Origin: Candidatus Bathyarchaeota archaeon
GTDB taxonomy: Archaea > Thermoproteota > Bathyarchaeia > 40CM-2-53-6
Assembly: GCA_005888755.1 (NCBI GenBank)
Contig: VBBQ01000026.1
Span: 43,746-107,745, forward strand
Length of the DNA: 64,000 nt
Direction: 5' to 3'
In this document: positions 1 to 64,000 of the stretch, one piece after another
How positions within the stretch are numbered: the stretch's first letter is position 1
How the letters are laid out: the number at the start of each line of letters is the position of its first letter
Notes under the pieces: model-generated
Database searches by the model: none
Seen by the model: the letters and a program-made list of their open reading frames with translations, nothing else
Told to the model about the DNA's origin: nothing
Program-made: the position numbers and the translations under genes

Positions 1-392
1 ACGAAAATAATGATTGACAATAGGACGTTTCGAGCGTGGTCTGGTCCAAAGGTATGGCGTCCCAAGATTACTAATATTGCCCCAACTAATTCGAGGATGA
101 CCCCGACTGCTCCAACAATTGGGATCCAACTGATGACGAATCCGATTATGAGTAGCAGTAGGCCGGTTTTGCTCCGGTCTATTGCATTGGCACGCGCGGT
201 TTCATAGTACGTGGATAGGTATCCGTAGTAGGCGCTGGGAGCAGGCGTCACGGGCACCGAGGGCATCGGCGAAGGTGTGACAGTTTGTCCTGTGGGAACG
301 GGCGCAAGGAGATTGCCGCATAGGGAGCAGTATCGGGCTGTTGCAGGATTATTGGCTCCGCATTTCAGACACGCTATCCCTGACAGGGACAT
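1..392 (-). CDS. Zinc-ribbon membrane protein (3' end beyond window)
   Basis: Reading leftwards from ATG at 392 the frame stays open to base 1, giving 130 residues without a stop. The N-terminus has a rubredoxin-like knuckle, CLKCG then CSLCG (about residues 8-26). A Pro/Thr/Val-rich linker follows (about 30-55), then hydrophobic segments around residues 78-110 that read as one or two membrane helices with a Gly/Ile-rich loop. This matches the general class of archaeal zinc-ribbon proteins anchored in the membrane by a C-terminal domain. The substrate or partner is unknown. The product continues outside the window. Confidence 0.75.
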   Translation of the reverse strand, partial: MSLSGIACLKCGANNPATARYCSLCGNLLAPVPTGQTVTPSPMPSVPVTPAPSAYYGYLSTYYETARANAIDRSKTGLLLLIIGFVISWIPIVGAVGVILELVGAILVILGRHTFGPDHARNVLLSIIIF

Positions 393-443
393 GCCACCGG
401 TATGTTATACGGTGGTGACGAGAAAAAAGGATTACTGGATTAT

Positions 444-456
444 TGATAAATAACCT
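444..456 (-). promoter_or_regulatory. Probable TATA box of the zinc-ribbon membrane gene
   Basis: On the minus strand the AT-rich run GGTTATTTATCAATA lies about 55 nt upstream of the ATG at 392. That would leave a leader of roughly 25-30 nt, normal for an archaeal promoter. Assigned from sequence and spacing only. Confidence 0.35.
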
Positions 457-644
457 ATCTGGCGTTTTCTGGAATCCTGGAGGGGTATTGTTTTGAATTC
501 CCCCGATCCTTGATGGATCTCTTGGAATTGCCTACAGAGATACCGCTCTCCAGAAAAAATGGGGGCGCTCACATCTACCACATAGTCGGCGGTCGGAAGA
601 TGTGGGACCCTCGGGGATTTCTTCAACCGAGCCTAGTGTCTTGC

Positions 645-1505
645 CTAGAGACTGGTCGGTGCGAGTGCTAGCTGCGAGCTCGTGTCGGAGTTGCGTGTGA
701 CGGTTGTTGCTGCCTGTTGGATCAAGTCGCTGACCGCTGGGGCGTGGGATATCATTGAGAGGTGGGATGCTCTGACCTGTACTATGGTGGAGCCGGCGCG
801 TTGTGCCATGAAAAGCTGGGCCCACGATGGGATTGCCAGGTCAATTGTTCCGACAAGATACCATGACGGGATTGTCTTCCATGCAGGAACTCCTGACTTT
901 TCTGGGAGAGCGCTGAGGGCAAATGCGCGTTGGGTGGATGCGAGGACTGCTCCTTGGCTGGGCGGGAGATCGTTGGCGAAGCACGAGGGGAAGAGGCTTT
1001 GTTTGACGTAGGTGTCAATGCCGCCGCTTGACAGTGGGACGAAGTTGAAGACCTGTGTCGGGTCTCCTGCAAGGCAGGAGGGTGATAGGCCGGGCGGGGG
1101 CGGGATGCTGGATAATTGTCCTAGCGATTCTCCCTGGTCAGGCGCGAACGCGTCCACGAAGACTAGCGCTTCGACGTTCGGGTTTCCGGTTGCCGCGTTT
1201 GTGATGACCGCGCCTCCATACGAGTGTCCGACGAGTACGATGGGTCCTGTGATGATGTGGAGGAAGTCAGCGATATAGGCCGAGTCGGAGGCTAGACCGC
1301 GCAAGGGGTTGGCTGGAGCGTAGACCGTGTATCCCTTGTCTTGGAGGAGGGCGATGACTCGGCTCCAGCTCGAGCCGTCAGCCCATGCACCATGGACTAG
1401 AACGATGGAGGGTTTCGTGGCGGATACGGTATCGGATTTCGCGGCTACAACATACGCTGGAATAAGTATGAGGGCGAGGATTGCCAATGGGACGACCTTT
1501 TTCAT
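645..1505 (-). CDS. Exported alpha/beta hydrolase
   Basis: The 286-residue product starts with a signal peptide (MKKVVPLAILALILIPAYVV, then AAK), so it should act outside the membrane. The mature part is a single alpha/beta-hydrolase domain. It has the oxyanion-hole motif LVHGAW (about 35-40), the nucleophile elbow GHSYGG (about 92-97), a candidate acid Asp in GTIDLAIP and a candidate catalytic His in ASHLSMISH near the C-terminus. The arrangement resembles the EstC/pyrethroid-hydrolase-like group, which cleaves esters or amides of small molecules; the substrate cannot be read from the sequence. It is transcribed divergently from the Gfo/Idh gene at 1702. Confidence 0.85.
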   Translation of the reverse strand: MKKVVPLAILALILIPAYVVAAKSDTVSATKPSIVLVHGAWADGSSWSRVIALLQDKGYTVYAPANPLRGLASDSAYIADFLHIITGPIVLVGHSYGGAVITNAATGNPNVEALVFVDAFAPDQGESLGQLSSIPPPPGLSPSCLAGDPTQVFNFVPLSSGGIDTYVKQSLFPSCFANDLPPSQGAVLASTQRAFALSALPEKSGVPAWKTIPSWYLVGTIDLAIPSWAQLFMAQRAGSTIVQVRASHLSMISHAPAVSDLIQQAATTVTRNSDTSSQLALAPTSL

Positions 1506-1701
1506 AATCTATCAATTCACCTCTCTTGCTGATGGCTCGTCTCTCGAACGTGGATAATTGATAAACTAGCAAGTGAGCGAGAAGATATTCGGAGAAAGAT
1601 AATGCAAGAAAATGAACGCTCCAGATTCCAGAGGAATCCTCTCATAGGCTGAATCCGAAAGCCTGTTAGACTCTTGACCACGGTCCAAGAAGCGGCAAGG
1701 C

Positions 1702-2820
1702 ATGACGACTGCAGGCAAGAATGGAGACAAGAGGATTCGTGTTGGCATCATCGGCGCCAATCCAGATCGCGGATGGGCGGCTGAAGCGCACATCCCTGCT
1801 TTGAAGTCGCTCTCTGATGACTTCGAGATCACGGCGCTGTCCACCAGCCGACGCGAATCTGCCGACGCCGCCAGGAAACACTTTGGTGTGCCTGTCGCGT
1901 TCGACAATCACCAAGACCTCGTGAACAGGGCTGACGTGGACGTCGTCGCCATCACCGTGAAAGTGCCGTATCACCTCGAACTTGCGACGGCAGCGCTCGA
2001 CGCGGGCAAGTCCGTCTATTGCGAATGGCCGCTCGGCAACGGTTTGAAAGAGGCGGAGACCTTGGCCGCGCTGGCAAAGAAAAAAAGCGTCCTCGCTGTG
2101 GTGGGGCTGCAGGCACGCTCTGCACCGTCAGTGGCTTACGCACATGACCTCATCAAGCAAGGCTACATCGGCGCGGTGCTCTCCACCTCGTTGATCGGTT
2201 CAGGAATGGGCTGGGGACCGACAGTGGAGCCGTTCAACGCCTACATGAACGACAAGAAAAATGGCGCGACGATGCTCTCGATCGCGCTAGGCCACGCGGC
2301 GGATGCACTGTGCCACTGCCTCGGCGAGATCCGAGAACTCTCGGCCACCATGACCATGCGCCGAAAGTCCTTCACGATCGCAGGGACGGACGAAAGGAAG
2401 CCGATGAACGTGAATGATCAGGTGTTGGTCAGCGGACTCCTCGAGGGCGGGGCCGCGTTCTCGATCCACTATCGCGGCGGCGTTTCGCGCGGGACAAACA
2501 TGCTCTGGGAGATCAACGGCACCGAGGGCGATCTGCAGCTCACCGCCGCAGGCGGCCAAGCCCAGATCTTCGAGATGACCGTACAGGGCGGCAAAGGCGC
2601 GCAGTCCTCGCTCGAGGAGCTGCCCGCGCCAGAGAAGTATCGGTGGTCGCCACTGCAAGGCCCTTCCACCAACGTCGCCCAAGCGTACGCGCTTTTCGCC
2701 CGCGATTATCGAGAAGGAACCCATTTGTGCCCTACATTCGACGACGCGGTCACGCGCCATCGCATGCTGGACGCGATCGAGACGGCCGCGACAACCGGTC
2801 AGCGCCAAACGCTCGGTTGA
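1702..2820 (+). CDS. Gfo/Idh/MocA-family NAD(P)-dependent oxidoreductase
   Basis: The 372-residue protein has an N-terminal Rossmann fold with VGIIGANPDRGW (about residues 13-24). This is followed by the family's beta-strand pattern and an EWPLGNG motif near residue 110, where most relatives have EKP; EWP is typical of the Gal80/D-galactose-dehydrogenase-like subgroup. The C-terminal half is the usual alpha/beta dimerisation domain. Members oxidise or reduce sugars and related polyols; the substrate is not determined. Codons end in G/C much more often than in neighbouring genes, which suggests acquisition from a GC-rich bacterium (inference). It stands alone between a divergent hydrolase and the YHS gene. 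Confidence 0.85.
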   Translation: MTTAGKNGDKRIRVGIIGANPDRGWAAEAHIPALKSLSDDFEITALSTSRRESADAARKHFGVPVAFDNHQDLVNRADVDVVAITVKVPYHLELATAALDAGKSVYCEWPLGNGLKEAETLAALAKKKSVLAVVGLQARSAPSVAYAHDLIKQGYIGAVLSTSLIGSGMGWGPTVEPFNAYMNDKKNGATMLSIALGHAADALCHCLGEIRELSATMTMRRKSFTIAGTDERKPMNVNDQVLVSGLLEGGAAFSIHYRGGVSRGTNMLWEINGTEGDLQLTAAGGQAQIFEMTVQGGKGAQSSLEELPAPEKYRWSPLQGPSTNVAQAYALFARDYREGTHLCPTFDDAVTRHRMLDAIETAATTGQRQTLG

Positions 2821-2954
2821 TCCGGTGAGTTCGTTTTGAAAGTTAACCTAATGACTTCAGTGCTCTCCGACACGGTAACTCAACTCCCTATGTGGTCATA
2901 AATAGGCGGACCTTTTTTTACGAGATTTACGCCGAAACTCTAGGAGGTGAATTG

Positions 2955-3101
2955 ATGCAGAAAGACCCGGTATGCGGAATGATGGTGGATGAGAAAAAGA
3001 CGAAGCTAACTTCGAAACACGATGACAAGACCTTCTACTTCTGTTCGGCATCGTGCAAGACTACTTTCGACAAGGACTCCCATCGATACGGACACGCATA
3101 G
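2955..3101 (+). CDS. YHS-domain metal-binding small protein
   Basis: The 48-residue protein is essentially one YHS domain: DPVCGMMVDE at the N-terminus and FYFCSASCKTTFD in the second half. The Cys residues and the FYFCS...C spacing are diagnostic. YHS domains occur in metal-trafficking proteins and at the ends of copper and heavy-metal ATPases. The start is fixed by a strong Shine-Dalgarno sequence (TAGGAGGTGA) 4 nt before ATG at 2955; an in-frame upstream extension to 2892 lacks any support. A heavy-metal ATPase lies at 10174 but is not in the same operon. Confidence 0.85.
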   Translation: MQKDPVCGMMVDEKKTKLTSKHDDKTFYFCSASCKTTFDKDSHRYGHA

Positions 3102-3165
3102 CTTCCCGCAAAAAGCGCGCCTAGTGCGAGGATGGAATCCTGATCGGGGTTGTCGCCAACGTCCC

Positions 3166-3747
3166 CTACCGGACCGTCTCGTAGTGCAACATCACTTCGC
3201 CATTCTTGAGGGTCTTGACCGAGAGGAGCTTCAGGGTCTGCTGTTTGAACATCGGACCCCAGTAATGGTTCCCGTGTCCGAGGATGACCGGCCATACTGC
3301 GATTCTGTAGTCATCAGCAAGGCCGCGCTGGATGAACTCGTGGACTAGCGAGGGGCCTGCGTCCACGATGATGTCCTTTCCCGGTTCTCTTTTCAGGCGT
3401 CCGACGATTCGCGTGAGGCTTCCTTTCATGATCCTAGTGTTCTGCCATTCTGTCTTCTTGAGGTAATGAGAGAGGACGATCTTCTGAGTACGGTCCAGGA
3501 AACGCGAGAACTCGAACATGTACTCTGGATCGGACTTCTTCCTCGCCGCTTCGGAGTGGACGGCCACGTGGCCTTCGTAAGACCGTCGACCGAACAATAT
3601 CGTGTCCACCGAATCATACCGGTTGATCCACATGTCGATGAATCCCTCGCTGGGTTCCCTCCGCGGAACGTCGGACCCAGGATACGTCGGGAACTCGCCG
3701 TACCCGTCAAGCGTCATGTACATGTTCACTGTGATCTTCCGAGCCAA
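3166..3747 (-). CDS. RibD C-terminal/dihydrofolate-reductase-like protein
   Basis: The 193-residue protein begins ARKITVNMYMTLDGYGEFP, the usual first strand and loop of the RibD-C/DHFR-like fold. It continues with ILFGRRSYEGH (about 50-60) and KDIIVDAGPSLVHEFIQRGL (about 124-143), which corresponds to the NAD(P)-binding GG/AG...L segment. RibD-C proteins reduce pterin- or pyrimidine-like substrates, but stand-alone paralogues like this one are mostly uncharacterised. It ends about 65 nt from the convergent YHS gene. Confident at family level only. Confidence 0.8.
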   Translation of the reverse strand: MARKITVNMYMTLDGYGEFPTYPGSDVPRREPSEGFIDMWINRYDSVDTILFGRRSYEGHVAVHSEAARKKSDPEYMFEFSRFLDRTQKIVLSHYLKKTEWQNTRIMKGSLTRIVGRLKREPGKDIIVDAGPSLVHEFIQRGLADDYRIAVWPVILGHGNHYWGPMFKQQTLKLLSVKTLKNGEVMLHYETVR

Positions 3748-3916
3748 GCATGATCACTATCGGCGCGTTCAATCTCTAGCTAGATAAAGCCGACCAACCC
3801 CGTTCTTTCGAAAAGATAAGAGAAAGATCTCGTCACCGTCGATTCTGGACAGAGGAGTCCAGGTCGAGGGTGACAGAGAGCCTTTGTCACCTATCTCCAT
3901 TATCAGGTAGTATGGA

Positions 3917-4075
3917 ATGAAGATGATAGGCGAGCGAAACTGTGTGTGGTGTGGAGAGCCAGGCACTCGAATAATTCAGAGCGAAGAATCGACCTTCGCG
4001 ACGTTCTGGCTCTGCGAGGAAGATTATCCGAAGAGAGACGAACTCAAGAAACTGCGAAGGATCAGCTCGCATTGA
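3917..4075 (+). CDS. Small possible zinc-binding protein (52 aa)
   Basis: A short frame starts at ATG 3917 (or 3923) and ends with TGA at 4073-4075. The product reads MKMIGERNCVWCGEPG..., with a CVWCG knuckle, a third Cys in FWLCEEDYPKRDELKKL and a basic C-terminus. One CxxC plus a later Cys and acidic residues fits a treble-clef-like site, but one ligand is not obvious. It is too short for most gene callers. There is no close neighbour on this strand before 4246. Confidence 0.4.
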   Translation: MKMIGERNCVWCGEPGTRIIQSEESTFATFWLCEEDYPKRDELKKLRRISSH

Positions 4076-4245
4076 AGAAGCATTCTTTTCGCGATAGACC
4101 GACTCTAGATATGCTCCATCAGAAGACTCTGGGCGAGGGTTCTTTGTGTAACGTGAGCCTTGAGCGCGCTTGATGGACCGCGTAGGAGTGGCCAGTTACA
4201 AGACGATTGAATATGTCATGCTCATGAGCCAGAGAAGCCTGGAAA

Positions 4246-4746
4246 ATGAATACGAAGGTAATTGCAATACTCGTTGGCGCAATCGCGGTAGGGGCAATCG
4301 TCTTGGCAACTGGAGCGCTCAGCATTCCGCCAACCTCCCCGTCCACCCCTGCGAGGGCAGCGATTTACACAGAAAATATCAACTCGACTTCCACCGTATT
4401 CCAAAACTCTACGCAGGTAAATGTCGATCTGTTTAACGATGGCAACGGAACTGCAATCCTAAGAGCTTACTACGTCGCAGACTCAGGCGGTAACGAATAC
4501 TCGCTCACAAACTGGAACGGTCCGTCCGTAGCCCCGAATAGCCTGATGACAACGACATTCAGTATCGGTTCGAGTTGTGCACAGTGCACTCTCCATGGTT
4601 CAGCATTCACCTTCACGAGCGGATACCAATACACGATAAAAGTCGTCACGGGACGCGGCAACATCTTCACGTTTACGGTAACTCAGCCTTCTGGTCACCA
4701 CTACTCGATCCTCCTTCAAGTTGGATTTGGCAGCGTTGCTGAGTAG
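4246..4746 (+). CDS. Exported or membrane-anchored hypothetical protein
   Basis: The 166-residue product begins MNTKVIAILVGAIAVGAIVL, a signal peptide or N-terminal anchor. A Ser/Thr/Pro stretch and a beta-rich domain follow (about 35-165). The pattern QVNVDLFNDGNGTAILRAYY followed by NGPSVAPNS resembles CARDB-like or immunoglobulin-like archaeal surface domains. One CAQC pair (near residue 105) could form a disulfide. No enzyme motif is seen. It probably lies on the outer face of the cell membrane. Confidence 0.65.
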   Translation: MNTKVIAILVGAIAVGAIVLATGALSIPPTSPSTPARAAIYTENINSTSTVFQNSTQVNVDLFNDGNGTAILRAYYVADSGGNEYSLTNWNGPSVAPNSLMTTTFSIGSSCAQCTLHGSAFTFTSGYQYTIKVVTGRGNIFTFTVTQPSGHHYSILLQVGFGSVAE

Positions 4747-4909
4747 GCCAGACCGGCATGGTATGCTCGACCTCGCGGTATAATAGCCCGGGGGAGATTC
4801 GAGCGGCCGCTAGAAGAGAACGGTATAGAGAAACAACTGAGAAGTCAGCCTAGCGCTAACTCCCTTTTGCGGCAAAAGTGAATCAGAAGTACGGGTGCTT
4901 ACTGAAGGT

Positions 4910-5200
4910 CTAAGGGTCTCGGGGTGAGTAGTCGGTCTCTTTGTCAGAAACAATGTGTTTTTTGGCGACTATGCGCTCCGTTTTCTCGATTACCCTCTTA
5001 ACTATGGCGAGATAGGTTAGAGCTTCATGAATTCCAGTTACTGCGAATCCCACACCTTGACCGATCTCCTTATTCGAGAATTTCTTTGACATCCGGCTGA
5101 GTTCCTTCTCCACATCTTCCAAGTAACTCTTGCACTCCTTGATGGCTAAGAGAGTTTTTTCCGCTCTCTCATTCTGGGCCAGTTCGGATGCCTTTCTCAA
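4910..5200 (-). CDS. Hypothetical helical protein (about 96 aa, start uncertain)
   Basis: The product is charged and almost entirely helical: a predicted coiled coil over KASELAQNERAEKTLLAIKE and onward to about residue 45, then a second helix pair around a GQGVGFAVTG turn. I do not recognise the family. The first available start is TTG at 5200. The same frame stays open upstream to about 5318 without ATG or GTG, so the gene may be N-terminally truncated or use an unusual start. No operon partner is evident. Confidence 0.5.
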   Translation of the reverse strand: MRKASELAQNERAEKTLLAIKECKSYLEDVEKELSRMSKKFSNKEIGQGVGFAVTGIHEALTYLAIVKRVIEKTERIVAKKHIVSDKETDYSPRDP

Positions 5201-5488
5201 TCCGATTACCCTTCCAAGCTCCTTGAGAGAACGACCGAAATCGCTAGTCCGCCTCGTGACAAAGAAGAAGTCTAGACTATCGCCGCCGACTTGCCAGCCC
5301 AGAGAACAATTCCACAGTTAGCTAGTCGCACCAGTCCGCTCCAAGGGCCGCCTACGTAAAGGACCTGTTCCCTGACGAATCCCCGGAAGAATTTCGAGTA
5401 TGTTGCGATAATTAGCATAATTGTGTGGGGACTGTGCGAGACTGGTTTGATCGAATCTGGACGACATGCGGAGCTAGATCATTCAGCA

Positions 5489-7099
5489 TTACAAGCTGCA
5501 ATAGTCTTGAGTATTTCCTGCAAAGGTGTTGTTGGCGACATGGTTCTGGTCGACACTTGATGACGAGTCCGTTTGGATTCCGCACTGATTATCGCTGATT
5601 GCGTTGTTGGTGATCACGTTTCCTCTAGCAGAGTTCGTTAAGCGGATTCCACCCCCTATGTTGTAGGATACTGTGTTCGATGTGATGTTTATGCCGTCAG
5701 ATCCATCTACCCCAATACCCACCACGCCGCCATTTGAGCCGGTTCCGCCAAGATTTGGATTATTGTTCGATACGAGAACATTATTGCAGTTCGAGACCGC
5801 TATTCCCGTGTCTGGCGAACTCACAGTGTTACTGTCAATCGTCAAATCGCCGCAACTGTAGACAGAGATCGGGGTGTGCGCCTGAATACTGTTCTGGTTG
5901 ATCGAGACAGCAGAAAGATGGTCCAGGTTGATCCCCTCTTCCGCTCCACCCTTGTTTCCAACTATGCTGGCGCCGCTCAAATAAGAACCGGTGATAGCAA
6001 AGGGGCCACCCCCCAGAGTGTTATAGCTGACGTCGAAGCTAGACGATTGGTAGAGAAAGATCCCGTGCCCATTCCCAGAATAGATATAGTTACTTGCAAC
6101 TTGGAAGTCCTCGGAATTACTGATGCGAATACTATCGCGAGATACTGAAACAAGCGAGTTCTGGACAACGCCGTTTTGCGTGGACGAGAGTACGATGCCA
6201 TCGCCACTGCCTGATATGGTAACATTGATGATGGTGAAATATGCCGTTGTGTTAGCTATCTCAATCCCGTAGTCCTGGGCCTGAATTGTCCAGTCGCTTA
6301 TCACGTATGGATCGTCACTGGTCCCAGTTCCGCCTGTGACGCCGTTGTCAGTGGTGAACCCGTCGTTCCCATCTATGAAAATTGGCGTGTGAGGCCGGGA
6401 GTCCGATGAAACTAGGCCGTCCATTACAATTGCTGTTGGATCGGTCCCACTGCAGGTGAAATAGGTCTTGCTTCCCAATGTGTCGACTATTTGATAATCG
6501 ACGTCCAGAGCGCCTCCCATTTGAGTTACCTCGGTGAAACCAGTTGATGCGGTGCAGCCCTCTGCATCGTTTATCGCCGTACTCGCTATGACAAAGTCCA
6601 GCGTTGATGTTTCCGTTGAGACGGTACAGTCATTAGGGCCAGGACCTGCGCAACCCACTGTCGCGGGCAATGAAGGGCTGGCGTCGAATACGGTTGCGAT
6701 GTTCACGCCTTTAACTGCAAAAGCCATAAACTCGAAGAATCGCTGACCTGAAACTCGAACGGTGATATTGTCCGATGAAAGGGTACTGGGAGCGATAGCG
6801 TAGTATTCCCACAGTCTATCATTAGGGGCAAAGGATGCGCGGAGAGCATAGTCTAGGCCGCTGTTATCGGTAACGGAAGACACGTTATCACTGCACGATA
6901 TGTACCCGCACTCAATAATCACGACTATGACATCATTGGGGTTGTTTGTTGTGAGTGATGTCCCACAGCACATTACTCCGTCTAATCCTAATGAAGGTGC
7001 AGCGCGAACAGCTTGCGGCACGGAGACCACCAGCGAGAATAGGATAACCGTCAGCATGATCAAAATTGAGCGACGAAACTTCCATATCCTCGGAATCAT
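5489..7099 (-). CDS. Secreted right-handed beta-helix (NosD-like) protein
   Basis: I place the start at the ATG at 7099, because the next 35 residues (MIPRIWKFRRSILIMLTVIL and onward to AVRA) form a good signal peptide; the frame also extends to 7240 with non-signal-like sequence. The N-terminal 200 or so residues are a beta-sandwich with Cys pairs. From about residue 250 come parallel beta-helix rungs with recurring N-x-(I/V) turns such as GDGIVLSSTQNGVVQNSLV and SVSQNSI-type repeats, as in NosD/PbH1 proteins. These bind or cleave polysaccharide, or act as cell-surface scaffolds. No catalytic residues can be named. It is monocistronic. Confidence 0.75.
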   Translation of the reverse strand: MIPRIWKFRRSILIMLTVILFSLVVSVPQAVRAAPSLGLDGVMCCGTSLTTNNPNDVIVVIIECGYISCSDNVSSVTDNSGLDYALRASFAPNDRLWEYYAIAPSTLSSDNITVRVSGQRFFEFMAFAVKGVNIATVFDASPSLPATVGCAGPGPNDCTVSTETSTLDFVIASTAINDAEGCTASTGFTEVTQMGGALDVDYQIVDTLGSKTYFTCSGTDPTAIVMDGLVSSDSRPHTPIFIDGNDGFTTDNGVTGGTGTSDDPYVISDWTIQAQDYGIEIANTTAYFTIINVTISGSGDGIVLSSTQNGVVQNSLVSVSRDSIRISNSEDFQVASNYIYSGNGHGIFLYQSSSFDVSYNTLGGGPFAITGSYLSGASIVGNKGGAEEGINLDHLSAVSINQNSIQAHTPISVYSCGDLTIDSNTVSSPDTGIAVSNCNNVLVSNNNPNLGGTGSNGGVVGIGVDGSDGINITSNTVSYNIGGGIRLTNSARGNVITNNAISDNQCGIQTDSSSSVDQNHVANNTFAGNTQDYCSL

Positions 7100-7377
7100 T
7101 TGAATGATGCGTGATAACTGAGAAATATCAACAGCGGGTACACATACGAACACTAATGGAGAGGGCTTCAAGACAGCTTCCTTCTCAAGGAATCGAGGGA
7201 TTTCTTTTGGCCTCGACAATTCCTCAGCTTTTGGCGACACTCCTTACCGCTTTGACCCGAGTGACCAGTTGGCTAAACGTTCCGGTGGGTAACCGAACAA
7301 AATGCCGGTTAGAAGGACTCCATTGAATATCAGAATAGCTCGTCAACCCGCTCTAAAAACGACGTTAGAAGCAAAGG

Positions 7378-7704
7378 GTGGAGTTCTCCCGAAAGTTATA
7401 TCGCAAAGCAGATCTAAACGTTGCTCCAAAACCGAAATTAGCAGACCGGCAACTCATTGAGGCGTTCATCCGAGGGCGCGGACTCGACCCACGAGCGTTC
7501 TCCGAGAAGAAGACCAGAACGAGGGTTTTGGGGAACCAACATCGCATAGATACAGGCGAAATGGAACAATGGGAACTGAGAACCCTGACGGAAGCCTTCG
7601 CTCAAAGTGTCCTCAACACATCTAATGGCATACCGCCTATTGCTAGTGCTCGCCTTGGTAGCCCGGGGGGAGATTCGAGGTGGAGCTCGAAGGGACCGGT
7701 ATAA
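7378..7704 (+). CDS. Doubtful 108-aa ORF
   Basis: The frame opens at GTG 7378 and reads VEFSRKLYRKADLNVAPKPK..., basic and without recognisable motifs. Its last 20 codons run into a short sequence (about 7662-7710) that recurs near 4785, so the C-terminus may not be genuine coding sequence. It could be a remnant of a gene whose tail was replaced. Confidence 0.25.
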   Translation: MEFSRKLYRKADLNVAPKPKLADRQLIEAFIRGRGLDPRAFSEKKTRTRVLGNQHRIDTGEMEQWELRTLTEAFAQSVLNTSNGIPPIASARLGSPGGDSRWSSKGPV

Positions 7705-7762
7705 TGTTCGCCTGGAAGAAAGTGTCGGCAAAAGTCGTCGTCAGCGTCTTGAGTTCCCACAT

Positions 7763-7861
7763 GGTTCTCCTGGACTCGGAGGGTGGGAGAGCATGATAAT
7801 CTATCCCCTCATCATCTGGCTGATAGGATACGGAAACTATCTGATGACCGCTTCTGACTAG
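7763..7861 (+). pseudogene. C-terminal remnant of a DUF998-like membrane protein
   Basis: The final residues of this frame, WESMIIYPLIIWLIGYGNYL, followed by a few residues and TAG at 7859, look like the last membrane helix of DUF998-type multi-pass proteins (glgER-xxxY-xxxW pattern). No upstream part of such a protein is present in this frame, so I read it as a truncated relic. Family assignment is from memory of the motif and is tentative. Confidence 0.3.
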
Positions 7862-8039
7862 CCTCTAAGAAGCATTAGCCAAAGAGCAACACAAGGCCGC
7901 CGGTCCATTTCAGTTCGTGATATCATCCAGAAAAAATGGGATTCTCAAATCTCCCATTAGGTCGAGGGATGCAAGACCCCCACAAGCACGGACACATGTG
8001 GCCGATTAGACCGACTGTCGGCCCCACCGCCGGGCATCC

Positions 8040-9800
8040 TCATGTCTGCACAGCTGTCGCTTGCATGCCAGAGATTATCGACTCGACTTCAGTGGTCATT
8101 CGGGTCACTCTGCCATTTTCGATCATCAGAATCATGCTACAGTTCCTCAGAGTACTCGGACGATGGGCGATCATCAGGGTGGTCCTATCCTTCATCAGCT
8201 CTTGAATTGTGTCGAGGATGGCAGATTCGGTATGAACATCCAGTGAACTGGTAGGCTCATCGAGTATGAGAATGGGCGCGTTCTTGAGAAATGCGCGGGC
8301 TAGTGATATGCGCTGACGCTCTCCGCCAGACAGCTTCATTCCTCGCTCACCGACTAACGTGTCGTATCCATTCGGTAGACTTGTGATGAAGTCGTGAGCT
8401 TTCGCGGTGGTTGCTGCTGCAATAACCTCGTCGATGGTCACGTTGGGTCGGGCGAAGCGAATGTTCTCAGCTACGGTCGTTGAGAAGAGTACAGTCTCCT
8501 GGTGTACTACTGCATACTGGTTTCGGAGATCGGCCAGCTTGTAATCTCTCAGATCGATATCGTCCAGAATGATCGATCCCTCAGTGGGGTCGAAGAGGCG
8601 TAGCATGAGGGTTGAGAGTGTGGTCTTGCCTGAACCGGTTGGTCCGACCACGCCGAGACAGCTGCCCGAGGGCAACGAGAAAGATACTTCTTGGAGTACT
8701 GGATGATCTTTTGTGTACTCGAACGATACTTTCCGAAAAGTGATCTGGCCTTTAGCTCTCGCGAGGGAGAGCGCGTTCGGTGATTCGGGTACGTCAGGTT
8801 TCTCGTCGAGTACTGCACGATATCTTTCTACTCCGGTCAACGACATCTGAATATCGAGTATTGACGCTCCAACGTTCCTCAAAGGAGTGTAGAGCTGTGT
8901 CACGTAGTAGTTGACGACTAGAAGACTTCCAAGGGTTAGTATGCCTGCTTGAACATGGCCGATGCCTATGTAGAGCACAGCGGCCAGACCGGCAGCTGTC
9001 ACAACGCCTACGAGGAGGCTGTAAAACGCGCTGTCCACCTGGACCTTTAGCTGCGCAGACAAGCTCGCACTGTAGTGAGAGACTAGCTGCTGGTTCTTCC
9101 GTTCCTCCTGGCCATATGATTTTACAAGTCTGGAAGCGCTTAGGCTCTCTTGAGCCACCTCCATAGCCGCGCTCTCAGAAGCCCTATACTTCCGCCATCC
9201 GGCGCGAATCCGCGGCCGGAATGCCAAGGTCAGAAGGAACATCAGAGGAGAGACGAGCAGCGCGATCAGAGCAAGCTGCCAGTCCAAGTAGACCATGACA
9301 AGAATCATTGCGGCAAGAGTAAGGATGGACGTGGCAAGGGGAATTATGTTGTCAATTCCGAACGATCGTAGCATCGGGGCGTCGTTCAGAGTACGATACG
9401 CTGAGTCTGAGGCCCCCATAGTATCATGGTACGCGATCGAAAGACGCTGCATCTGGCGAAATAGCCGGGCTCGCACGTCGAGCGTCATCCGGTTTCCGAC
9501 CTTGTTGCTGTACCAGACATTCACCAGGTTCTGGAGATAGGTCATGACTGCGGCTCCGAGAAGTATGCTTATCGCCAGGGAAATAGCAAGACTCTTGGAG
9601 ACTTGTGATCCTACGAATATTGTGAGATATCCTGGCAGAGGCTGAGACCCGAGTACACTGTCAACCAAGAGCTTGATCGGCAGTGGAAAGATCAGCGCTA
9701 TCGGCACTGCTAGCAGCGATATTACGAGTAGAGCCAGGATTGGCCAAAAATACGGTCGAAGATCCTCAAAGGCTCGTTTGAGCGGACGGGACCTCAACAT
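8040..9800 (-). CDS. MsbA/LmrA-type ABC exporter (fused membrane and ATPase half)
   Basis: At 586 residues this is the length of a half-transporter that works as a dimer. The N-terminal 310 or so residues carry six membrane helices of an ABC exporter, starting near YFWPILALLVISLLAVPIAL. The ATPase domain follows, with Walker A GPTGSGKTT (about 390), Q-loop VHQETVLFS, signature LSGGERQRISLARA (about 490), Walker B ILILDEPTSSLD and the H-loop in MIAHRPSTL. Such pumps export lipids, drugs or peptides; the substrate is unknown. The closest relatives are bacterial. It is monocistronic, with start ATG at 9800. Confidence 0.93.
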   Translation of the reverse strand: MLRSRPLKRAFEDLRPYFWPILALLVISLLAVPIALIFPLPIKLLVDSVLGSQPLPGYLTIFVGSQVSKSLAISLAISILLGAAVMTYLQNLVNVWYSNKVGNRMTLDVRARLFRQMQRLSIAYHDTMGASDSAYRTLNDAPMLRSFGIDNIIPLATSILTLAAMILVMVYLDWQLALIALLVSPLMFLLTLAFRPRIRAGWRKYRASESAAMEVAQESLSASRLVKSYGQEERKNQQLVSHYSASLSAQLKVQVDSAFYSLLVGVVTAAGLAAVLYIGIGHVQAGILTLGSLLVVNYYVTQLYTPLRNVGASILDIQMSLTGVERYRAVLDEKPDVPESPNALSLARAKGQITFRKVSFEYTKDHPVLQEVSFSLPSGSCLGVVGPTGSGKTTLSTLMLRLFDPTEGSIILDDIDLRDYKLADLRNQYAVVHQETVLFSTTVAENIRFARPNVTIDEVIAAATTAKAHDFITSLPNGYDTLVGERGMKLSGGERQRISLARAFLKNAPILILDEPTSSLDVHTESAILDTIQELMKDRTTLMIAHRPSTLRNCSMILMIENGRVTRMTTEVESIISGMQATAVQT

Positions 9801-9867
9801 GCCACTAATCTAACGGATCGGCGGAATAAACCCTCGTGACTAAGTACGTTAAGAGTAGGTCCGCTAT

Positions 9868-10015
9868 TCCTTCAATGCCTGCTCTGGTTTCATCCTTCGA
9901 GCGACGACAAACAAAAATGATTCCGATGATGACGAGAGCGATATCAGAAAGGATGAGGCAGTGCGCACCCACCAATACCATGGCAGTGGACGGGGCTCGA
10001 GGCGTCCCTTGCTGG
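9868..10015 (-). pseudogene. Decayed second copy of the small membrane gene at 13445-13705
   Basis: The stretch 9880-10010 aligns base by base with 13449-13575. Shared runs include GGTTTCATCCTT, GAGCGACGACAA and CACCAATACCATGGCA. The copy here has a one-base insertion (five A's where the intact gene has four) and lacks the first membrane helix in frame, so it no longer encodes the intact 86-residue protein. It sits in the 370-bp gap between the ABC exporter and the metal ATPase. Confidence 0.6.
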
Positions 10016-10173
10016 CGGCCAAAAAGCTCCACGGAGTTTCCGCGCAGCTTGGGATTTTCAGCGGTCAGCTTGGTGGCTAGCAATCTTCAGGGTCAAGGTA
10101 CTCTCAGGCAAAACCGTCCGACTTATGAGGCAAACGAGAAAGTTACGAGGGCGACTTCTGGAGTTGACGTAGG

Positions 10174-12435
10174 ATGACTGGCGCCGAGAAACACGAAGAT
10201 CACCCCGATCATCACCACATGAACGCTGACACTACGACCTACACCTGTCCTATGCATCCAGAGATCAGATCCACCTCTCCTGGAACTTGCCCAATATGTG
10301 GGATGAGACTAGTCCCGGTCGCCAAGTCAGAAGGAGGAATGGATGATCACGAGCACAATATGAAGTCTCCTTCCAAGATGTCTCGCTGGGAGAAATTCAA
10401 GATGAGCATGACCATGACGATGGGGATGGAGCATACTGGTGTTGCGGGCCGAGAAATGGCGAGGCTGATGGAGCTGGATATTCGCCAAAAATTCTTCTTC
10501 GCACTGATACTATCATTCCCGATAATCCTATACTCGCCTCTCGGAAAACTCGTCTTCGGTTTTCAACCCCCGGCCCCTATACCGGTTCCCTGGATTCTCT
10601 TCCTACTAACAACTCCTGTGTTCTTCTATTCTGGCTGGATTTTCCTCTATTCAAGCGTCAAGGCTCTTCAAAATCAAACATTGAACATGTCAGTTCTCAT
10701 CGCTGTGGGCATTACGGCTGCTTACAGCTTCAGCGTTCTTCTCACGATTCTGCAGAGCTCCGATTCCTATTACGAGGCAGCCGCGCTACTCGTTACTTTC
10801 GTCCTTTTCGGTCACTGGATGGAGATGAGATCTCGGCGCGGCACAACCGACGCCTTGCAGGCCTTGCTCCAACTGGTTCCCGCTCAAGCTAGAGTCCTCC
10901 AGGACGGGAAAGAGACTCTCGTTTCAACTTCAGAGTTGCAAGTTGGCGACATCATAGTTCTGAAACCCGGGGACCGAGTGCCTGTCGACGGGACGATAGT
11001 TGATGGTGAGACGGCGATCGACGAATCCCTGGTAACAGGTGAATCCCTTCCGGTTGAGAAAAAGAAGGGGGATGGTGTCATAGGCGGATCCATCAACCAA
11101 TCCGGGTCCGTCAGGTTCGCGGCATCCAAAGTTGGCGAGGAGACAGCCCTCGCGCAGATAGTAAAACTAGTCGAAGCCGCTCAAAACTCTAAAGCGCCTG
11201 GTCAGAGGCTGGCTGATAGGTTTGCTCAGTATCTTGTTGTGCTGGCGATCGGTGCGGGTCTGGTTACGTTTCTGGTCTGGTTTGCCGTTGCTCGCCAGCC
11301 AGTACTCTTCGCCCTGACCTTTGCGATCTCCGCTATAGTGATAGCTTGTCCTGACGCTCTGGGCCTCGCAACACCCACCGCAGTTGCCGTCGGAACCGGT
11401 CTCGGCGCGAAACACAACATTCTGATCAAAGACGCTCCGACACTAGAACAAGTCTCAAAGATCCAAGCAGTAGTTTTCGATAAGACGGGAACGCTGACAG
11501 AGGGGAAACCGAGAATCTCGGAAATCGCCACTGTTCAAGGCTGGAACGAGGACGAGGCTCTAACACTCGTTGGCGGGGCTGAAGCTGACTCCAACCACCC
11601 GTTAAGCAACGCTGTGCTTGAGGAGGTGAAGAGGAAGGGGCTGAAGGTACCGGTAAGGATTGAGCGGTTCGAAAACTTGTCGGGTCTGGGAGTCAGAGCA
11701 AGCATCGAAGGGAGAGAAGTCTTGGTGGGAACTGTGAAGCTGATGAAACAGAGCGGTATTGATACGGGTCCCTTGCAGGAAAGGATAAGTCAGTCTGTCG
11801 AGAGGGGCGAGACGATTATGGTTCTGGCCGTTGATGGTGGAGCAGTAGCGGCTATTGGAGCGGCTGATACTGTGAAGCCGACAGCCAAAGTGGCGGTGTC
11901 ACGGCTGAACCAGCTTGGGATTGAGACAGCCATGATTACAGGGGATAACCGAACAACCGCCGAGGCGGTCGCGAGAACCGTTGGGATCAAACGGGTATTC
12001 GCGGACGTCCTCCCACAAGACAAGGCAGCATTCGTCAAGAAGCTGCAAGATGAAGGAAAATTTGTCGCGATGGTAGGCGATGGCGTGAATGATGCGCCGG
12101 CTCTGGCTCAAGCTGATGTCGGGATCGCAATCGGCGCTGGAACAGACGTGGCGATAGAGACGGCAAAAGTAGTCTTGATGAAATCAGACCCTTCAGACGT
12201 CCTGCGTGCGATCAGGCTGAGCAAGGCAACTGTCACGAAGATGAAACAGAACCTCTTCTGGGCTTCTTTCTACAACATCCTCGCAATCCCCATCGCAGCC
12301 GGCATCCTCTACCCCAACTTGGGAATAATCCTCCGACCCGAGATTTCCGCCCTACTCATGAGCGCATCCTCGATAATCGTCGCGACCAACGCTGTCCTGT
12401 TGAAAAGGACGGAAAAAAATCTAGTCGCCATCTAG
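10174..12435 (+). CDS. P1B-type heavy-metal (probably copper) translocating ATPase with a CPD motif
   Basis: The 753-residue pump starts with a His-rich tail and a heavy-metal-binding domain of the YHS-like type (YTCPMHPEI...CPICGM, about 24-47). Membrane helices, the actuator domain with VTGESLPVEK, the phosphorylation site DKTGTLTEG (Asp about 436), the P1B-specific SNHPLSNA and the hinge GDGVNDAPAL follow. The membrane metal motif is CPDALGLATP (Cys392-Pro393-Asp394), where copper pumps have CPC or CPH. The C-terminal helices keep FYN and LLMSASS, as in copper pumps. It should export metal across the cell membrane using ATP. ATG at 10174 is chosen to include the metal-binding tail. Confidence 0.93.
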   Translation: MTGAEKHEDHPDHHHMNADTTTYTCPMHPEIRSTSPGTCPICGMRLVPVAKSEGGMDDHEHNMKSPSKMSRWEKFKMSMTMTMGMEHTGVAGREMARLMELDIRQKFFFALILSFPIILYSPLGKLVFGFQPPAPIPVPWILFLLTTPVFFYSGWIFLYSSVKALQNQTLNMSVLIAVGITAAYSFSVLLTILQSSDSYYEAAALLVTFVLFGHWMEMRSRRGTTDALQALLQLVPAQARVLQDGKETLVSTSELQVGDIIVLKPGDRVPVDGTIVDGETAIDESLVTGESLPVEKKKGDGVIGGSINQSGSVRFAASKVGEETALAQIVKLVEAAQNSKAPGQRLADRFAQYLVVLAIGAGLVTFLVWFAVARQPVLFALTFAISAIVIACPDALGLATPTAVAVGTGLGAKHNILIKDAPTLEQVSKIQAVVFDKTGTLTEGKPRISEIATVQGWNEDEALTLVGGAEADSNHPLSNAVLEEVKRKGLKVPVRIERFENLSGLGVRASIEGREVLVGTVKLMKQSGIDTGPLQERISQSVERGETIMVLAVDGGAVAAIGAADTVKPTAKVAVSRLNQLGIETAMITGDNRTTAEAVARTVGIKRVFADVLPQDKAAFVKKLQDEGKFVAMVGDGVNDAPALAQADVGIAIGAGTDVAIETAKVVLMKSDPSDVLRAIRLSKATVTKMKQNLFWASFYNILAIPIAAGILYPNLGIILRPEISALLMSASSIIVATNAVLLKRTEKNLVAI

Positions 12436-12571
12436 TCAGAGTTCTTCGAAGGCTCACGACTAGGGGGCTTGAGCATTGCTCTAGATCGCTGGCGTCTCGA
12501 AGGGGCTATGACCCGCAGACTTCTCCCTTTCCAAGTAAACGGATCTCCCTCTACTGAGACAAGGGGCTCCG

Positions 12572-12579
12572 AAAAAAAA
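12572..12579 (-). terminator. Poly-T terminator of the 12585-13250 gene
   Basis: A run of eight T on the minus strand begins 5 nt after the TAA stop at 12585, which is the usual archaeal termination signal. Confidence 0.5.
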
Positions 12580-12584
12580 GGGAG

Positions 12585-13250
12585 TTAGACGAGTGGTGTC
12601 CGGGTGCTGGTTCCAACGTCTGCCCTTGCAATAGCTGAGGGGGCTGGTGGCAGTGAGACCGTCGGTCCTCCCACGACTGTCAGCGTTCCGGAGGCGATTG
12701 CGAGCCTCATCTGGCTGGAAACGTGGAGGAAGAGTGAGAAACCGTTGAACTGGACCCGACTCTCCATGGTCGTGCGAACTATAGGGTTGAGCATTCCAGT
12801 GAGTGGGTCTGTTGCCGTCCATGAGACAGTTATCGTGACCGTCTTCGGACTGAATGAAACGAGGTCAATTCCTTGTACGGTGGCGCTCAGAGAGGCCGTG
12901 GTCAGTCTAGGGTCCACCTGGAAGCTTGCCGCCGTAGAGTTGCCGACGAAGCTGAGAATGGGCATCTGGGTTACTGGGTCGCTCATGAGGACCAGCAACG
13001 TGACGAAGACTCCGTGTTGAACCGAGCCTTGGCCCGTCATGGTTTGTCCGTCTGTTGGTAGCAGAACCACTAGTAGAGGTGGTGGCGGGAACGGTCCGGG
13101 TCCCGGAGGGGGCGGGGAACCTGGCGGTTGAAAGGGAGCACCCCAAGCGGCGGGAGCAATCAGACCGCTGAAATGAATGACCTGCGAGGTGGATGCAGCG
13201 CTCAACGGAGACGTCACGATCATCATCCCGATCAGAATAGTAGCCAGCAA
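12585..13250 (-). CDS. Exported Pro-rich hypothetical protein
   Basis: The 221-residue product starts at TTG 13250, directly after an in-frame stop. Its signal peptide is MLATILIGMMIVTSPLSAAS. After a Pro-rich segment (PPGSPPPPGPGPFPPPP, about 42-58) comes a beta-rich domain with Thr/Ser/Val-rich strands and no enzyme motif. It is probably a secreted or envelope protein. An AT-rich promoter candidate lies near 13275-13290 on the minus strand. Confidence 0.6.
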   Translation of the reverse strand: MLATILIGMMIVTSPLSAASTSQVIHFSGLIAPAAWGAPFQPPGSPPPPGPGPFPPPPLLVVLLPTDGQTMTGQGSVQHGVFVTLLVLMSDPVTQMPILSFVGNSTAASFQVDPRLTTASLSATVQGIDLVSFSPKTVTITVSWTATDPLTGMLNPIVRTTMESRVQFNGFSLFLHVSSQMRLAIASGTLTVVGGPTVSLPPAPSAIARADVGTSTRTPLV

Positions 13251-13444
13251 ATCCTAATTTTCCCAAAAACGAGCGATTATAACATAAAATAAAAGAGTTC
13301 CGGTTTAGTGGTAGATGTATCTATCCAGAGCTATCATAGTCAAGAAAAATAGATCGCCCGATTTTTCAGGGATGATCCAATCTCATTCAAGTTAACAAGG
13401 CGAGTCGATTGCGAGACGAATGAGCGAACCTCTGTCCCGTTGAG

Positions 13445-13705
13445 CTAGGCCTGCTTTGGTTTCATCCTTTGAGCGACGACAAGCAAAATGATTCCTATAA
13501 TGATGAGAGTGATGCCAGAAAAGAACGAGGCCGCGGGCAGCCACCAATACCATGGCAATGGACCAGGTGGGCAGCCGTTGAGCGGACAAGACGGGCCTGT
13601 TCCGGTAGGGCCACCAATAAGACCGAGCATAAACAGAAAGATTCCTAAGACAACGAGCGCGAACCCCAGTGTCTGAAGGGTATACTTGTCAAGTCGAGCC
13701 AACAT
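13445..13705 (-). CDS. Small two-helix membrane protein
   Basis: The 86-residue protein has two membrane helices (about 10-31 and 57-79) joined by a loop containing CPLNGCPPGP, whose two Cys could pair on the outside. The N-terminus MLARLDKYTLQTLG and basic C-terminus RMKPKQA suggest both ends are inside. The function is unknown. A decayed copy lies at about 9868-10015, so the gene has been duplicated locally. Confidence 0.6.
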   Translation of the reverse strand: MLARLDKYTLQTLGFALVVLGIFLFMLGLIGGPTGTGPSCPLNGCPPGPLPWYWWLPAASFFSGITLIIIGIILLVVAQRMKPKQA

Positions 13706-13892
13706 GCTCTTTCCGCAAGGTGGGAATTAGGAATTTTCAGAAAAGCTATTCGGTGCAACCGGTTCACAATTAGCGGGTCTTTATCAGAGGGCTAGACCTC
13801 GTGCGAAGTTGCCCCTTTTTTTGTGAAAAGACAGTTTACATCATTCGTCATGAACTGAACTACTGCGTCTACTTCGAGAATAAGTAAGAGTC

Positions 13893-15221
13893 TTGGTTCA
13901 ACTTCACTCCAACGCTCGTGCCCACAATTTGACCGATCAAATCCAAGAACCTCTCCCAGCGCAAACGGCACCTAGGTCTCAAGCCAGTAGGGCTGCACTG
14001 GTATTCATATTCGCCACAGTCCTCTTTGATACCATCGGATTCGGGATCATAATTCCCGTACTCCCTGGTCTGGTAGTCGGCTTCGTAGGAGGAAACACAG
14101 CTCAAGGCGCCGAAGTCTTCGGCCTCTTCGGTACAACCTGGGCTCTGATGCAATTCCTATTCGCTCCATTGCTAGGCGCATTATCCGACCGGTACGGTCG
14201 ACGACCCGTCCTCATCCTCTCGGCATTCGGCCTCGGCATAGACTACATCATAATGGCCCTCGCCCCCAACCTAACCTGGCTCTTCATCGGACGAGTTGTC
14301 AGCGGAATCACTAGTGCAAGCTTCACTGTCAGCTTCGCCTACGTGGCCGACACTACCCCCGGCGAGAAACGGGCCGGCGCCTACGGCATGATAGGCTCGA
14401 TCTTTGGAGTAGGATTCATCATCGGACCGCTCGTCGGAGGACTATTGGCGGGAATAGGCCCGCGATTCCCATTCTGGGGTGCAGCAGCACTCTCGCTGGC
14501 AAGTGCTGCATACGGACTGATTGTGCTGCCGGAGTCTCTTCCTCTCGAGCATAGACGTCCGGTCTCGCTTCGAAGAGCCAACCCTATCGGCTCTCTATCC
14601 ATGATCCGGGGCCGAAAGGGGCTCGCGGGCTTTGTTACAATCAACTTCCTTAACTTCCTCGCCTTCCAAGTCCTACCCAGCATCTACGTACTCTACGCTG
14701 CCTACAGATACGGCTGGGGGTATGCAACAGTCGGAGCAGCACTCGCCCTAGTAGGTGCATCCAACATCATAGTTCAAGGACTCCTCGTCCGGCGGGTCGT
14801 CACACGGTTCGGCGAACGAACCGCCCTGCTCATCGGAATAATCTCAGGAACGGTAGGATTCGTGACCTGGGGCCTCGCACCGAACAGCCTCCTATTCATG
14901 ATCGCAATAATCTTCTACGCCCCAATCGGATTCGTCCAGCCCGCATTGCAAGGCCTGATGACTCGGCGGGTGGGCCCATCTGAACAAGGACAACTCCAAG
15001 GCATCAACGGCAGCCTCTTGGGCCTCACCGGTGTCATCGGACCCACGCTTTTCACTCTAGTATTCGCATTCTTCATTAGCAGCCAAGCCCCCGTCAATCT
15101 TCCAGGCGCACCATTCCTGCTCTCCGCACTCTTGATGATCAGCTCACTCATCTTAACCGCAAAAGTCACCCGTGCGAAAGATCAGAGTTCAGTTAGCAAC
15201 GACCCTCCGAACACGTATTGA
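13893..15221 (+). CDS. Major facilitator superfamily exporter (TetA/DHA1-like)
   Basis: The 442-residue protein has twelve hydrophobic segments. The first helix carries the tetracycline-exporter-like LFDTIGFGIIIPVLPGLV. The MFS motif A occurs as GALSDRYGRRPVL after helix 2, and GRVVSGITSAS is motif B-like. The DHA1 family exports drugs or metabolites against protons; the substrate is not predictable. No ATG precedes helix 1, so TTG at 13893 (or 13929) is the likely start. Strongly C-ending codons suggest a bacterial origin. Confidence 0.9.
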   Translation: MVQLHSNARAHNLTDQIQEPLPAQTAPRSQASRAALVFIFATVLFDTIGFGIIIPVLPGLVVGFVGGNTAQGAEVFGLFGTTWALMQFLFAPLLGALSDRYGRRPVLILSAFGLGIDYIIMALAPNLTWLFIGRVVSGITSASFTVSFAYVADTTPGEKRAGAYGMIGSIFGVGFIIGPLVGGLLAGIGPRFPFWGAAALSLASAAYGLIVLPESLPLEHRRPVSLRRANPIGSLSMIRGRKGLAGFVTINFLNFLAFQVLPSIYVLYAAYRYGWGYATVGAALALVGASNIIVQGLLVRRVVTRFGERTALLIGIISGTVGFVTWGLAPNSLLFMIAIIFYAPIGFVQPALQGLMTRRVGPSEQGQLQGINGSLLGLTGVIGPTLFTLVFAFFISSQAPVNLPGAPFLLSALLMISSLILTAKVTRAKDQSSVSNDPPNTY

Positions 15222-15388
15222 ATCTCACATTTGACACTACCGAGAAAGAACTTCTTGGAGGTTCAAAGGCACAGCAAAAACTTGGTGACCAGATTCAAGC
15301 CGCCACGTGACTTGTGGTTCCAGCGAGATTACTTTCGGCGAACTTACCCCTCTAAAGAGTCCTACCCGCATTCCTAGTTGCTACGGAA

Positions 15389-15529
15389 ATGTTCGACTAC
15401 ATCAGACTACTACCAGAGTTTGTACGAGAAGTCCTCTGCGCTTACGAAACCTGGAACGGAAAGGACGGTGTGCCCTTGAAACTCCAAGAACTCATGATGG
15501 TCTTAGAGATCGAAGTCTCCCACCGCTAG
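15389..15529 (+). CDS. Possible 46-aa protein or gene remnant
   Basis: ATG at 15389 opens a frame reading MFDYIRLLPEFVREVLCAYE..., ending with TAG at 15527. It is amphipathic and could fold as helices, but I do not recognise a family. It might be the remnant of a longer gene whose upstream part stops at a TAA just before. A T-rich tract and repeat copy R1 follow directly. Confidence 0.25.
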   Translation: MFDYIRLLPEFVREVLCAYETWNGKDGVPLKLQELMMVLEIEVSHR

Positions 15530-15585
15530 CAGGTCGTATTGAAGAAGCTGAAGAGAAGCCGAGTCAACGGACCCCTCTTGCGAGG

Positions 15586-15767
15586 TTCTCTTTCTGTACC
15601 TATTTTTCTTTTGTAGATTTTCTTTTCGCTAACGTTTGTCTAAGTATTGTTTTTCTAGTCACCCCCCCGTGGGTGGTCTATTTTTTCGCGTGCCGCGCCT
15701 TTCGTGGCCTGAGATTCGCGCGACAGGAAAACGACCATTATCAGCCCATATGTTCCAGGAGAGAACG
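15586..15767 (+). repeat. Intergenic repeat family, copy R1 (internally deleted)
   Basis: It begins with the T-rich head TTCTCTTTCTGTACC and a C-run (CACCCCCCCGTGGG), then GTGGCCTGAGATTCGCG and the core GACCATTATCAGCCC near 15733-15747. It jumps directly to ATGTTCCAGGAGAGAAC, which lies about 150 bp further in the full copies. So this copy has the two ends of the element without the middle. It lies between the small ORF at 15389 and the gene at 15849. Confidence 0.6.
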
Positions 15768-15848
15768 GATTAACCTACTATCAAGATAGCGTTAAATAAC
15801 ATTCAAGCGCAGACATAACCTACTATCGCTATGGCATGTGGGAGGTGA

Positions 15849-16807
15849 ATGTTTCTGACCAGAACAAACAAGGGCAAAACCGGCGTCCTCGTGCTCCTAT
15901 CCGCGAGCCTCGTCGTCTTCTCTCTCGGCTCCCTCTCAGCCTATCCCACGGCCGCCCAGGCTACGTGTAAAAGCGGGCGCGTCAAAACTGTTCATCAAAG
16001 CTCGAGAGTCTCCAGACTAGCAAAGTTGAGAAATGGAAAGTCTTCTGTCGGAAGGCTAGAGATCATCGAATCCGTCATCAAGACATTGAAACCCTTGGAC
16101 TATGTTCATGCATTCTGGGAAGGAGGAGCAGCGTCCTTCGGACGAGCTGATGAATGGTCCGACATTGACGCCTATTTGTTAGTTAACGACTCGAAGGTCG
16201 CGGATGCTTTTCTCGCCGTCGAAAAGGCCCTCGAGTCGGTGTCTCCGATCAAGCAAAATACGTTGTAAGCCAGAACTCTTGGCCCGGCGTATCTCAAGCC
16301 TTCTACAGGCTCAGCGGAGCGAGCGAGTATCTCCTAGTCGACCTTGCAATACTGACGGAGTCTAGCCCGCAGAAGTTCCTAGAACCGGAAATACACGGAA
16401 GAGCAATCTTCCACCTCAATAAGACAGGTATGATCGAAGCGCCCAGACTGGACAAACACGGACTCGACGAAAGGGTGGAACAGAGATTGGGCGTGCTGAA
16501 GGAGAGGTTTGAAATCTTCAACAACTTCGTTCAGAAAGAAATGAACAGAGGAAACAGTCTCGAAGCACTAGAATACTACCGAACGATGGTGATCGCCTCT
16601 CTCGTTGAGGTTCTTCGAATCAAATACTATTCACCTCACTACGATTTTAGAATGCGATACATTAACCACGAACTGCCTCCGGAAATCGTCAAGAAGCTGG
16701 AAAATCTCTGTTTTGTCAGAGGAAAGGAAGAGCTCCAGAGAAAATACCTCGAAGCATTGCAATGGTTCAACAGAGCTATGGTTGAATCCAGCGCTTCGAA
16801 AGAGTAG
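15849..16807 (+). pseudogene. Nucleotidyltransferase with a signal-like N-terminus, broken by a frameshift
   Basis: The first frame (15849-16268) starts with a hydrophobic signal-like segment (TGVLVLLSASLVVFSLGSLS, then AYPTAAQA). It then enters a MNT/Pol-beta-type nucleotidyltransferase core, GGAASFGRADEWSDIDAYLL, with the G-S/A and D-x-D metal ligands. It stops at 16266 just after VSPIKQNTL. The other frame continues without a stop from about 16250 (QAKYVVSQNSWPGV...) to 16807 with the helical C-terminal half (IFNNFVQKEMNRGNSLEALE). A one-base shift near 16250-16258 therefore splits one gene of about 318 codons. It is either a pseudogene or a sequence error. The signal-like segment on a cytoplasmic fold is also odd. 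Confidence 0.65.
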
Positions 16808-16944
16808 ACATCTATTTCTCGGCCTACCGAGGACGCTTGAATGTGCAGTCATTCGGGAATAAAGCTCCCGACGAGTATTATGAAGAAACCGACCGATGAG
16901 TTTCTATTAGTACGCTGATCGGCAATTGTCCTGAGGAAAGAACC

Positions 16945-17853
16945 GTGAAGATTGGGCTGTTGGTCTTCATTGCGAACGACCGTGAAACGTACCAGAGCCG
17001 TTCCTATGATACGATCCGCGCCGTCGCGCAACAGGCCGAGAAGGACGGTTTCGACAGTATCTGGCTACCTGACCATTTCCTCTACCGGAATCCAGGGGAG
17101 CCGACCCGCGGGATCTGGGAGTGCTGGACCATGCTGGCGGCGCTCGCCGAGGCAACACACCGCGTCGAGATCGGCACTCTCGTCACGTGCAATTCCTTCC
17201 GCAATCCCGCGATCCTAGCGAAAATGGCCACCACCGTTGACGAGGTAAGCCATGGCCGCTTGATACTAGGTATCGGGGCCGGATGGAACGAACCGGAGTA
17301 TCAGGCACTCGGATTGCCCTTCGACCATCGGGTAGGCCGCTTAGAGGAAGCCTTGCAGATAATCAAACCGTTACTCCGCGACGGCCACGTCGATTTCTCG
17401 GGACAGTATTATCAAGCGCGAAACTGCGAGATCGCACCCCGCGGCCCGCGGCCCGAAGGACCGCCGCTGATGGTGGGATGCGAACAAAAAAGTCCACGCA
17501 TGCTCAAGCTCACCGCAAAATACGCGGATCTCTGGAACACGGGGTACATGGGCAAGCCGGAAACAATAGCCGAGCCCTTCGCCAAAATCGAAGACGCGTG
17601 CCGCAAAACCGGGCGCGATCCGAAAACGCTTGGAGTCACAGCGTTCATCGGCCTCTGGTTCCCTGACCTCCAAACAAAGAAACCCAAATTCTTCGACAAT
17701 CCACTGACAGGCTCGACGGAGGAGATCGCAGCAGCAATGCGCGGGTACGCAGAACTCAACGTGCAACACATCATGTTTCAGTGCGAGCCTTACGTGCCTC
17801 AAGCGATTCGGCGGCTGACCGAGGCACTCCGACTCTATCGGAGAACGGCTTGA
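16945..17853 (+). CDS. LLM-class (luciferase-like) F420/flavin-dependent oxidoreductase
   Basis: The 302-residue protein is a TIM-barrel of the bacterial luciferase-like family. It has KIGLLVFIAN at the first strand, DGFDSIWLPDHFL (about 36-48), VEIGTLVTCNSFRNPAILAK (about 76-95) and RLILGIGAGWNEPEY (about 109-123), all standard family positions. Archaeal and actinobacterial members mostly use coenzyme F420; the reaction here is unknown. The start is GTG at 16945. The GC-rich codon use differs from the neighbours and suggests transfer (inference). It is monocistronic. Confidence 0.88.
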   Translation: MKIGLLVFIANDRETYQSRSYDTIRAVAQQAEKDGFDSIWLPDHFLYRNPGEPTRGIWECWTMLAALAEATHRVEIGTLVTCNSFRNPAILAKMATTVDEVSHGRLILGIGAGWNEPEYQALGLPFDHRVGRLEEALQIIKPLLRDGHVDFSGQYYQARNCEIAPRGPRPEGPPLMVGCEQKSPRMLKLTAKYADLWNTGYMGKPETIAEPFAKIEDACRKTGRDPKTLGVTAFIGLWFPDLQTKKPKFFDNPLTGSTEEIAAAMRGYAELNVQHIMFQCEPYVPQAIRRLTEALRLYRRTA

Positions 17854-18019
17854 CCCTACGCCATTTCAACGTCTGTGGCGCCATCCCTCATCTTCCTAAT
17901 CTCCATGGTGCTTTCGAAACCTACGCCCTCGGTCTTCCTCCTCGACGCGTCCATTCCAGCAGCTGAGGTCTCAGCGACCTGTCCTCGTGTCGCATGAGTC
18001 AGGATACCCAAGACTTTCG

Positions 18020-18042
18020 CAACTTTGTAAACCCGTAAGTTG
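18020..18042. promoter_or_regulatory. Inverted repeat CAACTT-N11-AAGTTG, candidate operator
   Basis: Two perfect six-base arms flank 11 bases. They end directly before the AT-rich GAAATACTCTTAAG, which is placed like a TATA element some 20-28 nt upstream of ATG 18071. The site is positioned to control the regulator-SDR-QueA-like operon and may be bound by the regulator itself. This is an inference from position. Confidence 0.45.
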
Positions 18043-18070
18043 AAATACTCTTAAGACCAAACATCACGCA

Positions 18071-18742
18071 ATGAGCATTCCACTCCTAGATCCACCGGCA
18101 GGCAACCCAACCTTCGGATCTACCAAGCGCGAAATCCTATTAATTCTCAAACGCGAAGGCCAGTCAGATCTCCAAACTCTCGCCGAACACTTACGAATCT
18201 CAAAAATGGCGGTTCACAAACACGCTCAGGAACTAGAAAAGAGGGGACTGATCGAACGCATACCGGTCCGAGGTACAACAGGCAGGCCCCGCCTCGCCCT
18301 GCGACTCGCCCCCAGCGCAACCTCACTCTTCCCAAGGGCCTACGCGGGAATAACATGCGCCGCCCTCGAATACATCGAGGAGAAGCTTGGACGAAAAGCT
18401 GTTGAAGAAGCTCTCCGTCGCCGACAAGCCGAAACACTCACCACCTACCGCGATCAGGTCAACGCAGAAACCCTCGCCCAACGTGTCCACCAGCTCGCCG
18501 GACTCCGCGATCGCGAAGGATACATGGCCGAAGACCACCAATCAGGCCCCGCAAAGTTCGAGATCCTAGAGCACAATTGTCCGATACTCGCAGTTGCCGA
18601 GAACTACTGGGAGGCATGCACAGTCGAGAACGAACTGTTCCGAAAAGTATTGGATGCGAAAGTTGAGACAACACACCGTGTCGTTGCAGGCGGCAATGTC
18701 TGCCGTTTCCTAGTCACACCGAAACAGAGGACCCCTGGATGA
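18071..18742 (+). CDS. SufR-like winged-helix regulator with a possible Fe-S site
   Basis: The 223-residue protein has an N-terminal winged helix (TKREILLILKREGQSDLQTL then LRISKMAVHKHAQELEKRGL, wing GTTGRPRLALRL). A helical middle and a C-terminal sensing region with three Cys follow: HNCPILAVAENYWEACTV, then VAGGNVCRFLV. The first two are spaced C-x12-C as in SufR; the position of SufR's third Cys is Lys here. In SufR these residues hold an Fe-S cluster that controls DNA binding. It is first in a tightly packed operon, overlapping the SDR by 4 nt, so it probably regulates its own operon. Confidence 0.8.
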   Translation: MSIPLLDPPAGNPTFGSTKREILLILKREGQSDLQTLAEHLRISKMAVHKHAQELEKRGLIERIPVRGTTGRPRLALRLAPSATSLFPRAYAGITCAALEYIEEKLGRKAVEEALRRRQAETLTTYRDQVNAETLAQRVHQLAGLRDREGYMAEDHQSGPAKFEILEHNCPILAVAENYWEACTVENELFRKVLDAKVETTHRVVAGGNVCRFLVTPKQRTPG

Positions 18743-19458
18743 AACGGGTCTCGCTAATCACTGGTGCTGGACGCGGCCTCGGCCGAATACTCGCCACATT
18801 CCTCGCAGGTCAAGGATGCGACATCGTCATAACAGCTCGAACCATCACAGAGCTTCACAACGTTTCTCAATCTCTCGAAAGCCTCGGCACACGAGTCGCC
18901 GCAATTCCTGGTGACATCACAAACCCCGTACACAGGACTCGCTTGCTGCAACAAACGAGAGCCATGGGTGGCCTCAGCCTCCTCGTGAACAACGCCTCTG
19001 ATCTCGGGGAAACCCCACGTCCCGAACTCGCTCGAGCCTCTCTCACGCGATTCCGGACAACACTCGAAACAAACCTAGTCGCCCCACTCGCGCTCATACA
19101 AGAAGCACTCCCTCAACTCGAACAGATGAGGGGACTCGTAGTCAACATCTCCAGCGACGCAAGCCTGGGAGGTTACGAGCGATGGGGAATCTACGGTTCA
19201 ACCAAGGCTGCCCTCGACCTCGCCTCGAAGACTCTTTCAGCAGAACTCAAACCACGCCACATTTCCGTCGTGAGCGTCGACCCCGGTGACATGCGGACCC
19301 GGATGCATCAGGACGCGTTTCCCGGCGAGAACATATCCGACCGCCCCCTCCCAGAAGTAACGCTTCCATTCTGGGCATGGCTCGTCAGCCAAGACCCCGA
19401 ACGCATCACCGGGATGCGCTACCAGGCACAAGGAACACTCTGGGAGATCCCAGCTTGA
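18739..19458 (+). CDS. Short-chain dehydrogenase/reductase
   Basis: The 239-residue classical SDR has the nucleotide motif TGAGRGLG (about residues 8-15), the NNAS motif (about 89), the catalytic Ser in NISSD and YGSTKAALDLASK with Tyr-x-x-x-Lys (about 155-159). Basic residues after the second strand (ITARTI) suggest NADP. It overlaps the regulator upstream (ATGA) and the QueA-like gene downstream, so the three are co-transcribed and probably act in one pathway. The substrate is unknown. Confidence 0.9.
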   Translation: MKRVSLITGAGRGLGRILATFLAGQGCDIVITARTITELHNVSQSLESLGTRVAAIPGDITNPVHRTRLLQQTRAMGGLSLLVNNASDLGETPRPELARASLTRFRTTLETNLVAPLALIQEALPQLEQMRGLVVNISSDASLGGYERWGIYGSTKAALDLASKTLSAELKPRHISVVSVDPGDMRTRMHQDAFPGENISDRPLPEVTLPFWAWLVSQDPERITGMRYQAQGTLWEIPA

Positions 19459-20495
19459 ACCGATCCGAACTCATGTTCGACCGTCCCACCGATCTCTTCG
19501 CCAGCGCACCCCCGGAGATGCGTGGACATGACCGAGATGACATCCGCCTAATGGTCTCGACACCCGACGGCGATATACACTACACGTTCACTGATCTGCC
19601 TGGGCTCCTAGAACCTGGAGACATGCTAGTTGTCAACGAGAGCGCGACCTTGCCCGCAAGCCTCCCAGCCGCAAGCCGTCTAGGCAACATCAGACTCAAC
19701 CTCTCAACACGATTTGCAGACGACCTCTGGCTCGCGGAACCAAGATGGAGTCCATCAAGGCCCGGCCCGCTACCCCTCAAGGAACACGAGATGATTCAGA
19801 TCGGCGAGGCGAAAGCCCTCCTGCTCCAACAGTATCCTGGAATCCCGAGACTCTGGTTCGTCCGCCTAGACACTCCAGCTAGCTGTCTCATGGCCAAGTA
19901 CGGCGAGCCCATTCACTACAATTACGCTCCCGCCTATCCCATGTCAAACTATCAAACCATCTTCTCCCGCTTCCCGGGAAGTGTCGAGATGCCAAGTGCC
20001 GCACGGCCCATCACAGCACATGTCCGCGACATGCTTCGCTCACGTGGCATCGGCATTGTTGGAGTAATCCTTCACACCGGTGTCTCGAGCCTAGAGATTG
20101 AAGATGAAACAGTGGAGCACCAAGCTCTCTACCCAGAGGTCTTCCGGGTCCCCGAAGCAAGCGCAACCGCTGTCAACGCAACGCACGCCCGAGGCGGCCG
20201 CGTCATCGCCGTCGGAACCACAGTCGTCCGTGCTCTCGAAACCGCCTGGACACCAAACGGCCTTCGCGCCATCTCTGGAGCAACCGGCCTCTACATTCAC
20301 CCCGGAAACAGCATCCATGCTATCGATGGACTCCTCACAGGATTGCATGATCCTGTAACGAGCCATCTTGCGATGCTCAGCGCGATCGCGGGCCTCGACC
20401 GGGTCAAGAAAGCATACGGTGAGGCCATCCGGAACCGGTACCTCTGGCATGAATTCGGCGACAGCCATCTACTGTGGCGACAGGACGCAAACTAA
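19455..20495 (+). CDS. QueA-like S-adenosylmethionine:tRNA ribosyltransferase-isomerase homologue, divergent
   Basis: The product resembles bacterial QueA in LEPGDMLVVNESATLPASLP (about 45-64), the NYQTIFSRFPGSVE block, GIVGVILHTGV, GGRVIAVGTTVVRALE and the DGLLTGLHDP tail. QueA makes the cyclopentene ring of queuosine from SAM. Here the signature PTAGLHF loop reads MPSAARPIT and NFH near the end is GLH, so the catalytic loop has changed. Bacterial queuosine is not normally made in archaea, so another reaction is likely. Starts are TTG 19455 (overlapping the SDR stop) or ATG 19473. It is last in the operon with the SufR-like regulator and SDR. Confidence 0.85.
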   Translation: MNRSELMFDRPTDLFASAPPEMRGHDRDDIRLMVSTPDGDIHYTFTDLPGLLEPGDMLVVNESATLPASLPAASRLGNIRLNLSTRFADDLWLAEPRWSPSRPGPLPLKEHEMIQIGEAKALLLQQYPGIPRLWFVRLDTPASCLMAKYGEPIHYNYAPAYPMSNYQTIFSRFPGSVEMPSAARPITAHVRDMLRSRGIGIVGVILHTGVSSLEIEDETVEHQALYPEVFRVPEASATAVNATHARGGRVIAVGTTVVRALETAWTPNGLRAISGATGLYIHPGNSIHAIDGLLTGLHDPVTSHLAMLSAIAGLDRVKKAYGEAIRNRYLWHEFGDSHLLWRQDAN

Positions 20496-20592
20496 GAATT
20501 CTCTTTCTGTAACAATTTTCTCGTTTTTCATCTTTCCAGTGTTCCCTCGCGCCAATCTGAAAAGGAGCGGAAAACGTTCACAAGCCATCTTT

Positions 20593-21228
20593 CTAGCGGA
20601 GCCGTTTGTCTTGTTCCTCCTCTAGAGAGGAGACTCGGACGTCATAGAGGAACTCGCGCAGCTCGTCTTCATGTTTCGGATCATCGGGTAGAGGCGACTC
20701 CTTCAGCGCTAAGTCTAGTTCATCGATGAATTTCGGGATATCCTTCGGCGAGGTCCCAGTTATGGGCCGATATTCGATGACGCCTTCGCGCAGTAGTTTG
20801 CAGCCCATTATGATTGTTCGTGCAATCGTGTTGCATCGTTTTGCGCTGTCGTCGCGTTCGCTGACGATATACTTTTCATAATTGTGCTCAGCAAGACCCT
20901 TTATGCTATGATAGGCTCTCTTACTGTAGTTCATCGCTGCAAGGCGGTGCAGCTCCGATAGACGGGACCAGTCTTTGACGACTATCGGACTCATGACTCC
21001 ACTCAGATAGTTCCAGTTGTTCCTCAAAACTTGATTTACTATGCGACCAAGCTCGTGATACTGTCTATCAGTTGGGCCGGAGTATTCAACCCTAGATTGA
21101 TCGTCAAACTCGCCGCGAAGGATCGACTTGGTTGGAGCGAGGACTGCAACGAAAAGGTCCAGGTCTGATCCTGGATGATTCATCTGCCACATGTGCGATC
21201 CTACGTTCGTTACGAATAGTTCCTTCAT
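20593..21228 (-). CDS. Nucleotidyltransferase (Pol-beta fold)
   Basis: The 211-residue protein has GSHMWQMNHPGSDLDLFVAV at about residues 10-29, the G-S...D-x-D site of minimal nucleotidyltransferases. A helical C-terminal half follows (YSKRAYHSIKGLAEHNYEKY). YcgL/DNA-polymerase-beta-like enzymes of this class transfer nucleotides to proteins or small molecules; some are antitoxin or toxin partners. No partner gene is adjacent. It converges with the QueA-like gene. Confidence 0.75.
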   Translation of the reverse strand: MKELFVTNVGSHMWQMNHPGSDLDLFVAVLAPTKSILRGEFDDQSRVEYSGPTDRQYHELGRIVNQVLRNNWNYLSGVMSPIVVKDWSRLSELHRLAAMNYSKRAYHSIKGLAEHNYEKYIVSERDDSAKRCNTIARTIIMGCKLLREGVIEYRPITGTSPKDIPKFIDELDLALKESPLPDDPKHEDELREFLYDVRVSSLEEEQDKRLR

Positions 21229-21260
21229 CTGGCTGGCACCAAAACAGGTAGGTAAATTAG

Positions 21261-22115
21261 GTATTTGAGAAGTTTTTCGACGGTGGGGAACAACTCATAA
21301 GCCAACCGAAACTCCCGCCGACCTTCGCGCCAGAAAATCGTCTCGAAGAACTGCTCGTTTCATTTGGTAAGAAGGGTCCAGCGGATTCACAGTTCTACAG
21401 AGAGTTCCTGAATTCAGACGTGGTCACCCTCGGGAGGCTCGATTCTGGGTCGATGCTCAAGGAGGGTTTTCAACGGCTCGAAGCCACAACGAAGTTTACC
21501 ATGAGATTACTCGCGTTCAAGGGTGAGCCTGTTGTGGCTATCTATTCCTCAATCAAACGAATGACCGATGTGATTCCCGAAGAGTACTATCGAGAGACGG
21601 GATACATCCAACTCAACTGCAAGATGTTGCTACAGACTGTAGTGTCCTGGGAAAGAAACACGAAACTCGCCTGAATCCTGGACATATGCTCGTCAAGACG
21701 TTCTCGCCTGAGGAGGTGAAAGCTCTCTTGGACGGAAGCATCTTGAAACAAATCGAAGAAGATTGGATTTCAGCCAGTCCAACAAATATTCCCCTTCCGA
21801 AAGGCTCACAGGTGCTGGTGGGTCGGCCAAAGGTAACTCCAACAGGACTAATGGATAAGCTGGCGAACTGCTTTCAATCCAAAGGAGATGTGGAACAAGC
21901 ATGGGTTGGACAGATTTTCGTCCAGTCGTCGGGACAGCCTAGTGATATGTCTCAAGCTTTCGAAAAACTCTCGAAGAACATTTCAGCAGGTCTTGTTCAA
22001 CCTCGGACCGACAATCCACTCAGTTCTCGGTGAGAAGGAACTCCTTGACATTCTTGACGCCACGGGGAAGGCTGAGGCGTGGATAAACCGCCTCATTCCG
22101 TTCTTCCCGCGGTGA
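21261..22115 (+). pseudogene. SseB-family protein split by two frameshifts
   Basis: Frame one (open from 21261, no ATG) encodes an SseB N-terminal domain: RLEELLVSFGKKGPADSQFY...VVTLGRLDS...GEPVVAIYSS. It stops at 21674. The next frame supplies LNPGHMLVKTFSPEEVKALL and the SseB C-terminal domain (VLVGRPKVTPTGLMDKLANC...QAWVGQIFVQS). A second shift near 21950-22000 moves the last part (ELLDILDATGKAEAWI) to the frame ending at 22115. The protein would be about 280 residues if intact. SseB is a bacterial protein of poorly known role. Two shifts in one gene argue for a pseudogene over a single read error. Confidence 0.75.
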
Positions 22116-22139
22116 TTGCTACCGGCAGGAATCCCTATT

Positions 22140-22425
22140 GCTGACTATTTTCTAAGCATTCTTTTTTCTAGTGACCTCCCCGGGGACTTCGATTTTCCCC
22201 ATCCACACTGTTCGCGGCCAGAGATAACGGACATGAAATCGCCGATTTTCGGCCCTGATTCAGGATCTGAACAGGCCTACTTCTAAAGTGGGATAATCCG
22301 CGCTGTAAACGCGAATAATTCCCGGCCGACCCAAGCCCAGACCATGCCCGGATTAGCCTGTCTCGCCCATTATCACCGCTAGACACGAAATGTTCCAGGA
22401 AAAATAGGGGGTATTAGCGACCGAG
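22140..22425 (+). repeat. Intergenic repeat family, copy R2
   Basis: A T-rich head and C/G-run (CCTCCCCGGGGACTT) lead to the core AAATCGCCGATTTTCGG with CCCTGATT at 22237-22260. The distal block TAGCCTGTCTCGCC...AAATGTTCCAGG with AAAAATAGGGGG ends near 22423. Its distal block matches copy R7 (51005-51208, opposite strand) almost base for base over about 90 nt. It sits between the end of the sseB relic and the end of the convergent phosphoesterase gene. Confidence 0.75.
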
Positions 22426-22498
22426 CTTCCCGTCGCGTGAGTGGACAGTCCGTACTTGCCACCGAGACTAAGCTGACGTGGATGTGCGATGGATTCTT

Positions 22499-25400
22499 CT
22501 ATGGTTTCCAGCCAATTGCTCTGAACTGCGACGTGCCAGTGGGAAAAGTCGTGAGTTTCGTTAGTGTTCCGTTGTTGTAGGTCAGTATGGTGCCGCTTCC
22601 GCCCGCGATGTAAGCTGTGCCTGATGGGGACCAGCTGATACCGTAGAGCCAGCTCGAAGTTATAGTCGGAAGCATGGTCAATGTTGACCCGTTGTAAGTG
22701 AGCACCATTCCGTTGTCACCGGCCAAAAGTGCGAGGGTGCCTGTTGGGTTGAAGGAGATCGCCCGGATAGCGGCGTTGGGTGAGATGATGCTCGTGTTGA
22801 TCGTGGCAACCTGTGTCCCATCGAACTGTAACAGCGTCCGGTTGAGCCCGCCTATCAAAGCGTACGCGCTATTCGGATTCCACGCCGCCGCGTCCAAGTC
22901 GAACGTTGTGCCGGTCGCGAACGAGCGGACTGTTGTCCCATCATATGTCAACGCCAACCCGACCTTGCCTATCAAGAGCGCATAACTACCGCTCGGATTC
23001 CAGCTGATCGAAAGAATGGTTGATGACGTGTTAGGAATTGTCGTGACCGTGACGCCATCGTACTTGAACAGGATACCCGACGTGCCACCTACCAGCGCAA
23101 AGGACCCGTCAGGCTTCCAGGAAACAGTCCAGAAATTGAACCCGGTCGAGATACCGGTTGACACAGTCGTAAGCGATGTTCCATCGTACTTCAGAAGAAC
23201 CGCAAAGTCTCCCGATATCAGCGCGTAGGACCCGTCAGGCTTCCAAGCAACCGACCGCAAGGCAGTCGTTACCGGCTGGCCAATCAGCGTCAGCGTGCCA
23301 TTCGGGTAAAGCCTGGAAACCTTTCCGTCGTTGGTGACGACAAGAGCATAGGCCGATTGCGGAGACGCACCGACAACCGTTACAGTTTCGCTACCGCTAC
23401 TGCCAAGGTGCGACGAATCTCCTGCATAGCTAGAGGTTATCGTGTGGAACCCGGTTATACTAGGCGTGTAGCTGACCGAGCAACTCGCAACACCAACGGT
23501 CCCTGAAGCTGTCAGTGAGCAGCTGGGCTGGGAGAATACGCCTGTCGAGTTCGAAGCGAAACTGACAGAACCGCTAGGAGTAACACTGCCTCCACTTGAG
23601 GAGTCGGTGATCGTAGCCGAACAATTGGAGGTCTGGTTTACAACAACCGGGCTAGTGCATACGACCACGCTTGAAGTAGTACGCTGATTGATCATCACGT
23701 TCGCTCCGGCGCTGGTGCTCGCACTGTGAGCAGTGTCGCCGCCGTATCCGCCTGCGATTGTAGCAGTGCCTGATGCTGTTGCGGTGAAGGTAACAGAACA
23801 ACTGCCCGAAACTAGAGCGCAGGTCGCGGAGCTGAAAGATCCCGGAGCTCCGGTCTCTGTGAAATTGATGCTACCCGACGGAGTGATCGTTGTTCCCGGT
23901 GACGTGTCAGAGACTGTCACAGTACAAGATGAAGCCTGGTTTACAAAAACTGGACTCGAACAGACCAAAGCTGTAGAAGTCGTCCGTGGGTCTACCGTGA
24001 TACTTGCGGCCGCGCTAGTGCTCCCGCCATGCGACGAGTCGCCACCATACGTGCCAGTAACTAACGCATTGCCACTTGCAGCCGGAGTAAACGTGACCGA
24101 GCAGCTACCTGATGATAGAGAGCAAGAGGTCGAGCTGAACGAACCAGCAGGACCTGTCTCAGTGAACCTGACTATTCCCGTTGGAGTAGTTGAGCTGGCG
24201 TTAGTGTCTGTCACCGTCGCCGTGCACAATGATCCCTGGTTGACCAGAACTGGGCTGGCGCAGGTAACTGCCGTTGTTGTGTTATGAAGTGGCACAGTGG
24301 TCACAGTTACGCTGAACGCTGGACTCGTGCTAGCAGCATGAGCAGAGTCACCGCCGTACGCACCGGTGATCAGGGCGGAACCTGCTGCAGTAGGAGTGAA
24401 AATAACCGAGCAACTACCAGACACTAGAGTGCATGTAGTCGAGCTGAAAGAGCCGGCAGGACCAGTCTCGGCAAATGTGACAGTACCCGTCGGGGTGGTT
24501 GGGGAGATCGTCGATGTGTCACTCACCGTCGCGGTGCAAGTGGAAGCCTGGTTCACGATCACAGAGGAAGGAGAGCAATTAACAACGGTTGCAGTCGTGT
24601 GCTGGCCCACGTGAACCTGGACAACGACCAAGTGCAGTAGCGAGCCACTGGTCGCCTTGATCGTCACGTTGTAAACGCCTGAGGCCTGGTTAGACGGTAC
24701 CTGAACGGAGAGAACTGAACTCTTCGTCCCGTTTACGGTGAGACTTGGATTGTTCGGGTTCAGAGTCGCTTTAGGTCCAGCAGGGCTCACGGATACCGTG
24801 GTGGATATTCCTCCTTGGAATGTGTAGAGGCTCTGGAACAGGATCTGGGAGGTCCCCGAGGATCCTGGGGAGATATTCAAGGTAACAGGGTTGGCCGTCA
24901 TGTTAAAGTCCGGCACTCGCACTGTCACATTCAACGCGTGGACCAGAGACCCGCTGGTCCCTGTCACGGTCGCAATGTAGATCCCGGTTGGCACCGTCTT
25001 GCTCGCAACGATTTTTAGATTGTCGTTGACCGTTTGGCCGACGTTCAACGTCACGGACGGGTTTTGCATCGAGACAGCCAATCCTTGGGGAGAGACAAAG
25101 GCCGTTAGAGCGACTGTTCCCTTGAATCCTCCAAGGCCTGTGACAGCAATCGCGGACTGGCTGTTCTGGCCCCGCTGAACCGTCAGAAGGTACGGCTTAG
25201 CAACGAGTTTGAAGTCGAACGTCGACACCGTGATACTGTTCGAGACAGAAGCGGTGTGACCCGCAGAATCACTTGTCGTCAGGGTAACGGCATAGGATCC
25301 GCCTGCCGAATAGACATGAGTCACCGGGTTTCCTGTTGCCGAGCTTCCGTCTCCGAAAGTCCAGTTGAACATGTAGGGAGAAGAGCCTCCCGACGCCGTG

Positions 25401-26461
25401 CCAGTGAAAGTTACACTCTGGCCGGGAACGGGGGAAGACGGACTGAATGCAAAGCTGGTGGAGAGTGGATTGGTGGTGAAGAATTCGGCCATAGGAGTAG
25501 CTGAGGCGTCGTTAGTTGCCAAGCTAGCGAGGTTCCAGTTGACTTCTACAGTCTTTGTGAACGAGTAGTGGTTGTAGAGGTTACTCGTGACAAAACTAGT
25601 CTTTGTCCCTGGTCCTGCCCAAACTGCATAGACGCAGTCCTCAGAACTACCATTGAGGGGGCAGTACCCATTGCCCTCGTCGAAGACGAGGAACAGTGCA
25701 GAGCGTTGTGTTGTGAAGGTCCGGCTGTTGAGAATATTCGGCACGAGACCGCTGAGATAGTTGTCTCCTAACGGGATCGAGGTGGCACAGATGCCGGTGA
25801 CGCCGTGCATGTTGTTGCAATTATTCGGGGTGAGCCACATGAAATTCGGCGCCGCCGCCGAATTCAAGTCGTTAATCAATACACAATCTGTGACAGAGCA
25901 AGTTGTCGGGTTTGCCATGACGAGATTAGAACATCGGGCCGGATTACTTGTGATGTCGGTGAAGAAGACGAAGGGGTTGTGTTCTGGAGTATATGGCTCA
26001 TTGTAGCCAGTGTCGCAACCGCTTGAAGGTGCCTGGTTCTCCATGTAGCCTTTCCAGGTTAATCCTGCGGCTTCAAACCGGTCCACCAAGTTCGCGTTTG
26101 CTGATGCTTGGCAGGGGTAGGCGACACAGCCGTTGATGTCTCCTCCGAGAGTGGCTATGTAGTCAGCCTGGCTGAAGTGGGAAACTCCGAGATACTGGGA
26201 ACCTATCCCGTAGCTGTTGGCGAGGCCGGCAGCGTAGGGGTCTCCGTTTGTGCTCAAGCATGGCGGTGGACTCCGAGCGCAGATGTTGTTGATGCCATGG
26301 TCCTCCATCATAATGATCACGACATGATCGAAGTAGGTTCCGCTGGAAGGTGAAGCAGACACGGGTCTTATGCCCCCACCAACCATTGCTGTGCCTAGAA
26401 CCGAGAGGAATAAACCAGCCAGAAGGATCGCAGCCTTTCCTATGTGAATGCGATTGTTCAT
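22499..26461 (-). CDS. Very large secreted phosphoesterase with PKD, Ig-like and seven-bladed propeller domains
   Basis: The product is 1320 residues. It has a signal peptide (about 1-36), then a PF04185-type phosphoesterase/acid-phosphatase domain (about 42-330) starting HVVIIMMEDHGINNI with DEGNG near its end. A PKD domain follows (NWTFGDGSSATG, about 340-412), two Ig-like domains (about 413-617), and four near-identical Ig-like repeats of about 100 residues, each with CxxxVxVNQxSxC and YGGDSxH. A C-terminal propeller of seven about 40-residue blades (SWKPDGSYAL pattern) ends at WKP. It should be a surface or extracellular enzyme that releases phosphate from lipid or nucleotide esters and binds other molecules through its repeats. 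It is monocistronic. Confidence 0.85.
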   Translation of the reverse strand: MNNRIHIGKAAILLAGLFLSVLGTAMVGGGIRPVSASPSSGTYFDHVVIIMMEDHGINNICARSPPPCLSTNGDPYAAGLANSYGIGSQYLGVSHFSQADYIATLGGDINGCVAYPCQASANANLVDRFEAAGLTWKGYMENQAPSSGCDTGYNEPYTPEHNPFVFFTDITSNPARCSNLVMANPTTCSVTDCVLINDLNSAAAPNFMWLTPNNCNNMHGVTGICATSIPLGDNYLSGLVPNILNSRTFTTQRSALFLVFDEGNGYCPLNGSSEDCVYAVWAGPGTKTSFVTSNLYNHYSFTKTVEVNWNLASLATNDASATPMAEFFTTNPLSTSFAFSPSSPVPGQSVTFTGTASGGSSPYMFNWTFGDGSSATGNPVTHVYSAGGSYAVTLTTSDSAGHTASVSNSITVSTFDFKLVAKPYLLTVQRGQNSQSAIAVTGLGGFKGTVALTAFVSPQGLAVSMQNPSVTLNVGQTVNDNLKIVASKTVPTGIYIATVTGTSGSLVHALNVTVRVPDFNMTANPVTLNISPGSSGTSQILFQSLYTFQGGISTTVSVSPAGPKATLNPNNPSLTVNGTKSSVLSVQVPSNQASGVYNVTIKATSGSLLHLVVVQVHVGQHTTATVVNCSPSSVIVNQASTCTATVSDTSTISPTTPTGTVTFAETGPAGSFSSTTCTLVSGSCSVIFTPTAAGSALITGAYGGDSAHAASTSPAFSVTVTTVPLHNTTTAVTCASPVLVNQGSLCTATVTDTNASSTTPTGIVRFTETGPAGSFSSTSCSLSSGSCSVTFTPAASGNALVTGTYGGDSSHGGSTSAAASITVDPRTTSTALVCSSPVFVNQASSCTVTVSDTSPGTTITPSGSINFTETGAPGSFSSATCALVSGSCSVTFTATASGTATIAGGYGGDTAHSASTSAGANVMINQRTTSSVVVCTSPVVVNQTSNCSATITDSSSGGSVTPSGSVSFASNSTGVFSQPSCSLTASGTVGVASCSVSYTPSITGFHTITSSYAGDSSHLGSSGSETVTVVGASPQSAYALVVTNDGKVSRLYPNGTLTLIGQPVTTALRSVAWKPDGSYALISGDFAVLLKYDGTSLTTVSTGISTGFNFWTVSWKPDGSFALVGGTSGILFKYDGVTVTTIPNTSSTILSISWNPSGSYALLIGKVGLALTYDGTTVRSFATGTTFDLDAAAWNPNSAYALIGGLNRTLLQFDGTQVATINTSIISPNAAIRAISFNPTGTLALLAGDNGMVLTYNGSTLTMLPTITSSWLYGISWSPSGTAYIAGGSGTILTYNNGTLTKLTTFPTGTSQFRAIGWKP

Positions 26462-26714
26462 GATGTGCCATCCGCGATAAAGGAGAGAATTAGTAATTCT
26501 ACCCGCGTTGAGTTAACGCATGTGTCGTTCAAGACAGTTTGTCAGGCGATCTGCCGAGTATTTAATCTTGAGAATATTCAGATATATTTTGATGTACTAA
26601 GGTACACTTGGGAAAGAAAGCAAGCATTCGAAATTGGATGGATGTGCTCAAGAGCCCGCTCTTGAACGTGCATCGATCGGTTTCTGTCAAGAACCCAAGT
26701 TTGAATTAGCCAAT

Positions 26715-26985
26715 TGACTTGGCAGATTGCTACAACATCCAGGCTAAGAGGGGAAAGACGCCCCAGAGGACTTTTGGAAATTAGCCATCAAAAAGGCTCG
26801 GCGAAGCAGGGAAAGACCTTGGCAAAACATGCCGATCTTTTGGCATGGCTTAAGTCAGAAATTGGATTAGCGTATGTGCGTGCGAGCTTTATCAATTGTA
26901 TCTACGCTTGCGCACTAATGACCCGAAAGTTACTGCTCAATCGGAAAAGTGGGCCTACAGCACAGGGTACCAAAAATTGAGATAG
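26715..26985 (+). pseudogene. DUF4287-type protein relic with several frameshifts
   Basis: Reading across frames recovers YNIQAKRGKTPEDFWKLAIK, GKTLAKHADLLAWLKSEIGL and YLRLRTNDPKVTAQSEKWAY ending at TAG 26983. This is the typical DUF4287/DUF5655-like layout (Gk-pe-w...WLK--hGl-----n). At least three single-base shifts are needed (about 26763, 26812 and 26900), so it cannot be expressed as one chain. It is followed at once by repeat copy R3. Confidence 0.65.
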
Positions 26986-26992
26986 CATTTCA

Positions 26993-27315
26993 TTTCTGTA
27001 ACTTTTCCTTTCGCTAACTATTCTTTTCTGCTAACTAATCTCTGCCCCCCCGGGGGCGGATTTTCCCGCCTCCCGCCCTTCGTGGCCGCCCAAATCGCCT
27101 TTGCATGAAATCACCCATTATCAGCCCTGATCATGCATCTGGAAGATGGTCCCTATTTTGCCCTTGGATTCGTTCGTGATGGGTCCTAGCTTTCCCGTCT
27201 TTTCGCCTTTTCAGTTATGCCTGGATTGCGCCCTGAATCGGCAGAATCGCCGGCAATCGGTGCCTGACAACAAGTTAGCTCCGCGAAGAGGGAAGGGGGT
27301 ATTGCACAGCGCACC
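26993..27315 (+). repeat. Intergenic repeat family, copy R3
   Basis: It has the T-rich head TTCTGTAACTTTTCCTTTCG, a C/G-run (CCCCCCCGGGGGCGG), CTTCGTGGCCGCCC, the core ATCACCCATTATCAGCCCTG near 27110-27129, and the distal blocks GCGCCCTGAATCGG and GGGGGTATTGCACAGCGC near 27294-27311. The distal block matches R6. It lies between the DUF4287 relic and the end of the convergent peptidase gene. Confidence 0.75.
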
Positions 27316-27392
27316 TCGCGAGGCAAGAGTAGAGAGTTCGGACTGGTCACCGAAAGTAAGCTGACTCTCGTGGCACCAGTGCCCTGTTTGTT

Positions 27393-29060
27393 TTATTTTG
27401 TGGCGAAGGCGCGGAGTTTATCCTCAAAGATTGTCCGTGCTGGAAAGCCCATGCTGCACGCGTAAGTGTTGAAATCCAGCAGCTTCTTCCCGTTCCTCAC
27501 AGCCTTATTCTGTATCTCTCGTATGCTCTCCCCTACTATGGCGTATGTGGACGCGTATCCTGGACCGTTTCCCTGGTGCGCTGGGAAGAGCTGGTGGTAG
27601 ACCATGCTCTTTGACAAGCCTGTCTTCTTACTCGCCCATTCTATGAAATCCACAAGATCCTGTTTCCCAGAGTTAATCCTCGAATCACCGATGATCCGGA
27701 GAAACCGTACAATACGCCACATCCACGTGTAGAACTCGTACTCCTCCGCAATAGCATCGAATCCACCGTGCTTCTCGTAGAAGTTCACCAAGGCCTTCTC
27801 GTCAGAACTGAGACCCTTTCTCGTCTTCATCTTGTCCATCACATCCTGAAACTCAATCTCTCGCTGGAACGATATACCCTCAGAAATGGCCCCTCCGAGC
27901 GGCGACCACATCATGTCCACCAGCGACGGCTTCGCTCCATACGCAAATGATGAGTTGGACGCGTGAACACAGTGCCCATACTCCTCATGAACCAGTAGAT
28001 TGAGTAGCTCGCCTGGCGCCGTGCTCGGATCGCGACGCGGGTCCGTCGTACAGATGAACAACTGCTGCGGCTTGTTCGTCAGAGTATCAAAGAAGAACGC
28101 GCCGCCGCTCGGAAATATTGCCGTCAGATACGATGGTGTCTCGATCACCTTCGCATCATAGTGCGGATTCACTTTGACAATACTCTTGTTCGCAACCTTC
28201 ACGACTATTTTTCGAAGTTGTGCGAGGTACGGTATGATCTCGTTTACCTTGACCGCTCTCTTGGCCTTGATCGCCTGGGACACTTTCTCCGCATTCGCAG
28301 AAACACCGTACTTCTTCGCCAGCCGAGCCGTCATCCGCTGGAACTTCGGGAGTTCTCGATCTAGATACTTGAGACCCTTCTCTTCAAGCTCGCCAGGCGT
28401 CTCTGAATAGTCCCAGAGACGTTGCAAGGCTTGAGCATAGATCTCTTTCCGGCCGAGATCCGCGCCCTCTCTTTTGATGATCTTGTAGACCTCGTCAAAA
28501 CCCTGGTTCTTGAAACCCTTCACCCGGAAAATCGAAGCATACTTCCTAGTCACCTGAGAAAGATCATCCAGCCCCTCCTTCAACTGCTTATCCGAAGTTT
28601 CTTTCTTGATAGTTCTAATTATCTCCTGGAGACCATCGCAACGTATCAACGTGAGCAAACGAAGTCCTGTAGGCCAGTTTCTACCCGCCGACTCAACCGT
28701 TGCTGTCTCTAGAGCCTTGATCCCGTTCCTGGTCAGCGCCTTCATGTGGCTGTCGATGATGCCTTCTTTGATCATGTAGCCAAAATACGCGTTCAACACT
28801 GACTCGGGGACCATATGAGGCTCGACAAGACCCGCCCATGCGGCGGCCGACTCCAGGAACTTGAGCTGGGACTTGTTCTCAGCCTTCAGCCGAAGCTCGT
28901 CAACACGTCGCGAAAACTTCTCGAGATTCCTCTTCGAAGGAATGAATATTTTGCCGACATACTCGTTGAGCCCGTTGATGTAGGCTCCAGACGGATCGAA
29001 CTCCTTGAACAGGTCAAAGATTTCCGATTCAACAGATGATGCAGGTTTCGGTATAGCCAA
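27393..29060 (-). CDS. Gluzincin-type metallopeptidase, DUF885-like
   Basis: The 555-residue protein carries LLVHEEYGHCVHAS with His358, Glu359 and His363. This is H-E-x-x-G-H, as in DUF885 peptidases (HExxPGH) with one residue less, and not plain HExxH. A second Glu segment, GAISEGISFQREIEF, follows about 40 residues later and would supply the third zinc ligand. The large helical N-terminal part fits M3/M32/DUF885 folds. No signal peptide is seen, so it should be a cytoplasmic zinc peptidase; the substrate is unknown. It is monocistronic. Confidence 0.7.
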   Translation of the reverse strand: MAIPKPASSVESEIFDLFKEFDPSGAYINGLNEYVGKIFIPSKRNLEKFSRRVDELRLKAENKSQLKFLESAAAWAGLVEPHMVPESVLNAYFGYMIKEGIIDSHMKALTRNGIKALETATVESAGRNWPTGLRLLTLIRCDGLQEIIRTIKKETSDKQLKEGLDDLSQVTRKYASIFRVKGFKNQGFDEVYKIIKREGADLGRKEIYAQALQRLWDYSETPGELEEKGLKYLDRELPKFQRMTARLAKKYGVSANAEKVSQAIKAKRAVKVNEIIPYLAQLRKIVVKVANKSIVKVNPHYDAKVIETPSYLTAIFPSGGAFFFDTLTNKPQQLFICTTDPRRDPSTAPGELLNLLVHEEYGHCVHASNSSFAYGAKPSLVDMMWSPLGGAISEGISFQREIEFQDVMDKMKTRKGLSSDEKALVNFYEKHGGFDAIAEEYEFYTWMWRIVRFLRIIGDSRINSGKQDLVDFIEWASKKTGLSKSMVYHQLFPAHQGNGPGYASTYAIVGESIREIQNKAVRNGKKLLDFNTYACSMGFPARTIFEDKLRAFATK

Positions 29061-29351
29061 TGCTTATCCATCAATCCCCGTGTTTATCTTTCTCGACTAA
29101 GCGCTCGACTATTTAGTTTTAATCCAAAATACGAGTCCAGCCGAGGCCACGCGAGACTCCACTCGGAACCGTAAAACACATACCACGTCAGCGCAGTCCC
29201 GCTCCATCCCAACCTTCCGCCCTCAGTAGCAGGTCCCCTTCTCTGCCTTCTGCCCGCTTCACACGATAAGACCCGTGTTAGCGGATAATGGCGTTTCCGG
29301 ACAAAGAATGAAGAGGATAAGGATCCAGACTATTTTGCCTGGAATCCCGTG

Positions 29352-29930
29352 TTATTCGTGGCTCTTCCTGGTCTTCGTTCCCGTTTGCTTCTCGATGCTG
29401 CGTAGATTGATCTCCCTGACAAGTGCTTCTGTGATGACGTCGAGGGAGTCAATCTTCTCCTGCATTAGAACATCGGATATCTTCAGTGGATGATCAGGGA
29501 GAAGCTCGTTATCTGTTGAAGCAACAAAGTGCTCCCAGTTAATTCCTACGTCGAGCACTGAGTCTGCAAGTTCCTCGTCTGTCACATTGACTGTTTTGGC
29601 TTGGTTGACGAAGCTTTGAAACTCCTCATCGGGAACTTGCAGATCCGTTACTGTCCGAATCGGCCTGGGAGTCGTTCCCCCAAGCTCGTGTCCGAGAACA
29701 TGCGCGAGAAAAGTGAAGTTCTCGATCTCCGTGAAGTGCTTCATCCGGATTTCCAGAGGAGTATCCCCTGTAGGATTAGAATCTGGAAAGTCTGAGATTT
29801 GTGGAGCTCCTGTTTGCGGGTCGTCGAACCGGAAGACTCTTGACAGTTTTAGCTGGTTTGGCCGGGTAATGTTTCTTGCGGAATCTTCTTGTTCATCCCA
29901 CGTCTGCCTATTTTTGGTATCTGAGGCCAT
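29352..29930 (-). CDS. Hypothetical acidic protein
   Basis: The 192-residue, acidic, soluble protein has no motif I recognise. It contains HFTEIENFTFLAHVLGHELG, where HVLGHE superficially resembles a reversed metal site, and a C-terminal helix LVREINLRSIEKQ. It is divergent from the small zinc-finger gene at 30114, with a strong inverted repeat between them. Confidence 0.5.
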   Translation of the reverse strand: MASDTKNRQTWDEQEDSARNITRPNQLKLSRVFRFDDPQTGAPQISDFPDSNPTGDTPLEIRMKHFTEIENFTFLAHVLGHELGGTTPRPIRTVTDLQVPDEEFQSFVNQAKTVNVTDEELADSVLDVGINWEHFVASTDNELLPDHPLKISDVLMQEKIDSLDVITEALVREINLRSIEKQTGTKTRKSHE

Positions 29931-29991
29931 TTTTTACACAGCCCGCAGTAGCCGTTCGGGGAATTCATTTCTGATCTGCAACCCACGACTC

Positions 29992-30027
29992 GGATAGACG
30001 GTACTCGTCTTCTAACTCCGTCTATCC
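29992..30027. promoter_or_regulatory. Perfect 10-bp inverted repeat between divergent genes
   Basis: GGATAGACGG and CCGTCTATCC are perfect complements separated by 16 bases. The site sits in the divergent gap between genes starting at 29930 (minus) and 30114 (plus). It could be an operator for both, or a structured leader RNA. No poly-T follows, which speaks against a terminator. Confidence 0.5.
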
Positions 30028-30113
30028 ACAGTTATCGCGCCGAATCCGATCTCCATATAGAACGGGAACTCAGAGCTCTTAGGAATCGGAGAGGATACAC
30101 GCGAGGAAGTGTC

Positions 30114-30269
30114 TTGACAGAGAAGAAATTCAAGTGCCGTCTGTGTGGCGAGACCTTCAACTCCGCTCAGGAGCGGGACGAACACAACCGACAAGTCCAT
30201 CCGAAGGCTTGCCGACTATCCCACTTGTTCTCGGGAAAGAAGAAGGAGGACAAGCCGAAACCAGAATAG
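30114..30269 (+). CDS. Small C2H2 zinc-finger protein (51 aa)
   Basis: The frame from TTG 30114 to TAG 30267 encodes one classical C2H2 finger, CRLCGETFNSAQERDEHNRQ followed by VHP. A Lys-rich tail (GKKKEDKPKPE) follows. Single-finger proteins of this sort are common in archaea and are likely nucleic-acid or protein binders. It lies beside the 10-bp inverted repeat. Confidence 0.65.
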   Translation: MTEKKFKCRLCGETFNSAQERDEHNRQVHPKACRLSHLFSGKKKEDKPKPE

Positions 30270-30322
30270 TCTCCCCGGCATCTTAAATAAGAATAGAAAT
30301 CAAATAACCTTGCGACCATCTT

Positions 30323-30685
30323 TTGGCCCCGAGAAAGTCTCGCAAGGTCGCACCAAGAACACGTGTAAGATCAAATAGCGATTCTCAGGGCAACCATGAA
30401 ATCTCGCCGTCCAAAGACTCCATCAAGGCAGCTGAAGACCTCGCTCTCGCCGCATTCGCCTCAGGACTAAAACTGGCAGCAGCATTCGGAACCGTCGCCG
30501 CCAAAACCACAAGTCTCGCCCTGGCTTCCATCGCAACGGGAGCGGACAGGTTCTCTGAGCTAGTCAAGCAGGAAGCTATGCGATCGCAGAGGGCCAACTC
30601 CCGAAAAACAGCTAGAGCATCTCCCACGGGAACTCATAGAAGAACAGGTAGACGGGAACCCAAGCGAGAAGTCTTGGCGTCCTAA
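30323..30685 (+). CDS. Hypothetical basic protein with an Ala-rich helical core
   Basis: The 120-residue frame starts at TTG 30323. It has a Lys/Arg-rich N-terminus (APRKSRKVAPRTRVR), an Ala/Leu-rich amphipathic core (AEDLALAAFASGLKLAAAFG) and an Arg-rich tail. The mixture suggests a nucleic-acid-associated small protein, but no family is recognised. It converges with the membrane gene ending at 30690. Confidence 0.4.
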   Translation: MAPRKSRKVAPRTRVRSNSDSQGNHEISPSKDSIKAAEDLALAAFASGLKLAAAFGTVAAKTTSLALASIATGADRFSELVKQEAMRSQRANSRKTARASPTGTHRRTGRREPKREVLAS

Positions 30686-30689
30686 TTGG

Positions 30690-31490
30690 CTAATTGCGCG
30701 TGACTTGCGAAGCCTCCTGCGAGCGAAATCTCGCGATCAGATCTCGGCTCGCAAGCAACAACGGCGTGCAAACTACTACGGCTCCCAACACGAGGACCGC
30801 TCGTTCGATTGGATAGACGAGGAAGATGAACGGCCAAGAACGCAAAGCGACGCTTCCAAAGAGACTGGCGAAGAGAAGCCCTCCGGTGACGTGTTCGATC
30901 ATCGTCCCGATGAACGCAACTACCAGCACCGCTTTGGCCAAGTCTCTACGCGATCCAAAACTGAACCGGTCCCCTAGGTTCCGCGTTAAAGGAGACACCA
31001 ACAACGCGAGCGCGACGAGGTGGAGCCAGAGATATGGAATAGGCGGACTGGGGAGACTAAACCACTGGAAAGGAATCGGCAGACTCGGAAAGTTACTGCC
31101 AACGAAAATCTCGGTGTTTGGATTGATAACGAAGAGACCCAAAGAAGCTAGGTACATGAAGGTCGCTTCCGTCCGTCTACCGCGCACGAGAAAGCTGATG
31201 AGCGCCACGTTCAGCGCTCCACCGAGAAAATCGAGTCCACCGAATTTCAGGGTCCCGGCTGAACCTGGAATGAAGGCGGCAATCATTGTCCCCAGAAACA
31301 CGGCGAATATGCCGTAGGATGGAGCGAGGAAGACGCCCAGAACCGGCGTTATGATCCCACTGAACGTAATAGCACCGTTTATCCCGATAAGTCGATCAAG
31401 AATGATAGTTCGTGGAATCACATAGAGTGCAGTAAGAGACGCGGTAAGTGTAATCATTCTCGTGTCGAATCTGTTCTTGCGAATCTGCAT
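30690..31490 (-). CDS. Multi-pass membrane protein, resembling an ECF transporter S-component
   Basis: The 266-residue hydrophobic protein has about seven membrane helices. The start, RMITLTASLTALYVIPRTII, followed by a Gly/Pro-rich pair GITFSGIITPVLGVF-like and FLGTMIAAFIPG, is reminiscent of energy-coupling-factor S-components, which bind vitamins or metal ions in the membrane. It directly follows larC in the same direction (gap about 20 nt), suggesting uptake of nickel or a cofactor precursor. No ECF ATPase lies nearby. The family call is tentative. Confidence 0.5.
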   Translation of the reverse strand: MQIRKNRFDTRMITLTASLTALYVIPRTIILDRLIGINGAITFSGIITPVLGVFLAPSYGIFAVFLGTMIAAFIPGSAGTLKFGGLDFLGGALNVALISFLVRGRRTEATFMYLASLGLFVINPNTEIFVGSNFPSLPIPFQWFSLPSPPIPYLWLHLVALALLVSPLTRNLGDRFSFGSRRDLAKAVLVVAFIGTMIEHVTGGLLFASLFGSVALRSWPFIFLVYPIERAVLVLGAVVVCTPLLLASRDLIARFRSQEASQVTRN

Positions 31491-31509
31491 TTCTCTCTAT
31501 CACATGTGT

Positions 31510-32757
31510 CTAGCTGTCGCGCGCAATAACTCGGGTCTTAACGATCTGTTGCAGCTCTCTCAAACTTAGTCCAGTTTCATTGGATATTCTTCGAAGGTCT
31601 TCGTACTCCACTTTGCCTCCTTGCGCATGACCCGTCGTTGTAAGCGCCCTCTTTACTTTGACCTGAAACTTCCTTCCTACGACTTCCAGCTCCAAGGTGC
31701 CACTGGACCTTCTGCTGATGTGTCTAGAAACCGGCATTTCTCGTACTCCAAGAGTCCCGGTTTCTTCCATCAGCAACTCAGCTAGTCGTTCGCTCTTTGC
31801 CTTGTCTGTTATGACAGAGATCAGTTGGCCGGGCCGGTTCTTCTTCATGAACAACGGAGTGATTGATACGTCTCGGGCTCCTGCTTCCATCAGTCTCTCA
31901 ACTGCCCGTCCAATAACTTCGCCGGAAACGTCGTCCAGGTTTGTCTCCAGGACGACTACTTCATCGTGTGAATGTTCAGTCTCAAAGAGCTCGCCCACGG
32001 TGAGACGGAGAACATTAGCCACCTGGTCAAGATCCTTCGATCCTGCGCCGTATCCGATCTTGTGAGGCGTAATTATCGGAACCTCCCCTGTTTCACTGCC
32101 TACCAGACTTACTGCGATTGCACCGCCTGTAGGTGTCGTCAGTTCGAATTGGATATTGCTTGTTTTCATTGGAAACTTGTGGGATCTTAGGATCTCGGCG
32201 ACAGCGGGCGCTGGATTCGGATAGGCTCGCCCAGAGAACTCCGTTACTCCGGTTCCGACGCCAATCGGTCCGCACCACCATCTAGCTCCAGATAGTTCGA
32301 GTTCATCTGCGAGGTATGCGACGCCGAGAATGTCCACGAGAGTGTCTGCAGACCCGAGCTCATGAAGCTCTACCTCTTTCGCGGAGTGGCCGTGGACCCG
32401 GGACTCAGCTGAGGATAGAGTATCCAAGACGGATTTGACAAAAGACGTTCCCCAATCAGAGAGACCCAATGCTTTCCCGCACCTTAGAGCAGATGATTGA
32501 AGATCGCTGGCCTTTCTCTTCGAAACCTTCTCCTCAGATCTTACTTCGACCAGCTGTCCCCTGATTTCTCCTCGCTCGACCATGCTCGTCTTGACATGAA
32601 CATGACTCGCGCCCGTAAGATTCTCTTCCACTGCCCTGGCGACTTTATCCAGACTCTTCGGGCTCCCACCAAGATCGATAAGAGCGCCTAGGAATTTGTC
32701 TCCAGAAGCTCCTGAAGAACTGGCGTCGATTATCACCACTCTTCCGGAAGCTCTCAT
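31510..32757 (-). CDS. larC: LarC-type nickel-pincer cofactor biosynthesis protein
   Basis: The N-terminus IIDASSSGASGDKFLGALID matches the DUF111/LarC start (D-SG-SGD-FLGAL-DLG). ELHELGSADTLVDILGV, a G-Y-G-AG segment (KIGYGAGSKD) and ETNLDDVSGEVIGRAVERLM are also family blocks. LarC inserts nickel into the pincer nucleotide used by lactate racemase-type enzymes. The frame extends to 32787, but ATG at 32757 gives the normal start. LarB and LarE are not in the window. It is apparently co-transcribed with the downstream ECF-S-like membrane gene. Confidence 0.88.
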   Translation of the reverse strand: MRASGRVVIIDASSSGASGDKFLGALIDLGGSPKSLDKVARAVEENLTGASHVHVKTSMVERGEIRGQLVEVRSEEKVSKRKASDLQSSALRCGKALGLSDWGTSFVKSVLDTLSSAESRVHGHSAKEVELHELGSADTLVDILGVAYLADELELSGARWWCGPIGVGTGVTEFSGRAYPNPAPAVAEILRSHKFPMKTSNIQFELTTPTGGAIAVSLVGSETGEVPIITPHKIGYGAGSKDLDQVANVLRLTVGELFETEHSHDEVVVLETNLDDVSGEVIGRAVERLMEAGARDVSITPLFMKKNRPGQLISVITDKAKSERLAELLMEETGTLGVREMPVSRHISRRSSGTLELEVVGRKFQVKVKRALTTTGHAQGGKVEYEDLRRISNETGLSLRELQQIVKTRVIARDS

Positions 32758-32827
32758 GCTGACCTGTCCAATTGTTCGCGTGGGCACAAGTATTAATCAA
32801 GCTATTTCGAGATTGCCATGATCAGCT

Positions 32828-33097
32828 TTGGAGAAGTCCGACAACTCTTGCGTCTATGGTCTCGGCGAATGCCCCGTTCTGACTGTTATGGGTGAGAACA
32901 TGAAGGACATGGAGCAGCGTTCGAAAGTCTATCCAACAGATCCCGGGGCCGCAGCTGTGAATCAAATGATTCAACCCTTTCTCCAACTGAACGCCAACAT
33001 CTACGCAATGCTTCCCTCTTTCTGTCCCAGCTGTCCCAAAAGAATCGTCGCAGTCGAGAAAGAGCTAGCCCAGATCAGACATCAGACGACCAAGTAA
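32828..33097 (+). CDS. Small four-Cys hypothetical protein
   Basis: The 89-residue frame starts at TTG 32828. Cys pairs occur in NSCVYGLGECPV near the start and FCPSCPKR near the end, with a helix between, so a metal or disulfide centre is possible. The C-terminus IVAVEKELAQIRHQ looks helical. It is divergent from larC. I do not recognise the family. Confidence 0.5.
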   Translation: MEKSDNSCVYGLGECPVLTVMGENMKDMEQRSKVYPTDPGAAAVNQMIQPFLQLNANIYAMLPSFCPSCPKRIVAVEKELAQIRHQTTK

Positions 33098-33187
33098 GAA
33101 GACCCAGATCGCTCCAGTTTTAGCCACTCACCTAGAAATTCAGATAAGCTAAATTGCAGCCGAACGGAGTTCATTTCGGTTAGTCAC

Positions 33188-33796
33188 TTGGCCTCTCTGG
33201 GCCTTGGCGGGCCTGTTGGTTTCTGCTTCGCCACCACAGGTTTCTGTAGCGCGCTCCTAGTGGCTCGTGTCTGGGAGTATGTTTCCCTTGAATCTTATCT
33301 CAGATGTGGCCTTTCTTGTCCAATTCGCTCGTCTGACGTGTTTCAACTACACCACTTCTACTATGGTCTGGCAATGCTCTTGCTCGCCACTAGTTTTCTG
33401 GCGGTTACCAAGAGGCAGAGGGTAAGATGGGACGCGGCCTTGATGTTTGGAATAGGAGCAGGGCTTTGTATTGATGAGGCAGGCCTCTTGCTGTTGAGAG
33501 TCCCTTACAACGATCTGCTCTCAATTTTCTTACTGGCATTGTTTGGTTCGGCCATTTTCGGGGGAACCATTAACGCAGCTTTCCGGGACGGGACACGCGA
33601 GTTCAGGATATTGGACCGAGCGGATATTCTAACCCTGTTGTCGATCCTTCTCGGTATGGCTGGAGTTCTCTATCTAGATCGGCCTCTGATCACAATAGTA
33701 GAAATTGCTGGAGGTGTCTCTTGGGCCTTTGCTCTCGCTCTTGCCACCCTCTTCGGAAAGAAGCACTTTCTCAGGGTCTGGGCGAGACCAGGCTAA
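33188..33796 (+). CDS. Integral membrane hypothetical protein
   Basis: The 202-residue protein has five or six membrane helices. A His pair in FQLHHFYYGLAMLLLA (about 52-67) and an acidic in-membrane segment GLCIDEAGLLLL (about 92-103) recall archaeal membrane proteins that bind metal or haem through in-membrane His. The start is TTG at 33188 and is uncertain. The function is unknown. Confidence 0.55.
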   Translation: MASLGLGGPVGFCFATTGFCSALLVARVWEYVSLESYLRCGLSCPIRSSDVFQLHHFYYGLAMLLLATSFLAVTKRQRVRWDAALMFGIGAGLCIDEAGLLLLRVPYNDLLSIFLLALFGSAIFGGTINAAFRDGTREFRILDRADILTLLSILLGMAGVLYLDRPLITIVEIAGGVSWAFALALATLFGKKHFLRVWARPG

Positions 33797-33845
33797 TCTA
33801 GCCGAATTATCTTCAGCGCATTGCTGTGTCGTGGCCGAACTGATT

Positions 33846-34239
33846 TCATTTTGAGGATTTCTTGGCTGGGCTCGATATCGCTAGGCGGTAGCCATCGGGG
33901 TCTGTGAAACGCGCTTCCCGTTCTCCCCAGGAATCCTTCGGTTTTTCGCTGAACTTTACTCCTCGCTTTCTTAGGGTTCGGTACCAGAAGTCAACGTTAT
34001 CGACTTCAAACTCTATCCCGGCAGTTCGTTCCCCAATCCCAGGTCGACGACTCCCCCTTGGAAACGGGTGTAAGCCTATCTGAAGCCTGTTCGGGGTGAT
34101 AAACGGCAACGTATTCGGGAGAAAAGTCGTACAGTAGATGGAAGCCCACTTTCCTGGTGTAGAAGTCCCTAGATCGTTGTACATCCTTCACTTGCAACAG
34201 CACCTGGTGCAAGCGTAACCCAGCCTTGCTACGGCGCAT
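33846..34239 (-). pseudogene. VOC (glyoxalase/bleomycin-resistance) family protein split by a frameshift
   Basis: The upstream frame encodes a VOC first half, LHQVLLQVKDVQRSRDFYTR with KVGFHLLYDFSPEYV. The other frame holds the second half, RLQIGLHPFPRG, GIEFEVDNVDFWYRTLRKRG and REARFTDPDGYRLAIS. Joined near 34090-34100 they make one VOC protein of about 130 residues. The shift may be a true mutation or a sequence error. VOC proteins are small metal-dependent enzymes or drug binders. Confidence 0.7.
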
Positions 34240-34377
34240 GACTTGCCACCTGCCCAACAAGTATTATGGATTTACACATTTCAGGTGAGTACGCAATTGA
34301 CCGCAATTCTTGTTGTCCCCGTTAGGTAGCGCACAACCATAATCCCATCATCACCTGGTTGTCTCCTGGATCAGGAA

Positions 34378-34725
34378 CTAGGTCTTTTCAGGGGTCGTGA
34401 GGGCCGCTTCGTATCTCTTCCTAACGAAGGGCATAACGGATCTTACATCTCTAGGACCCTTCAACGGCGTTACCCAGAGCCTGCCTGTTTGACCGGTCAT
34501 TTCGAATGGCTTCCCGCCGAATTTCGCCTTGACTTCTTTCTGGTCTTTTTCCGAGAGCTTCATCAGAACGACGCCGTTTGTTACGAGGAAACCGATAAAT
34601 TTTCGATTGTAGAAGTAGCAGAGACAACCCATCATTGGTTTGGAGGTCACTCCTTTCCATGTCAGAACCTCCGCATCGAACGTCTTCTGAATATCGACCA
34701 TCTTCTCTTCGTCATAATACTTCAT
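34378..34725 (-). CDS. TfoX N-terminal-domain-like protein
   Basis: The 115-residue protein has SKPMMGCLCYFYNRKFIGFL in its first half and GKPFEMTGQTGRLWVTPLKG in the second. These resemble stand-alone TfoX-N proteins (MxG-xxxF-----FG ... PFE--G---W). Such proteins are small, cytoplasmic and of unclear role. A TTTAAAG box upstream near 34751 may be its promoter. Confidence 0.65.
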   Translation of the reverse strand: MKYYDEEKMVDIQKTFDAEVLTWKGVTSKPMMGCLCYFYNRKFIGFLVTNGVVLMKLSEKDQKEVKAKFGGKPFEMTGQTGRLWVTPLKGPRDVRSVMPFVRKRYEAALTTPEKT

Positions 34726-34788
34726 GATTTCTGCCGGTTTTCAGATCGACCTTTAAAGCTCGTCTAGTCAAAGGCAGGTGTCAGAGCC

Positions 34789-35463
34789 TTGAGCCGGTTT
34801 CGAAGACCCCTACCGTCAAGTCCGGATGATGCTAGACTCCTAGAGGTGGCTAGTAGTCTCGGCCAGCAGCTCGATCTTCCAGGGCTCAACCTCAGGGATA
34901 TTCGATGGATGGAATGGATACCAGCCGGCCGCAGCACTCGCTCCGTACCTTCCGATTGGTGCATGTTTCTTCGTCATTCAATGATACTGCCGGCACGTAT
35001 GATGGGGAAACTGACCGTCGAAGAATGGCGGCCCATAATCGCTTCCTCGCTCGTGTTCGAGAAGAAGATAAGACGGTCAATGAGGGGCACCACGTTCCTG
35101 CTAACCGGGCTACCGCTGATAGTCTCTCTAGGAGGGACGATAACCGCTGCCATCCTCTTGCAAATGTCATGGATTATCTTCCTCTACCCTGTACTCCTCT
35201 TCCCGCTGGCAATTCTCGGGGGTAGGCGCTATAATGCCGACCTGAAGAGAGCAAGACTAGAAGCCGATTCTCAGACATCTTCTGTAATAGGAAAGGACGC
35301 GCTGCTACAGGTTATGAAGAAGATCGACATGATGGGTCTTGACGACATTGACAGATTGAAAAGCGGGAGAGGCGGTCGTCGCCTTGCGAGTCTTCCGAGC
35401 ATCACCGAGCGTATTGACAATCTTCAGGGACTATCTTCGCTCGCCAGCTTTTCTTCAATATGA
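34789..35463 (+). CDS. Membrane protein, possibly a degenerate M48-like relative
   Basis: The 224-residue protein has two membrane helices (about 103-145: TTFLLTGLPLIVSLGGTITA and WIIFLYPVLLFPLAIL) and a helical C-terminal tail. The segment SMILPARMMGKLTVEEWRPI lines up in style with the region before the HExxH helix of M48 peptidases, but the HExxH itself is absent (IIASSLVFEKK). It is therefore at best a catalytically dead relative. The start is TTG 34789. Confidence 0.5.
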   Translation: MSRFRRPLPSSPDDARLLEVASSLGQQLDLPGLNLRDIRWMEWIPAGRSTRSVPSDWCMFLRHSMILPARMMGKLTVEEWRPIIASSLVFEKKIRRSMRGTTFLLTGLPLIVSLGGTITAAILLQMSWIIFLYPVLLFPLAILGGRRYNADLKRARLEADSQTSSVIGKDALLQVMKKIDMMGLDDIDRLKSGRGGRRLASLPSITERIDNLQGLSSLASFSSI

Positions 35464-35547
35464 GTTGATGGATTGCGTGCCTTCGCGGCTTTCTTGAAAA
35501 GTTCCACGAATCGGAGGGCCGCTTCGGCCTCGGGAGGAGCGGTCCTT

Positions 35548-35892
35548 CTAAGGAGTTTTAGGTTGGTTTTGGAATCGTTTGACAAGACCGAACATTCCAA
35601 GGAACAGTGCTACTCCCGCTACAAGGTTCACGGCTGAACTGAGGATTGTCGTCGTGACTCCGACCGATTCTATGAGGGTGGAAATCTGATCAGTAGGGAG
35701 CATGAGCTCGAAAAGGAGAGACACTACGTTTCTGACGGTTAGTAGAGCGAACGCGGCTATGATGAGAGTCCAGGCCCGGAATGACCCTGTTAGTTTTGTC
35801 ACTCGGTAGGCGTAGAAGAACACACCCGCCTGCAGTATGAGTTCGACGACGCTGATGAAATAAAGAGTCGGAATTACAATAGGATCAAGCAT
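35548..35892 (-). CDS. Four-helix membrane protein of the KaiC-type operon
   Basis: The 114-residue protein has four hydrophobic segments (LYFISVVELILQAGVFFYAY, AWTLIIAAFALLTVRNVVSL, VTTTILSSAVNLVAGVALFL and its extension). It is last in a four-gene operon, 5 nt after the KaiC-like ATPase. It could place the system's output or sensor in the membrane. No known family is recognised. Confidence 0.6.
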   Translation of the reverse strand: MLDPIVIPTLYFISVVELILQAGVFFYAYRVTKLTGSFRAWTLIIAAFALLTVRNVVSLLFELMLPTDQISTLIESVGVTTTILSSAVNLVAGVALFLGMFGLVKRFQNQPKTP

Positions 35893-35897
35893 TCAAT

Positions 35898-36743
35898 CTA
35901 CGCCTTCTTCTGTTTCTCTGAGGCTCCGCGGAACAGTTCCATGAACTTCTCTGATGCGACCTTTCTCGGCGAACCGCTGATGATTCCTTCGTAGTTTGAG
36001 AAGGCTGACTCTATCTTGATGCCTGCCGGTGTTATTTCGTATTCTCTAAACCTCTTGTCATGATCGCTTCCCCGCATTTTCAGAATCACAAGGGCTTTGC
36101 GTAGCGATGACTCGATCTCTACGGGTTTGAGTGCGAGAATACAATCGACTAGGAAGCTGAGCCCTACATCGGTTACGCTGAAGGCTCCTCCGCTTATCTG
36201 AGGTGACTCCCACAGCAAAATGGAACTGACTCCATGGGTCTTGAGATACCTGACGATCCGGTAGGCTTCCATTCTCATGTCATCTCTCTTCACAAACATC
36301 TCTAGATGACTGAGCGAGTCGATGACGAGCCGTCGAGGCTGAATATCCCGAAGGACATCGTCCAGCAAACTACCGTCTCCGGACTCTAACACGAGACTTG
36401 GGGATGTGCAGATTACGCGGAACTTGTCCTCCTCTTCCATTTTACGGAGGTCCCACCCGAAGTTCTTCGCATCCCTATAGATCTGGTCAGGGAGCTCTTC
36501 GAAGGTTACATAGATCCCAGGCTCTCCACGCTTCACTCCGTTGACAAGGTATTGCAGAGCCAGGGTTGTCTTTCCCGTGCCTGCGCTTCCCGCGAGCATG
36601 ACAGCGTCACCCGGCATGAACCCTCCTCTAAGCATCTCGTCAAGCTCGACAATTCCAGTCTTTACCCGACCACCTTCCGCTATTCTACTGGAAAACAATT
36701 GGTCGAACTCCGAGGATCCGGTCTTGGGTCGTGGTGTGCTCAT
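35898..36743 (-). CDS. KaiC/RadA-like single-domain ATPase
   Basis: The 281-residue protein has a single KaiC domain starting KTGIVELDEMLRGGFMPGDA. It has Walker A GSAGTGKTT (about 52-60), the catalytic Glu pair YVTFEELP (about 79-86), Walker B PRRLVIDSLSHL and SILLWESPQISGG. The C-terminal 60 residues (RFREYEITPAGIKIESAF and onward) are typical of archaeal KaiC proteins. These are autokinases or ATP-driven switches in signalling. Its start overlaps the winged-helix gene stop by 4 nt. Confidence 0.9.
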   Translation of the reverse strand: MSTPRPKTGSSEFDQLFSSRIAEGGRVKTGIVELDEMLRGGFMPGDAVMLAGSAGTGKTTLALQYLVNGVKRGEPGIYVTFEELPDQIYRDAKNFGWDLRKMEEEDKFRVICTSPSLVLESGDGSLLDDVLRDIQPRRLVIDSLSHLEMFVKRDDMRMEAYRIVRYLKTHGVSSILLWESPQISGGAFSVTDVGLSFLVDCILALKPVEIESSLRKALVILKMRGSDHDKRFREYEITPAGIKIESAFSNYEGIISGSPRKVASEKFMELFRGASEKQKKA

Positions 36744-37036
36744 TTCGCTACACCTATCTGGACTGTCTTGAGGTGGTTCGCCACCGACTCTAGGATTTCA
36801 CGGTCCCTTGCGCGGTCCAGGAACACGACTTCAGAGGCTCCAATCCTCTTTTGCTTTAGAAGCCCCAATTGCAGGAGTTCTCTGAGGTCGGAGATGACCG
36901 TGATGGTTGTTCTCCCGATTCTACGTGCTATTCCGTCGACTGTGTCAATAAGTCCCGGGTTCTTGTGGAAGAGGATGAGGAGGTCTCCTCTGACCTCTGA
37001 CGCGAGCAGTGTCGAAAGGATTTCCCCGCCGCTCAT
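36740..37036 (-). CDS. Winged-helix protein of the KaiC-type operon
   Basis: The 98-residue protein has SEVRGDLLILFHKNPGLIDT, VDGIARRIGRTTITVISDLR and LLQLGLLKQKRIG, a winged-helix pattern with a putative recognition helix near 40-55. It overlaps both neighbours by 4 nt (ATGA type), so translation is coupled. It is probably the DNA-binding output, or the partner that links the helical protein to KaiC. Confidence 0.75.
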   Translation of the reverse strand: MSGGEILSTLLASEVRGDLLILFHKNPGLIDTVDGIARRIGRTTITVISDLRELLQLGLLKQKRIGASEVVFLDRARDREILESVANHLKTVQIGVAK

Positions 37037-37527
37037 TTCGGCCTGCTCTCCACGAAACAGACTTCTTTCGCTGTTTCCAGCGACTTCTCATAGTCGAATC
37101 GGGCGTCCGAGTTGTAGGATATGCTCAGTTTTCGGTAGAGATCTTTGACGACGATCCTTTCGAGAACAGATGCCCCGTTACCGAATAGTGACTGTAATCC
37201 CCTGTCAAATTCCTTCGGGTTGTCCGAGTCGTCAAGCAACCCCTTCGACGCCAGAATATCAAGGACATAGCGGCCCAATGCGTTAGCAAGAGCATCGCAG
37301 ACGATACCCGTGAGCAAAGACGAGAACGCTTCCTCCACTGCAGAATTCGATTTTGCGCCCGACTTCTGACCGGTCCAGAGATTACCGTGAGCATTAGCTG
37401 AACTGGACTCGCGCGTTCCCATTGCCATGCTCATCATGTTTTCACATTGCTGGCGTGATAGCTGAGACATGAACTGGTTGTAACCCCGGTTTCGATCTTC
37501 GTGGACAGGATTCTTCCAATCTTGCAC
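37033..37527 (-). CDS. Helical protein of the KaiC-type operon (paralogue of 37678-38151)
   Basis: The 164-residue protein has a polar N-terminal 60 residues, then a helical domain: LLTGIVCDALANALGRYVLD, FDRGLQSLFGNGASVLERIV, and KDLYRKLSISYN near the end. The domain is shared with the divergent gene at 37678 (similar FGKVLLE..., RFDGVVQAL..., HRTVVEMFKEYSQRLDFSY). It may be a sensor or scaffold for the KaiC ATPase. It is first in the operon. Confidence 0.65.
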   Translation of the reverse strand: MQDWKNPVHEDRNRGYNQFMSQLSRQQCENMMSMAMGTRESSSANAHGNLWTGQKSGAKSNSAVEEAFSSLLTGIVCDALANALGRYVLDILASKGLLDDSDNPKEFDRGLQSLFGNGASVLERIVVKDLYRKLSISYNSDARFDYEKSLETAKEVCFVESRPK

Positions 37528-37677
37528 TGGAGAGCCAGATTTTCGAGAGAATCAATCAGTCGAGACGTTCGCGCCTAAGGATTTCAGAAGGAGGCCGGCT
37601 TCGTTACACATATTATCTGATCGCTTCGCTATGACGGGTTACAATATCCGTATTCGATTGCCTTCGACTAGGGGCCG

Positions 37678-38151
37678 TTGGACGAGGAGGATCTTTTGCG
37701 GTCTTCTCTAGTGGAGAGTTTCTATGAGACTCTCGGGTACTGTTTCGGAAAAGTCCTACTGGAAACGCTGGGACCCAGAGTACAGGCATCCGTATACGAT
37801 CTCCTAGGACGGAGTGGAATCAAGAAGGAAGAGATTTCCAACAGGTTCGATGGCGTTGTGCAGGCGTTAACCAGCACCCTAGGAACCTCCTCCAGGGTCA
37901 TAGTACACAGGACAGTTGTTGAGATGTTCAAGGAATATTCTCAGAGGCTTGACTTCTCGTATACTGACTCTCTGCGAGATCGTCTTGCATTGTTGAAAGA
38001 GGCGGTTGTTGCAAACCATGTCCTCCCTCGAAGGTTACGTGAGGAAGGGACGTTCGACAGCGTGGAGAAGCCGGACTGGTCCGAGGGAAATGCCCTGAAA
38101 GGCCAAGCGTACAGCAGCCTCTATCCCATGAAAAAGGGCGTCAAGACATAG
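37678..38151 (+). CDS. Helical protein, divergent paralogue beside the KaiC-type operon
   Basis: The 157-residue protein starts at TTG 37678. Its core ESFYETLGYCFGKVLLETLG...NRFDGVVQALTSTLGTSS...MFKEYSQRLDFSYTDS matches the domain of the 37033-37527 protein in order and spacing, so the two are paralogues facing away from a shared 150-bp promoter region. The function is unknown; paired copies suggest hetero-oligomers or alternative inputs. Repeat copy R4 follows its 3' end. Confidence 0.6.
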   Translation: MDEEDLLRSSLVESFYETLGYCFGKVLLETLGPRVQASVYDLLGRSGIKKEEISNRFDGVVQALTSTLGTSSRVIVHRTVVEMFKEYSQRLDFSYTDSLRDRLALLKEAVVANHVLPRRLREEGTFDSVEKPDWSEGNALKGQAYSSLYPMKKGVKT

Positions 38152-38235
38152 AAATCAACCTGACACTCTGTCGGTTGGGAAAGCGCTAGGCTAGACTAGA
38201 CCCTCTTCCACCGAGTCCGACTTCTTGTATAGGAC

Positions 38236-38430
38236 GAAAAAATCGCCCATTGTCAGCCCTGATTCCGAATCCAAGCCCACGATTTCTGGATCATGATTTT
38301 CCACGCTTATCCCATAGGGGAATATACGGGGAAAGAAAGAGGCATGACAAGCTGTCAATGAACCCGTGTCAGAGAAACAATCCCGAAATCACAGCCAGAC
38401 AGAAACGGTAGTCAGAAAAAATTGGATCCC
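38236..38430 (+). repeat. Intergenic repeat family, copy R4
   Basis: The core ATCGCCCATTGTCAGCCCTG with ATTCCGAAT lies at 38242-38270. The middle TTTCTGGATCATGATTTTCC, ACGCTTATCCC and the distal GCCAGACAGAAACGG with AGAAAAAATTGG follow. The middle matches R5 closely but differs from R2 and R3, so R4 and R5 form a subtype. It lies in the convergent gap between 37678-38151 and the PhoU-like gene. Confidence 0.7.
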
Positions 38431-38579
38431 TGCGCATCTCGCGTGCCATGAGCGGTCCCCCCCGGCGGGATGCTCCTGAAAGTATTCCAAGCACGAGATT
38501 CACAAGACGAAGACCGACAGGCGAAAAACACGCTTTTTGGAATCAGTCTAGGATCGAAACGCGAGACCCTTCTTGAGAT

Positions 38580-38645
38580 CCGGTTTTTAGAACGGGTTTT
38601 TGAAACCAGTTCTTGAAGCGGTTTTGAAACCGGTTTTAGGATCGA
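38580..38645. repeat. Degenerate 12-13 bp tandem repeat
   Basis: About five units of the type CGGTTTTTGAAA run head to tail (CGGTTTTTAGAA, CGGGTTTTTGAAA, CCAGTTCTTGAAG, CGGTTTTGAAA, CCGGTTTTAGGAT). The block is bordered by near-identical TAGGATCGAAA(A)GCGA sequences at about 38550 and 38637. It lies between repeat R4 and the end of the PhoU-like gene. Confidence 0.6.
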
Positions 38646-38720
38646 AAAGCGATTTTCATGGGGGCCCGGCGGCCTACTCGAGTCTCGCGCTGCTCCCTTA
38701 GTGAAAGTACTGTTGAGGTG

Positions 38721-39779
38721 CTATGCTTTTTCCCAGGCGCAAAAGTCGCTGGGCGCTTCCAGGTGCCTGTTGATCGCGACCTCGGCAATCGCTTCAGAAT
38801 ACTTGGCCATCTGTCCAACGTCCCAGACGATCGACCGTAATCCGACAGCAAGGTTGACCTCTTTGACGCTGCGCATGACGCTCTCCGTCAGCTGCCTCTC
38901 AACCTGCTCGCAGCTCGCGACCCGTTCGATACAATCGTTCGACTTTTTCAGATCGCCCTTCATCAGTGCGTTGAACGAGTCCTCGATCAGCAAGCGCACC
39001 TTATCGCTGTAGTCGAGAATACCCTTGGTAAGCTTCGGATCCACACTCTTAGCGTTCCCCTTCAGCCTCAACGCCTCCTGAGCGATGTGCGAGGCGAGAT
39101 CGCCCATTTGCTCGAGACTCTTCGCGATAACCCTGTTTCCTACAACGTGCATCGGCCCGTCGATGCCGACCTCTTTCGCCACCCGTCGATCCAGAACCGC
39201 CAGAAGCAACTGTCGGATAATCATCCAGTAGATACGATCAGCTTCCTCCTCCATGTGCAAAACCTCGTCCGCTAGATTCGGTCTTCCCTCCACGACCGCT
39301 TTCACAGCGGTCTCCAGCATCGAGCTGAGAATAATCTGCAACCGCCGCATCAAGCCGTAGATCGGGAACTTTGTCGGATCAACAAAACTCTGCAATGTAA
39401 CCGACTTCAAACTCTGCTCCACAATCCCTAACCCAGTCAACCGCCGGCTAACCGCTCGAACCTCTTCTAGGTGACGCTGGGAGAGCTCTTTCTTTGCAAT
39501 AATCTGGACCGTATCATGCCCTGTTAGATAGTTCGCGGTGATGATCCTGGTGAGAAGGTTCGGAGCATCACAAATGTCCGCGTTAATGACATACCGGAAG
39601 TTTTCCCGTTCACGGGTTAATCCTGGATAGACGGTTATTCCACCGTCAGACTCTCGTCTGAAAGTAACAATGTCCCCCTGCTTGAGACTAACCTGTTCGA
39701 CCCAGTCCTTAGGTAACGAGACAATCAGGGTGGAGTAACCGACTTTCTGGACCTTACGAGCTTCCATCATTTGAGACAA
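38721..39779 (-). CDS. PhoU-like phosphate-uptake regulator with an AbrB-type N-terminus
   Basis: The 352-residue protein begins with a SpoVT/AbrB-like swapped-hairpin domain: EARKVQKVGYSTLIVSLPKD and VSLKQGDIVTFRRE (about 6-50). Two PhoU three-helix units follow, with acidic metal-binding clusters (LADEVLHMEEEADRIYW; GKSLEQMGDLASHIAQEA-like). Archaeal proteins of this form bind DNA and respond to phosphate. No Pst transporter lies in the window. An inverted repeat at 39826-39843 precedes its probable TATA element. Confidence 0.85.
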   Translation of the reverse strand: MSQMMEARKVQKVGYSTLIVSLPKDWVEQVSLKQGDIVTFRRESDGGITVYPGLTRERENFRYVINADICDAPNLLTRIITANYLTGHDTVQIIAKKELSQRHLEEVRAVSRRLTGLGIVEQSLKSVTLQSFVDPTKFPIYGLMRRLQIILSSMLETAVKAVVEGRPNLADEVLHMEEEADRIYWMIIRQLLLAVLDRRVAKEVGIDGPMHVVGNRVIAKSLEQMGDLASHIAQEALRLKGNAKSVDPKLTKGILDYSDKVRLLIEDSFNALMKGDLKKSNDCIERVASCEQVERQLTESVMRSVKEVNLAVGLRSIVWDVGQMAKYSEAIAEVAINRHLEAPSDFCAWEKA

Positions 39780-39825
39780 ATCTAGGTTCCTCTATACAGC
39801 ATAGAATTAGCGGCTAGAATATAGA

Positions 39826-39843
39826 CTTACGTTTGCAAGTAAG
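39826..39843. promoter_or_regulatory. Inverted repeat CTTAC-N8-GTAAG upstream of the PhoU-like gene
   Basis: Five-base arms are extended outwards by TAGA...GTCTA with a bulge. The repeat lies just upstream of an AT-rich TATA candidate (39815-39825, minus strand), which is about 40 nt before ATG 39779. It is a plausible binding site for the AbrB-type domain of the encoded protein (inference). Confidence 0.35.
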
Positions 39844-39893
39844 GGATGTCTATACCAAGCACGCCGAATCGGAGAGAATAGCAGAAAACCCGT

Positions 39894-40226
39894 TTACATG
39901 TACTTTTTCAGAACGGCCTCAATCTTCGCCTTCGGAACAGCACCGACAATTTGATCAACGAGCTTACCCTGCTTGACAACAAGCATTGTAGGGATCGCCA
40001 TTATGCCGAACCGGCCTGAGACGGCCGGATTCTCATCCGTGTTTAGCTTCCCGAACACTACCTTTCCGGAATACTCCTTCGCCAACGCATCAACGATCGG
40101 ACCGACAATACGACAGGGACCGCACCATGGCGCCCAGCAGTCGATGAGAGTCAGAGAGTATTTCTGGACAAACTGGTCGAACGTCGAGTCCTCTACTTTT
40201 ACTGGTTCAGCTGGATAGTCTGCCAT
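39894..40226 (-). CDS. trxA: Thioredoxin
   Basis: The product is about 110 residues with the classical active site WCGPC, the cis-Pro in MAIPTMLVVKQG and the usual fold order (DCWAPWCGPCR, VFGKLNTDENPAV). It reduces disulfides in the cytoplasm. ATG at 40226 is preferred over TTG at 40241, because a TATA box at 40258-40268 places transcription start close to it, giving an almost leaderless mRNA. It is transcribed separately from the winged-helix gene upstream. Confidence 0.95.
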   Translation of the reverse strand: MADYPAEPVKVEDSTFDQFVQKYSLTLIDCWAPWCGPCRIVGPIVDALAKEYSGKVVFGKLNTDENPAVSGRFGIMAIPTMLVVKQGKLVDQIVGAVPKAKIEAVLKKYM

Positions 40227-40257
40227 TTCTGTCAACTGCAATCGTGCCGATTCAGGC

Positions 40258-40268
40258 TGGATATATAG
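40258..40268 (-). promoter_or_regulatory. TATA box of the thioredoxin gene
   Basis: AACTATATATCC on the minus strand is about 33 nt upstream of ATG 40226, as expected for a short-leader archaeal transcript. Confidence 0.6.
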
Positions 40269-40274
40269 TTCTCA

Positions 40275-40505
40275 CTAGAATTTTCCTGCTAACTCTACCT
40301 GGCGCTTGTTTTTCATCAGCCTCGAGACCCTCAGGACTCCGCCGAGTTCTAGTTTCATGAGATTCTTGTTCAGCTCGCGAAAGCTTACCTCTCCGAAGCT
40401 AGCTTTCAGTTCCTTGTGCAGATCAAGGTCTGTGAGAGGCCCCTTCTTCTCAACGATCTCTACGATTGCGAGGGACATTGGCCTCGGACTCCAGATATTG
40501 TTCAA
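40275..40505 (-). CDS. Small winged-helix protein
   Basis: The 76-residue protein reads SLAIVEIVEKKGPLTDLDLH then FRELNKNLMKLELGGVLRVS and KNKRQVEL. This is a complete winged-helix domain with little else. It starts about 40 nt after the Cdc48 stop in the same direction and may be co-transcribed with it. It is probably a DNA-binding protein. Confidence 0.7.
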   Translation of the reverse strand: MNNIWSPRPMSLAIVEIVEKKGPLTDLDLHKELKASFGEVSFRELNKNLMKLELGGVLRVSRLMKNKRQVELAGKF

Positions 40506-40544
40506 GCGTGCATTTCGCCAGGCCGCCCCGGTTCTCTGCTTCTT

Positions 40545-42725
40545 CTAAGTAATCGGGACCGGAGCTCTTTCTTTCTTGAACCGCTTGCCGAATCCCTGGT
40601 ACCAGTTCTCCATGTCCGGAGTGACTGAGGGTTTGATCCTTTCCAGCGCATCCCTGAAATCTTCCCGTGTGACATTCTTGGATTCAATATCGCGACGAAG
40701 AGATACGAGTCCAGCCTCGCGAACGACAGCTTCGAGATCCGCACCAGAGTAGCCTCCCGTTTGGGATGCCACATGGTCAAGGTCGACATCTTGGGATAAT
40801 GGCATGTTTGTGCAGTGGATCTTCAGAATCTGCATCCTCGTCGCGTGGTCGGGCGCTGGGACGAAGATCAGCCTGTCGAATCTTCCAGGGCGCAAGATTG
40901 CCGGATCAATAATGTCAGGCCTGTTTGTAGCGCCAATTACTACAACGTTCTCTAACGATTCTATTCCGTCAAGCTCTGTGAGTAGTTGGCTTATGACTCG
41001 CTCCGATACTCCGCTGTCACCGAAGCCGGTTCCTCGTCTCGGAACAACCGAGTCTAGCTCGTCGAAAAAGATGATGCTCGGTGCTGCCGTTCTTCCTTTC
41101 CGGAAGACTTCACGTATCGCCTTTTCAGATTCTCCGACCCATTTGCTGAAGAGCTCGGGACCCTTGATAGAGATGAAGTTCGCTTCGCTCTCGGTCGCTA
41201 CCGATCGGGCTAGCATGGTCTTCCCACAACCGGGCGGTCCGAAGAGCAAAATCCCCTTGGGAGCGCGAATTCCAACCCTCTTGAACACTTCAGGCTTCTT
41301 CAACGGCCACTCGACAGCCTCCTGCAATTGCTGTTTGACCTCGGTCAATCCACCCACATCACTCCAGTGGACTGTCGGCACCTCGATGTACACCTCCCTC
41401 ATCGCCGTCGGAGTGATCTCTCGGTAAGCGTTCATGAAATCCTCAAGGTTAACCTCCATCTTCTCCAGTATACCACTAGGTACTCGTTCTTCTTCGAGGT
41501 TTATTTCCGGAAGATAGCGTCGGAGCGCCTTCATAGCCGCCTCGCGGCACAAAGCGGAAATGTCAGCTCCAGTGTAACCATGACATATGTCCGACAATCT
41601 CGGGAGACCAACGTCAGACGCTAGAGGCATCGTTCGCGTGTGAATCTGGAGAACCTCGTACCGTCCCATCTTGTCCGGGACCCCGATCTCAATCTCCCGG
41701 TCAAATCGTCCAGGCCGTCGGAGAGCAGGATCGATAGCGTTCGGCCTGTTCGTAGCTCCGATGACAATGATGTTCCCACGAGCACCCATTCCGTCCATCA
41801 AAGAAAGGAGTTGCGCGACGACCCGTCGTTCAACTTCTCCCGTCACTTCCTCTCTCTTTGGTGCGATGGCGTCCATTTCGTCGATGAATATGATGCTAGG
41901 AGCAGTCTCCTGGGCTTTCTGGAAGATCTCTCGCAGACGAGCTTCTGATTCGCCGTAGAACTTCGACATGATCTCTGGTCCAGATATGACGTAGAAATTC
42001 GCGTCCGACTCGTTGGCAACTGCCTTTGCCAGCAGGGTCTTGCCGCAGCCTGGCGGTCCGTAAAGAAAGACGCCTTTTGGCGGTTCGATGCCGAGTCGCT
42101 GGAAGAGCTCAGGATGGCGCAGTGGAAGCTCGACCATCTCTCGGATTCTCTGGATCTCGCTGTGGAGCCCGCCGATGTCCTCGTAGGTAACAATGGGTAT
42201 TCCCTTCTTCTCCGGCGTAGGCTCGCTCATCACCTGAACTACCGTGGACTCGGTGATCTTTACAGGGCCATGAGGCCGCGTTCTCGTTGCGATCAGCGGG
42301 ACAGCGCTGCCGAAGATGCTGAGAAGAGTCATGTCGCCTTCGACAAAGGGCATGTCCATGAATCGCCTTTTCACAAAGCCAACGAACTCCTCGTCAACAC
42401 TCAACCTGACATCAGTAGGAGCGAAGACGATTGTCTGTGAATCCTTGACCTCGGCCTTTTTGATCGTGACGTACTCGTTTAGGGCGACTCCGGCGTTTCT
42501 CCTGAGCAGTCCGTCCATCCTGACGATTTCTTGGCCCTGGTCCTCTGCATATGCCGGCCAAGCGATAGCGACAGTCGTCCGTTTACCGTGAACATCGATA
42601 AAGTCGCCTGCGGTTATGGCGAGCTTCTGCATCGTCTCGTTGTCGATTCTTACCTTTCCGTGGCCTACGTCTCTCTGCTTAGCGTCAGCTACCCTTAGCT
42701 GTGCTTCCTTAGGTACCATTGTCAT
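40545..42725 (-). CDS. Cdc48/VCP-family AAA ATPase
   Basis: The 726-residue protein has an N-terminal double-psi barrel domain ([20 protein letters not shown]) and two AAA modules. D1 has [17 protein letters not shown] (about 227) and [15 protein letters not shown]2 has [17 protein letters not shown] (about 500) and [15 protein letters not shown]; each has the second region of homology ([20 protein letters not shown], and [20 protein letters not shown]). Hexamers unfold proteins for the proteasome and remodel complexes. Length and order are normal for archaeal Cdc48. Confidence 0.96.
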
Positions 42726-42819
42726 TTGGACTCCTTGACCTCGATTGGGGCAGCCGGTTGAGGAGAAGACGAGCGTTCAGTGCCGCACTGGCCGCTCCTA
42801 ACCTTAAGCTTCAAAAATC

Positions 42820-43257
42820 TCACTCCTCCTCAAAAGACTTATCATCACTATTAATGGAATCTCCGGTCTTCAGCAATTTCTTGATTGCGATCGATAGCAA
42901 AAGGAAGCTACCTACTCCAATAGGCGAAACGCTGTAGCCGTTCTTGTCCTTGATAACCAACTCCCGCTTCGGAGCCCTGTTCACCAGGTCGGACACGTAC
43001 TTCGGGTTCACAGCCACCTTTAGGAGGTCTGTGAAGGATGCCGAGTTCTCGCAGTCCCGGATCATATGGTTGACCATTTGGAGTCTTTTCTTGTTGGAGA
43101 AGAAGTCGCAGATCTCGCTTAGCGAGTCTAGGTCCGCCTCGGAGTTCTTGAGTTCCTTAAAGACGATTTCCCGGACTTCCGGCTGCCATTCCTTCCCTGA
43201 GAGAGGGAGGTCCAGCAGGACCTTGCTTCCCTCGTGAAGTGTGAATCTAACGGTCAT
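42820..43257 (-). CDS. Winged-helix transcription regulator
   Basis: The 145-residue protein has an N-terminal beta element (TVRFTLHEGSKVLLDLPLSG). An ArsR-like winged helix follows: ICDFFSNKKRLQMVNHMIRD, SASFTDLLKVAVNPKYVSDL, VIKDKNGYSVSPIGVGSFLL. It lies between Cdc48 and aEF1-beta, with its own TATA box (43283-43294) and a short leader of a few bases. The ligand is unknown. Confidence 0.75.
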   Translation of the reverse strand: MTVRFTLHEGSKVLLDLPLSGKEWQPEVREIVFKELKNSEADLDSLSEICDFFSNKKRLQMVNHMIRDCENSASFTDLLKVAVNPKYVSDLVNRAPKRELVIKDKNGYSVSPIGVGSFLLLSIAIKKLLKTGDSINSDDKSFEEE

Positions 43258-43282
43258 GGCATACGGAAAAGTCGATCCGATG

Positions 43283-43294
43283 CTATTTAAAATT
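43283..43294 (-). promoter_or_regulatory. TATA box of the winged-helix gene at 42820-43257
   Basis: AATTTTAAATAG on the minus strand lies about 27-37 nt upstream of ATG 43257, a textbook archaeal promoter for a leaderless or nearly leaderless transcript. Confidence 0.7.
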
Positions 43295-43300
43295 AATGTT

Positions 43301-43322
43301 ACTTAATTACCACTTGTTAAGT
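43301..43322. promoter_or_regulatory. Inverted repeat ACTTAA-N10-TTAAGT
   Basis: Perfect six-base arms lie between the stop of aEF1-beta (43323) and the TATA box at 43283-43294. It is a candidate upstream operator or activator site for the winged-helix gene. Confidence 0.4.
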
Positions 43323-43595
43323 TTAGGCAATTCTACGGGAGACGAGAACCTCGACCTCGCCTATCCCGTTGATCGACTTTAGCCGCTGCTCAACCTCATC
43401 CATGACCCCCGAGGCCTCTTCAGGCATCATGATGTGCACGACTAGAGCGACGAGCCCGAAGGCGACTGGTTCCTCGTCGAACTTGTAGATAGTGGCTATA
43501 CCCTCGAGAGATCTCGTGATCGCCTGCTTGAGACCGTTCATGTCCGCTATGATATCAGAGGGGAATATCTTGAGAGAAACCATGACCCTTGCCAA
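43323..43595 (-). CDS. Archaeal elongation factor 1-beta
   Basis: The 90-residue protein reads MARVMVSLKIFPSDI...LKQAITRSLEG...EEPVAFGLVALVVHIMMPEE...INGIGEVEVLVSRRIA, full-length aEF1-beta, the exchange factor that reloads EF-1alpha with GTP. It begins 13 nt after the zinc-finger gene, forming the conserved two-gene unit seen in many archaea. Confidence 0.95.
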   Translation of the reverse strand: MARVMVSLKIFPSDIIADMNGLKQAITRSLEGIATIYKFDEEPVAFGLVALVVHIMMPEEASGVMDEVEQRLKSINGIGEVEVLVSRRIA

Positions 43596-43608
43596 ATCTG
43601 CTCGCCTT

Positions 43609-43770
43609 CTATGGTCCTGAGAAGCCGCACTTCTGGCATTTGTAGGAGCGGCCGAACCCTCGGCACTTCTCGCATCGCCAGATGGTTGTCTCCCCGCACT
43701 GTGGGCAGGGAAATTTCACCGCACCTTCGCGGGGCAGTATCATGCGTCCGCACCAGTTGCAGCTGGGCAT
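43609..43770 (-). CDS. Dual zinc-finger small protein (HVO_2753-like)
   Basis: The 53-residue product from ATG 43770 has four CxxC knuckles: CNWCG, CPQCG, CEKCRG and CQKCG, arranged as two zinc fingers. It is the conserved archaeal partner upstream of aEF1-beta. The frame reaches to 43797 with a weak N-terminus (LTEVRTVR), but ATG 43770 is the family start. It probably acts with translation or nucleic acid. Confidence 0.9.
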   Translation of the reverse strand: MPSCNWCGRMILPREGAVKFPCPQCGETTIWRCEKCRGFGRSYKCQKCGFSGP

Positions 43771-43946
43771 TCGAACGGTGCGAACTTCTGTCAACATTAG
43801 CGACGAAAAGCGGAGTCGCCTTGCGCATTATATGCCTTCCCACGAAGCCTATTACAAGGCAAGCACCTGACAGAACGATCTTGTCCCTCTAGGGTCAACC
43901 CATAGAGTTATCAGTCATAATTCGAAATTACAGATCGCCAGAAAAG

Positions 43947-44168
43947 ATGCAACCCCTGAGTGTGCAGACTGTAATCTCAGGCTTGGTCTGGGTCATATGC
44001 GGCTTAGTGGTTGTAGCTACCAAAGTGAGCTTCTTCGCGAGATCCGCATCAGTCTACTGGGAATATGTCGGCGGCCTAATGATCGTTTTCGGTCTTATCC
44101 GGCTTTTATGGGGGCTTGTTAGGGGCAGCAAGAACACGAAGCCCGGATTCTGGTCAAGAGTGTTCTGA
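43947..44168 (+). CDS. Small two-helix membrane protein
   Basis: The 73-residue protein has hydrophobic segments VISGLVWVICGLVVVATKVS and YVGGLMIVFGLIRLLWGLV, and a basic C-terminus (GSKNTKPGFWSRVF). It is divergent from the zinc-finger/aEF1-beta unit. The function is unknown. Confidence 0.5.
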   Translation: MQPLSVQTVISGLVWVICGLVVVATKVSFFARSASVYWEYVGGLMIVFGLIRLLWGLVRGSKNTKPGFWSRVF

Positions 44169-44265
44169 ATCTATACAACAAGTTTCCCATCCTCGGGGAG
44201 CCGGTCCCTTGAAGCAAGACCATCCAGGCTCAAGAAAAGGACCGACTTCGAACAGCATTATTACT

Positions 44266-44458
44266 AAAAAAATCACCCCATTTTCAGCGCCGATCCCGAA
44301 TCTAGGTCCCCGATTTCTAGAAACATGATCTTCCACGCTGGTCCCTAGGGATACCCGCGGGGATCGAAAGAAGCCAAACAACCGATAACACGCCAGTCCT
44401 ACGGAAAAGAGCCCATAATCCGGCTCGGACGGAAACGGTTCCTAGAAAAAAGGCCTAG
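44266..44458 (+). repeat. Intergenic repeat family, copy R5
   Basis: It starts AAAAAAATCACCCC, core ATTTTCAGCGCCGATCCCGA. CGATTTCTAGAAACATGATC, TTCCACGCTGGTCCC and the distal CGGACGGAAACGG with AGAAAAAAGG follow. It is the closest match to R4. R6 begins only about 50 bp further on. Confidence 0.7.
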
Positions 44459-44509
44459 ATTCTGATTGTTATCCCGCGACGCAAGATCGGTGTGAGGAGG
44501 AAGAGACGA

Positions 44510-44720
44510 GATCGGAAATCGCCTATTATTAGCCCTGATATCGAGTCTTGGGCTTCTTCCTTACACTGCCCAGGAGATCGTTCGTTGATGCGGCGATAAG
44601 ACCGCTAGTTTCGCCCTGGCATCTATACCAGAATCACGCCCTGAATCGCGGGACTCGACGAGAATCATTACCAGACAGCAAATCCTCTTGGCATAGAGGG
44701 GTTATTGCACAGAGCGTCCG
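44510..44720 (+). repeat. Intergenic repeat family, copy R6
   Basis: The core CGCCTATTATTAGCCCTGAT is at about 44520-44539. The distal blocks CACGCCCTGAATCGCGGG, CATTACCAGACAGCAAAT and GAGGGGTTATTGCACAGAGC match R3 in order. Together with R5 it fills the convergent gap in front of the DNA-ligase 3' end. Confidence 0.75.
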
Positions 44721-44744
44721 ACGATCCATAAGCAGTGTTCTCGT

Positions 44745-45707
44745 CTATGGAAGCTTGCAGTCCATTGGACCTTTATCGGTTCTCAGCCGTTTGAACCTGG
44801 GAAACCGAAGCCTGCCGTCAGCGGTCACTGTCATGTACGCGACCTCGACGACAAGTCGTGGTTTGACCCAGGTTACAGGACTCGGTGACTCAACCGAGCC
44901 TTCAACTGTTGCAGTCTTCGTTACGATTCTAGAGAGTTTCTTTCTCAGATCCTCGAGCGCAGTGTTGGAGAAACCTCCTCCCACGTTTCCGATGTGCCGT
45001 AATTTCCCGTTCTCGTCGTATGCAGCAAGGATGAGCGATCCAAAAGTCAGATCACGTGTGCCCTCTCCCTGGCTGAACCCAATAACGACGCAGTCTGTCG
45101 TCTCGACTTTTTTTGTCTTGATCCAGTAGTCGGTTCGGAGGCCTGGAACGTACTGCGATTGGCTTTGTTTACCGATTACTCCCTCGAAACCACGACTCGT
45201 GGCCTCTTTGAAGAAACGAGCTCCTTCCGTTTCGATATGATCTCCGTAGAGCAAATACGGACTCTCCCTAACTATCGACCTGAGCCGCTTCTTTCTCTCT
45301 ACGAGAGGGCGAGTGATAACATCCTGGCCGTTAAGATGCAAGAGATCGAAGGCAACATAAGTAACGGGCGTCGTCTTGGCGAGAACGCCGACGCGTTTCT
45401 GATCATCGACACCGAAGCGAGCTTGAAGACGTCCAAAATCAGGCACACCATCCTCTCTCAGTACAACGACCTCTCCATCCAAGACTGCAGTCTTTGCCCC
45501 GATCCGATCACGGATCTTTTGGAGTTCTGGATAGGATCCGGTTGCGTCTCTCAGATTTCTGTTCTGGAGTTCAATTTTTCCTTCATGAAAGAACATGATA
45601 ACTCTGAGCCCATCCCATTTCGGCTCGAAAAAATAGTTCTCATCATCAAACGCTTTTCCTGTTTTGGCGAGCATGGGACGTATCGGACGCTCGTCAAAGA
45701 GTGTCAA
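44745..45707 (-). CDS. ATP-dependent DNA ligase of the NHEJ type (LigD ligase-domain homologue)
   Basis: The 320-residue protein is a stand-alone ligase domain with adenylation motif I EPKWDGLR (Lys30), motif III (FDLLHLNG), motif IV FEGVIGKQSQSQY, motif V DYWIKTKK and a C-terminal OB-fold with VEVAYMTVTADGRLRFPRFK. It seals nicks after end joining. It overlaps the Ku stop by 4 nt. Size and motifs match the ligase domain of bacterial LigD; the large archaeal replicative LigI has extra N-terminal domains, missing here. Confidence 0.93.
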   Translation of the reverse strand: MTLFDERPIRPMLAKTGKAFDDENYFFEPKWDGLRVIMFFHEGKIELQNRNLRDATGSYPELQKIRDRIGAKTAVLDGEVVVLREDGVPDFGRLQARFGVDDQKRVGVLAKTTPVTYVAFDLLHLNGQDVITRPLVERKKRLRSIVRESPYLLYGDHIETEGARFFKEATSRGFEGVIGKQSQSQYVPGLRTDYWIKTKKVETTDCVVIGFSQGEGTRDLTFGSLILAAYDENGKLRHIGNVGGGFSNTALEDLRKKLSRIVTKTATVEGSVESPSPVTWVKPRLVVEVAYMTVTADGRLRFPRFKRLRTDKGPMDCKLP

Positions 45708-46495
45708 CGCCTCTCGTGAGTCTTGATACTAGCCCGTAGAGCCTCCATGAGGTTCTTTGTTGGCTTGATCTCTGGGACACGAAGCTCGACAACCTCTTCC
45801 TGGCCCTTCATCTTCGCCTCAACCAGCTTCATCAAAGACTCCTGGTAAGTGTCCCTGTACTCTTTGAAAGCGAAGGGCTTCTTCATTATCTTGATTAGCT
45901 GACCCGCGAGCTCCAGCTCCTCCTTCTCCACCTCGGGCGCCTTCTTCAGCTCGGGAAGATCTTTCGGACTCCGGATCTCATCCGCGTAGTGCAGCGTCTC
46001 CATCAAAATCGCACCCTCGTACGGCCTCAAGGCCACCAAGTGCTCTTTCTCATGCATGACCACCCGCCCGACAGCGACCTTCCCCTCCTGCTCCAGAGCC
46101 TCCAGCATCAGAAAATACGGCTTCTCGCCGTTCTCATCTGGAACGAGATAGTAGCTCGAGTCAAAGTAGATAGGATCCAGCTTATCTGCGTCCACGAACT
46201 GGAAAATCTCGACGAGTCGTCCGGATCGAATCTCTAGATTCTCAAGCTCCTTCTGGGTAATGGTAACATATTTTCCCTTTTGGACCTCAAACCCACGAAC
46301 GACGTCTTGCCACGGGATCTCCTTGCCGTCCTTTGGACATATGCGCTTGAATGTGAGAGGGCTCTTGTCCCTAGGACACATTAACCGAAGCCCGGTCTTG
46401 TGCTCTGAAATCGCCCCGTAAGTCTTGACCGGTATGCTTACGAGTCCGAAGCTGATTGCGCCTTTCCAAATCGCTCTAGGTGGCAATGTTTCCAT
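45704..46495 (-). CDS. ku: Ku, bacterial-type
   Basis: The 263-residue protein begins PRAIWKGAISFGLVSIPVKT, the diagnostic Ku N-terminus. It continues with the CPRDKSPLTFKRICPKDGKE loop, FVDADKLDPIYFDSSYYLVP and a C-terminal helical part. Homodimeric prokaryotic Ku rings bind broken DNA ends and recruit the LigD activities. It is first in an operon with the ligase and divergent from the polymerase at 46589, with 93 bp between for shared regulation. Confidence 0.97.
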   Translation of the reverse strand: METLPPRAIWKGAISFGLVSIPVKTYGAISEHKTGLRLMCPRDKSPLTFKRICPKDGKEIPWQDVVRGFEVQKGKYVTITQKELENLEIRSGRLVEIFQFVDADKLDPIYFDSSYYLVPDENGEKPYFLMLEALEQEGKVAVGRVVMHEKEHLVALRPYEGAILMETLHYADEIRSPKDLPELKKAPEVEKEELELAGQLIKIMKKPFAFKEYRDTYQESLMKLVEAKMKGQEEVVELRVPEIKPTKNLMEALRASIKTHERR

Positions 46496-46588
46496 CCCAG
46501 TCTTTTAGAATAAGCCCCCTTTTCCGAACTCGTGGAATAATAGGATTACCGAGACGGTTAATCGTATCGAAGAAGAGCTCGCTACCCA

Positions 46589-47509
46589 ATGGTAAGGACG
46601 ATGAAGAAGACCGAAGAAATAGTCGAGATAGACGGAAGAACTCTCGCGCTTTCCAACCTGGACAAGCCGATGTGGAAGAAGGAAGGGATCACCAAATCAG
46701 ACATTATCCAGTACTATCTTTCCGTGGCCCCCAAGATGATCCCGCTCATCCGCAACCGGCCCTTAATGCTCAACCGTTATCCTCACGGCTTCCCTGGAAA
46801 ATCCTTCGTGCAGAAAGACTGGCCTCATCGTCCTGACTGGGTCAGAACGACGCCGGTAAGATCCGAGAGCCTGAACAAGACCACCAGACATGTTGTCTGC
46901 GATGATCAGGCGACTCTAGTTTGGCTGGCGAACATGGCTTGTATCGAGATCAACCAATTCCTAGCGTCTTCGCCAGACGTCGAGTCTCACGACATGGTAC
47001 TGGTGGACTTGGACCCTCACCCGCCCGCAGGATTCGAGGAGTCACTTGAGATCGCGGAGGCCGTTCATGCTGCTCTAAACCAGATGAAGCTGCGGCATAT
47101 GATCAAGACCTCGGGTGCTGATGGGATTCATTTCCTGATCCCGATAGTTCCGAAGTACTCGATCGAGGTCATACGACGGTTCGTGCTGTTGCTAGGAATT
47201 CTGCTGGAGCGGCTCGCTCCCGACATGGTTTCGACAGCTCGGAACAAGGGCCAGCGAGCGGGAAGGGTCTACGTGGACTATTTCCAGAATGGCTTGCAAA
47301 AAACAATCGCAGCCCCGTTGTCTCTAAGACCTGAACCCGGCGCTCCGGTTTCGTTTCCACTATCACCAAAGGATCTGAAGAAGAGCATACACGCCGAAGA
47401 TTTCAACCTGCGAGCGGTTCCACACCTGTTGAAGAGAGTTCCAGACTTTGACACTAGCCCTGACCAGGAGTTAGAGTACGCGTTCCAGGAGCTCGGCGCC
47501 AAAATATAG
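46589..47509 (+). CDS. LigD-type polymerase/primase (PolDom)
   Basis: The 306-residue protein is a full LigD polymerase domain: LSNLDKPMWKKEGITKSDII, GFPGKSFVQKDWP, the metal-binding LVDLDPHPP, KTSGADGIHFLIPI and YVDYFQNGLQKTIAAPLSLR. It fills gaps with ribonucleotides or deoxynucleotides during end joining. In many bacteria it is fused with the ligase; here it is a separate divergent gene. The LigD 3'-phosphoesterase domain is missing from the window. Confidence 0.95.
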   Translation: MVRTMKKTEEIVEIDGRTLALSNLDKPMWKKEGITKSDIIQYYLSVAPKMIPLIRNRPLMLNRYPHGFPGKSFVQKDWPHRPDWVRTTPVRSESLNKTTRHVVCDDQATLVWLANMACIEINQFLASSPDVESHDMVLVDLDPHPPAGFEESLEIAEAVHAALNQMKLRHMIKTSGADGIHFLIPIVPKYSIEVIRRFVLLLGILLERLAPDMVSTARNKGQRAGRVYVDYFQNGLQKTIAAPLSLRPEPGAPVSFPLSPKDLKKSIHAEDFNLRAVPHLLKRVPDFDTSPDQELEYAFQELGAKI

Positions 47510-47523
47510 TCTTGCAAGATCTT

Positions 47524-47657
47524 TGGTGGGCCGGGAGAGATTTGAACTCTGTCGACCGATTCCCGTGCTGGTTCTCGACCCCACGGTTATCAGCCGTGTG
47601 CTCCTCGGCCGTAAGAGCGTTGCTAGCTCTCAGTTAACCGTGCTGAGCTACCGGCCC
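47524..47657 (-). tRNA. tRNA-Ile (GAT) with two non-canonical introns
   Basis: The acceptor GGGCCGG pairs with CCGGCCC, followed by an encoded ACCA. The anticodon arm is CACGG-CTGATAA-CCGTG, giving anticodon GAT. A normal D arm (GCTCAGCACGGTTA...GAGC) is interrupted by about 31 nt (ACTGAGAGCT...GGCCGAG) in the D loop. The T arm GAGAG-TTCAAAT-CTCTC is interrupted by about 25 nt (GAACCAGCACGG...TCGACA). Removing both yields a 78-nt tRNA including CCA. There is no intron at the usual 37/38 site. Exact splice points are ambiguous by a few bases. Confidence 0.9.
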
Positions 47658-47769
47658 AACGGATTCAGCGAGCGAGACAAAGACGCGTATTAAGATTTTT
47701 CCAGCACTTCTATCTTCTCCGGTTTCTCCAAAGTCTTAAGACTTCGATAGAACGCGGCGCGATTCTGCT

Positions 47770-47899
47770 GGGCCGGTAGTTCAGCCTGGTATACCAGGAC
47801 CCAACGGGTCTTGGGCTGAAGAACGTTCGGTTCGCATAGATCGAGTTTCGATCTAGAGTGACCGAAAGGCCGCGGGTTCAAATCCCGCCCGGTCCACCA
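47770..47899 (+). tRNA. tRNA-Ala (CGC) with D-loop intron and canonical intron
   Basis: The acceptor GGGCCGG/CCGGTCC contains the G3-U70 pair that marks tRNA-Ala, and CCA is encoded. The D arm GTTCAGCCTGGTAT...GAAC is split by about 28 nt that fold as a hairpin (CCAGGACCC against GGGTCTTGG). The anticodon stem TTCGG...CCGAA has loop TTCGCA, anticodon CGC. It is followed by a 24-nt intron at 37/38 with the stem TAGATCGA/TCGATCTA. The T arm is GCGGG-TTCAAAT-CCCGC. Intron-free length is 78 nt. Confidence 0.92.
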
Positions 47900-47981
47900 A
47901 TCCCACATCCCGATCTGCAGCGAGTTCACAAATGCTAAAGCCGGGCGCGCAAGGACAAACCAGGAACTTCAGGTTTGTACG

Positions 47982-48284
47982 ATGGATGAGTTTGAAGAGA
48001 AATTCATCAAACCAATAGTCAACGCCTGTTATCCTGCTACCTTAGCTGGTCTTGACCTTGCAGTGTTACAGTTTTCGAGCTCCCCGGGACTCACGCTGAA
48101 CTATACGCTATTGGCGGGCGCAATGGGCTTTCTTCTGTCAGCGTTTTCAGTATTCTCGTACACGATCTATCCCACAAGGAAGAAACTGTGGACCTCTAGC
48201 GCTCTTTCCTTCATCGCAGGATTATTCTGCTCTATCCTAGCAGTGACGCTTCTGATCCTGAAACCGATCATTGGCAATATCTAG
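47982..48284 (+). CDS. Small three-helix membrane protein
   Basis: The 100-residue protein starts MDEFEEKFIKPIVNACYP. It has hydrophobic segments near 20-35 and 40-62 (LTLNYTLLAGAMGFLLSAFS) and 72-98 (ALSFIAGLFCSILAVTLLIL). There is no recognised family. It lies between the tRNA-Ala gene and the 48349 gene in the same direction. Confidence 0.55.
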   Translation: MDEFEEKFIKPIVNACYPATLAGLDLAVLQFSSSPGLTLNYTLLAGAMGFLLSAFSVFSYTIYPTRKKLWTSSALSFIAGLFCSILAVTLLILKPIIGNI

Positions 48285-48348
48285 CTGAAAAAGAGTCTTC
48301 CGCTCTATCACTTGCGAATAGGAATAAATACAAACCGAGTCTTTGGCT

Positions 48349-48798
48349 ATGGCTAAGGGTTCGGATTTGCCGGATAAGGCTGCGGTGTTCATGCTTGATA
48401 AGCCTCACTTTCAGGTCAAGCTTCAGTCTGACGTGCTAAAGGTCGATTTGAAAGATGGTGCCCGGGCGGAGATTGAGAAGCTCGCGGAGGCCCGACCAGC
48501 ACTACGCGATACAATAGGCTGGATGTTTCAGACCATCATTCCGTTGGACGTGCATCTCTGGGAGATTGAGAAGGTGACGGTAGAGCCTTCTGGAAAAGTG
48601 AACATCAGAATTCCGCATCGCAGGGACATTCATATTCCGCTGGAGCCATTAGAGGCCGAGCGGTTGGTGGAGAAGATGAACGAGCTGATTCCAATAGAGA
48701 AGGCGCGAAGGGTCGAGAGAGAATTGGCCGAGCAGTCAGCGCAGAGCGATCGGGAACGACAGAAGGCGCAGACGCAGAAGTATCGTCCCTTTCGGTGA
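48349..48798 (+). CDS. Hypothetical soluble protein
   Basis: The product is about 149 residues from ATG 48349 (a TTG at 48343 is also in frame). The pattern DVHLWEIEKVTVEPSGKVNI then RIPHRRDIHIPLEPLEAERL, with a charged C-terminal helix (REVERELAEQ-like), suggests a small beta-sandwich followed by a coiled coil. No family recognised. It converges with the exchanger gene. Confidence 0.6.
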   Translation: MAKGSDLPDKAAVFMLDKPHFQVKLQSDVLKVDLKDGARAEIEKLAEARPALRDTIGWMFQTIIPLDVHLWEIEKVTVEPSGKVNIRIPHRRDIHIPLEPLEAERLVEKMNELIPIEKARRVERELAEQSAQSDRERQKAQTQKYRPFR

Positions 48799-48859
48799 AG
48801 CGAATCCCGCCATCCCTCTTGTGCAATAAACGACTTTGTAGCACACCCCCGTTCACACT

Positions 48860-50125
48860 TCAGGCACGGGATCTTCGAAAGATCTTTTCCTTTAGTGTGT
48901 CACGGAAAGCTGAGAAGGCAATAATCTTCTTTCGCTGCGAGATTACTTCAGCAGCGGCCAGGATCAGGAACACGATTCCCACGACCAATCTAACCTCTAC
49001 AATCGCTGTCGAAACCATCCAAAGAACAAAGAGAACGGTCGCGTTTGAGACGTTGTACTCAAGGTCGAGGAGCGCGGCGCAAGCATAGAGCGACTGAGCC
49101 ATCGTCAGAAAAATCTCGACATCATGTTTACCGATTGGAATCGTTCCCATCACGCTGCCTGAGCTAATCACGAATACTACTGGTATCAGCGCGACAAGAG
49201 CGGTCAATTCGTTAACGGATGAGGACATGAAGTTGAGAAGTGCAGTTGGAGCTAGTCGTATTGTGCGCGCCCAGTTGAAGGCTGAGACTTTCTCCGGAAA
49301 TTCGGAGAGCACAGGTGCTATCCACTGGATGGAGAAGAACACGGCCCCGGAGCCGAGAAAGGGAACGAGGAGGGAGACAGCGATGGTTCTGATCGACTCG
49401 ACAAAAGCGTCGGTAACGAAGACGAAGGTCAGTGCAGCGAAGAAGAATAGCCCGATTATTGTTGCAAGTCTACGCGCGGGAGGCTTTACATCAATCAGTG
49501 CGCGGGGCGGTCCTTCGAGGACTTCGTCCGGCTGGTTCTTGTCGGTTGGGAGCCGGAAGAGGAGCCACATGTATCCTACAAAAGTGACTCCGAGAATCAG
49601 TGAGTCGAGGAGTGACAGTTCGCCGCGTATTATTACGAATATGTAGTATAGTGATGAGCCCAGCATGAATACAAGCTCGACGCTTTGCTCTTTCCGCAGA
49701 GCTATGCTGGTAGGACCTGTCCGTCCATTCCGTCTTTTCTGGATCATCACTGTGAACATTATCAGCGGCCATCCGAGTCCAGTAAGCAGTCTATTGGCTC
49801 CCGTGAAGTTGGCGACCACGTTTGGGATCCAGCAATCGATAGTGCAATTCAACGGGTCTTTGCCTGCTTTCCAGGCGATTGTTCCCTCGACGAAATATTC
49901 TGGAATGGTCTGTACGATCGCCACGAGGGCGAGGGCAAGTCCTTTGCTGATGGAGAACTCCGAAGCTTCTGCGGCCCAGGCAATTAGGAGGGATGCTGAA
50001 ATGACAGCGCCGAACGTGAAGAAGGCGACGGTGTAGTTGGGCTGGCGAAGTATCAAGACTACTATGATGGCGACGACGGCCCAGGCTGTGAGAAGCGAGT
50101 ATTCCGCCAGAATTTTGTGCCGCAC
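48860..50125 (-). CDS. CaCA-family cation exchanger (sodium/calcium antiporter-like)
   Basis: The 421-residue protein has about eleven membrane helices and two alpha-repeat motifs. The first is LVAIVQTIPEYFVEG with VVANFTGANRLLTGLG; the second is APVLSEFPEKVSAFNWA with NFMSSSVNELTALVALIP. The conserved Pro-Glu and Asn/Ser residues are the ion-binding positions of the CaCA family. It likely exports Ca2+ or another cation in exchange for Na+ or H+. It is monocistronic. Confidence 0.8.
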   Translation of the reverse strand: MRHKILAEYSLLTAWAVVAIIVVLILRQPNYTVAFFTFGAVISASLLIAWAAEASEFSISKGLALALVAIVQTIPEYFVEGTIAWKAGKDPLNCTIDCWIPNVVANFTGANRLLTGLGWPLIMFTVMIQKRRNGRTGPTSIALRKEQSVELVFMLGSSLYYIFVIIRGELSLLDSLILGVTFVGYMWLLFRLPTDKNQPDEVLEGPPRALIDVKPPARRLATIIGLFFFAALTFVFVTDAFVESIRTIAVSLLVPFLGSGAVFFSIQWIAPVLSEFPEKVSAFNWARTIRLAPTALLNFMSSSVNELTALVALIPVVFVISSGSVMGTIPIGKHDVEIFLTMAQSLYACAALLDLEYNVSNATVLFVLWMVSTAIVEVRLVVGIVFLILAAAEVISQRKKIIAFSAFRDTLKEKIFRRSRA

Positions 50126-50243
50126 TAGTCAGCGGCTCCAGTTGCTGCCATATTGTCCTCGTCCATCGAGCCGTCTAGGGCTTGAAGATCGGGTCTCGGT
50201 AGAATACTCTTCCGCTATGCTTCGATCTGGTTTCCTTGATTGG

Positions 50244-50912
50244 CTAGAAGGGACTTAGGCCGGAGTGGTGGTCCTCTTTCTTTTCTGCATGATCCATGGA
50301 TATGGCGTATGAGAGGACGAGGTAGGGGTCGAACGACGTGTTCTGGATCTCGACACAGTATGAGTCGCGCACGCTGACCCATTTCTTGTGAATCTGCGCT
50401 ATTTGTGATCCATCAGGTCCTTGGACTTTGTAATCATGTTCCAGCATGTTTCCATGGACCTTGGCGATCTCTTCCCCTGATGTGTTTTCCATCCACCATT
50501 GCGATCCGATCAGTTGGAGGATTTTTTTCTTGATGACGGCTTGCAGTTGGCCTTGGGCGTTGTATATTTCAAATGTGGGTCGGATGGCGAGGACTTTCCC
50601 GTGGATCTCGCCTAGGCGTGTGCCGTCTGTTCCCTCGTACCAGAACTTCGGCCCGAAGCTTACGAGCTGTTGTTTGACGTAGGCGAGCAGGTTCCCGCTC
50701 GTGTCCTTGATTCCGAAGGTGTCTCGGATGGCGAGTATTTTCTGGTCGATAATGTATTGTGTTCCTCTGAACGGTGTATTCCATCCGGGCGTTTGGGCAA
50801 ACCTCTGCGGGCTTGTAACTTGGAGAGATATGGGGGCGCCGCAACGGCCGCAGAAACGGCTGCCGGGGACGAGGGGTTGGCCACAGGAGGTACAAACAGG
50901 ATTGGTCATCAA
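50244..50912 (-). CDS. Zinc-ribbon plus LURP-one-related (LOR) domain protein
   Basis: The 222-residue protein has an N-terminal zinc ribbon, CTSCGQPLVPGSRFCGRCG (about 7-25). A tubby-like LOR domain follows, built of repeated strands of the type AIRDTFGIKDTSGNLLAYVK and AIRPTFEIYNAQGQLQAVIK. LOR proteins occur as scramblase-like or ligand-binding domains in all kingdoms. The fused zinc ribbon is an archaeal variant. It is cytoplasmic or membrane-associated. Confidence 0.8.
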   Translation of the reverse strand: MMTNPVCTSCGQPLVPGSRFCGRCGAPISLQVTSPQRFAQTPGWNTPFRGTQYIIDQKILAIRDTFGIKDTSGNLLAYVKQQLVSFGPKFWYEGTDGTRLGEIHGKVLAIRPTFEIYNAQGQLQAVIKKKILQLIGSQWWMENTSGEEIAKVHGNMLEHDYKVQGPDGSQIAQIHKKWVSVRDSYCVEIQNTSFDPYLVLSYAISMDHAEKKEDHHSGLSPF

Positions 50913-51004
50913 CTGGAATCCAAGCGCTGTTGGCTGTTCTGGGTCTAAAAGAGAGTTGTGTCCCTTGAAACGCCCGAGGGGAGAAGCACTAATGCGAAGC
51001 GAGG

Positions 51005-51208
51005 TGGATCCGCTAAGACCCCTATTTTTCCCGGAACATTTCCTGTCTGGCAGTGATTATCGGCGAGACATGCTGATCAGGGCACAGTCCGGGCTTTGGT
51101 GAGATAGCGAAACTACGGGGTCTACCGCCCTTTGGGAACGTTTTGCAGGGTGCGATCGGGGCGACCTCCCAGATTCGAGATCAGGGCTGATTATGGGCGA
51201 TTTTCCGG
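51005..51208 (-). repeat. Intergenic repeat family, copy R7 (inverted)
   Basis: Read on the minus strand it begins AAAATCGCCCATAATCAGCC with CTGATCTCGAATCT. It ends with CATGTCTCGCCGATAATCAC, AGACAGGAAATGTTCC and GGGAAAAATAGGGGTC. This is the same order and spacing as R2 on the plus strand. It separates the LOR gene from HerA and starts one base from the HerA stop codon. Confidence 0.75.
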
Positions 51209-53074
51209 CTAAGCGAGCTTGTCTAGCGTCTTCTCGACTTCTGACTCAGCGTTGTCCGCTCTGATGAAGATAGGCACGTTCTCCATACCGGTGGCGATGA
51301 AACTGGACAGAAGCCATTCACCCGGCGCGAACTCAAGAGTCTTCTCGAGAATCTGCTTGTCAATGGTGAAAGTATCACTAACGACCGTCCGATCGTACGG
51401 TCTGGGCAGAGTACCAACAAAATACGTATGCAACTGCTGGAGCGCGTTCGTATTCAGATAAGCGATTCTCTGGGTCGCGAGACAACCACCAAGACCATAC
51501 TTTCTGCCCTGACGCAACAATGTTTCAACGGTCCTAGAACAGTCTTTGTCGATTCCCCCAGAGCCGGAAAGGTCAGGAACGAATTCTTGAGCCTCGTCGA
51601 AGACGAACAAAACATACGGTTTGACCTTGAATGATCTTTTCCGCCGCTGGAGAAACTCTCGGGCGAGATGAATGACGAGTTCCTTGATGGCGACAGGCTC
51701 GGAGATAGATATGCACGTGAGCCGAGACTCTTTCTCCACAAGATCCCGAATCCCCTCAATATCGAGCCCGCCCGCGGTCTTCTTCTCCTTGTCGGCTCGT
51801 TTGATATTCTCCGTGAGCGCGAGACGAGACGTGGCCCATGAGTACACGCCACTGCGGTCTGATATGCTAAACTCCTTGACCGCGCTCTGACCGGCCTGGT
51901 CAAGTCCGATCAAGAACTCCTCGTTGACAAAGGTTGAATCGGTCTTCTCGTTTTCATGCTTGAAATCGCTGACAAACTGTCGAATCCGATCGAGCGCGTT
52001 AATGTAGTGTGGTTTCTCGAGATTGTCTCCCCGCATCTTGCCAAGCTCGTCTATTATGTCGCCGTAGGTGGGAATTTTGGATTCTGGCTTGAGATAGTAG
52101 CTGATTTTTTTCTGGCTGAAGATTCTCGCGAAGACCTTCCGAACTCTATCATCATTCTCGTATTCTCGAGGTTTGACCACGCTCACGTAGAACTGGTCTG
52201 CTGAGAAGACTGGATTCTCGAGTATTATCTTTGAGGGGATCTTCTCGTCGGCGAACAGGTCCATGAGGAGGAATGGATATTCGCTCGAAATATCGAAGAC
52301 GACAACCTTGATCTCTGGAGCGTGAAGGAGAATTCGTCTCAACGTGTTTGCAAGCAGGTTTGATTTTCCGGCACCAGTGAAGGCGAAGATGCCAAAGTGG
52401 TACCGAACCATGGACTCGAAGTCAAGATAGATCGGGATCTTTTCTTCCATGGACTCGAACATCTGGATTGTTCCGATTCGTGGGTCCCTGTACGCATCGC
52501 TCGTCGTCGTCTTTGCCTTGTAGCCGATCTTGTCGAGGATTCGCTTGTTGTACATGTGACTGATCATGTCCCGGTTCAGAATGTTGGCTTCTGCCGCAAT
52601 TACCGGATAGGAGAATCCTTTCTCGTACTTCGGCTCTCCATCACCGTCGATGAGCAGATCATAGTTGATTGGTAGAGCGCTGATCTGCACCATCATTGTT
52701 GACTTGTCGCTTGTATCCCAGTCGCGGACGGATTGCTGGATGATCTCGAACTGCATGGGATAGTAGCTGTGCTCGGAGAGTCCTTTGAGCCCGTAGTGCT
52801 CTGGCCAGACCCGGCTTATGACCATCAGGGAATATCGTTGTTGTTTCTGGGTCGACTTGAAGTTGCGCACTGCAACAAGCATTCCCTCCTCGATGAGACT
52901 CATGATGTCTTTGTGATACTCGACCTTGATTCGGCAGTCGTAGCGTGATGAGGTGCCGGTGAGCTCGTGGGTGGCCGCAGGCATGTAGGCCGGTGTTACC
53001 TGGCTTAGGCGGGCCTTGAAGCGTCCGTCGAAATCGGTGAAATATCTAGAAGCTGTCTCTTCGACTACTTTCAA
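51209..53074 (-). CDS. herA: HerA-type DNA translocase ATPase
   Basis: The 621-residue FtsK/HerA-family protein has an N-terminal barrel-like domain, Walker A in FAFTGAGKSNLLANTL (about 230), Walker B VLFVFDEAQEFVPD (about 495) and the sensor-like GGCLATQRIAYLNTNALQQL. HerA hexamers drive DNA through the partner nuclease NurA at broken ends. It is longer than usual (about 500). Its start overlaps the NurA stop by 29 nt, so the two are translated together. Mre11 and Rad50, often linked, are not in the window. Confidence 0.9.
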   Translation of the reverse strand: MKVVEETASRYFTDFDGRFKARLSQVTPAYMPAATHELTGTSSRYDCRIKVEYHKDIMSLIEEGMLVAVRNFKSTQKQQRYSLMVISRVWPEHYGLKGLSEHSYYPMQFEIIQQSVRDWDTSDKSTMMVQISALPINYDLLIDGDGEPKYEKGFSYPVIAAEANILNRDMISHMYNKRILDKIGYKAKTTTSDAYRDPRIGTIQMFESMEEKIPIYLDFESMVRYHFGIFAFTGAGKSNLLANTLRRILLHAPEIKVVVFDISSEYPFLLMDLFADEKIPSKIILENPVFSADQFYVSVVKPREYENDDRVRKVFARIFSQKKISYYLKPESKIPTYGDIIDELGKMRGDNLEKPHYINALDRIRQFVSDFKHENEKTDSTFVNEEFLIGLDQAGQSAVKEFSISDRSGVYSWATSRLALTENIKRADKEKKTAGGLDIEGIRDLVEKESRLTCISISEPVAIKELVIHLAREFLQRRKRSFKVKPYVLFVFDEAQEFVPDLSGSGGIDKDCSRTVETLLRQGRKYGLGGCLATQRIAYLNTNALQQLHTYFVGTLPRPYDRTVVSDTFTIDKQILEKTLEFAPGEWLLSSFIATGMENVPIFIRADNAESEVEKTLDKLA

Positions 53075-54965
53075 TCTCGCTCCTCCTCTCTCTGAACGTG
53101 CTCATGTAGAAGACGAATTGTCGGAGGCTTGGATTGTTCATAAGCCATTTGCCAGTTGTATCGATTATCCGCCTCATTTCCTCGTTGTGCCACTTGGCGA
53201 CCTTGTCAGCGATGAACAGTGGCTTGTTGTGGCCGAAAAGCTCGGGGATACTGTTACTCGTCATAGCGCAGAGGGTCTGCATGACAAGCTCCTGGATGGG
53301 ATTGGGAACTGTCTTGTCCCGGAAAACGATTGGCCTGACAGTTTCTTCGGCGTTGCCATAGGTGTGTTTGAACGCGAGCGTCGAGTCTGGACGATAATCG
53401 AACTCCGGATAGGATAGTCTGTCAAGGAGCAGCACATTGCTGCGGAGCTGGGGATCGATATCAGTCTGGGAGAGCTGGATGTAGGATTTCAGGAACAGCC
53501 TCTCTGGTGTTATCTTGTTCCGGATTGCACCGCTAACAAACCCTAGCTGTTTCTTGAAGTCGGGTACAATCATGAGGAAGGCGGAGTCGTATTCTAGTAG
53601 CGACCAAGGGACTTTCATGGATTCGTAGTTGAACACGCTTAGTGTCTGAAGCATCATCCGGTCCGTGTTGGGTATCCGGCTGAGATCTTGCTGGGTGATG
53701 TCCGAGGACCAGATCTTGTTGGAAGAGAGTACGGGCAGGACATGGTTCTTCAGGTCCCGGGCGGCCGTGTCCTTAGTCAGCCCAACTAGAAGTATTTGTT
53801 TGCGCCAGCATTCCTCGACAAGGAGGTTGAGGGCGAAGAGGGTGAGGAACGCCAGATCCTGCGTCGTAAGCCAGTGCCAGTCATTGTTCTTCCACACTCT
53901 CATAGGGTTCTGTTTCGGTTTCTCCTCGAACATTCGACGTCCGATTGTGTCGATGAGAGTCTTGATCCGGGTCCACGTCCCGATGTATCGCTCTTTCAGC
54001 CCATAGGTTCCGAGAAGGTCTTCCAGGAAGCCATCAAGTTTTGACTTGCGAAGTACTCGTTCTACTCGTCTTCGCCTGTCCGGTTCGCTGATTCTGAGAA
54101 GCGTGCACAGCGAATCGAGGCTCTGTGGTCCATGACGCTCAAGTGCTAGCCAGCATCTGTAGCGTAGGTAGTCGCCCCGGGGAGCCGGGAGGTCAAGGCT
54201 TGGATTGTCGATATGGTGGCGCCCATATGCCAAGTCATTGACATCGATTGGAACCCCCTCGACATCGAGCCCATAGAGGGAACCATTGGTCTTCCAGAGC
54301 TTCCACTTTGACGTGTCATAGATGAGACTGGCGAGACTTGTCGCTAGACTTCTGTCCAAGAAGATGATTCTTGGCCCATCAGGTTCTGATGCTAGTTTGT
54401 AGGCGAGGTAGTATTCGGAAAATGTCATGATCCACATTGGGATCGTGGAGTTGTTCGCGATTGCCTCATCCGTTAACGGCTTTGCGAGGGACATCTCGGT
54501 GCTCTCGCCGGGATGAAGGAAGCTCTGGTCTATCTCCGGAACCTCATTCACATAGACTGGGACACAGCTAGACAATGCCCGTCCACTTTTGAGAAACTGC
54601 CCTTCATAATCGACTGATGGGGGGTGGGTCGGTGAGAATGTGATTGTTCCACGTGAGGCATAGGATCCGCCTAGGAAGACCACCAGGTCGAAGAGGGGAC
54701 GGGAATATTCTGTTCCGTCTACTGCTGCGAAGGAAACGGTCTCTGATCCGAAGAATTTCCTAGCGGTTTCGTATGCTGAGGCGTGATTGAAATCGGATCT
54801 GATGATGTTGTGGAAAAGTCGTTCGTACAAGCCTTCGACGGCCTCGAACCGGGTCCTGTAGCCTTCTATCTGATCAAGCGCACCGTTTTGAAGTAGTGTG
54901 CCCGCCCTTTCAATTTGAGAGCTTAACGATGAGCTTGAAGGGGCTTCTTTCTCGATGCTGAACAA
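53046..54965 (-). CDS. nurA: NurA-type nuclease, extended
   Basis: The N-terminal half has the NurA active-site elements SFAAVDGTEYSRPLFDLVVF (first Asp, about 78) and PRIIFLDRSLATSLASLIYD (second Asp, about 202). The protein is 639 residues, about 300 more than a standard NurA. A C-terminal part (VPWSLLEYDSAFLMIVPDFK, FYMSTFRERRSEIE) carries the last conserved Asp/His region. NurA degrades DNA ends when driven by HerA. It is first in the two-gene operon and divergent from the membrane gene at 55052. Confidence 0.85.
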   Translation of the reverse strand: MFSIEKEAPSSSSLSSQIERAGTLLQNGALDQIEGYRTRFEAVEGLYERLFHNIIRSDFNHASAYETARKFFGSETVSFAAVDGTEYSRPLFDLVVFLGGSYASRGTITFSPTHPPSVDYEGQFLKSGRALSSCVPVYVNEVPEIDQSFLHPGESTEMSLAKPLTDEAIANNSTIPMWIMTFSEYYLAYKLASEPDGPRIIFLDRSLATSLASLIYDTSKWKLWKTNGSLYGLDVEGVPIDVNDLAYGRHHIDNPSLDLPAPRGDYLRYRCWLALERHGPQSLDSLCTLLRISEPDRRRRVERVLRKSKLDGFLEDLLGTYGLKERYIGTWTRIKTLIDTIGRRMFEEKPKQNPMRVWKNNDWHWLTTQDLAFLTLFALNLLVEECWRKQILLVGLTKDTAARDLKNHVLPVLSSNKIWSSDITQQDLSRIPNTDRMMLQTLSVFNYESMKVPWSLLEYDSAFLMIVPDFKKQLGFVSGAIRNKITPERLFLKSYIQLSQTDIDPQLRSNVLLLDRLSYPEFDYRPDSTLAFKHTYGNAEETVRPIVFRDKTVPNPIQELVMQTLCAMTSNSIPELFGHNKPLFIADKVAKWHNEEMRRIIDTTGKWLMNNPSLRQFVFYMSTFRERRSEIESSRRDSF

Positions 54966-55051
54966 GTTGCAATTGAGCCAGGACTGGTAGGGTATAAAGA
55001 TGGGACACCTGAGCGTAAGTTATTTTTCCCCAGCTTGAATGCGAAAGGCGA

Positions 55052-55333
55052 ATGAACCCGACAAGATCGACCATGATTAGGAGAACCCGACGTGTCGATA
55101 CAACTCTCCTTATCGCCTTTGCACAGTTTGTGATTATTGTTCTCCTGTTATCAGGCATCTCAGCCGAGTACCAGTCTAACAGGAATATGCAGGACTGGAT
55201 TGCCCAGAACGCTTGGCCGGTAGGTTATCTCTTGAATGGATATCTAGCGTCGACGCTGGTCGGTGTTGCGATCGGTGGAGCATTTCTTCTCCTCCAGAAA
55301 TGGAGGAGTACTGAAGACGTTGGGAAAGAATGA
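55052..55333 (+). CDS. Small two-helix membrane protein
   Basis: The 93-residue protein has helices LLIAFAQFVIIVLLLSGI (about 20-38) and GYLASTLVGVAIGGAFLLLQ (about 62-81), joined by a polar loop. The basic N-terminus (RSTMIRRTRRVD) should be inside. It is divergent from NurA and convergent with uS7. Function unknown. Confidence 0.5.
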   Translation: MNPTRSTMIRRTRRVDTTLLIAFAQFVIIVLLLSGISAEYQSNRNMQDWIAQNAWPVGYLLNGYLASTLVGVAIGGAFLLLQKWRSTEDVGKE

Positions 55334-55340
55334 GATCTGA

Positions 55341-55928
55341 TTAGCGAGACGATAACGCGATTCTCTCTATTTCGTCCCGCTTCCGGACAGAAGCGCTCTT
55401 AGGATCCCTCGCGGCTGCAAGTATGAGCTCGTCGGCGAGACATTCGTCAACGCTTCGAGGATTGTTGTGTGAGGCATCTCTTGCACCCCTGGTGATATGT
55501 CTTAGCGCTATGTCGACTCTTCTCTGAGGCGCTATGTCAATGGATATCGGATAAACAATGCCACCGTAGGCGATTCTAGTCACGTCCTCAGCGGGCGCCG
55601 CATTCTGTATAGCGCGCACGAGGATCTCGATCGGATTCTTGTGGGTCTTGATGCTGATCAGATCGAAAGCGTTGCGCACGATGCTGATTGCCCGAGCCTT
55701 TCGGCCGCCAGCAATACCTGGCCGCATCATATCGTCAATTAGTCTCTCCACGACGTTGATAGTGGACTTTCGGAACCGCTGGTGTTCGTGTCGACCGCTG
55801 GTGTGAGGAAGGAGAATGGGGCGAGCTGAGATGTACCGTTTTAGTCCCGGATCCTCGGCTTCGATGCCCGCAGTGGGCCACATGCCGAAGACCTTGACTT
55901 CGGGGATTTTCTTGAGTTCTTTGCTCAT
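55341..55928 (-). CDS. rps7: Ribosomal protein uS7 (archaeal type)
   Basis: The 195-residue protein contains RPILLPHTSGRHEHQRFRKS, VVERLIDDMMRPGIAGGRKA, AAPAEDVTRIAYGGIVYPIS and RRVDIALRHITRGARDASHN, all signature blocks of archaeal/eukaryotic uS7 in the 30S head. It stands alone here; uS12 and EF-2, its common neighbours, are not adjacent in this window. Confidence 0.97.
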   Translation of the reverse strand: MSKELKKIPEVKVFGMWPTAGIEAEDPGLKRYISARPILLPHTSGRHEHQRFRKSTINVVERLIDDMMRPGIAGGRKARAISIVRNAFDLISIKTHKNPIEILVRAIQNAAPAEDVTRIAYGGIVYPISIDIAPQRRVDIALRHITRGARDASHNNPRSVDECLADELILAAARDPKSASVRKRDEIERIALSSR

Positions 55929-56096
55929 ACCTATCCTTCAGTTCACTAGCGGAGTTTGGGCTCCATTACGGCGTTTTAAACGTTCCCGGAAGAAGAGCTT
56001 TCCTGGCGGGAAGTGTTGGTTTCTAAGGAGTCGACTCTCGATAAGACGCGACTACGAGGTTCAACCCTTATATTCGGATGGAATTGGGTTTGGCCA

Positions 56097-56336
56097 ATGC
56101 CAAAATTCATCGACAGTCATCCGATGGGATCCTTGACCGCTGAACAGCTAAAACAACTCCAGAACGCCCCGAAAGACAAGTTTGGCGTGACCCACCATGA
56201 CATACTCTATAACAAGAAGGAGGACAGAGTATACTGTGTCCTCGACGCGCCGAGCAAGGACGCAGTTGCGAACCATCACAAGGATGCTGGTCTCAAGGTA
56301 GAGTGGATTCACGAAGTCGAATCCACAAAACGCTAG
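56097..56336 (+). CDS. DUF4242 small ferredoxin-like-fold protein
   Basis: The product is about 79 residues from ATG 56097: PKFIDSHPMGSLTAEQLKQL, FGVTHHDILYNKKEDRVYCV and LDAPSKDAVANHHKDAGLKV. This is the DUF4242 layout with His and Cys positions able to bind nickel, as reported for a Streptomyces homologue. The frame opens earlier (56013), but that part lacks family similarity. The biological role is unknown. Confidence 0.8.
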   Translation: MPKFIDSHPMGSLTAEQLKQLQNAPKDKFGVTHHDILYNKKEDRVYCVLDAPSKDAVANHHKDAGLKVEWIHEVESTKR

Positions 56337-56438
56337 CCCAAGTAATCTAAAGCGGAAACCGCGAATCTCCCTGTCCCATAATTTTCTCGTATGCTACTCT
56401 TGGAGACCTCTCTTCGAAAAAGACTGATAGACTAGGCT

Positions 56439-58424
56439 GTGCTTGGATCTACCGTTCTGGCTTTGACAGTTACTGAAACCCTAGTTAGGCCCTCTTCGAG
56501 ACCTCATTTCCCTATCGAGTCGCTTCTTTCCGCCCGTTTACTGCTTGCTCCGAGGATTGTGGGGGACAGAGTTTTCTTTCTGTCCGATTTTAGCGGAGTT
56601 CTCAGCCTCTATTCCATGAACAAGAACGGAGGCATTCCTCGACCACTTCTCCCCGGCGGCCAGGCACTGGTGAATCCGCATTTGATGGATGGACGCAACT
56701 TCTACGTGCTTCCGAAGCTGGAAAAAGTCTTGGTCATGATGGACAAACTCGGCAATGAGAATTATCAACCGATATTCGTGCCGATAGAAGGCGGGATTCC
56801 GGAACGCTCCCTCGGTGAGAAATACGAGGGGGAGAAGCTCGCTTGCGTTGAGTGCGATAATGATAGTAATATTGCATATTTCGATAGAGATGATAGAAAG
56901 AATCCGGAAACTGAGTGTTTGCGTGTCAACCTGGAAACGGGCAAGATAACCTCACTGGGCAAAAGCCTCTACGGTAACAGGTGCATAGGCGTCAACGCTG
57001 ATCATTCCAAGGTGATCCTCGCAGAGGGATACACGCCAGGTGACATCGTTCTATTTTATTGGGAGGAGGGAATGAAGGAGAGAAAACTACTCTACGGTAC
57101 CCCTCTGTTTGAGAGGGGCGGCAGGACGGTTCCACCGTCCGGAATCGACTGGTGCAACTTCACAAATGAAGACAAGGGACTGCTTTTCGTGTCAAGCATC
57201 TTTCATGATGACGGAGGCTTGACCTTTCTCGGATTTGACAATCCTTCCAAACCTGTCGATGTCAAGATTCGCGGGCTCAAGCACTCGGGCGTTGGAGAGC
57301 TCGTCGCGTCCAAGAAGGTCGATGGCAACCTCTTCGTTCTGATCTACAATATAGACGGTGCTTCATGGGTCTACGAGGGGACATTCAACGCCGGGAGTTC
57401 GCCATCGTTTACGACCACTAGGACGCTTTGTGGCCTCGGAGCCCTATCAGATGGGGTAATTCAAGGACTTGACTGGCAGGTGATCAAGGTTCCGTCTGCA
57501 ACGATCGAGTACGTTTTATCGTTCACAAAGGCGAACGTCCCTTCCCAGCTATATCTCTACCCGCCTAGCGAGAACGGGCCAGCAACTCAACTCTCAGACG
57601 AGAGAGTGCTGGGTATTCCCTCGTCTTATCTTTCAGCTGGAGAAGATGCTAGTTACACCACTTGGGATGGACTAAGGGTTTCGGCTCGACTCTATCTCCC
57701 ATCACCCAAGCTGGGATACATGGGCCCGCGCGCGCTTGTTGAGTATGTTCACGGCGGGCCTCAGGGACAGGAGAGGCCGGATTTTACCTGGTTCTCAATG
57801 CCGCTGATACAGAACTTGACGCTGAACGGGTTCGCAGTCTTCGTCCCGAATGTCCGCGGGAGCACCGGGTATGGTATGAGGTACATGAAGCTGGTCGACA
57901 GGGACTGGGGTGGAAACGATGTCAAGGATCATCTTGAGGGCTTGAAGCACATCGAGAAGGATCCGAGGATCGATTCCAAACGCAGAGCCGTTGTCGGACG
58001 ATCCTATGGCGGCTTCATGACCCTGACACTGGCTTCACGGTTTCCGAATATGTGGAAGGCTGCTGTGGATATGTTCGGACCCTATGATCTGCCAAAATGG
58101 GCGTCGCGAACCCCGCCGTCTTGGATGCCATATATCCGACTCGCGATCGGGGACCCGGAGAAAGATCGTGAAATGCTATTGGAACACTCGCCCAAGACCT
58201 ACTTGGGAAATCTCACATCTCCATTGATGATAATCCAGGGAAAGAACGACCCAAGGGTCCCGGAGCCGGAGTCAGCTGAGATCGTGGCAGACCTTCGCAA
58301 ACGTGGTGTCCAAGTGGACTATCTTGTTTTCGAGGACGAAGGCCACGACGTGCTTCGATTCAAGAACAGAGTTACCTGTTATTCGAAAATAACCGAGTTC
58401 TTTCTCAAACATCTCGGCTCCTGA
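56439..58424 (+). CDS. Prolyl-oligopeptidase family (S9) peptidase
   Basis: The 661-residue protein has an N-terminal propeller (about 40-400) and a C-terminal alpha/beta-hydrolase domain. The nucleophile is in VVGRSYGGFMTLT (about 528), the acid in IQGKNDPRVPEPES (about 605) and the His in FEDEGHDVLRFKN (about 637). EYVHGGPQGQ supplies the oxyanion region. Such enzymes cut short peptides or remove acyl-amino acids in the cytoplasm. The start is GTG 56439. It is monocistronic. Confidence 0.93.
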   Translation: MLGSTVLALTVTETLVRPSSRPHFPIESLLSARLLLAPRIVGDRVFFLSDFSGVLSLYSMNKNGGIPRPLLPGGQALVNPHLMDGRNFYVLPKLEKVLVMMDKLGNENYQPIFVPIEGGIPERSLGEKYEGEKLACVECDNDSNIAYFDRDDRKNPETECLRVNLETGKITSLGKSLYGNRCIGVNADHSKVILAEGYTPGDIVLFYWEEGMKERKLLYGTPLFERGGRTVPPSGIDWCNFTNEDKGLLFVSSIFHDDGGLTFLGFDNPSKPVDVKIRGLKHSGVGELVASKKVDGNLFVLIYNIDGASWVYEGTFNAGSSPSFTTTRTLCGLGALSDGVIQGLDWQVIKVPSATIEYVLSFTKANVPSQLYLYPPSENGPATQLSDERVLGIPSSYLSAGEDASYTTWDGLRVSARLYLPSPKLGYMGPRALVEYVHGGPQGQERPDFTWFSMPLIQNLTLNGFAVFVPNVRGSTGYGMRYMKLVDRDWGGNDVKDHLEGLKHIEKDPRIDSKRRAVVGRSYGGFMTLTLASRFPNMWKAAVDMFGPYDLPKWASRTPPSWMPYIRLAIGDPEKDREMLLEHSPKTYLGNLTSPLMIIQGKNDPRVPEPESAEIVADLRKRGVQVDYLVFEDEGHDVLRFKNRVTCYSKITEFFLKHLGS

Positions 58425-58462
58425 GTCTGTGAGAGTGTCAGTCAGATAGAAAGAATGGGTTA

Positions 58463-58675
58463 CTATCTGGTCCCTACGGGCTTCTTTCCGCTTTGCGACT
58501 TCGGAGTTCTATCTTTTTCTCGCTCTCTGGATTTGAGTTCGGATTCTCTTTCTGTCTCTGCTTCTTTCTCTTCTTCGCGCTCCTCTATCTCTTCAGAGAC
58601 ATGTTCTTCCGATTCTTCATCGGTTTCTTCTTCCAGCTCCCGGTCTTCACTCATATCATCTTCTTCTGTGCTCAT
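58463..58675 (-). CDS. Possible highly acidic small protein
   Basis: The 70-residue frame reads MSTEEDDMSEDRELEEETDE and so on, Glu/Arg-rich throughout and ending in a Lys-rich tail. This could be a disordered protein. Such low-complexity sequence also opens a Ser-rich frame on the opposite strand, so coding status is doubtful. Strand choice rests on ATG and charge pattern only. Confidence 0.35.
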   Translation of the reverse strand: MSTEEDDMSEDRELEEETDEESEEHVSEEIEEREEEKEAETERESELKSREREKDRTPKSQSGKKPVGTR

Positions 58676-58815
58676 CGCTATCTACTCCTGAGCATCTCGC
58701 CCTCCATCTCAACTATGAATTAAGACTTGCAGGAATATGGGATCAGTCCTTCTGATAGTGGCTGGCCAGGATTAGTTCAGGATCTGACAGGACCCCAAAT
58801 CATTCTCGTCTCGGT

Positions 58816-59286
58816 CTAAGCCCAGAGCCACTTGAGATGCCCAAATCGATCAAAGTGGACCGCCCTTCTATCTCCATGAGGGAGCGCGATTGCAGCTACC
58901 GAGATACCTGCCACCGCGACCTGGATTCCCAGAAGTGCTACGAACGCTGTGTCACTAAGCAGATACATTCTGAAGGCGCCTTGCAAAGTTCCTGCAGGGG
59001 TGAAGGTCAAAGCATCTCCTGCCATTGCAACGAACTGAGCCAATGAGACAAGAAAGGCTCCTGCATATGCAGGCCGTGGCATCCCCCGGACCGCGATTGC
59101 GAGGACAACGTCGAGAGCCGCAAATACGGCGAGGCCGTAGGCGTGGCTCGGGGCTATCGCCCGAAGCCATCCATCAGTGGCCACTATCCAAGCGCCGACA
59201 AGACCTGATACGAATAGTGTCGGAGTGAGAACGGCTCGCGCAGCGTTGTGCCAGTATAGCCAACATTCCCCCAGTACGCTTCTCAT
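58816..59286 (-). CDS. Integral membrane hypothetical protein
   Basis: The 156-residue protein has four membrane helices (LTPTLFVSGLVGAWIVATDG, AVFAALDVVLAIAVRGM, AGAFLVSLAQFVAMAGDALT, FVALLGIQVAVAGISVAAIA). It uses GC-rich codons. No known family; it might be a small DoxX-like or hypothetical transporter subunit. Confidence 0.55.
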   Translation of the reverse strand: MRSVLGECWLYWHNAARAVLTPTLFVSGLVGAWIVATDGWLRAIAPSHAYGLAVFAALDVVLAIAVRGMPRPAYAGAFLVSLAQFVAMAGDALTFTPAGTLQGAFRMYLLSDTAFVALLGIQVAVAGISVAAIALPHGDRRAVHFDRFGHLKWLWA

Positions 59287-59512
59287 TACTCAGTCGACTC
59301 TCTCCCAGAACAAACGGCTACGTGGCATGACTAACAGGTTTGGATCCAAGAAAACCCGGGACTAGAATTGAATAGACCAATCCCGTAATTCTCCCATGAA
59401 ACGCGTTACAACCTTACACGCTCTCAATGCGCTCGACTCTAGCCATGGCGAGTAGGCCGCTCACGCACTCTTTGATGAGATTATAGCCGGGCGGCATACA
59501 GATGGGGGTGGT

Positions 59513-60457
59513 ATGCTAGCTGAGTCTCTCACGGGAAAACCTGCGCCGGAACTCTCGAATCTACGAGGATGGATCAACACTTCTCCCTTAACGATGGAAG
59601 GTCTGAAGGGAAAGGTGGTCCTCCTCGACTTCTGGACCTACAGCTGCGTGAATTGCGTTCGATCACTTCCTCACATGAAACTGCTCCACAAGGAATACGC
59701 AGGGGACGCGTTTGTTTTGATCGGGGTTCACACTCCCGAGTTCGAGTTCGAGAAACCACCGGAGAACGTGGCCAGTGCGGTGAAGAGATTTGGAATCGGA
59801 TACCCAGTCGCAATAGACAGTGAGAACACTACTTGGAAACTCTACGGAAATCAATACTGGCCGCGGCAGACCGTGGTTGATTCTAAGGGAACAGTTCGGT
59901 GGGAGCATGCGGGTGAAGGTGATTATGATAAGATGGAAGATAGGATTCGAGATCTCTTGAAAGAAGTTGGTAAGCAAGCAGAGAGCAAGGGGAATACACG
60001 AACTAATACGATCGAAAGGTTTGCGTTCTCGTCAAAGACGACTCCTGAGATATACCAGGTATGCGTGCCTAGAAGCTGTACTCGATACATCGACCCTCGG
60101 GAACACTCGCGAGACATCCCGTATCTGAACGGAGATTGGACGCAATATCCAGAATACGTCACGCACGTAACGCCCGAGTCCGGCTACATTCTCTTGAAGT
60201 ATGGTGCTAGGAACGCGAACGCCGTTCTTGGAGTGTCGGACATGAAAACGGTTAGAGTCGACGTGCAGCTTGACGGAAAGCCGATCGACAAGAGGCAGGC
60301 TGGGGCAGATGTCCAGTGGGACTCGAACGGGAGCTACCTCGTCGTTACTGAGAACCGGCTTTACGATATTGTTCGCTCCAAGACATTCGAAACCCACGAG
60401 CTCAAGCTATTAACAAGTGGTGAGGACCTGCGCATCTACACCTATACCTTCGGCTAG
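59513..60457 (+). CDS. DipZ-like thioredoxin-domain protein with C-terminal carbohydrate-binding-like domain
   Basis: The 314-residue protein has a TlpA/DipZ-type thioredoxin domain (about 10-150). Its active site is WTYSCVNCVRSLPHMK (Cys45, Cys48) and it has the FGIGYPVAIDSENTTWKLYG block typical of DipZ. The C-terminal half (about 190-314) is the beta-rich domain seen after thioredoxin in DipZ (YGARNANAVLGV, VRVDVQLDGKPI). The DipZ membrane CcdA part is missing and no signal peptide is seen, so it probably acts in the cytoplasm or with a separate partner. Confidence 0.88.
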   Translation: MLAESLTGKPAPELSNLRGWINTSPLTMEGLKGKVVLLDFWTYSCVNCVRSLPHMKLLHKEYAGDAFVLIGVHTPEFEFEKPPENVASAVKRFGIGYPVAIDSENTTWKLYGNQYWPRQTVVDSKGTVRWEHAGEGDYDKMEDRIRDLLKEVGKQAESKGNTRTNTIERFAFSSKTTPEIYQVCVPRSCTRYIDPREHSRDIPYLNGDWTQYPEYVTHVTPESGYILLKYGARNANAVLGVSDMKTVRVDVQLDGKPIDKRQAGADVQWDSNGSYLVVTENRLYDIVRSKTFETHELKLLTSGEDLRIYTYTFG

Positions 60458-60474
60458 TATGTCACCAAAGCCTG

Positions 60475-61440
60475 TCATGAGTGTCCTAGTATCCGGTGCG
60501 TCTTGTACGGCTCTTCCAGCCTTTTCATATCATCATCCGAGAGTTGAACGTCCAGAGAACCAACCGCTTCCTCGAGATGCTCGACTTTGGTAGCGCCAAT
60601 GATTGGCGCGCTTACGCCTTTGTGCAATAACCACGCAAGAGCTACCTGGGCAGTTGTCGCTCCTTTCTCCTTTGCGACCTCTTCGGCGCGTTCCACAACG
60701 TCAAAGTCTTCGGGACGGAAGAACCTCTCCGCGAAGTACTTGTCAGTCTTGTATCTCGACGAGCTAGGCGTCTTTCCGCGCCGGTATCTTCCGGTTAGGA
60801 ATCCTCTTGCTAAAGGGCTCCAGGGGATCAAGCCTATTCCTTGATCCTTGCATAATGGAATCATCTCTCGTTCTTCTTCTCGATAGCATAGGTTGTAGTG
60901 GTTTTGCATTGAGACAAATCGCGCGATCCCGAATTGGTCGCTAGTGAGTAGTGCTTTGGCGAACTGCCAGGCCCACATGCTAGACGCGCCGATGTACCCG
61001 ACGGTTCCTTGTCGGACCAGATCGTTCAGTGCAAGGAGTGTTTCTTCGATTGGTGTCGCATGATCCCACCGATGAATCTGGTAAAGGTCGATCCTGTCAG
61101 TCTGTAGCCGCTTGACGGACTTTCTCACTTGTTGAAGTATATGGTATCGTGATAGCCCCTCTTTGTTTGGACCTTCGCCGACTTTCAGTCGGACTTTGGT
61201 TGCTATGACAACATCGTCTCGTTGATTTTTCAGGAGCTCGCCCACTATCATCTCGGATCGTCCGTTGGAATAGAGATTGGCGGTGTCGAAGAAATTTACT
61301 CCGAGATCGAGTGCTCGTCTCACTATCGCCCTTGCCTCGTCGATCTCGACCATCCATTCCTCCGTGTTCCCGAAGGACATTGTACCAAGGCAAATCCGGG
61401 AGACCTCTAGACCGGTAGATCCCAGCTTCGTGTACTGCAT
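60475..61440 (-). CDS. Aldo/keto reductase
   Basis: The product is 321 residues from ATG 61440 (YTKLGSTGLEVSRICLGTMS). It has the catalytic set Asp/Tyr (FFDTANLYSNGRSE), Lys (VVIATKVRLKVGEG) and His (DLYQIHRWDHATPIEE), and the NADP loop IPLCKDQGIGLIPWSPLARG. The frame begins at 61524 but the added 28 residues are not family-like. It belongs to the AKR12/yeast-AAD-like group that reduces aldehydes. It lies downstream of SRP RNA on the same strand. Confidence 0.92.
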   Translation of the reverse strand: MQYTKLGSTGLEVSRICLGTMSFGNTEEWMVEIDEARAIVRRALDLGVNFFDTANLYSNGRSEMIVGELLKNQRDDVVIATKVRLKVGEGPNKEGLSRYHILQQVRKSVKRLQTDRIDLYQIHRWDHATPIEETLLALNDLVRQGTVGYIGASSMWAWQFAKALLTSDQFGIARFVSMQNHYNLCYREEEREMIPLCKDQGIGLIPWSPLARGFLTGRYRRGKTPSSSRYKTDKYFAERFFRPEDFDVVERAEEVAKEKGATTAQVALAWLLHKGVSAPIIGATKVEHLEEAVGSLDVQLSDDDMKRLEEPYKTHRILGHS

Positions 61441-61717
61441 TGCAATCAACGAAGATTCGATAATCGCGATCGCGTTTAAGCGTTCAATGAATCGTATTAG
61501 AGCTACTAGGCTCAAAGAGGGCACGAGAGGTTTTAGGGATATTCACCGAGACCAATCAGAACTCAGGGGGTCGAGCCAACACTTACTGAAAAGACTTTGA
61601 AGTCACGGATACTCAATTTCGGGGATAGGCACTCAGTCCTTCGGACCAGATTCTTGAGCAGACCCCACCCCCGGGAGGCCCAGAACCAAACTAACGAACA
61701 ACAGTCGGACGAAATGC

Positions 61718-62047
61718 AAAAGGCGGTAGTGGCGTCCTCTGGTGATGGGCATCTCTTCCAGGCACGGTGTCCTAGCTGTTTTCTCCACCCTGGGATCCCA
61801 CCTGCGTCGAACGTCGACCTTACGACTGCTCCCTTCCGGGCCTCGCCGGATTCGACCGTGAGCAGGTAGCAACCCTCCCTTCAGAGAGCGCTCCCACGCC
61901 GCCGACCTGGTGGGGCAGGATGTCATGGTAGACAACCGGGTCTTCTGCCTGGTCGAGGTTGCCGCTCGCCAAGGTTAACGGGCTCCCGCATAGGTCGATT
62001 TCGGGTTACAGGAAACGACCGGCTTCCCAGCCCCCCACCACCGCCCA
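61718..62047 (-). ncRNA. Archaeal signal-recognition-particle (7S) RNA
   Basis: Read on the minus strand it contains the Alu-domain CTGTAACCCGAAATCGACC and the helix-8 signature GAGGCCCGGAAGGGAGCAG. The 5' end GGCGGTGGTGG pairs over 11 positions with 3' CCACTACCGCC (helix 1). CCAGGCA/TGCCTGG and CGGTTGTC/GGACACCG pair as helix 5. A poly-T tail ends near 61718. A TATA box at 62069-62078 lies about 25 nt upstream of the inferred 5' end. About 330 nt, typical for archaea. Confidence 0.93.
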
Positions 62048-62189
62048 AACCGTCAGCGGCGAACACTCGATATAAGAATGGTGCCCCGACGATGAAGCAA
62101 ACGAGAACGATTACGGCAGTAGTTGCGAGTGCGACAACTCGGGCGAAACGGCTGTTTGGATCCACTAGCCAATCCGATCGACCCGGCAT
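61923..62189 (-). CDS. Doubtful ORF over the SRP RNA promoter, possible one-helix membrane protein
   Basis: ATG 62189 opens a frame with MPGRSDWLVDPNSRFARVVA followed by a hydrophobic helix (LATTAVIVLVCFIVGAPFLY). It then runs through Gly-rich sequence into the SRP RNA. The first 50 codons look protein-like; the rest is translation of RNA-gene sequence. If real, gene and RNA overlap. Confidence 0.25.
   Translation of the reverse strand: MPGRSDWLVDPNSRFARVVALATTAVIVLVCFIVGAPFLYRVFAADGLGGGGGLGSRSFPVTRNRPMREPVNLGERQPRPGRRPGCLP
62069..62078 (-). promoter_or_regulatory. TATA box of SRP RNA
   Basis: TTCTTATATCG on the minus strand lies about 25 nt upstream of the start of SRP RNA helix 1. Confidence 0.65.
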
Positions 62190-62252
62190 GATATGGTATT
62201 GACACTTGGATAGTAAGAGGGGATATTAGAGAAGATGTCCGGATAGGTCACT

Positions 62253-62441
62253 GTGAAAGAGCGAAGTAGGACACTTCCACCGAAACTGAAGCAGATTTCA
62301 GATGACATAAACGAAGCTCTCAAGGAAGCGAAGAAGATCAGAGAGCTAACCATCCAGGAGGAAGTTGTTGTTGAGCTGGACAAAGTGAACGAGGCTTTGG
62401 AACAGGCAAAGAGACAGATCGCGAGAATGCTCCAGAAGTAG
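62253..62441 (+). CDS. Small coiled-coil protein (62 aa)
   Basis: The frame starts at GTG 62253 and encodes charged heptads (ISDDINEALKEAKKIRELTI, EEVVVELDKVNEALEQAKRQ) ending in MLQK. It is predicted to be an all-helical coiled coil. No family recognised. It is divergent from the 62189 frame. Confidence 0.5.
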   Translation: MKERSRTLPPKLKQISDDINEALKEAKKIRELTIQEEVVVELDKVNEALEQAKRQIARMLQK

Positions 62442-62816
62442 AAAGAACACAGGCCATTGGGAATCGCCAGGGCGACGCAGCGAGAATTGCTGATTCTCTT
62501 TCTATTTGCGATGAAGCCACTCGTAGACGAATTAGGGTCACGTCTGGAAAGGTTGTCGTTCGGCTCCATGACTGAGAGAGGGTTCTCTCATTGGCTTAGT
62601 TGGGCGCCAAAGGCGTCTGCTTGGTTTGCAAGCTGAACCCAATCCGAAAGCTCCCAAGTGGCAAAGACCCGAGAACCCCCATATTCAGGTAGCGGTTTGT
62701 AACCAACCGAGTGCCCATCCGATGGTCAGATCCGAGAATGAGCATGATGAAAAAAAATCGAGAAATTGGAAGACCTTGGGAGAAGGTCCAAGAAGGGACT
62801 CTTCCTTGTTTAGGGA
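62442..62816. other. Stretch without a supported gene
   Basis: Open frames here lack start signals or family motifs and no RNA fold was recognised. I see no copy of the intergenic repeat family. A run of A's near 62749 could end the plus-strand transcript from 62253. Confidence 0.4.
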
Positions 62817-62963
62817 TTAGTATCTTCGATGTTTCTGGAAACAGTCCCTACAGTATACTGGTTTCCCCGATGTTGGTTTGAAAGGAACCTCTGTCTCCTT
62901 TCCACAATCGGCACAAGTTGCTTTGTGCATTTCTCTAGGACCGCCAAAATTTCCTCGGCTCAC
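62817..62963 (-). CDS. CxxC zinc-ribbon small protein (48 aa)
   Basis: The frame reads from GTG 62961-62963 with AGGAGGTGT about 10 nt upstream. The product is MHKATCADCGKETEVPFKPT, then GKPVYCRDCFQKHRRY (numbered from the internal Met). This is the well-known archaeal/bacterial zinc ribbon with CxDCGK...YCRxC spacing, probably binding nucleic acid. It is too short for most gene calling but unmistakable. Upstream TATA candidates lie near 62990-63020 on the minus strand. Confidence 0.85.
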   Translation of the reverse strand: MSRGNFGGPREMHKATCADCGKETEVPFKPTSGKPVYCRDCFQKHRRY

Positions 62964-63158
62964 CTGACTATTACACCTCCTAGCAGCTATAAACGGGGTG
63001 CTTTGCTGCTCTACTTATAGAGCTTAGCAAACATGTCAAGAGTTAGGCCATAATCGGCTATGAGAATCTGAATTTTCCGTCACCCTTATCTTAGAATAAA
63101 TCGGTGTGGCTCAACCTTCCATATGTAGCGCAGTTGAGACTGATGGGGACTGCTGCGT

Positions 63159-64000
63159 CTACATTGTTAGAGGAGGGGGCTTGTCGCTCCGTTTCTCCTC
63201 TGGGAGATTGGCCCATTCCAGAAATTCCTTGCTAGGCTTCTCCACTTCGTAGAGCCTTTGTCTCTTACACTCCAACGGCTTTGGCGCCCTCTCTAAGAGC
63301 TCGGATGCAGTCAAGAGCTTGTGGCTGGCATTCTCAGCTGATTTTCTGACTGGCTCGAGGAACTCGTACCATCCTTCATCTCGTAATAGATGATGGTCAA
63401 TCACCACGAGAGGAATACTCTCGAGGATCCTTTTCATATTCCGAGTGGCAGTTCGAAAGAACTCGTCACTAATTCGATATCCTTGAAGGTAGGTTGGCGG
63501 GCCTCCCATTATCAGCAAGTGAGGTTTCTCCTTTAGAATCAGACTAACGGTTTCTTCTACGACGGGTCCTTGAACATCGGGCGCGAAAAACACCTTCTCC
63601 CTTGCCTTCTCGATAATGCAGGGCAACACCCATCCCAGCTCTGACTCGCCTTCCCCATGAGGAACGGGACTCGGAAATCTAAGCTTGGTTCTACCGAACT
63701 CGAAGCTTCTCGCGTCTGCAGCCTCGAAATTCTCCGCTAGCTTTTCTGTGGCTTGGCGAAACATCCAACCGCGCCTTCTCTGCGCTGTGTTGATCTTTCG
63801 ACGGCTGTCCTTGGCAAATACGATCTTTCCTTTGTAGATTCGTTCGAAGGATTTCGGACTGCTCCCCAGCCAGACAGGGTCTACGAAATTCGGTGTGTGA
63901 TGATCATGATGGTAGTGGGAGATCGTTACGACCTTTGCCTTGTCTGCTGCTTCCTCGATCCTTTTCCTGGCCTCATCCCGCGCTTGGAATTCCCTTGGAT
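63159..64000 (-). CDS. Metallo-beta-lactamase-fold hydrolase, UPF0282-like (5' end beyond window)
   Basis: Reading from 63998 the frame stays open to the stop at 63159, about 280 codons without its start. It contains the metal motif SHYHHDHHTPNFVDP, ELGWVLPCIIEKAREKVFFA, DVQGPVV, MGGPPTYLQGYRIS and VVIDHHLLRDEGW. The set of His/Asp ligands and the order fit archaeal UPF0282 proteins, zinc hydrolases of unknown substrate. The rest of the N-terminus is outside the window. Confidence 0.85.
   Translation of the reverse strand, partial: PREFQARDEARKRIEEAADKAKVVTISHYHHDHHTPNFVDPVWLGSSPKSFERIYKGKIVFAKDSRRKINTAQRRRGWMFRQATEKLAENFEAADARSFEFGRTKLRFPSPVPHGEGESELGWVLPCIIEKAREKVFFAPDVQGPVVEETVSLILKEKPHLLIMGGPPTYLQGYRISDEFFRTATRNMKRILESIPLVVIDHHLLRDEGWYEFLEPVRKSAENASHKLLTASELLERAPKPLECKRQRLYEVEKPSKEFLEWANLPEEKRSDKPPPLTM

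Follow-up and report, generated by a model that had tools for sequence, protein, structure and literature searches.

The three-gene unit described here, which encodes a SufR-like regulator, an SDR and a QueA-like enzyme in a Bathyarchaeal genome, seems on balance to carry out a redox-controlled SAM-ribosyl transfer/isomerisation that is coupled to the SDR and directed at a non-tRNA acceptor. Since the genomes that carry it appear unable to make queuosine, the unit probably makes another, SAM-derived metabolite. A wider proposal, that a QueA-family enzyme and an obligate SDR perform cross-domain SAM-ribosyl chemistry and make a SAM-derived, perhaps carbocyclic, metabolite upon redox or gas signals, outside 7-deazaguanine/tRNA metabolism, is more tentative and falls a little short of an even bet.

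The unit lies in the window, i.e., the whole 64,000-nucleotide stretch of DNA that was analysed, with the following features:

18015-18047, + strand: palindromic element TTTCGCAACTTTGTAAACCCGTAAGTTGAAATA, conserved 5' of the regulator gene; candidate operator/promoter for the three genes
18071-18742, + strand: regulator gene, an ORF for a SufR-like winged-helix protein with C-x12-C-x27-C
18739-19458, + strand: SDR gene, an ORF matching PF00106 (E 3e-39)
19455-20495, + strand: QueA-like gene, an ORF with a TTG start; PF02547, EMPSAARP subfamily
19986-20015, + strand: codons of EMPSAARPIT (residues 178-187), which stand in place of canonical AAPTAGLHFT

The ORF coordinates bear out the preliminary description of three genes with 4-nt overlaps, of which there are two in all, between the regulator and SDR frames and between the SDR and QueA-like frames. 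The TTG at 19455 is the QueA-like start, and orthologues begin at the same position with L/M-[NK]-R-x-E-L. A nearby search gave a QueA-like match at E <= 0.001 in 10 of 61 genomes, with only 44-residue fragments in G020. In the related loci, the regulator, SDR and QueA-like genes stood together wherever the contig was long enough (approximately 70-94% identity), and the recurrence of this grouping in related Bathyarchaeal loci supports the earlier view that the genes form one unit. Close relatives of the unit are labelled Bathyarchaeota and come from soil. The host genome is 2.0 Mb in size and 95% complete; a CDC48 in the window (1074 bits) and an archaeosine-type TGT in the genome agree with the archaeal host proposed earlier. 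Two Bathyarchaeal genomes (G016 and G018) hold two copies of the unit each (L008/L013 and L009/L012), and since the second copies are on short contigs, strain mixture is possible.

Other genes of the window were also inspected. An MFS exporter near tetracycline-efflux families, with scores under their cut-offs, is encoded at 13893-15221 (+); an RlaP-type nucleotidyltransferase, of an RNA repair pathway family, at 20593-21228 (-), where it is not kept beside the unit in relatives; and a 1320-aa protein, probably secreted and with an Ig-like-looking repeat region, at 22499-26461 (-). We also considered whether the F420-type LLM gene upstream, the tetracycline-type MFS gene, or the RlaP gene downstream is linked to the unit; this was rejected, since none of them accompanies it in the archaeal relatives compared, whose loci are short.

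We scanned 84,980 species genomes with two patterns, one of which was EMPSAARP, so that the subfamily signature is partly biased. At least 503 QueA-like relatives were confirmed, and the best 80 loci were analysed. An SDR related to that of the window was located directly upstream of the QueA-like gene in 80 of these 80 loci, a figure that applies to the closer relatives and not to the whole family since the loci are the best-scoring ones; in 66 of the 80, a start codon of the QueA-like frame gives an overlap of exactly 4 nt with the end of the SDR frame. As labelled, the loci span Bathyarchaeota, soil Euryarchaeota, Thermoplasmata, Chloroflexota, Actinomycetota, Acidobacteriota, Pseudomonadota and Bacillota, most of the archaeal ones coming from metagenome-assembled genomes (MAGs). 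Given that the unit is common to Archaea and bacterial phyla, it was probably transferred, as had been supposed; the neighbourhood is thus by no means confined to this genome, the pair being found in every one of the best loci. A QueA-SDR-regulator neighbourhood in actinobacteria had also been suggested. The SDR-QueA pair does occur there and elsewhere, but its regulator is mostly a DevS-like kinase with a response regulator. A SufR-like gene lies beside only 15 of the 80 best loci, so the constant partner of the QueA-like gene is the SDR and not this regulator.

Clustering of neighbour genes gave no third enzyme partner common across lineages, and no acceptor, exporter or downstream gene that might point to the product was conserved beside the unit. 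No viral carriers of the unit were found in the scan, nor was a published description of an SDR plus QueA-like unit found in the literature searched, where subscription journals were thinly covered. One MAG labelled Proteobacteria (L028) contains the archaeal form of the unit at 68% identity; its best TGT match has a score and a frame length similar to those of the archaeal TGTs, and the MAG may be a mislabelled archaeon.

The relation of the third product to QueA, noticed at the outset, was confirmed by a PF02547 match of 234 bits and by its predicted fold. The AlphaFold2 model (pLDDT 93.2, pTM 0.92) had QueA proteins as its top four Foldseek matches, and the only significant PDB matches were the three solved QueA proteins, with 25-27% identity in the structural alignment. 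The protein scored under both QueA equivalog cut-offs (TIGR00113, 147.7 vs 267.45; NF001140, 185.6 vs 324). As first reported, the PTAGLHF loop is replaced, its position being occupied by PSAARPI (residues 180-186); the subfamily motif is EMPSAARP[IF], against APTAGLHF in canonical QueA, and variants such as EMPSAGRAFT were also recovered in the scan. Residues R27, R31, N61, Q167, H207, E228, G254, T255, R259, E262, H298, G335 and D336 are common to the QueA-like and canonical proteins. In the alignment, 15 positions are fixed differently from canonical QueA (T65, I153, Y155, E178, M179, S181, R184, P185, S212, G296, H304, L308, L330, W331 and E333), with E178, R184, H304 and E333 among the newly gained residues, and there are three gap columns.

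A distant SDR-QueA pair is found on Rhizobium plasmids, where a SoxR with the Cys motif CIGCGCLSIDRC diverges from it. The rhizobial SoxR-linked QueA-like proteins do not have MPSAARP and share 10 of the 15 replacements (T65, I153, Y155, E178, S181, S212, G296, H304, L308 and E333). Since these replacements are common to two distant SDR-linked groups, they point to one non-canonical function shared by both. In the maximum-likelihood tree, canonical QueA forms one group (100/100) apart from the SDR-linked sequences, and the rhizobial protein is a separate deep branch. The archaeal sequences nest in a clade of 26 rows (100/99) together with Chloroflexota and others, a placement suggestive of transfer of the QueA-like gene.

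Two further non-canonical QueA proteins were noted. The Geobacillus plasmid pGeo12a (L154, NZ_CP020031 27309-39922) encodes one with EMPAAGRHFT, whose neighbours are a decarboxylase, two thymidylate synthases, a NUDIX protein, two PqqD proteins, a phosphotransferase and an ABC exporter. This region looks like a natural-product cluster, and QueA may therefore have been recruited more than once. In the TGT-less genome of Bailinhaonella thermotolerans, a second member of the QueA family (L138:3946-5256, -) has FPSAGRHFT as its motif and contains an insertion.

The Bathyarchaeal genome has one QueA-family gene and one TGT, of the archaeosine type (TIGR00432, 476 bits). Neither QueG nor QueH was found in this 95% complete genome, and the only QueC matches in it were weak, partial and unconvincing; several Actinomycetes carrying the unit likewise have no strong QueC match. 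A complete queuosine pathway was thus sought in this genome and not found, consistent with the initial view of a divergent QueA that acts outside queuosine synthesis. Among 33 genomes with the unit, where a canonical QueA was present as well, TGT and QueG were generally there too; the exceptions were draft genomes. Among 98 Actinomycetes, the QueA family was present in 24 and TGT in 24, and no genome had both (5.9 expected; hypergeometric P = 4e-4, with relatedness ignored). The missing bacterial-type TGT, QueG and QueH, together with this mutual exclusion, indicate that the preQ1-tRNA substrate would be unavailable, and a queuosine function of the QueA-like enzyme was rejected on the surveys of TGT, QueG, QueH and QueC. 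The initial expectation that archaea do not make queuosine was nevertheless too strong, since some DPANN archaea and Methanosarcinales carry QueA-QueH-TGT (PMC8204110).

The SDR has the features of a classical SDR, namely the PF00106 match, TGxxxGxG and the N-S-Y-K catalytic residues; TGxxxGLG (T8-G15), N112, S139, Y152 and K156 are kept in >90% of orthologues. A basic residue, R34, follows the second strand and points to NADP(H) as the cofactor. In one relative (L022:3286-4004), the SDR is broken by a frameshift, either a sequencing error or decay.

The regulator gave a full-length match to TIGR02702 (SufR) of 128.1 bits, under the cut-off of 178.8, as well as matches to MarR/HTH domains, and it is the sole full-length match of this type within its genome. 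It adjoins the SDR and QueA-like genes and not a suf operon. The SufR-type Cys spacing noted from the sequence held up: the triad is invariant in 15 of 15 aligned orthologues and is spaced identically to C203/C216/C244 of Rv1460 from M. tuberculosis, which are needed for the function of that protein (PMC6034842). The archaeal regulator probably carries an Fe-S cluster. Upstream of its gene, the inverted repeat described earlier is present (CAACTT, 18020-18025; N11; AAGTTG, 18037-18042). In nine other Bathyarchaeal loci, the consensus TTTCGmAACTTTGTAAACCCgtAAGTTGAAATA again precedes the regulator gene, with diverging flanks. The 2.0-Mb genome contains it a single time, and a reversed control gave 0 matches. 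A local autoregulatory operator would look like this, and we infer that the regulator binds it.

At the loci of soil Euryarchaeota, the unit is not preceded by a SufR-like gene. A GAF histidine kinase and a NarL-type response regulator flank 37 of the 80 best loci; they lie upstream, downstream or in divergent orientation, and the loci belong to Actinomycetota, Chloroflexota, Acidobacteriota, Pseudomonadota and Bacillota. The GAF domain of the kinase is closest to the heme domains of DosT and DevS, and 32 of 32 flanking kinases have the His that aligns with that of DevS YHPPM, taken here to be heme ligand H149. As judged from sequence, the strongest regulatory clue is that a single enzyme pair is accompanied by three unrelated families of redox/gas-type sensors.

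We propose that the unit is a metabolic module complete in itself and gated by stress. The reaction proposed for canonical QueA begins with deprotonation and the departure of adenine, which leaves a vinyl sulfonium; an amine then attacks, and the epoxide closes as methionine is lost. The 2023 review that gives this path knew of no QueA structure with bound substrate (PMC10491745). With its retained QueA core, the QueA-like enzyme probably still uses SAM, which would lose adenine and methionine while the ribosyl carbons rearrange. The SAM half of the chemistry would be retained and the acceptor half changed, with a small molecule or another non-preQ1, non-tRNA compound as the acceptor. The translationally coupled SDR, probably NADP(H)-dependent, would reduce or oxidise the substrate or the product. 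The archaeal regulator would bind the palindrome and free the operon when its cluster is lost or oxidised; in other lineages, the DevS-like kinase pair or SoxR would take over its role.

Several other explanations were weighed against this proposal. We give practically no credence to a chance adjacency of unrelated genes: no evidence in its favour was found, and it is refuted by the adjacency in 80 of 80 loci and the identical 4-nt overlap in 66 of 80, across several phyla. A divergent yet functional queuosine enzyme, making epoxyqueuosine on tRNA, is very improbable. The PF02547 match, the QueA fold and the presence of the Q pathway in some other archaea would fit such an enzyme, but the genome lacks bacterial-type TGT, QueG and QueH, TGT is missing from every QueA-family-bearing Actinomycete of the 98-genome sample, the canonical motif is replaced, and the scores fall under both equivalog cut-offs. 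The pair could instead modify an amine-bearing RNA or protein position that is not TGT-derived, with the SDR completing the modification. We consider this improbable since patchy spread, exchangeable regulators and the lack of RNA-modification neighbours fit poorly with a housekeeping role, even though the known acceptor of the QueA family is an RNA base and the fold is retained.

An unlikely but more serious contender is that the pair clears or repairs a damaged or reactive metabolite, such as oxidised SAM, a reactive carbonyl or a redox-cycling compound, the regulators reflecting detoxification. The three unrelated sensor types favour it, SDRs often act on reactive carbonyls, and SoxR commonly responds to redox-active compounds. 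However, QueA chemistry spends SAM, which is costly for clean-up, and no oxidative-stress enzymes are among the constant neighbours. A redox-controlled SAM-ribosyl transfer, which we favour, has its own difficulties: the SufR-like protein is under its family cut-off, the palindrome is spaced unlike the cyanobacterial site, the soil Euryarchaeota loci are without the upstream SufR-like gene, and an HP-x-M motif in a GAF domain need not mean that heme is bound.

A single reaction in a single pathway is all that QueA is known to carry out, and annotations follow this wherever it occurs. A large QueA-like subfamily in TGT-less genomes implies that hundreds of these annotations are wrong and that the unusual SAM chemistry of QueA has been put to a second use. 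The constant SDR and the repeatedly recruited redox/gas-type regulators offer a handle for testing function, and culturable carriers (Streptomyces, Nonomuraea, Amycolatopsis and Rhizobium) put the product within reach.

Compared with known systems, the flanking kinases resemble DevS/DosT-DevR in that their GAF domain is like the GAF-A heme domains and the response regulator is of the NarL/DevR type; they differ in having one GAF domain found, a putative heme and a link to SDR-QueA. Among SoxR-controlled genes, the SoxR-SDR-QueA arrangement was not found described in the literature searched, and its QueA-like protein is a deep branch. The archaeal regulator shares with SufR (TIGR02702; Synechocystis SufR, Rv1460) the full-length match, the C-x12-C-x27-C triad and a palindrome with CAAC/GTTG half-sites preceding its own gene, although it scores under the family cut-off and heads an SDR-QueA operon in place of suf, and its palindrome is CAAC-N15-GTTG whereas the cyanobacterial SufR site is CAAC-N6-GTTG. 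The QueA-like protein retains the fold, length and core residues of QueA (tRNA preQ1(34) S-adenosylmethionine ribosyltransferase-isomerase; PF02547, TIGR00113), but the canonical PLPPY loop, TNFH and SYGD/SFGD are altered, and it is paired with an SDR in 80 of the 80 best loci and does not depend on TGT.
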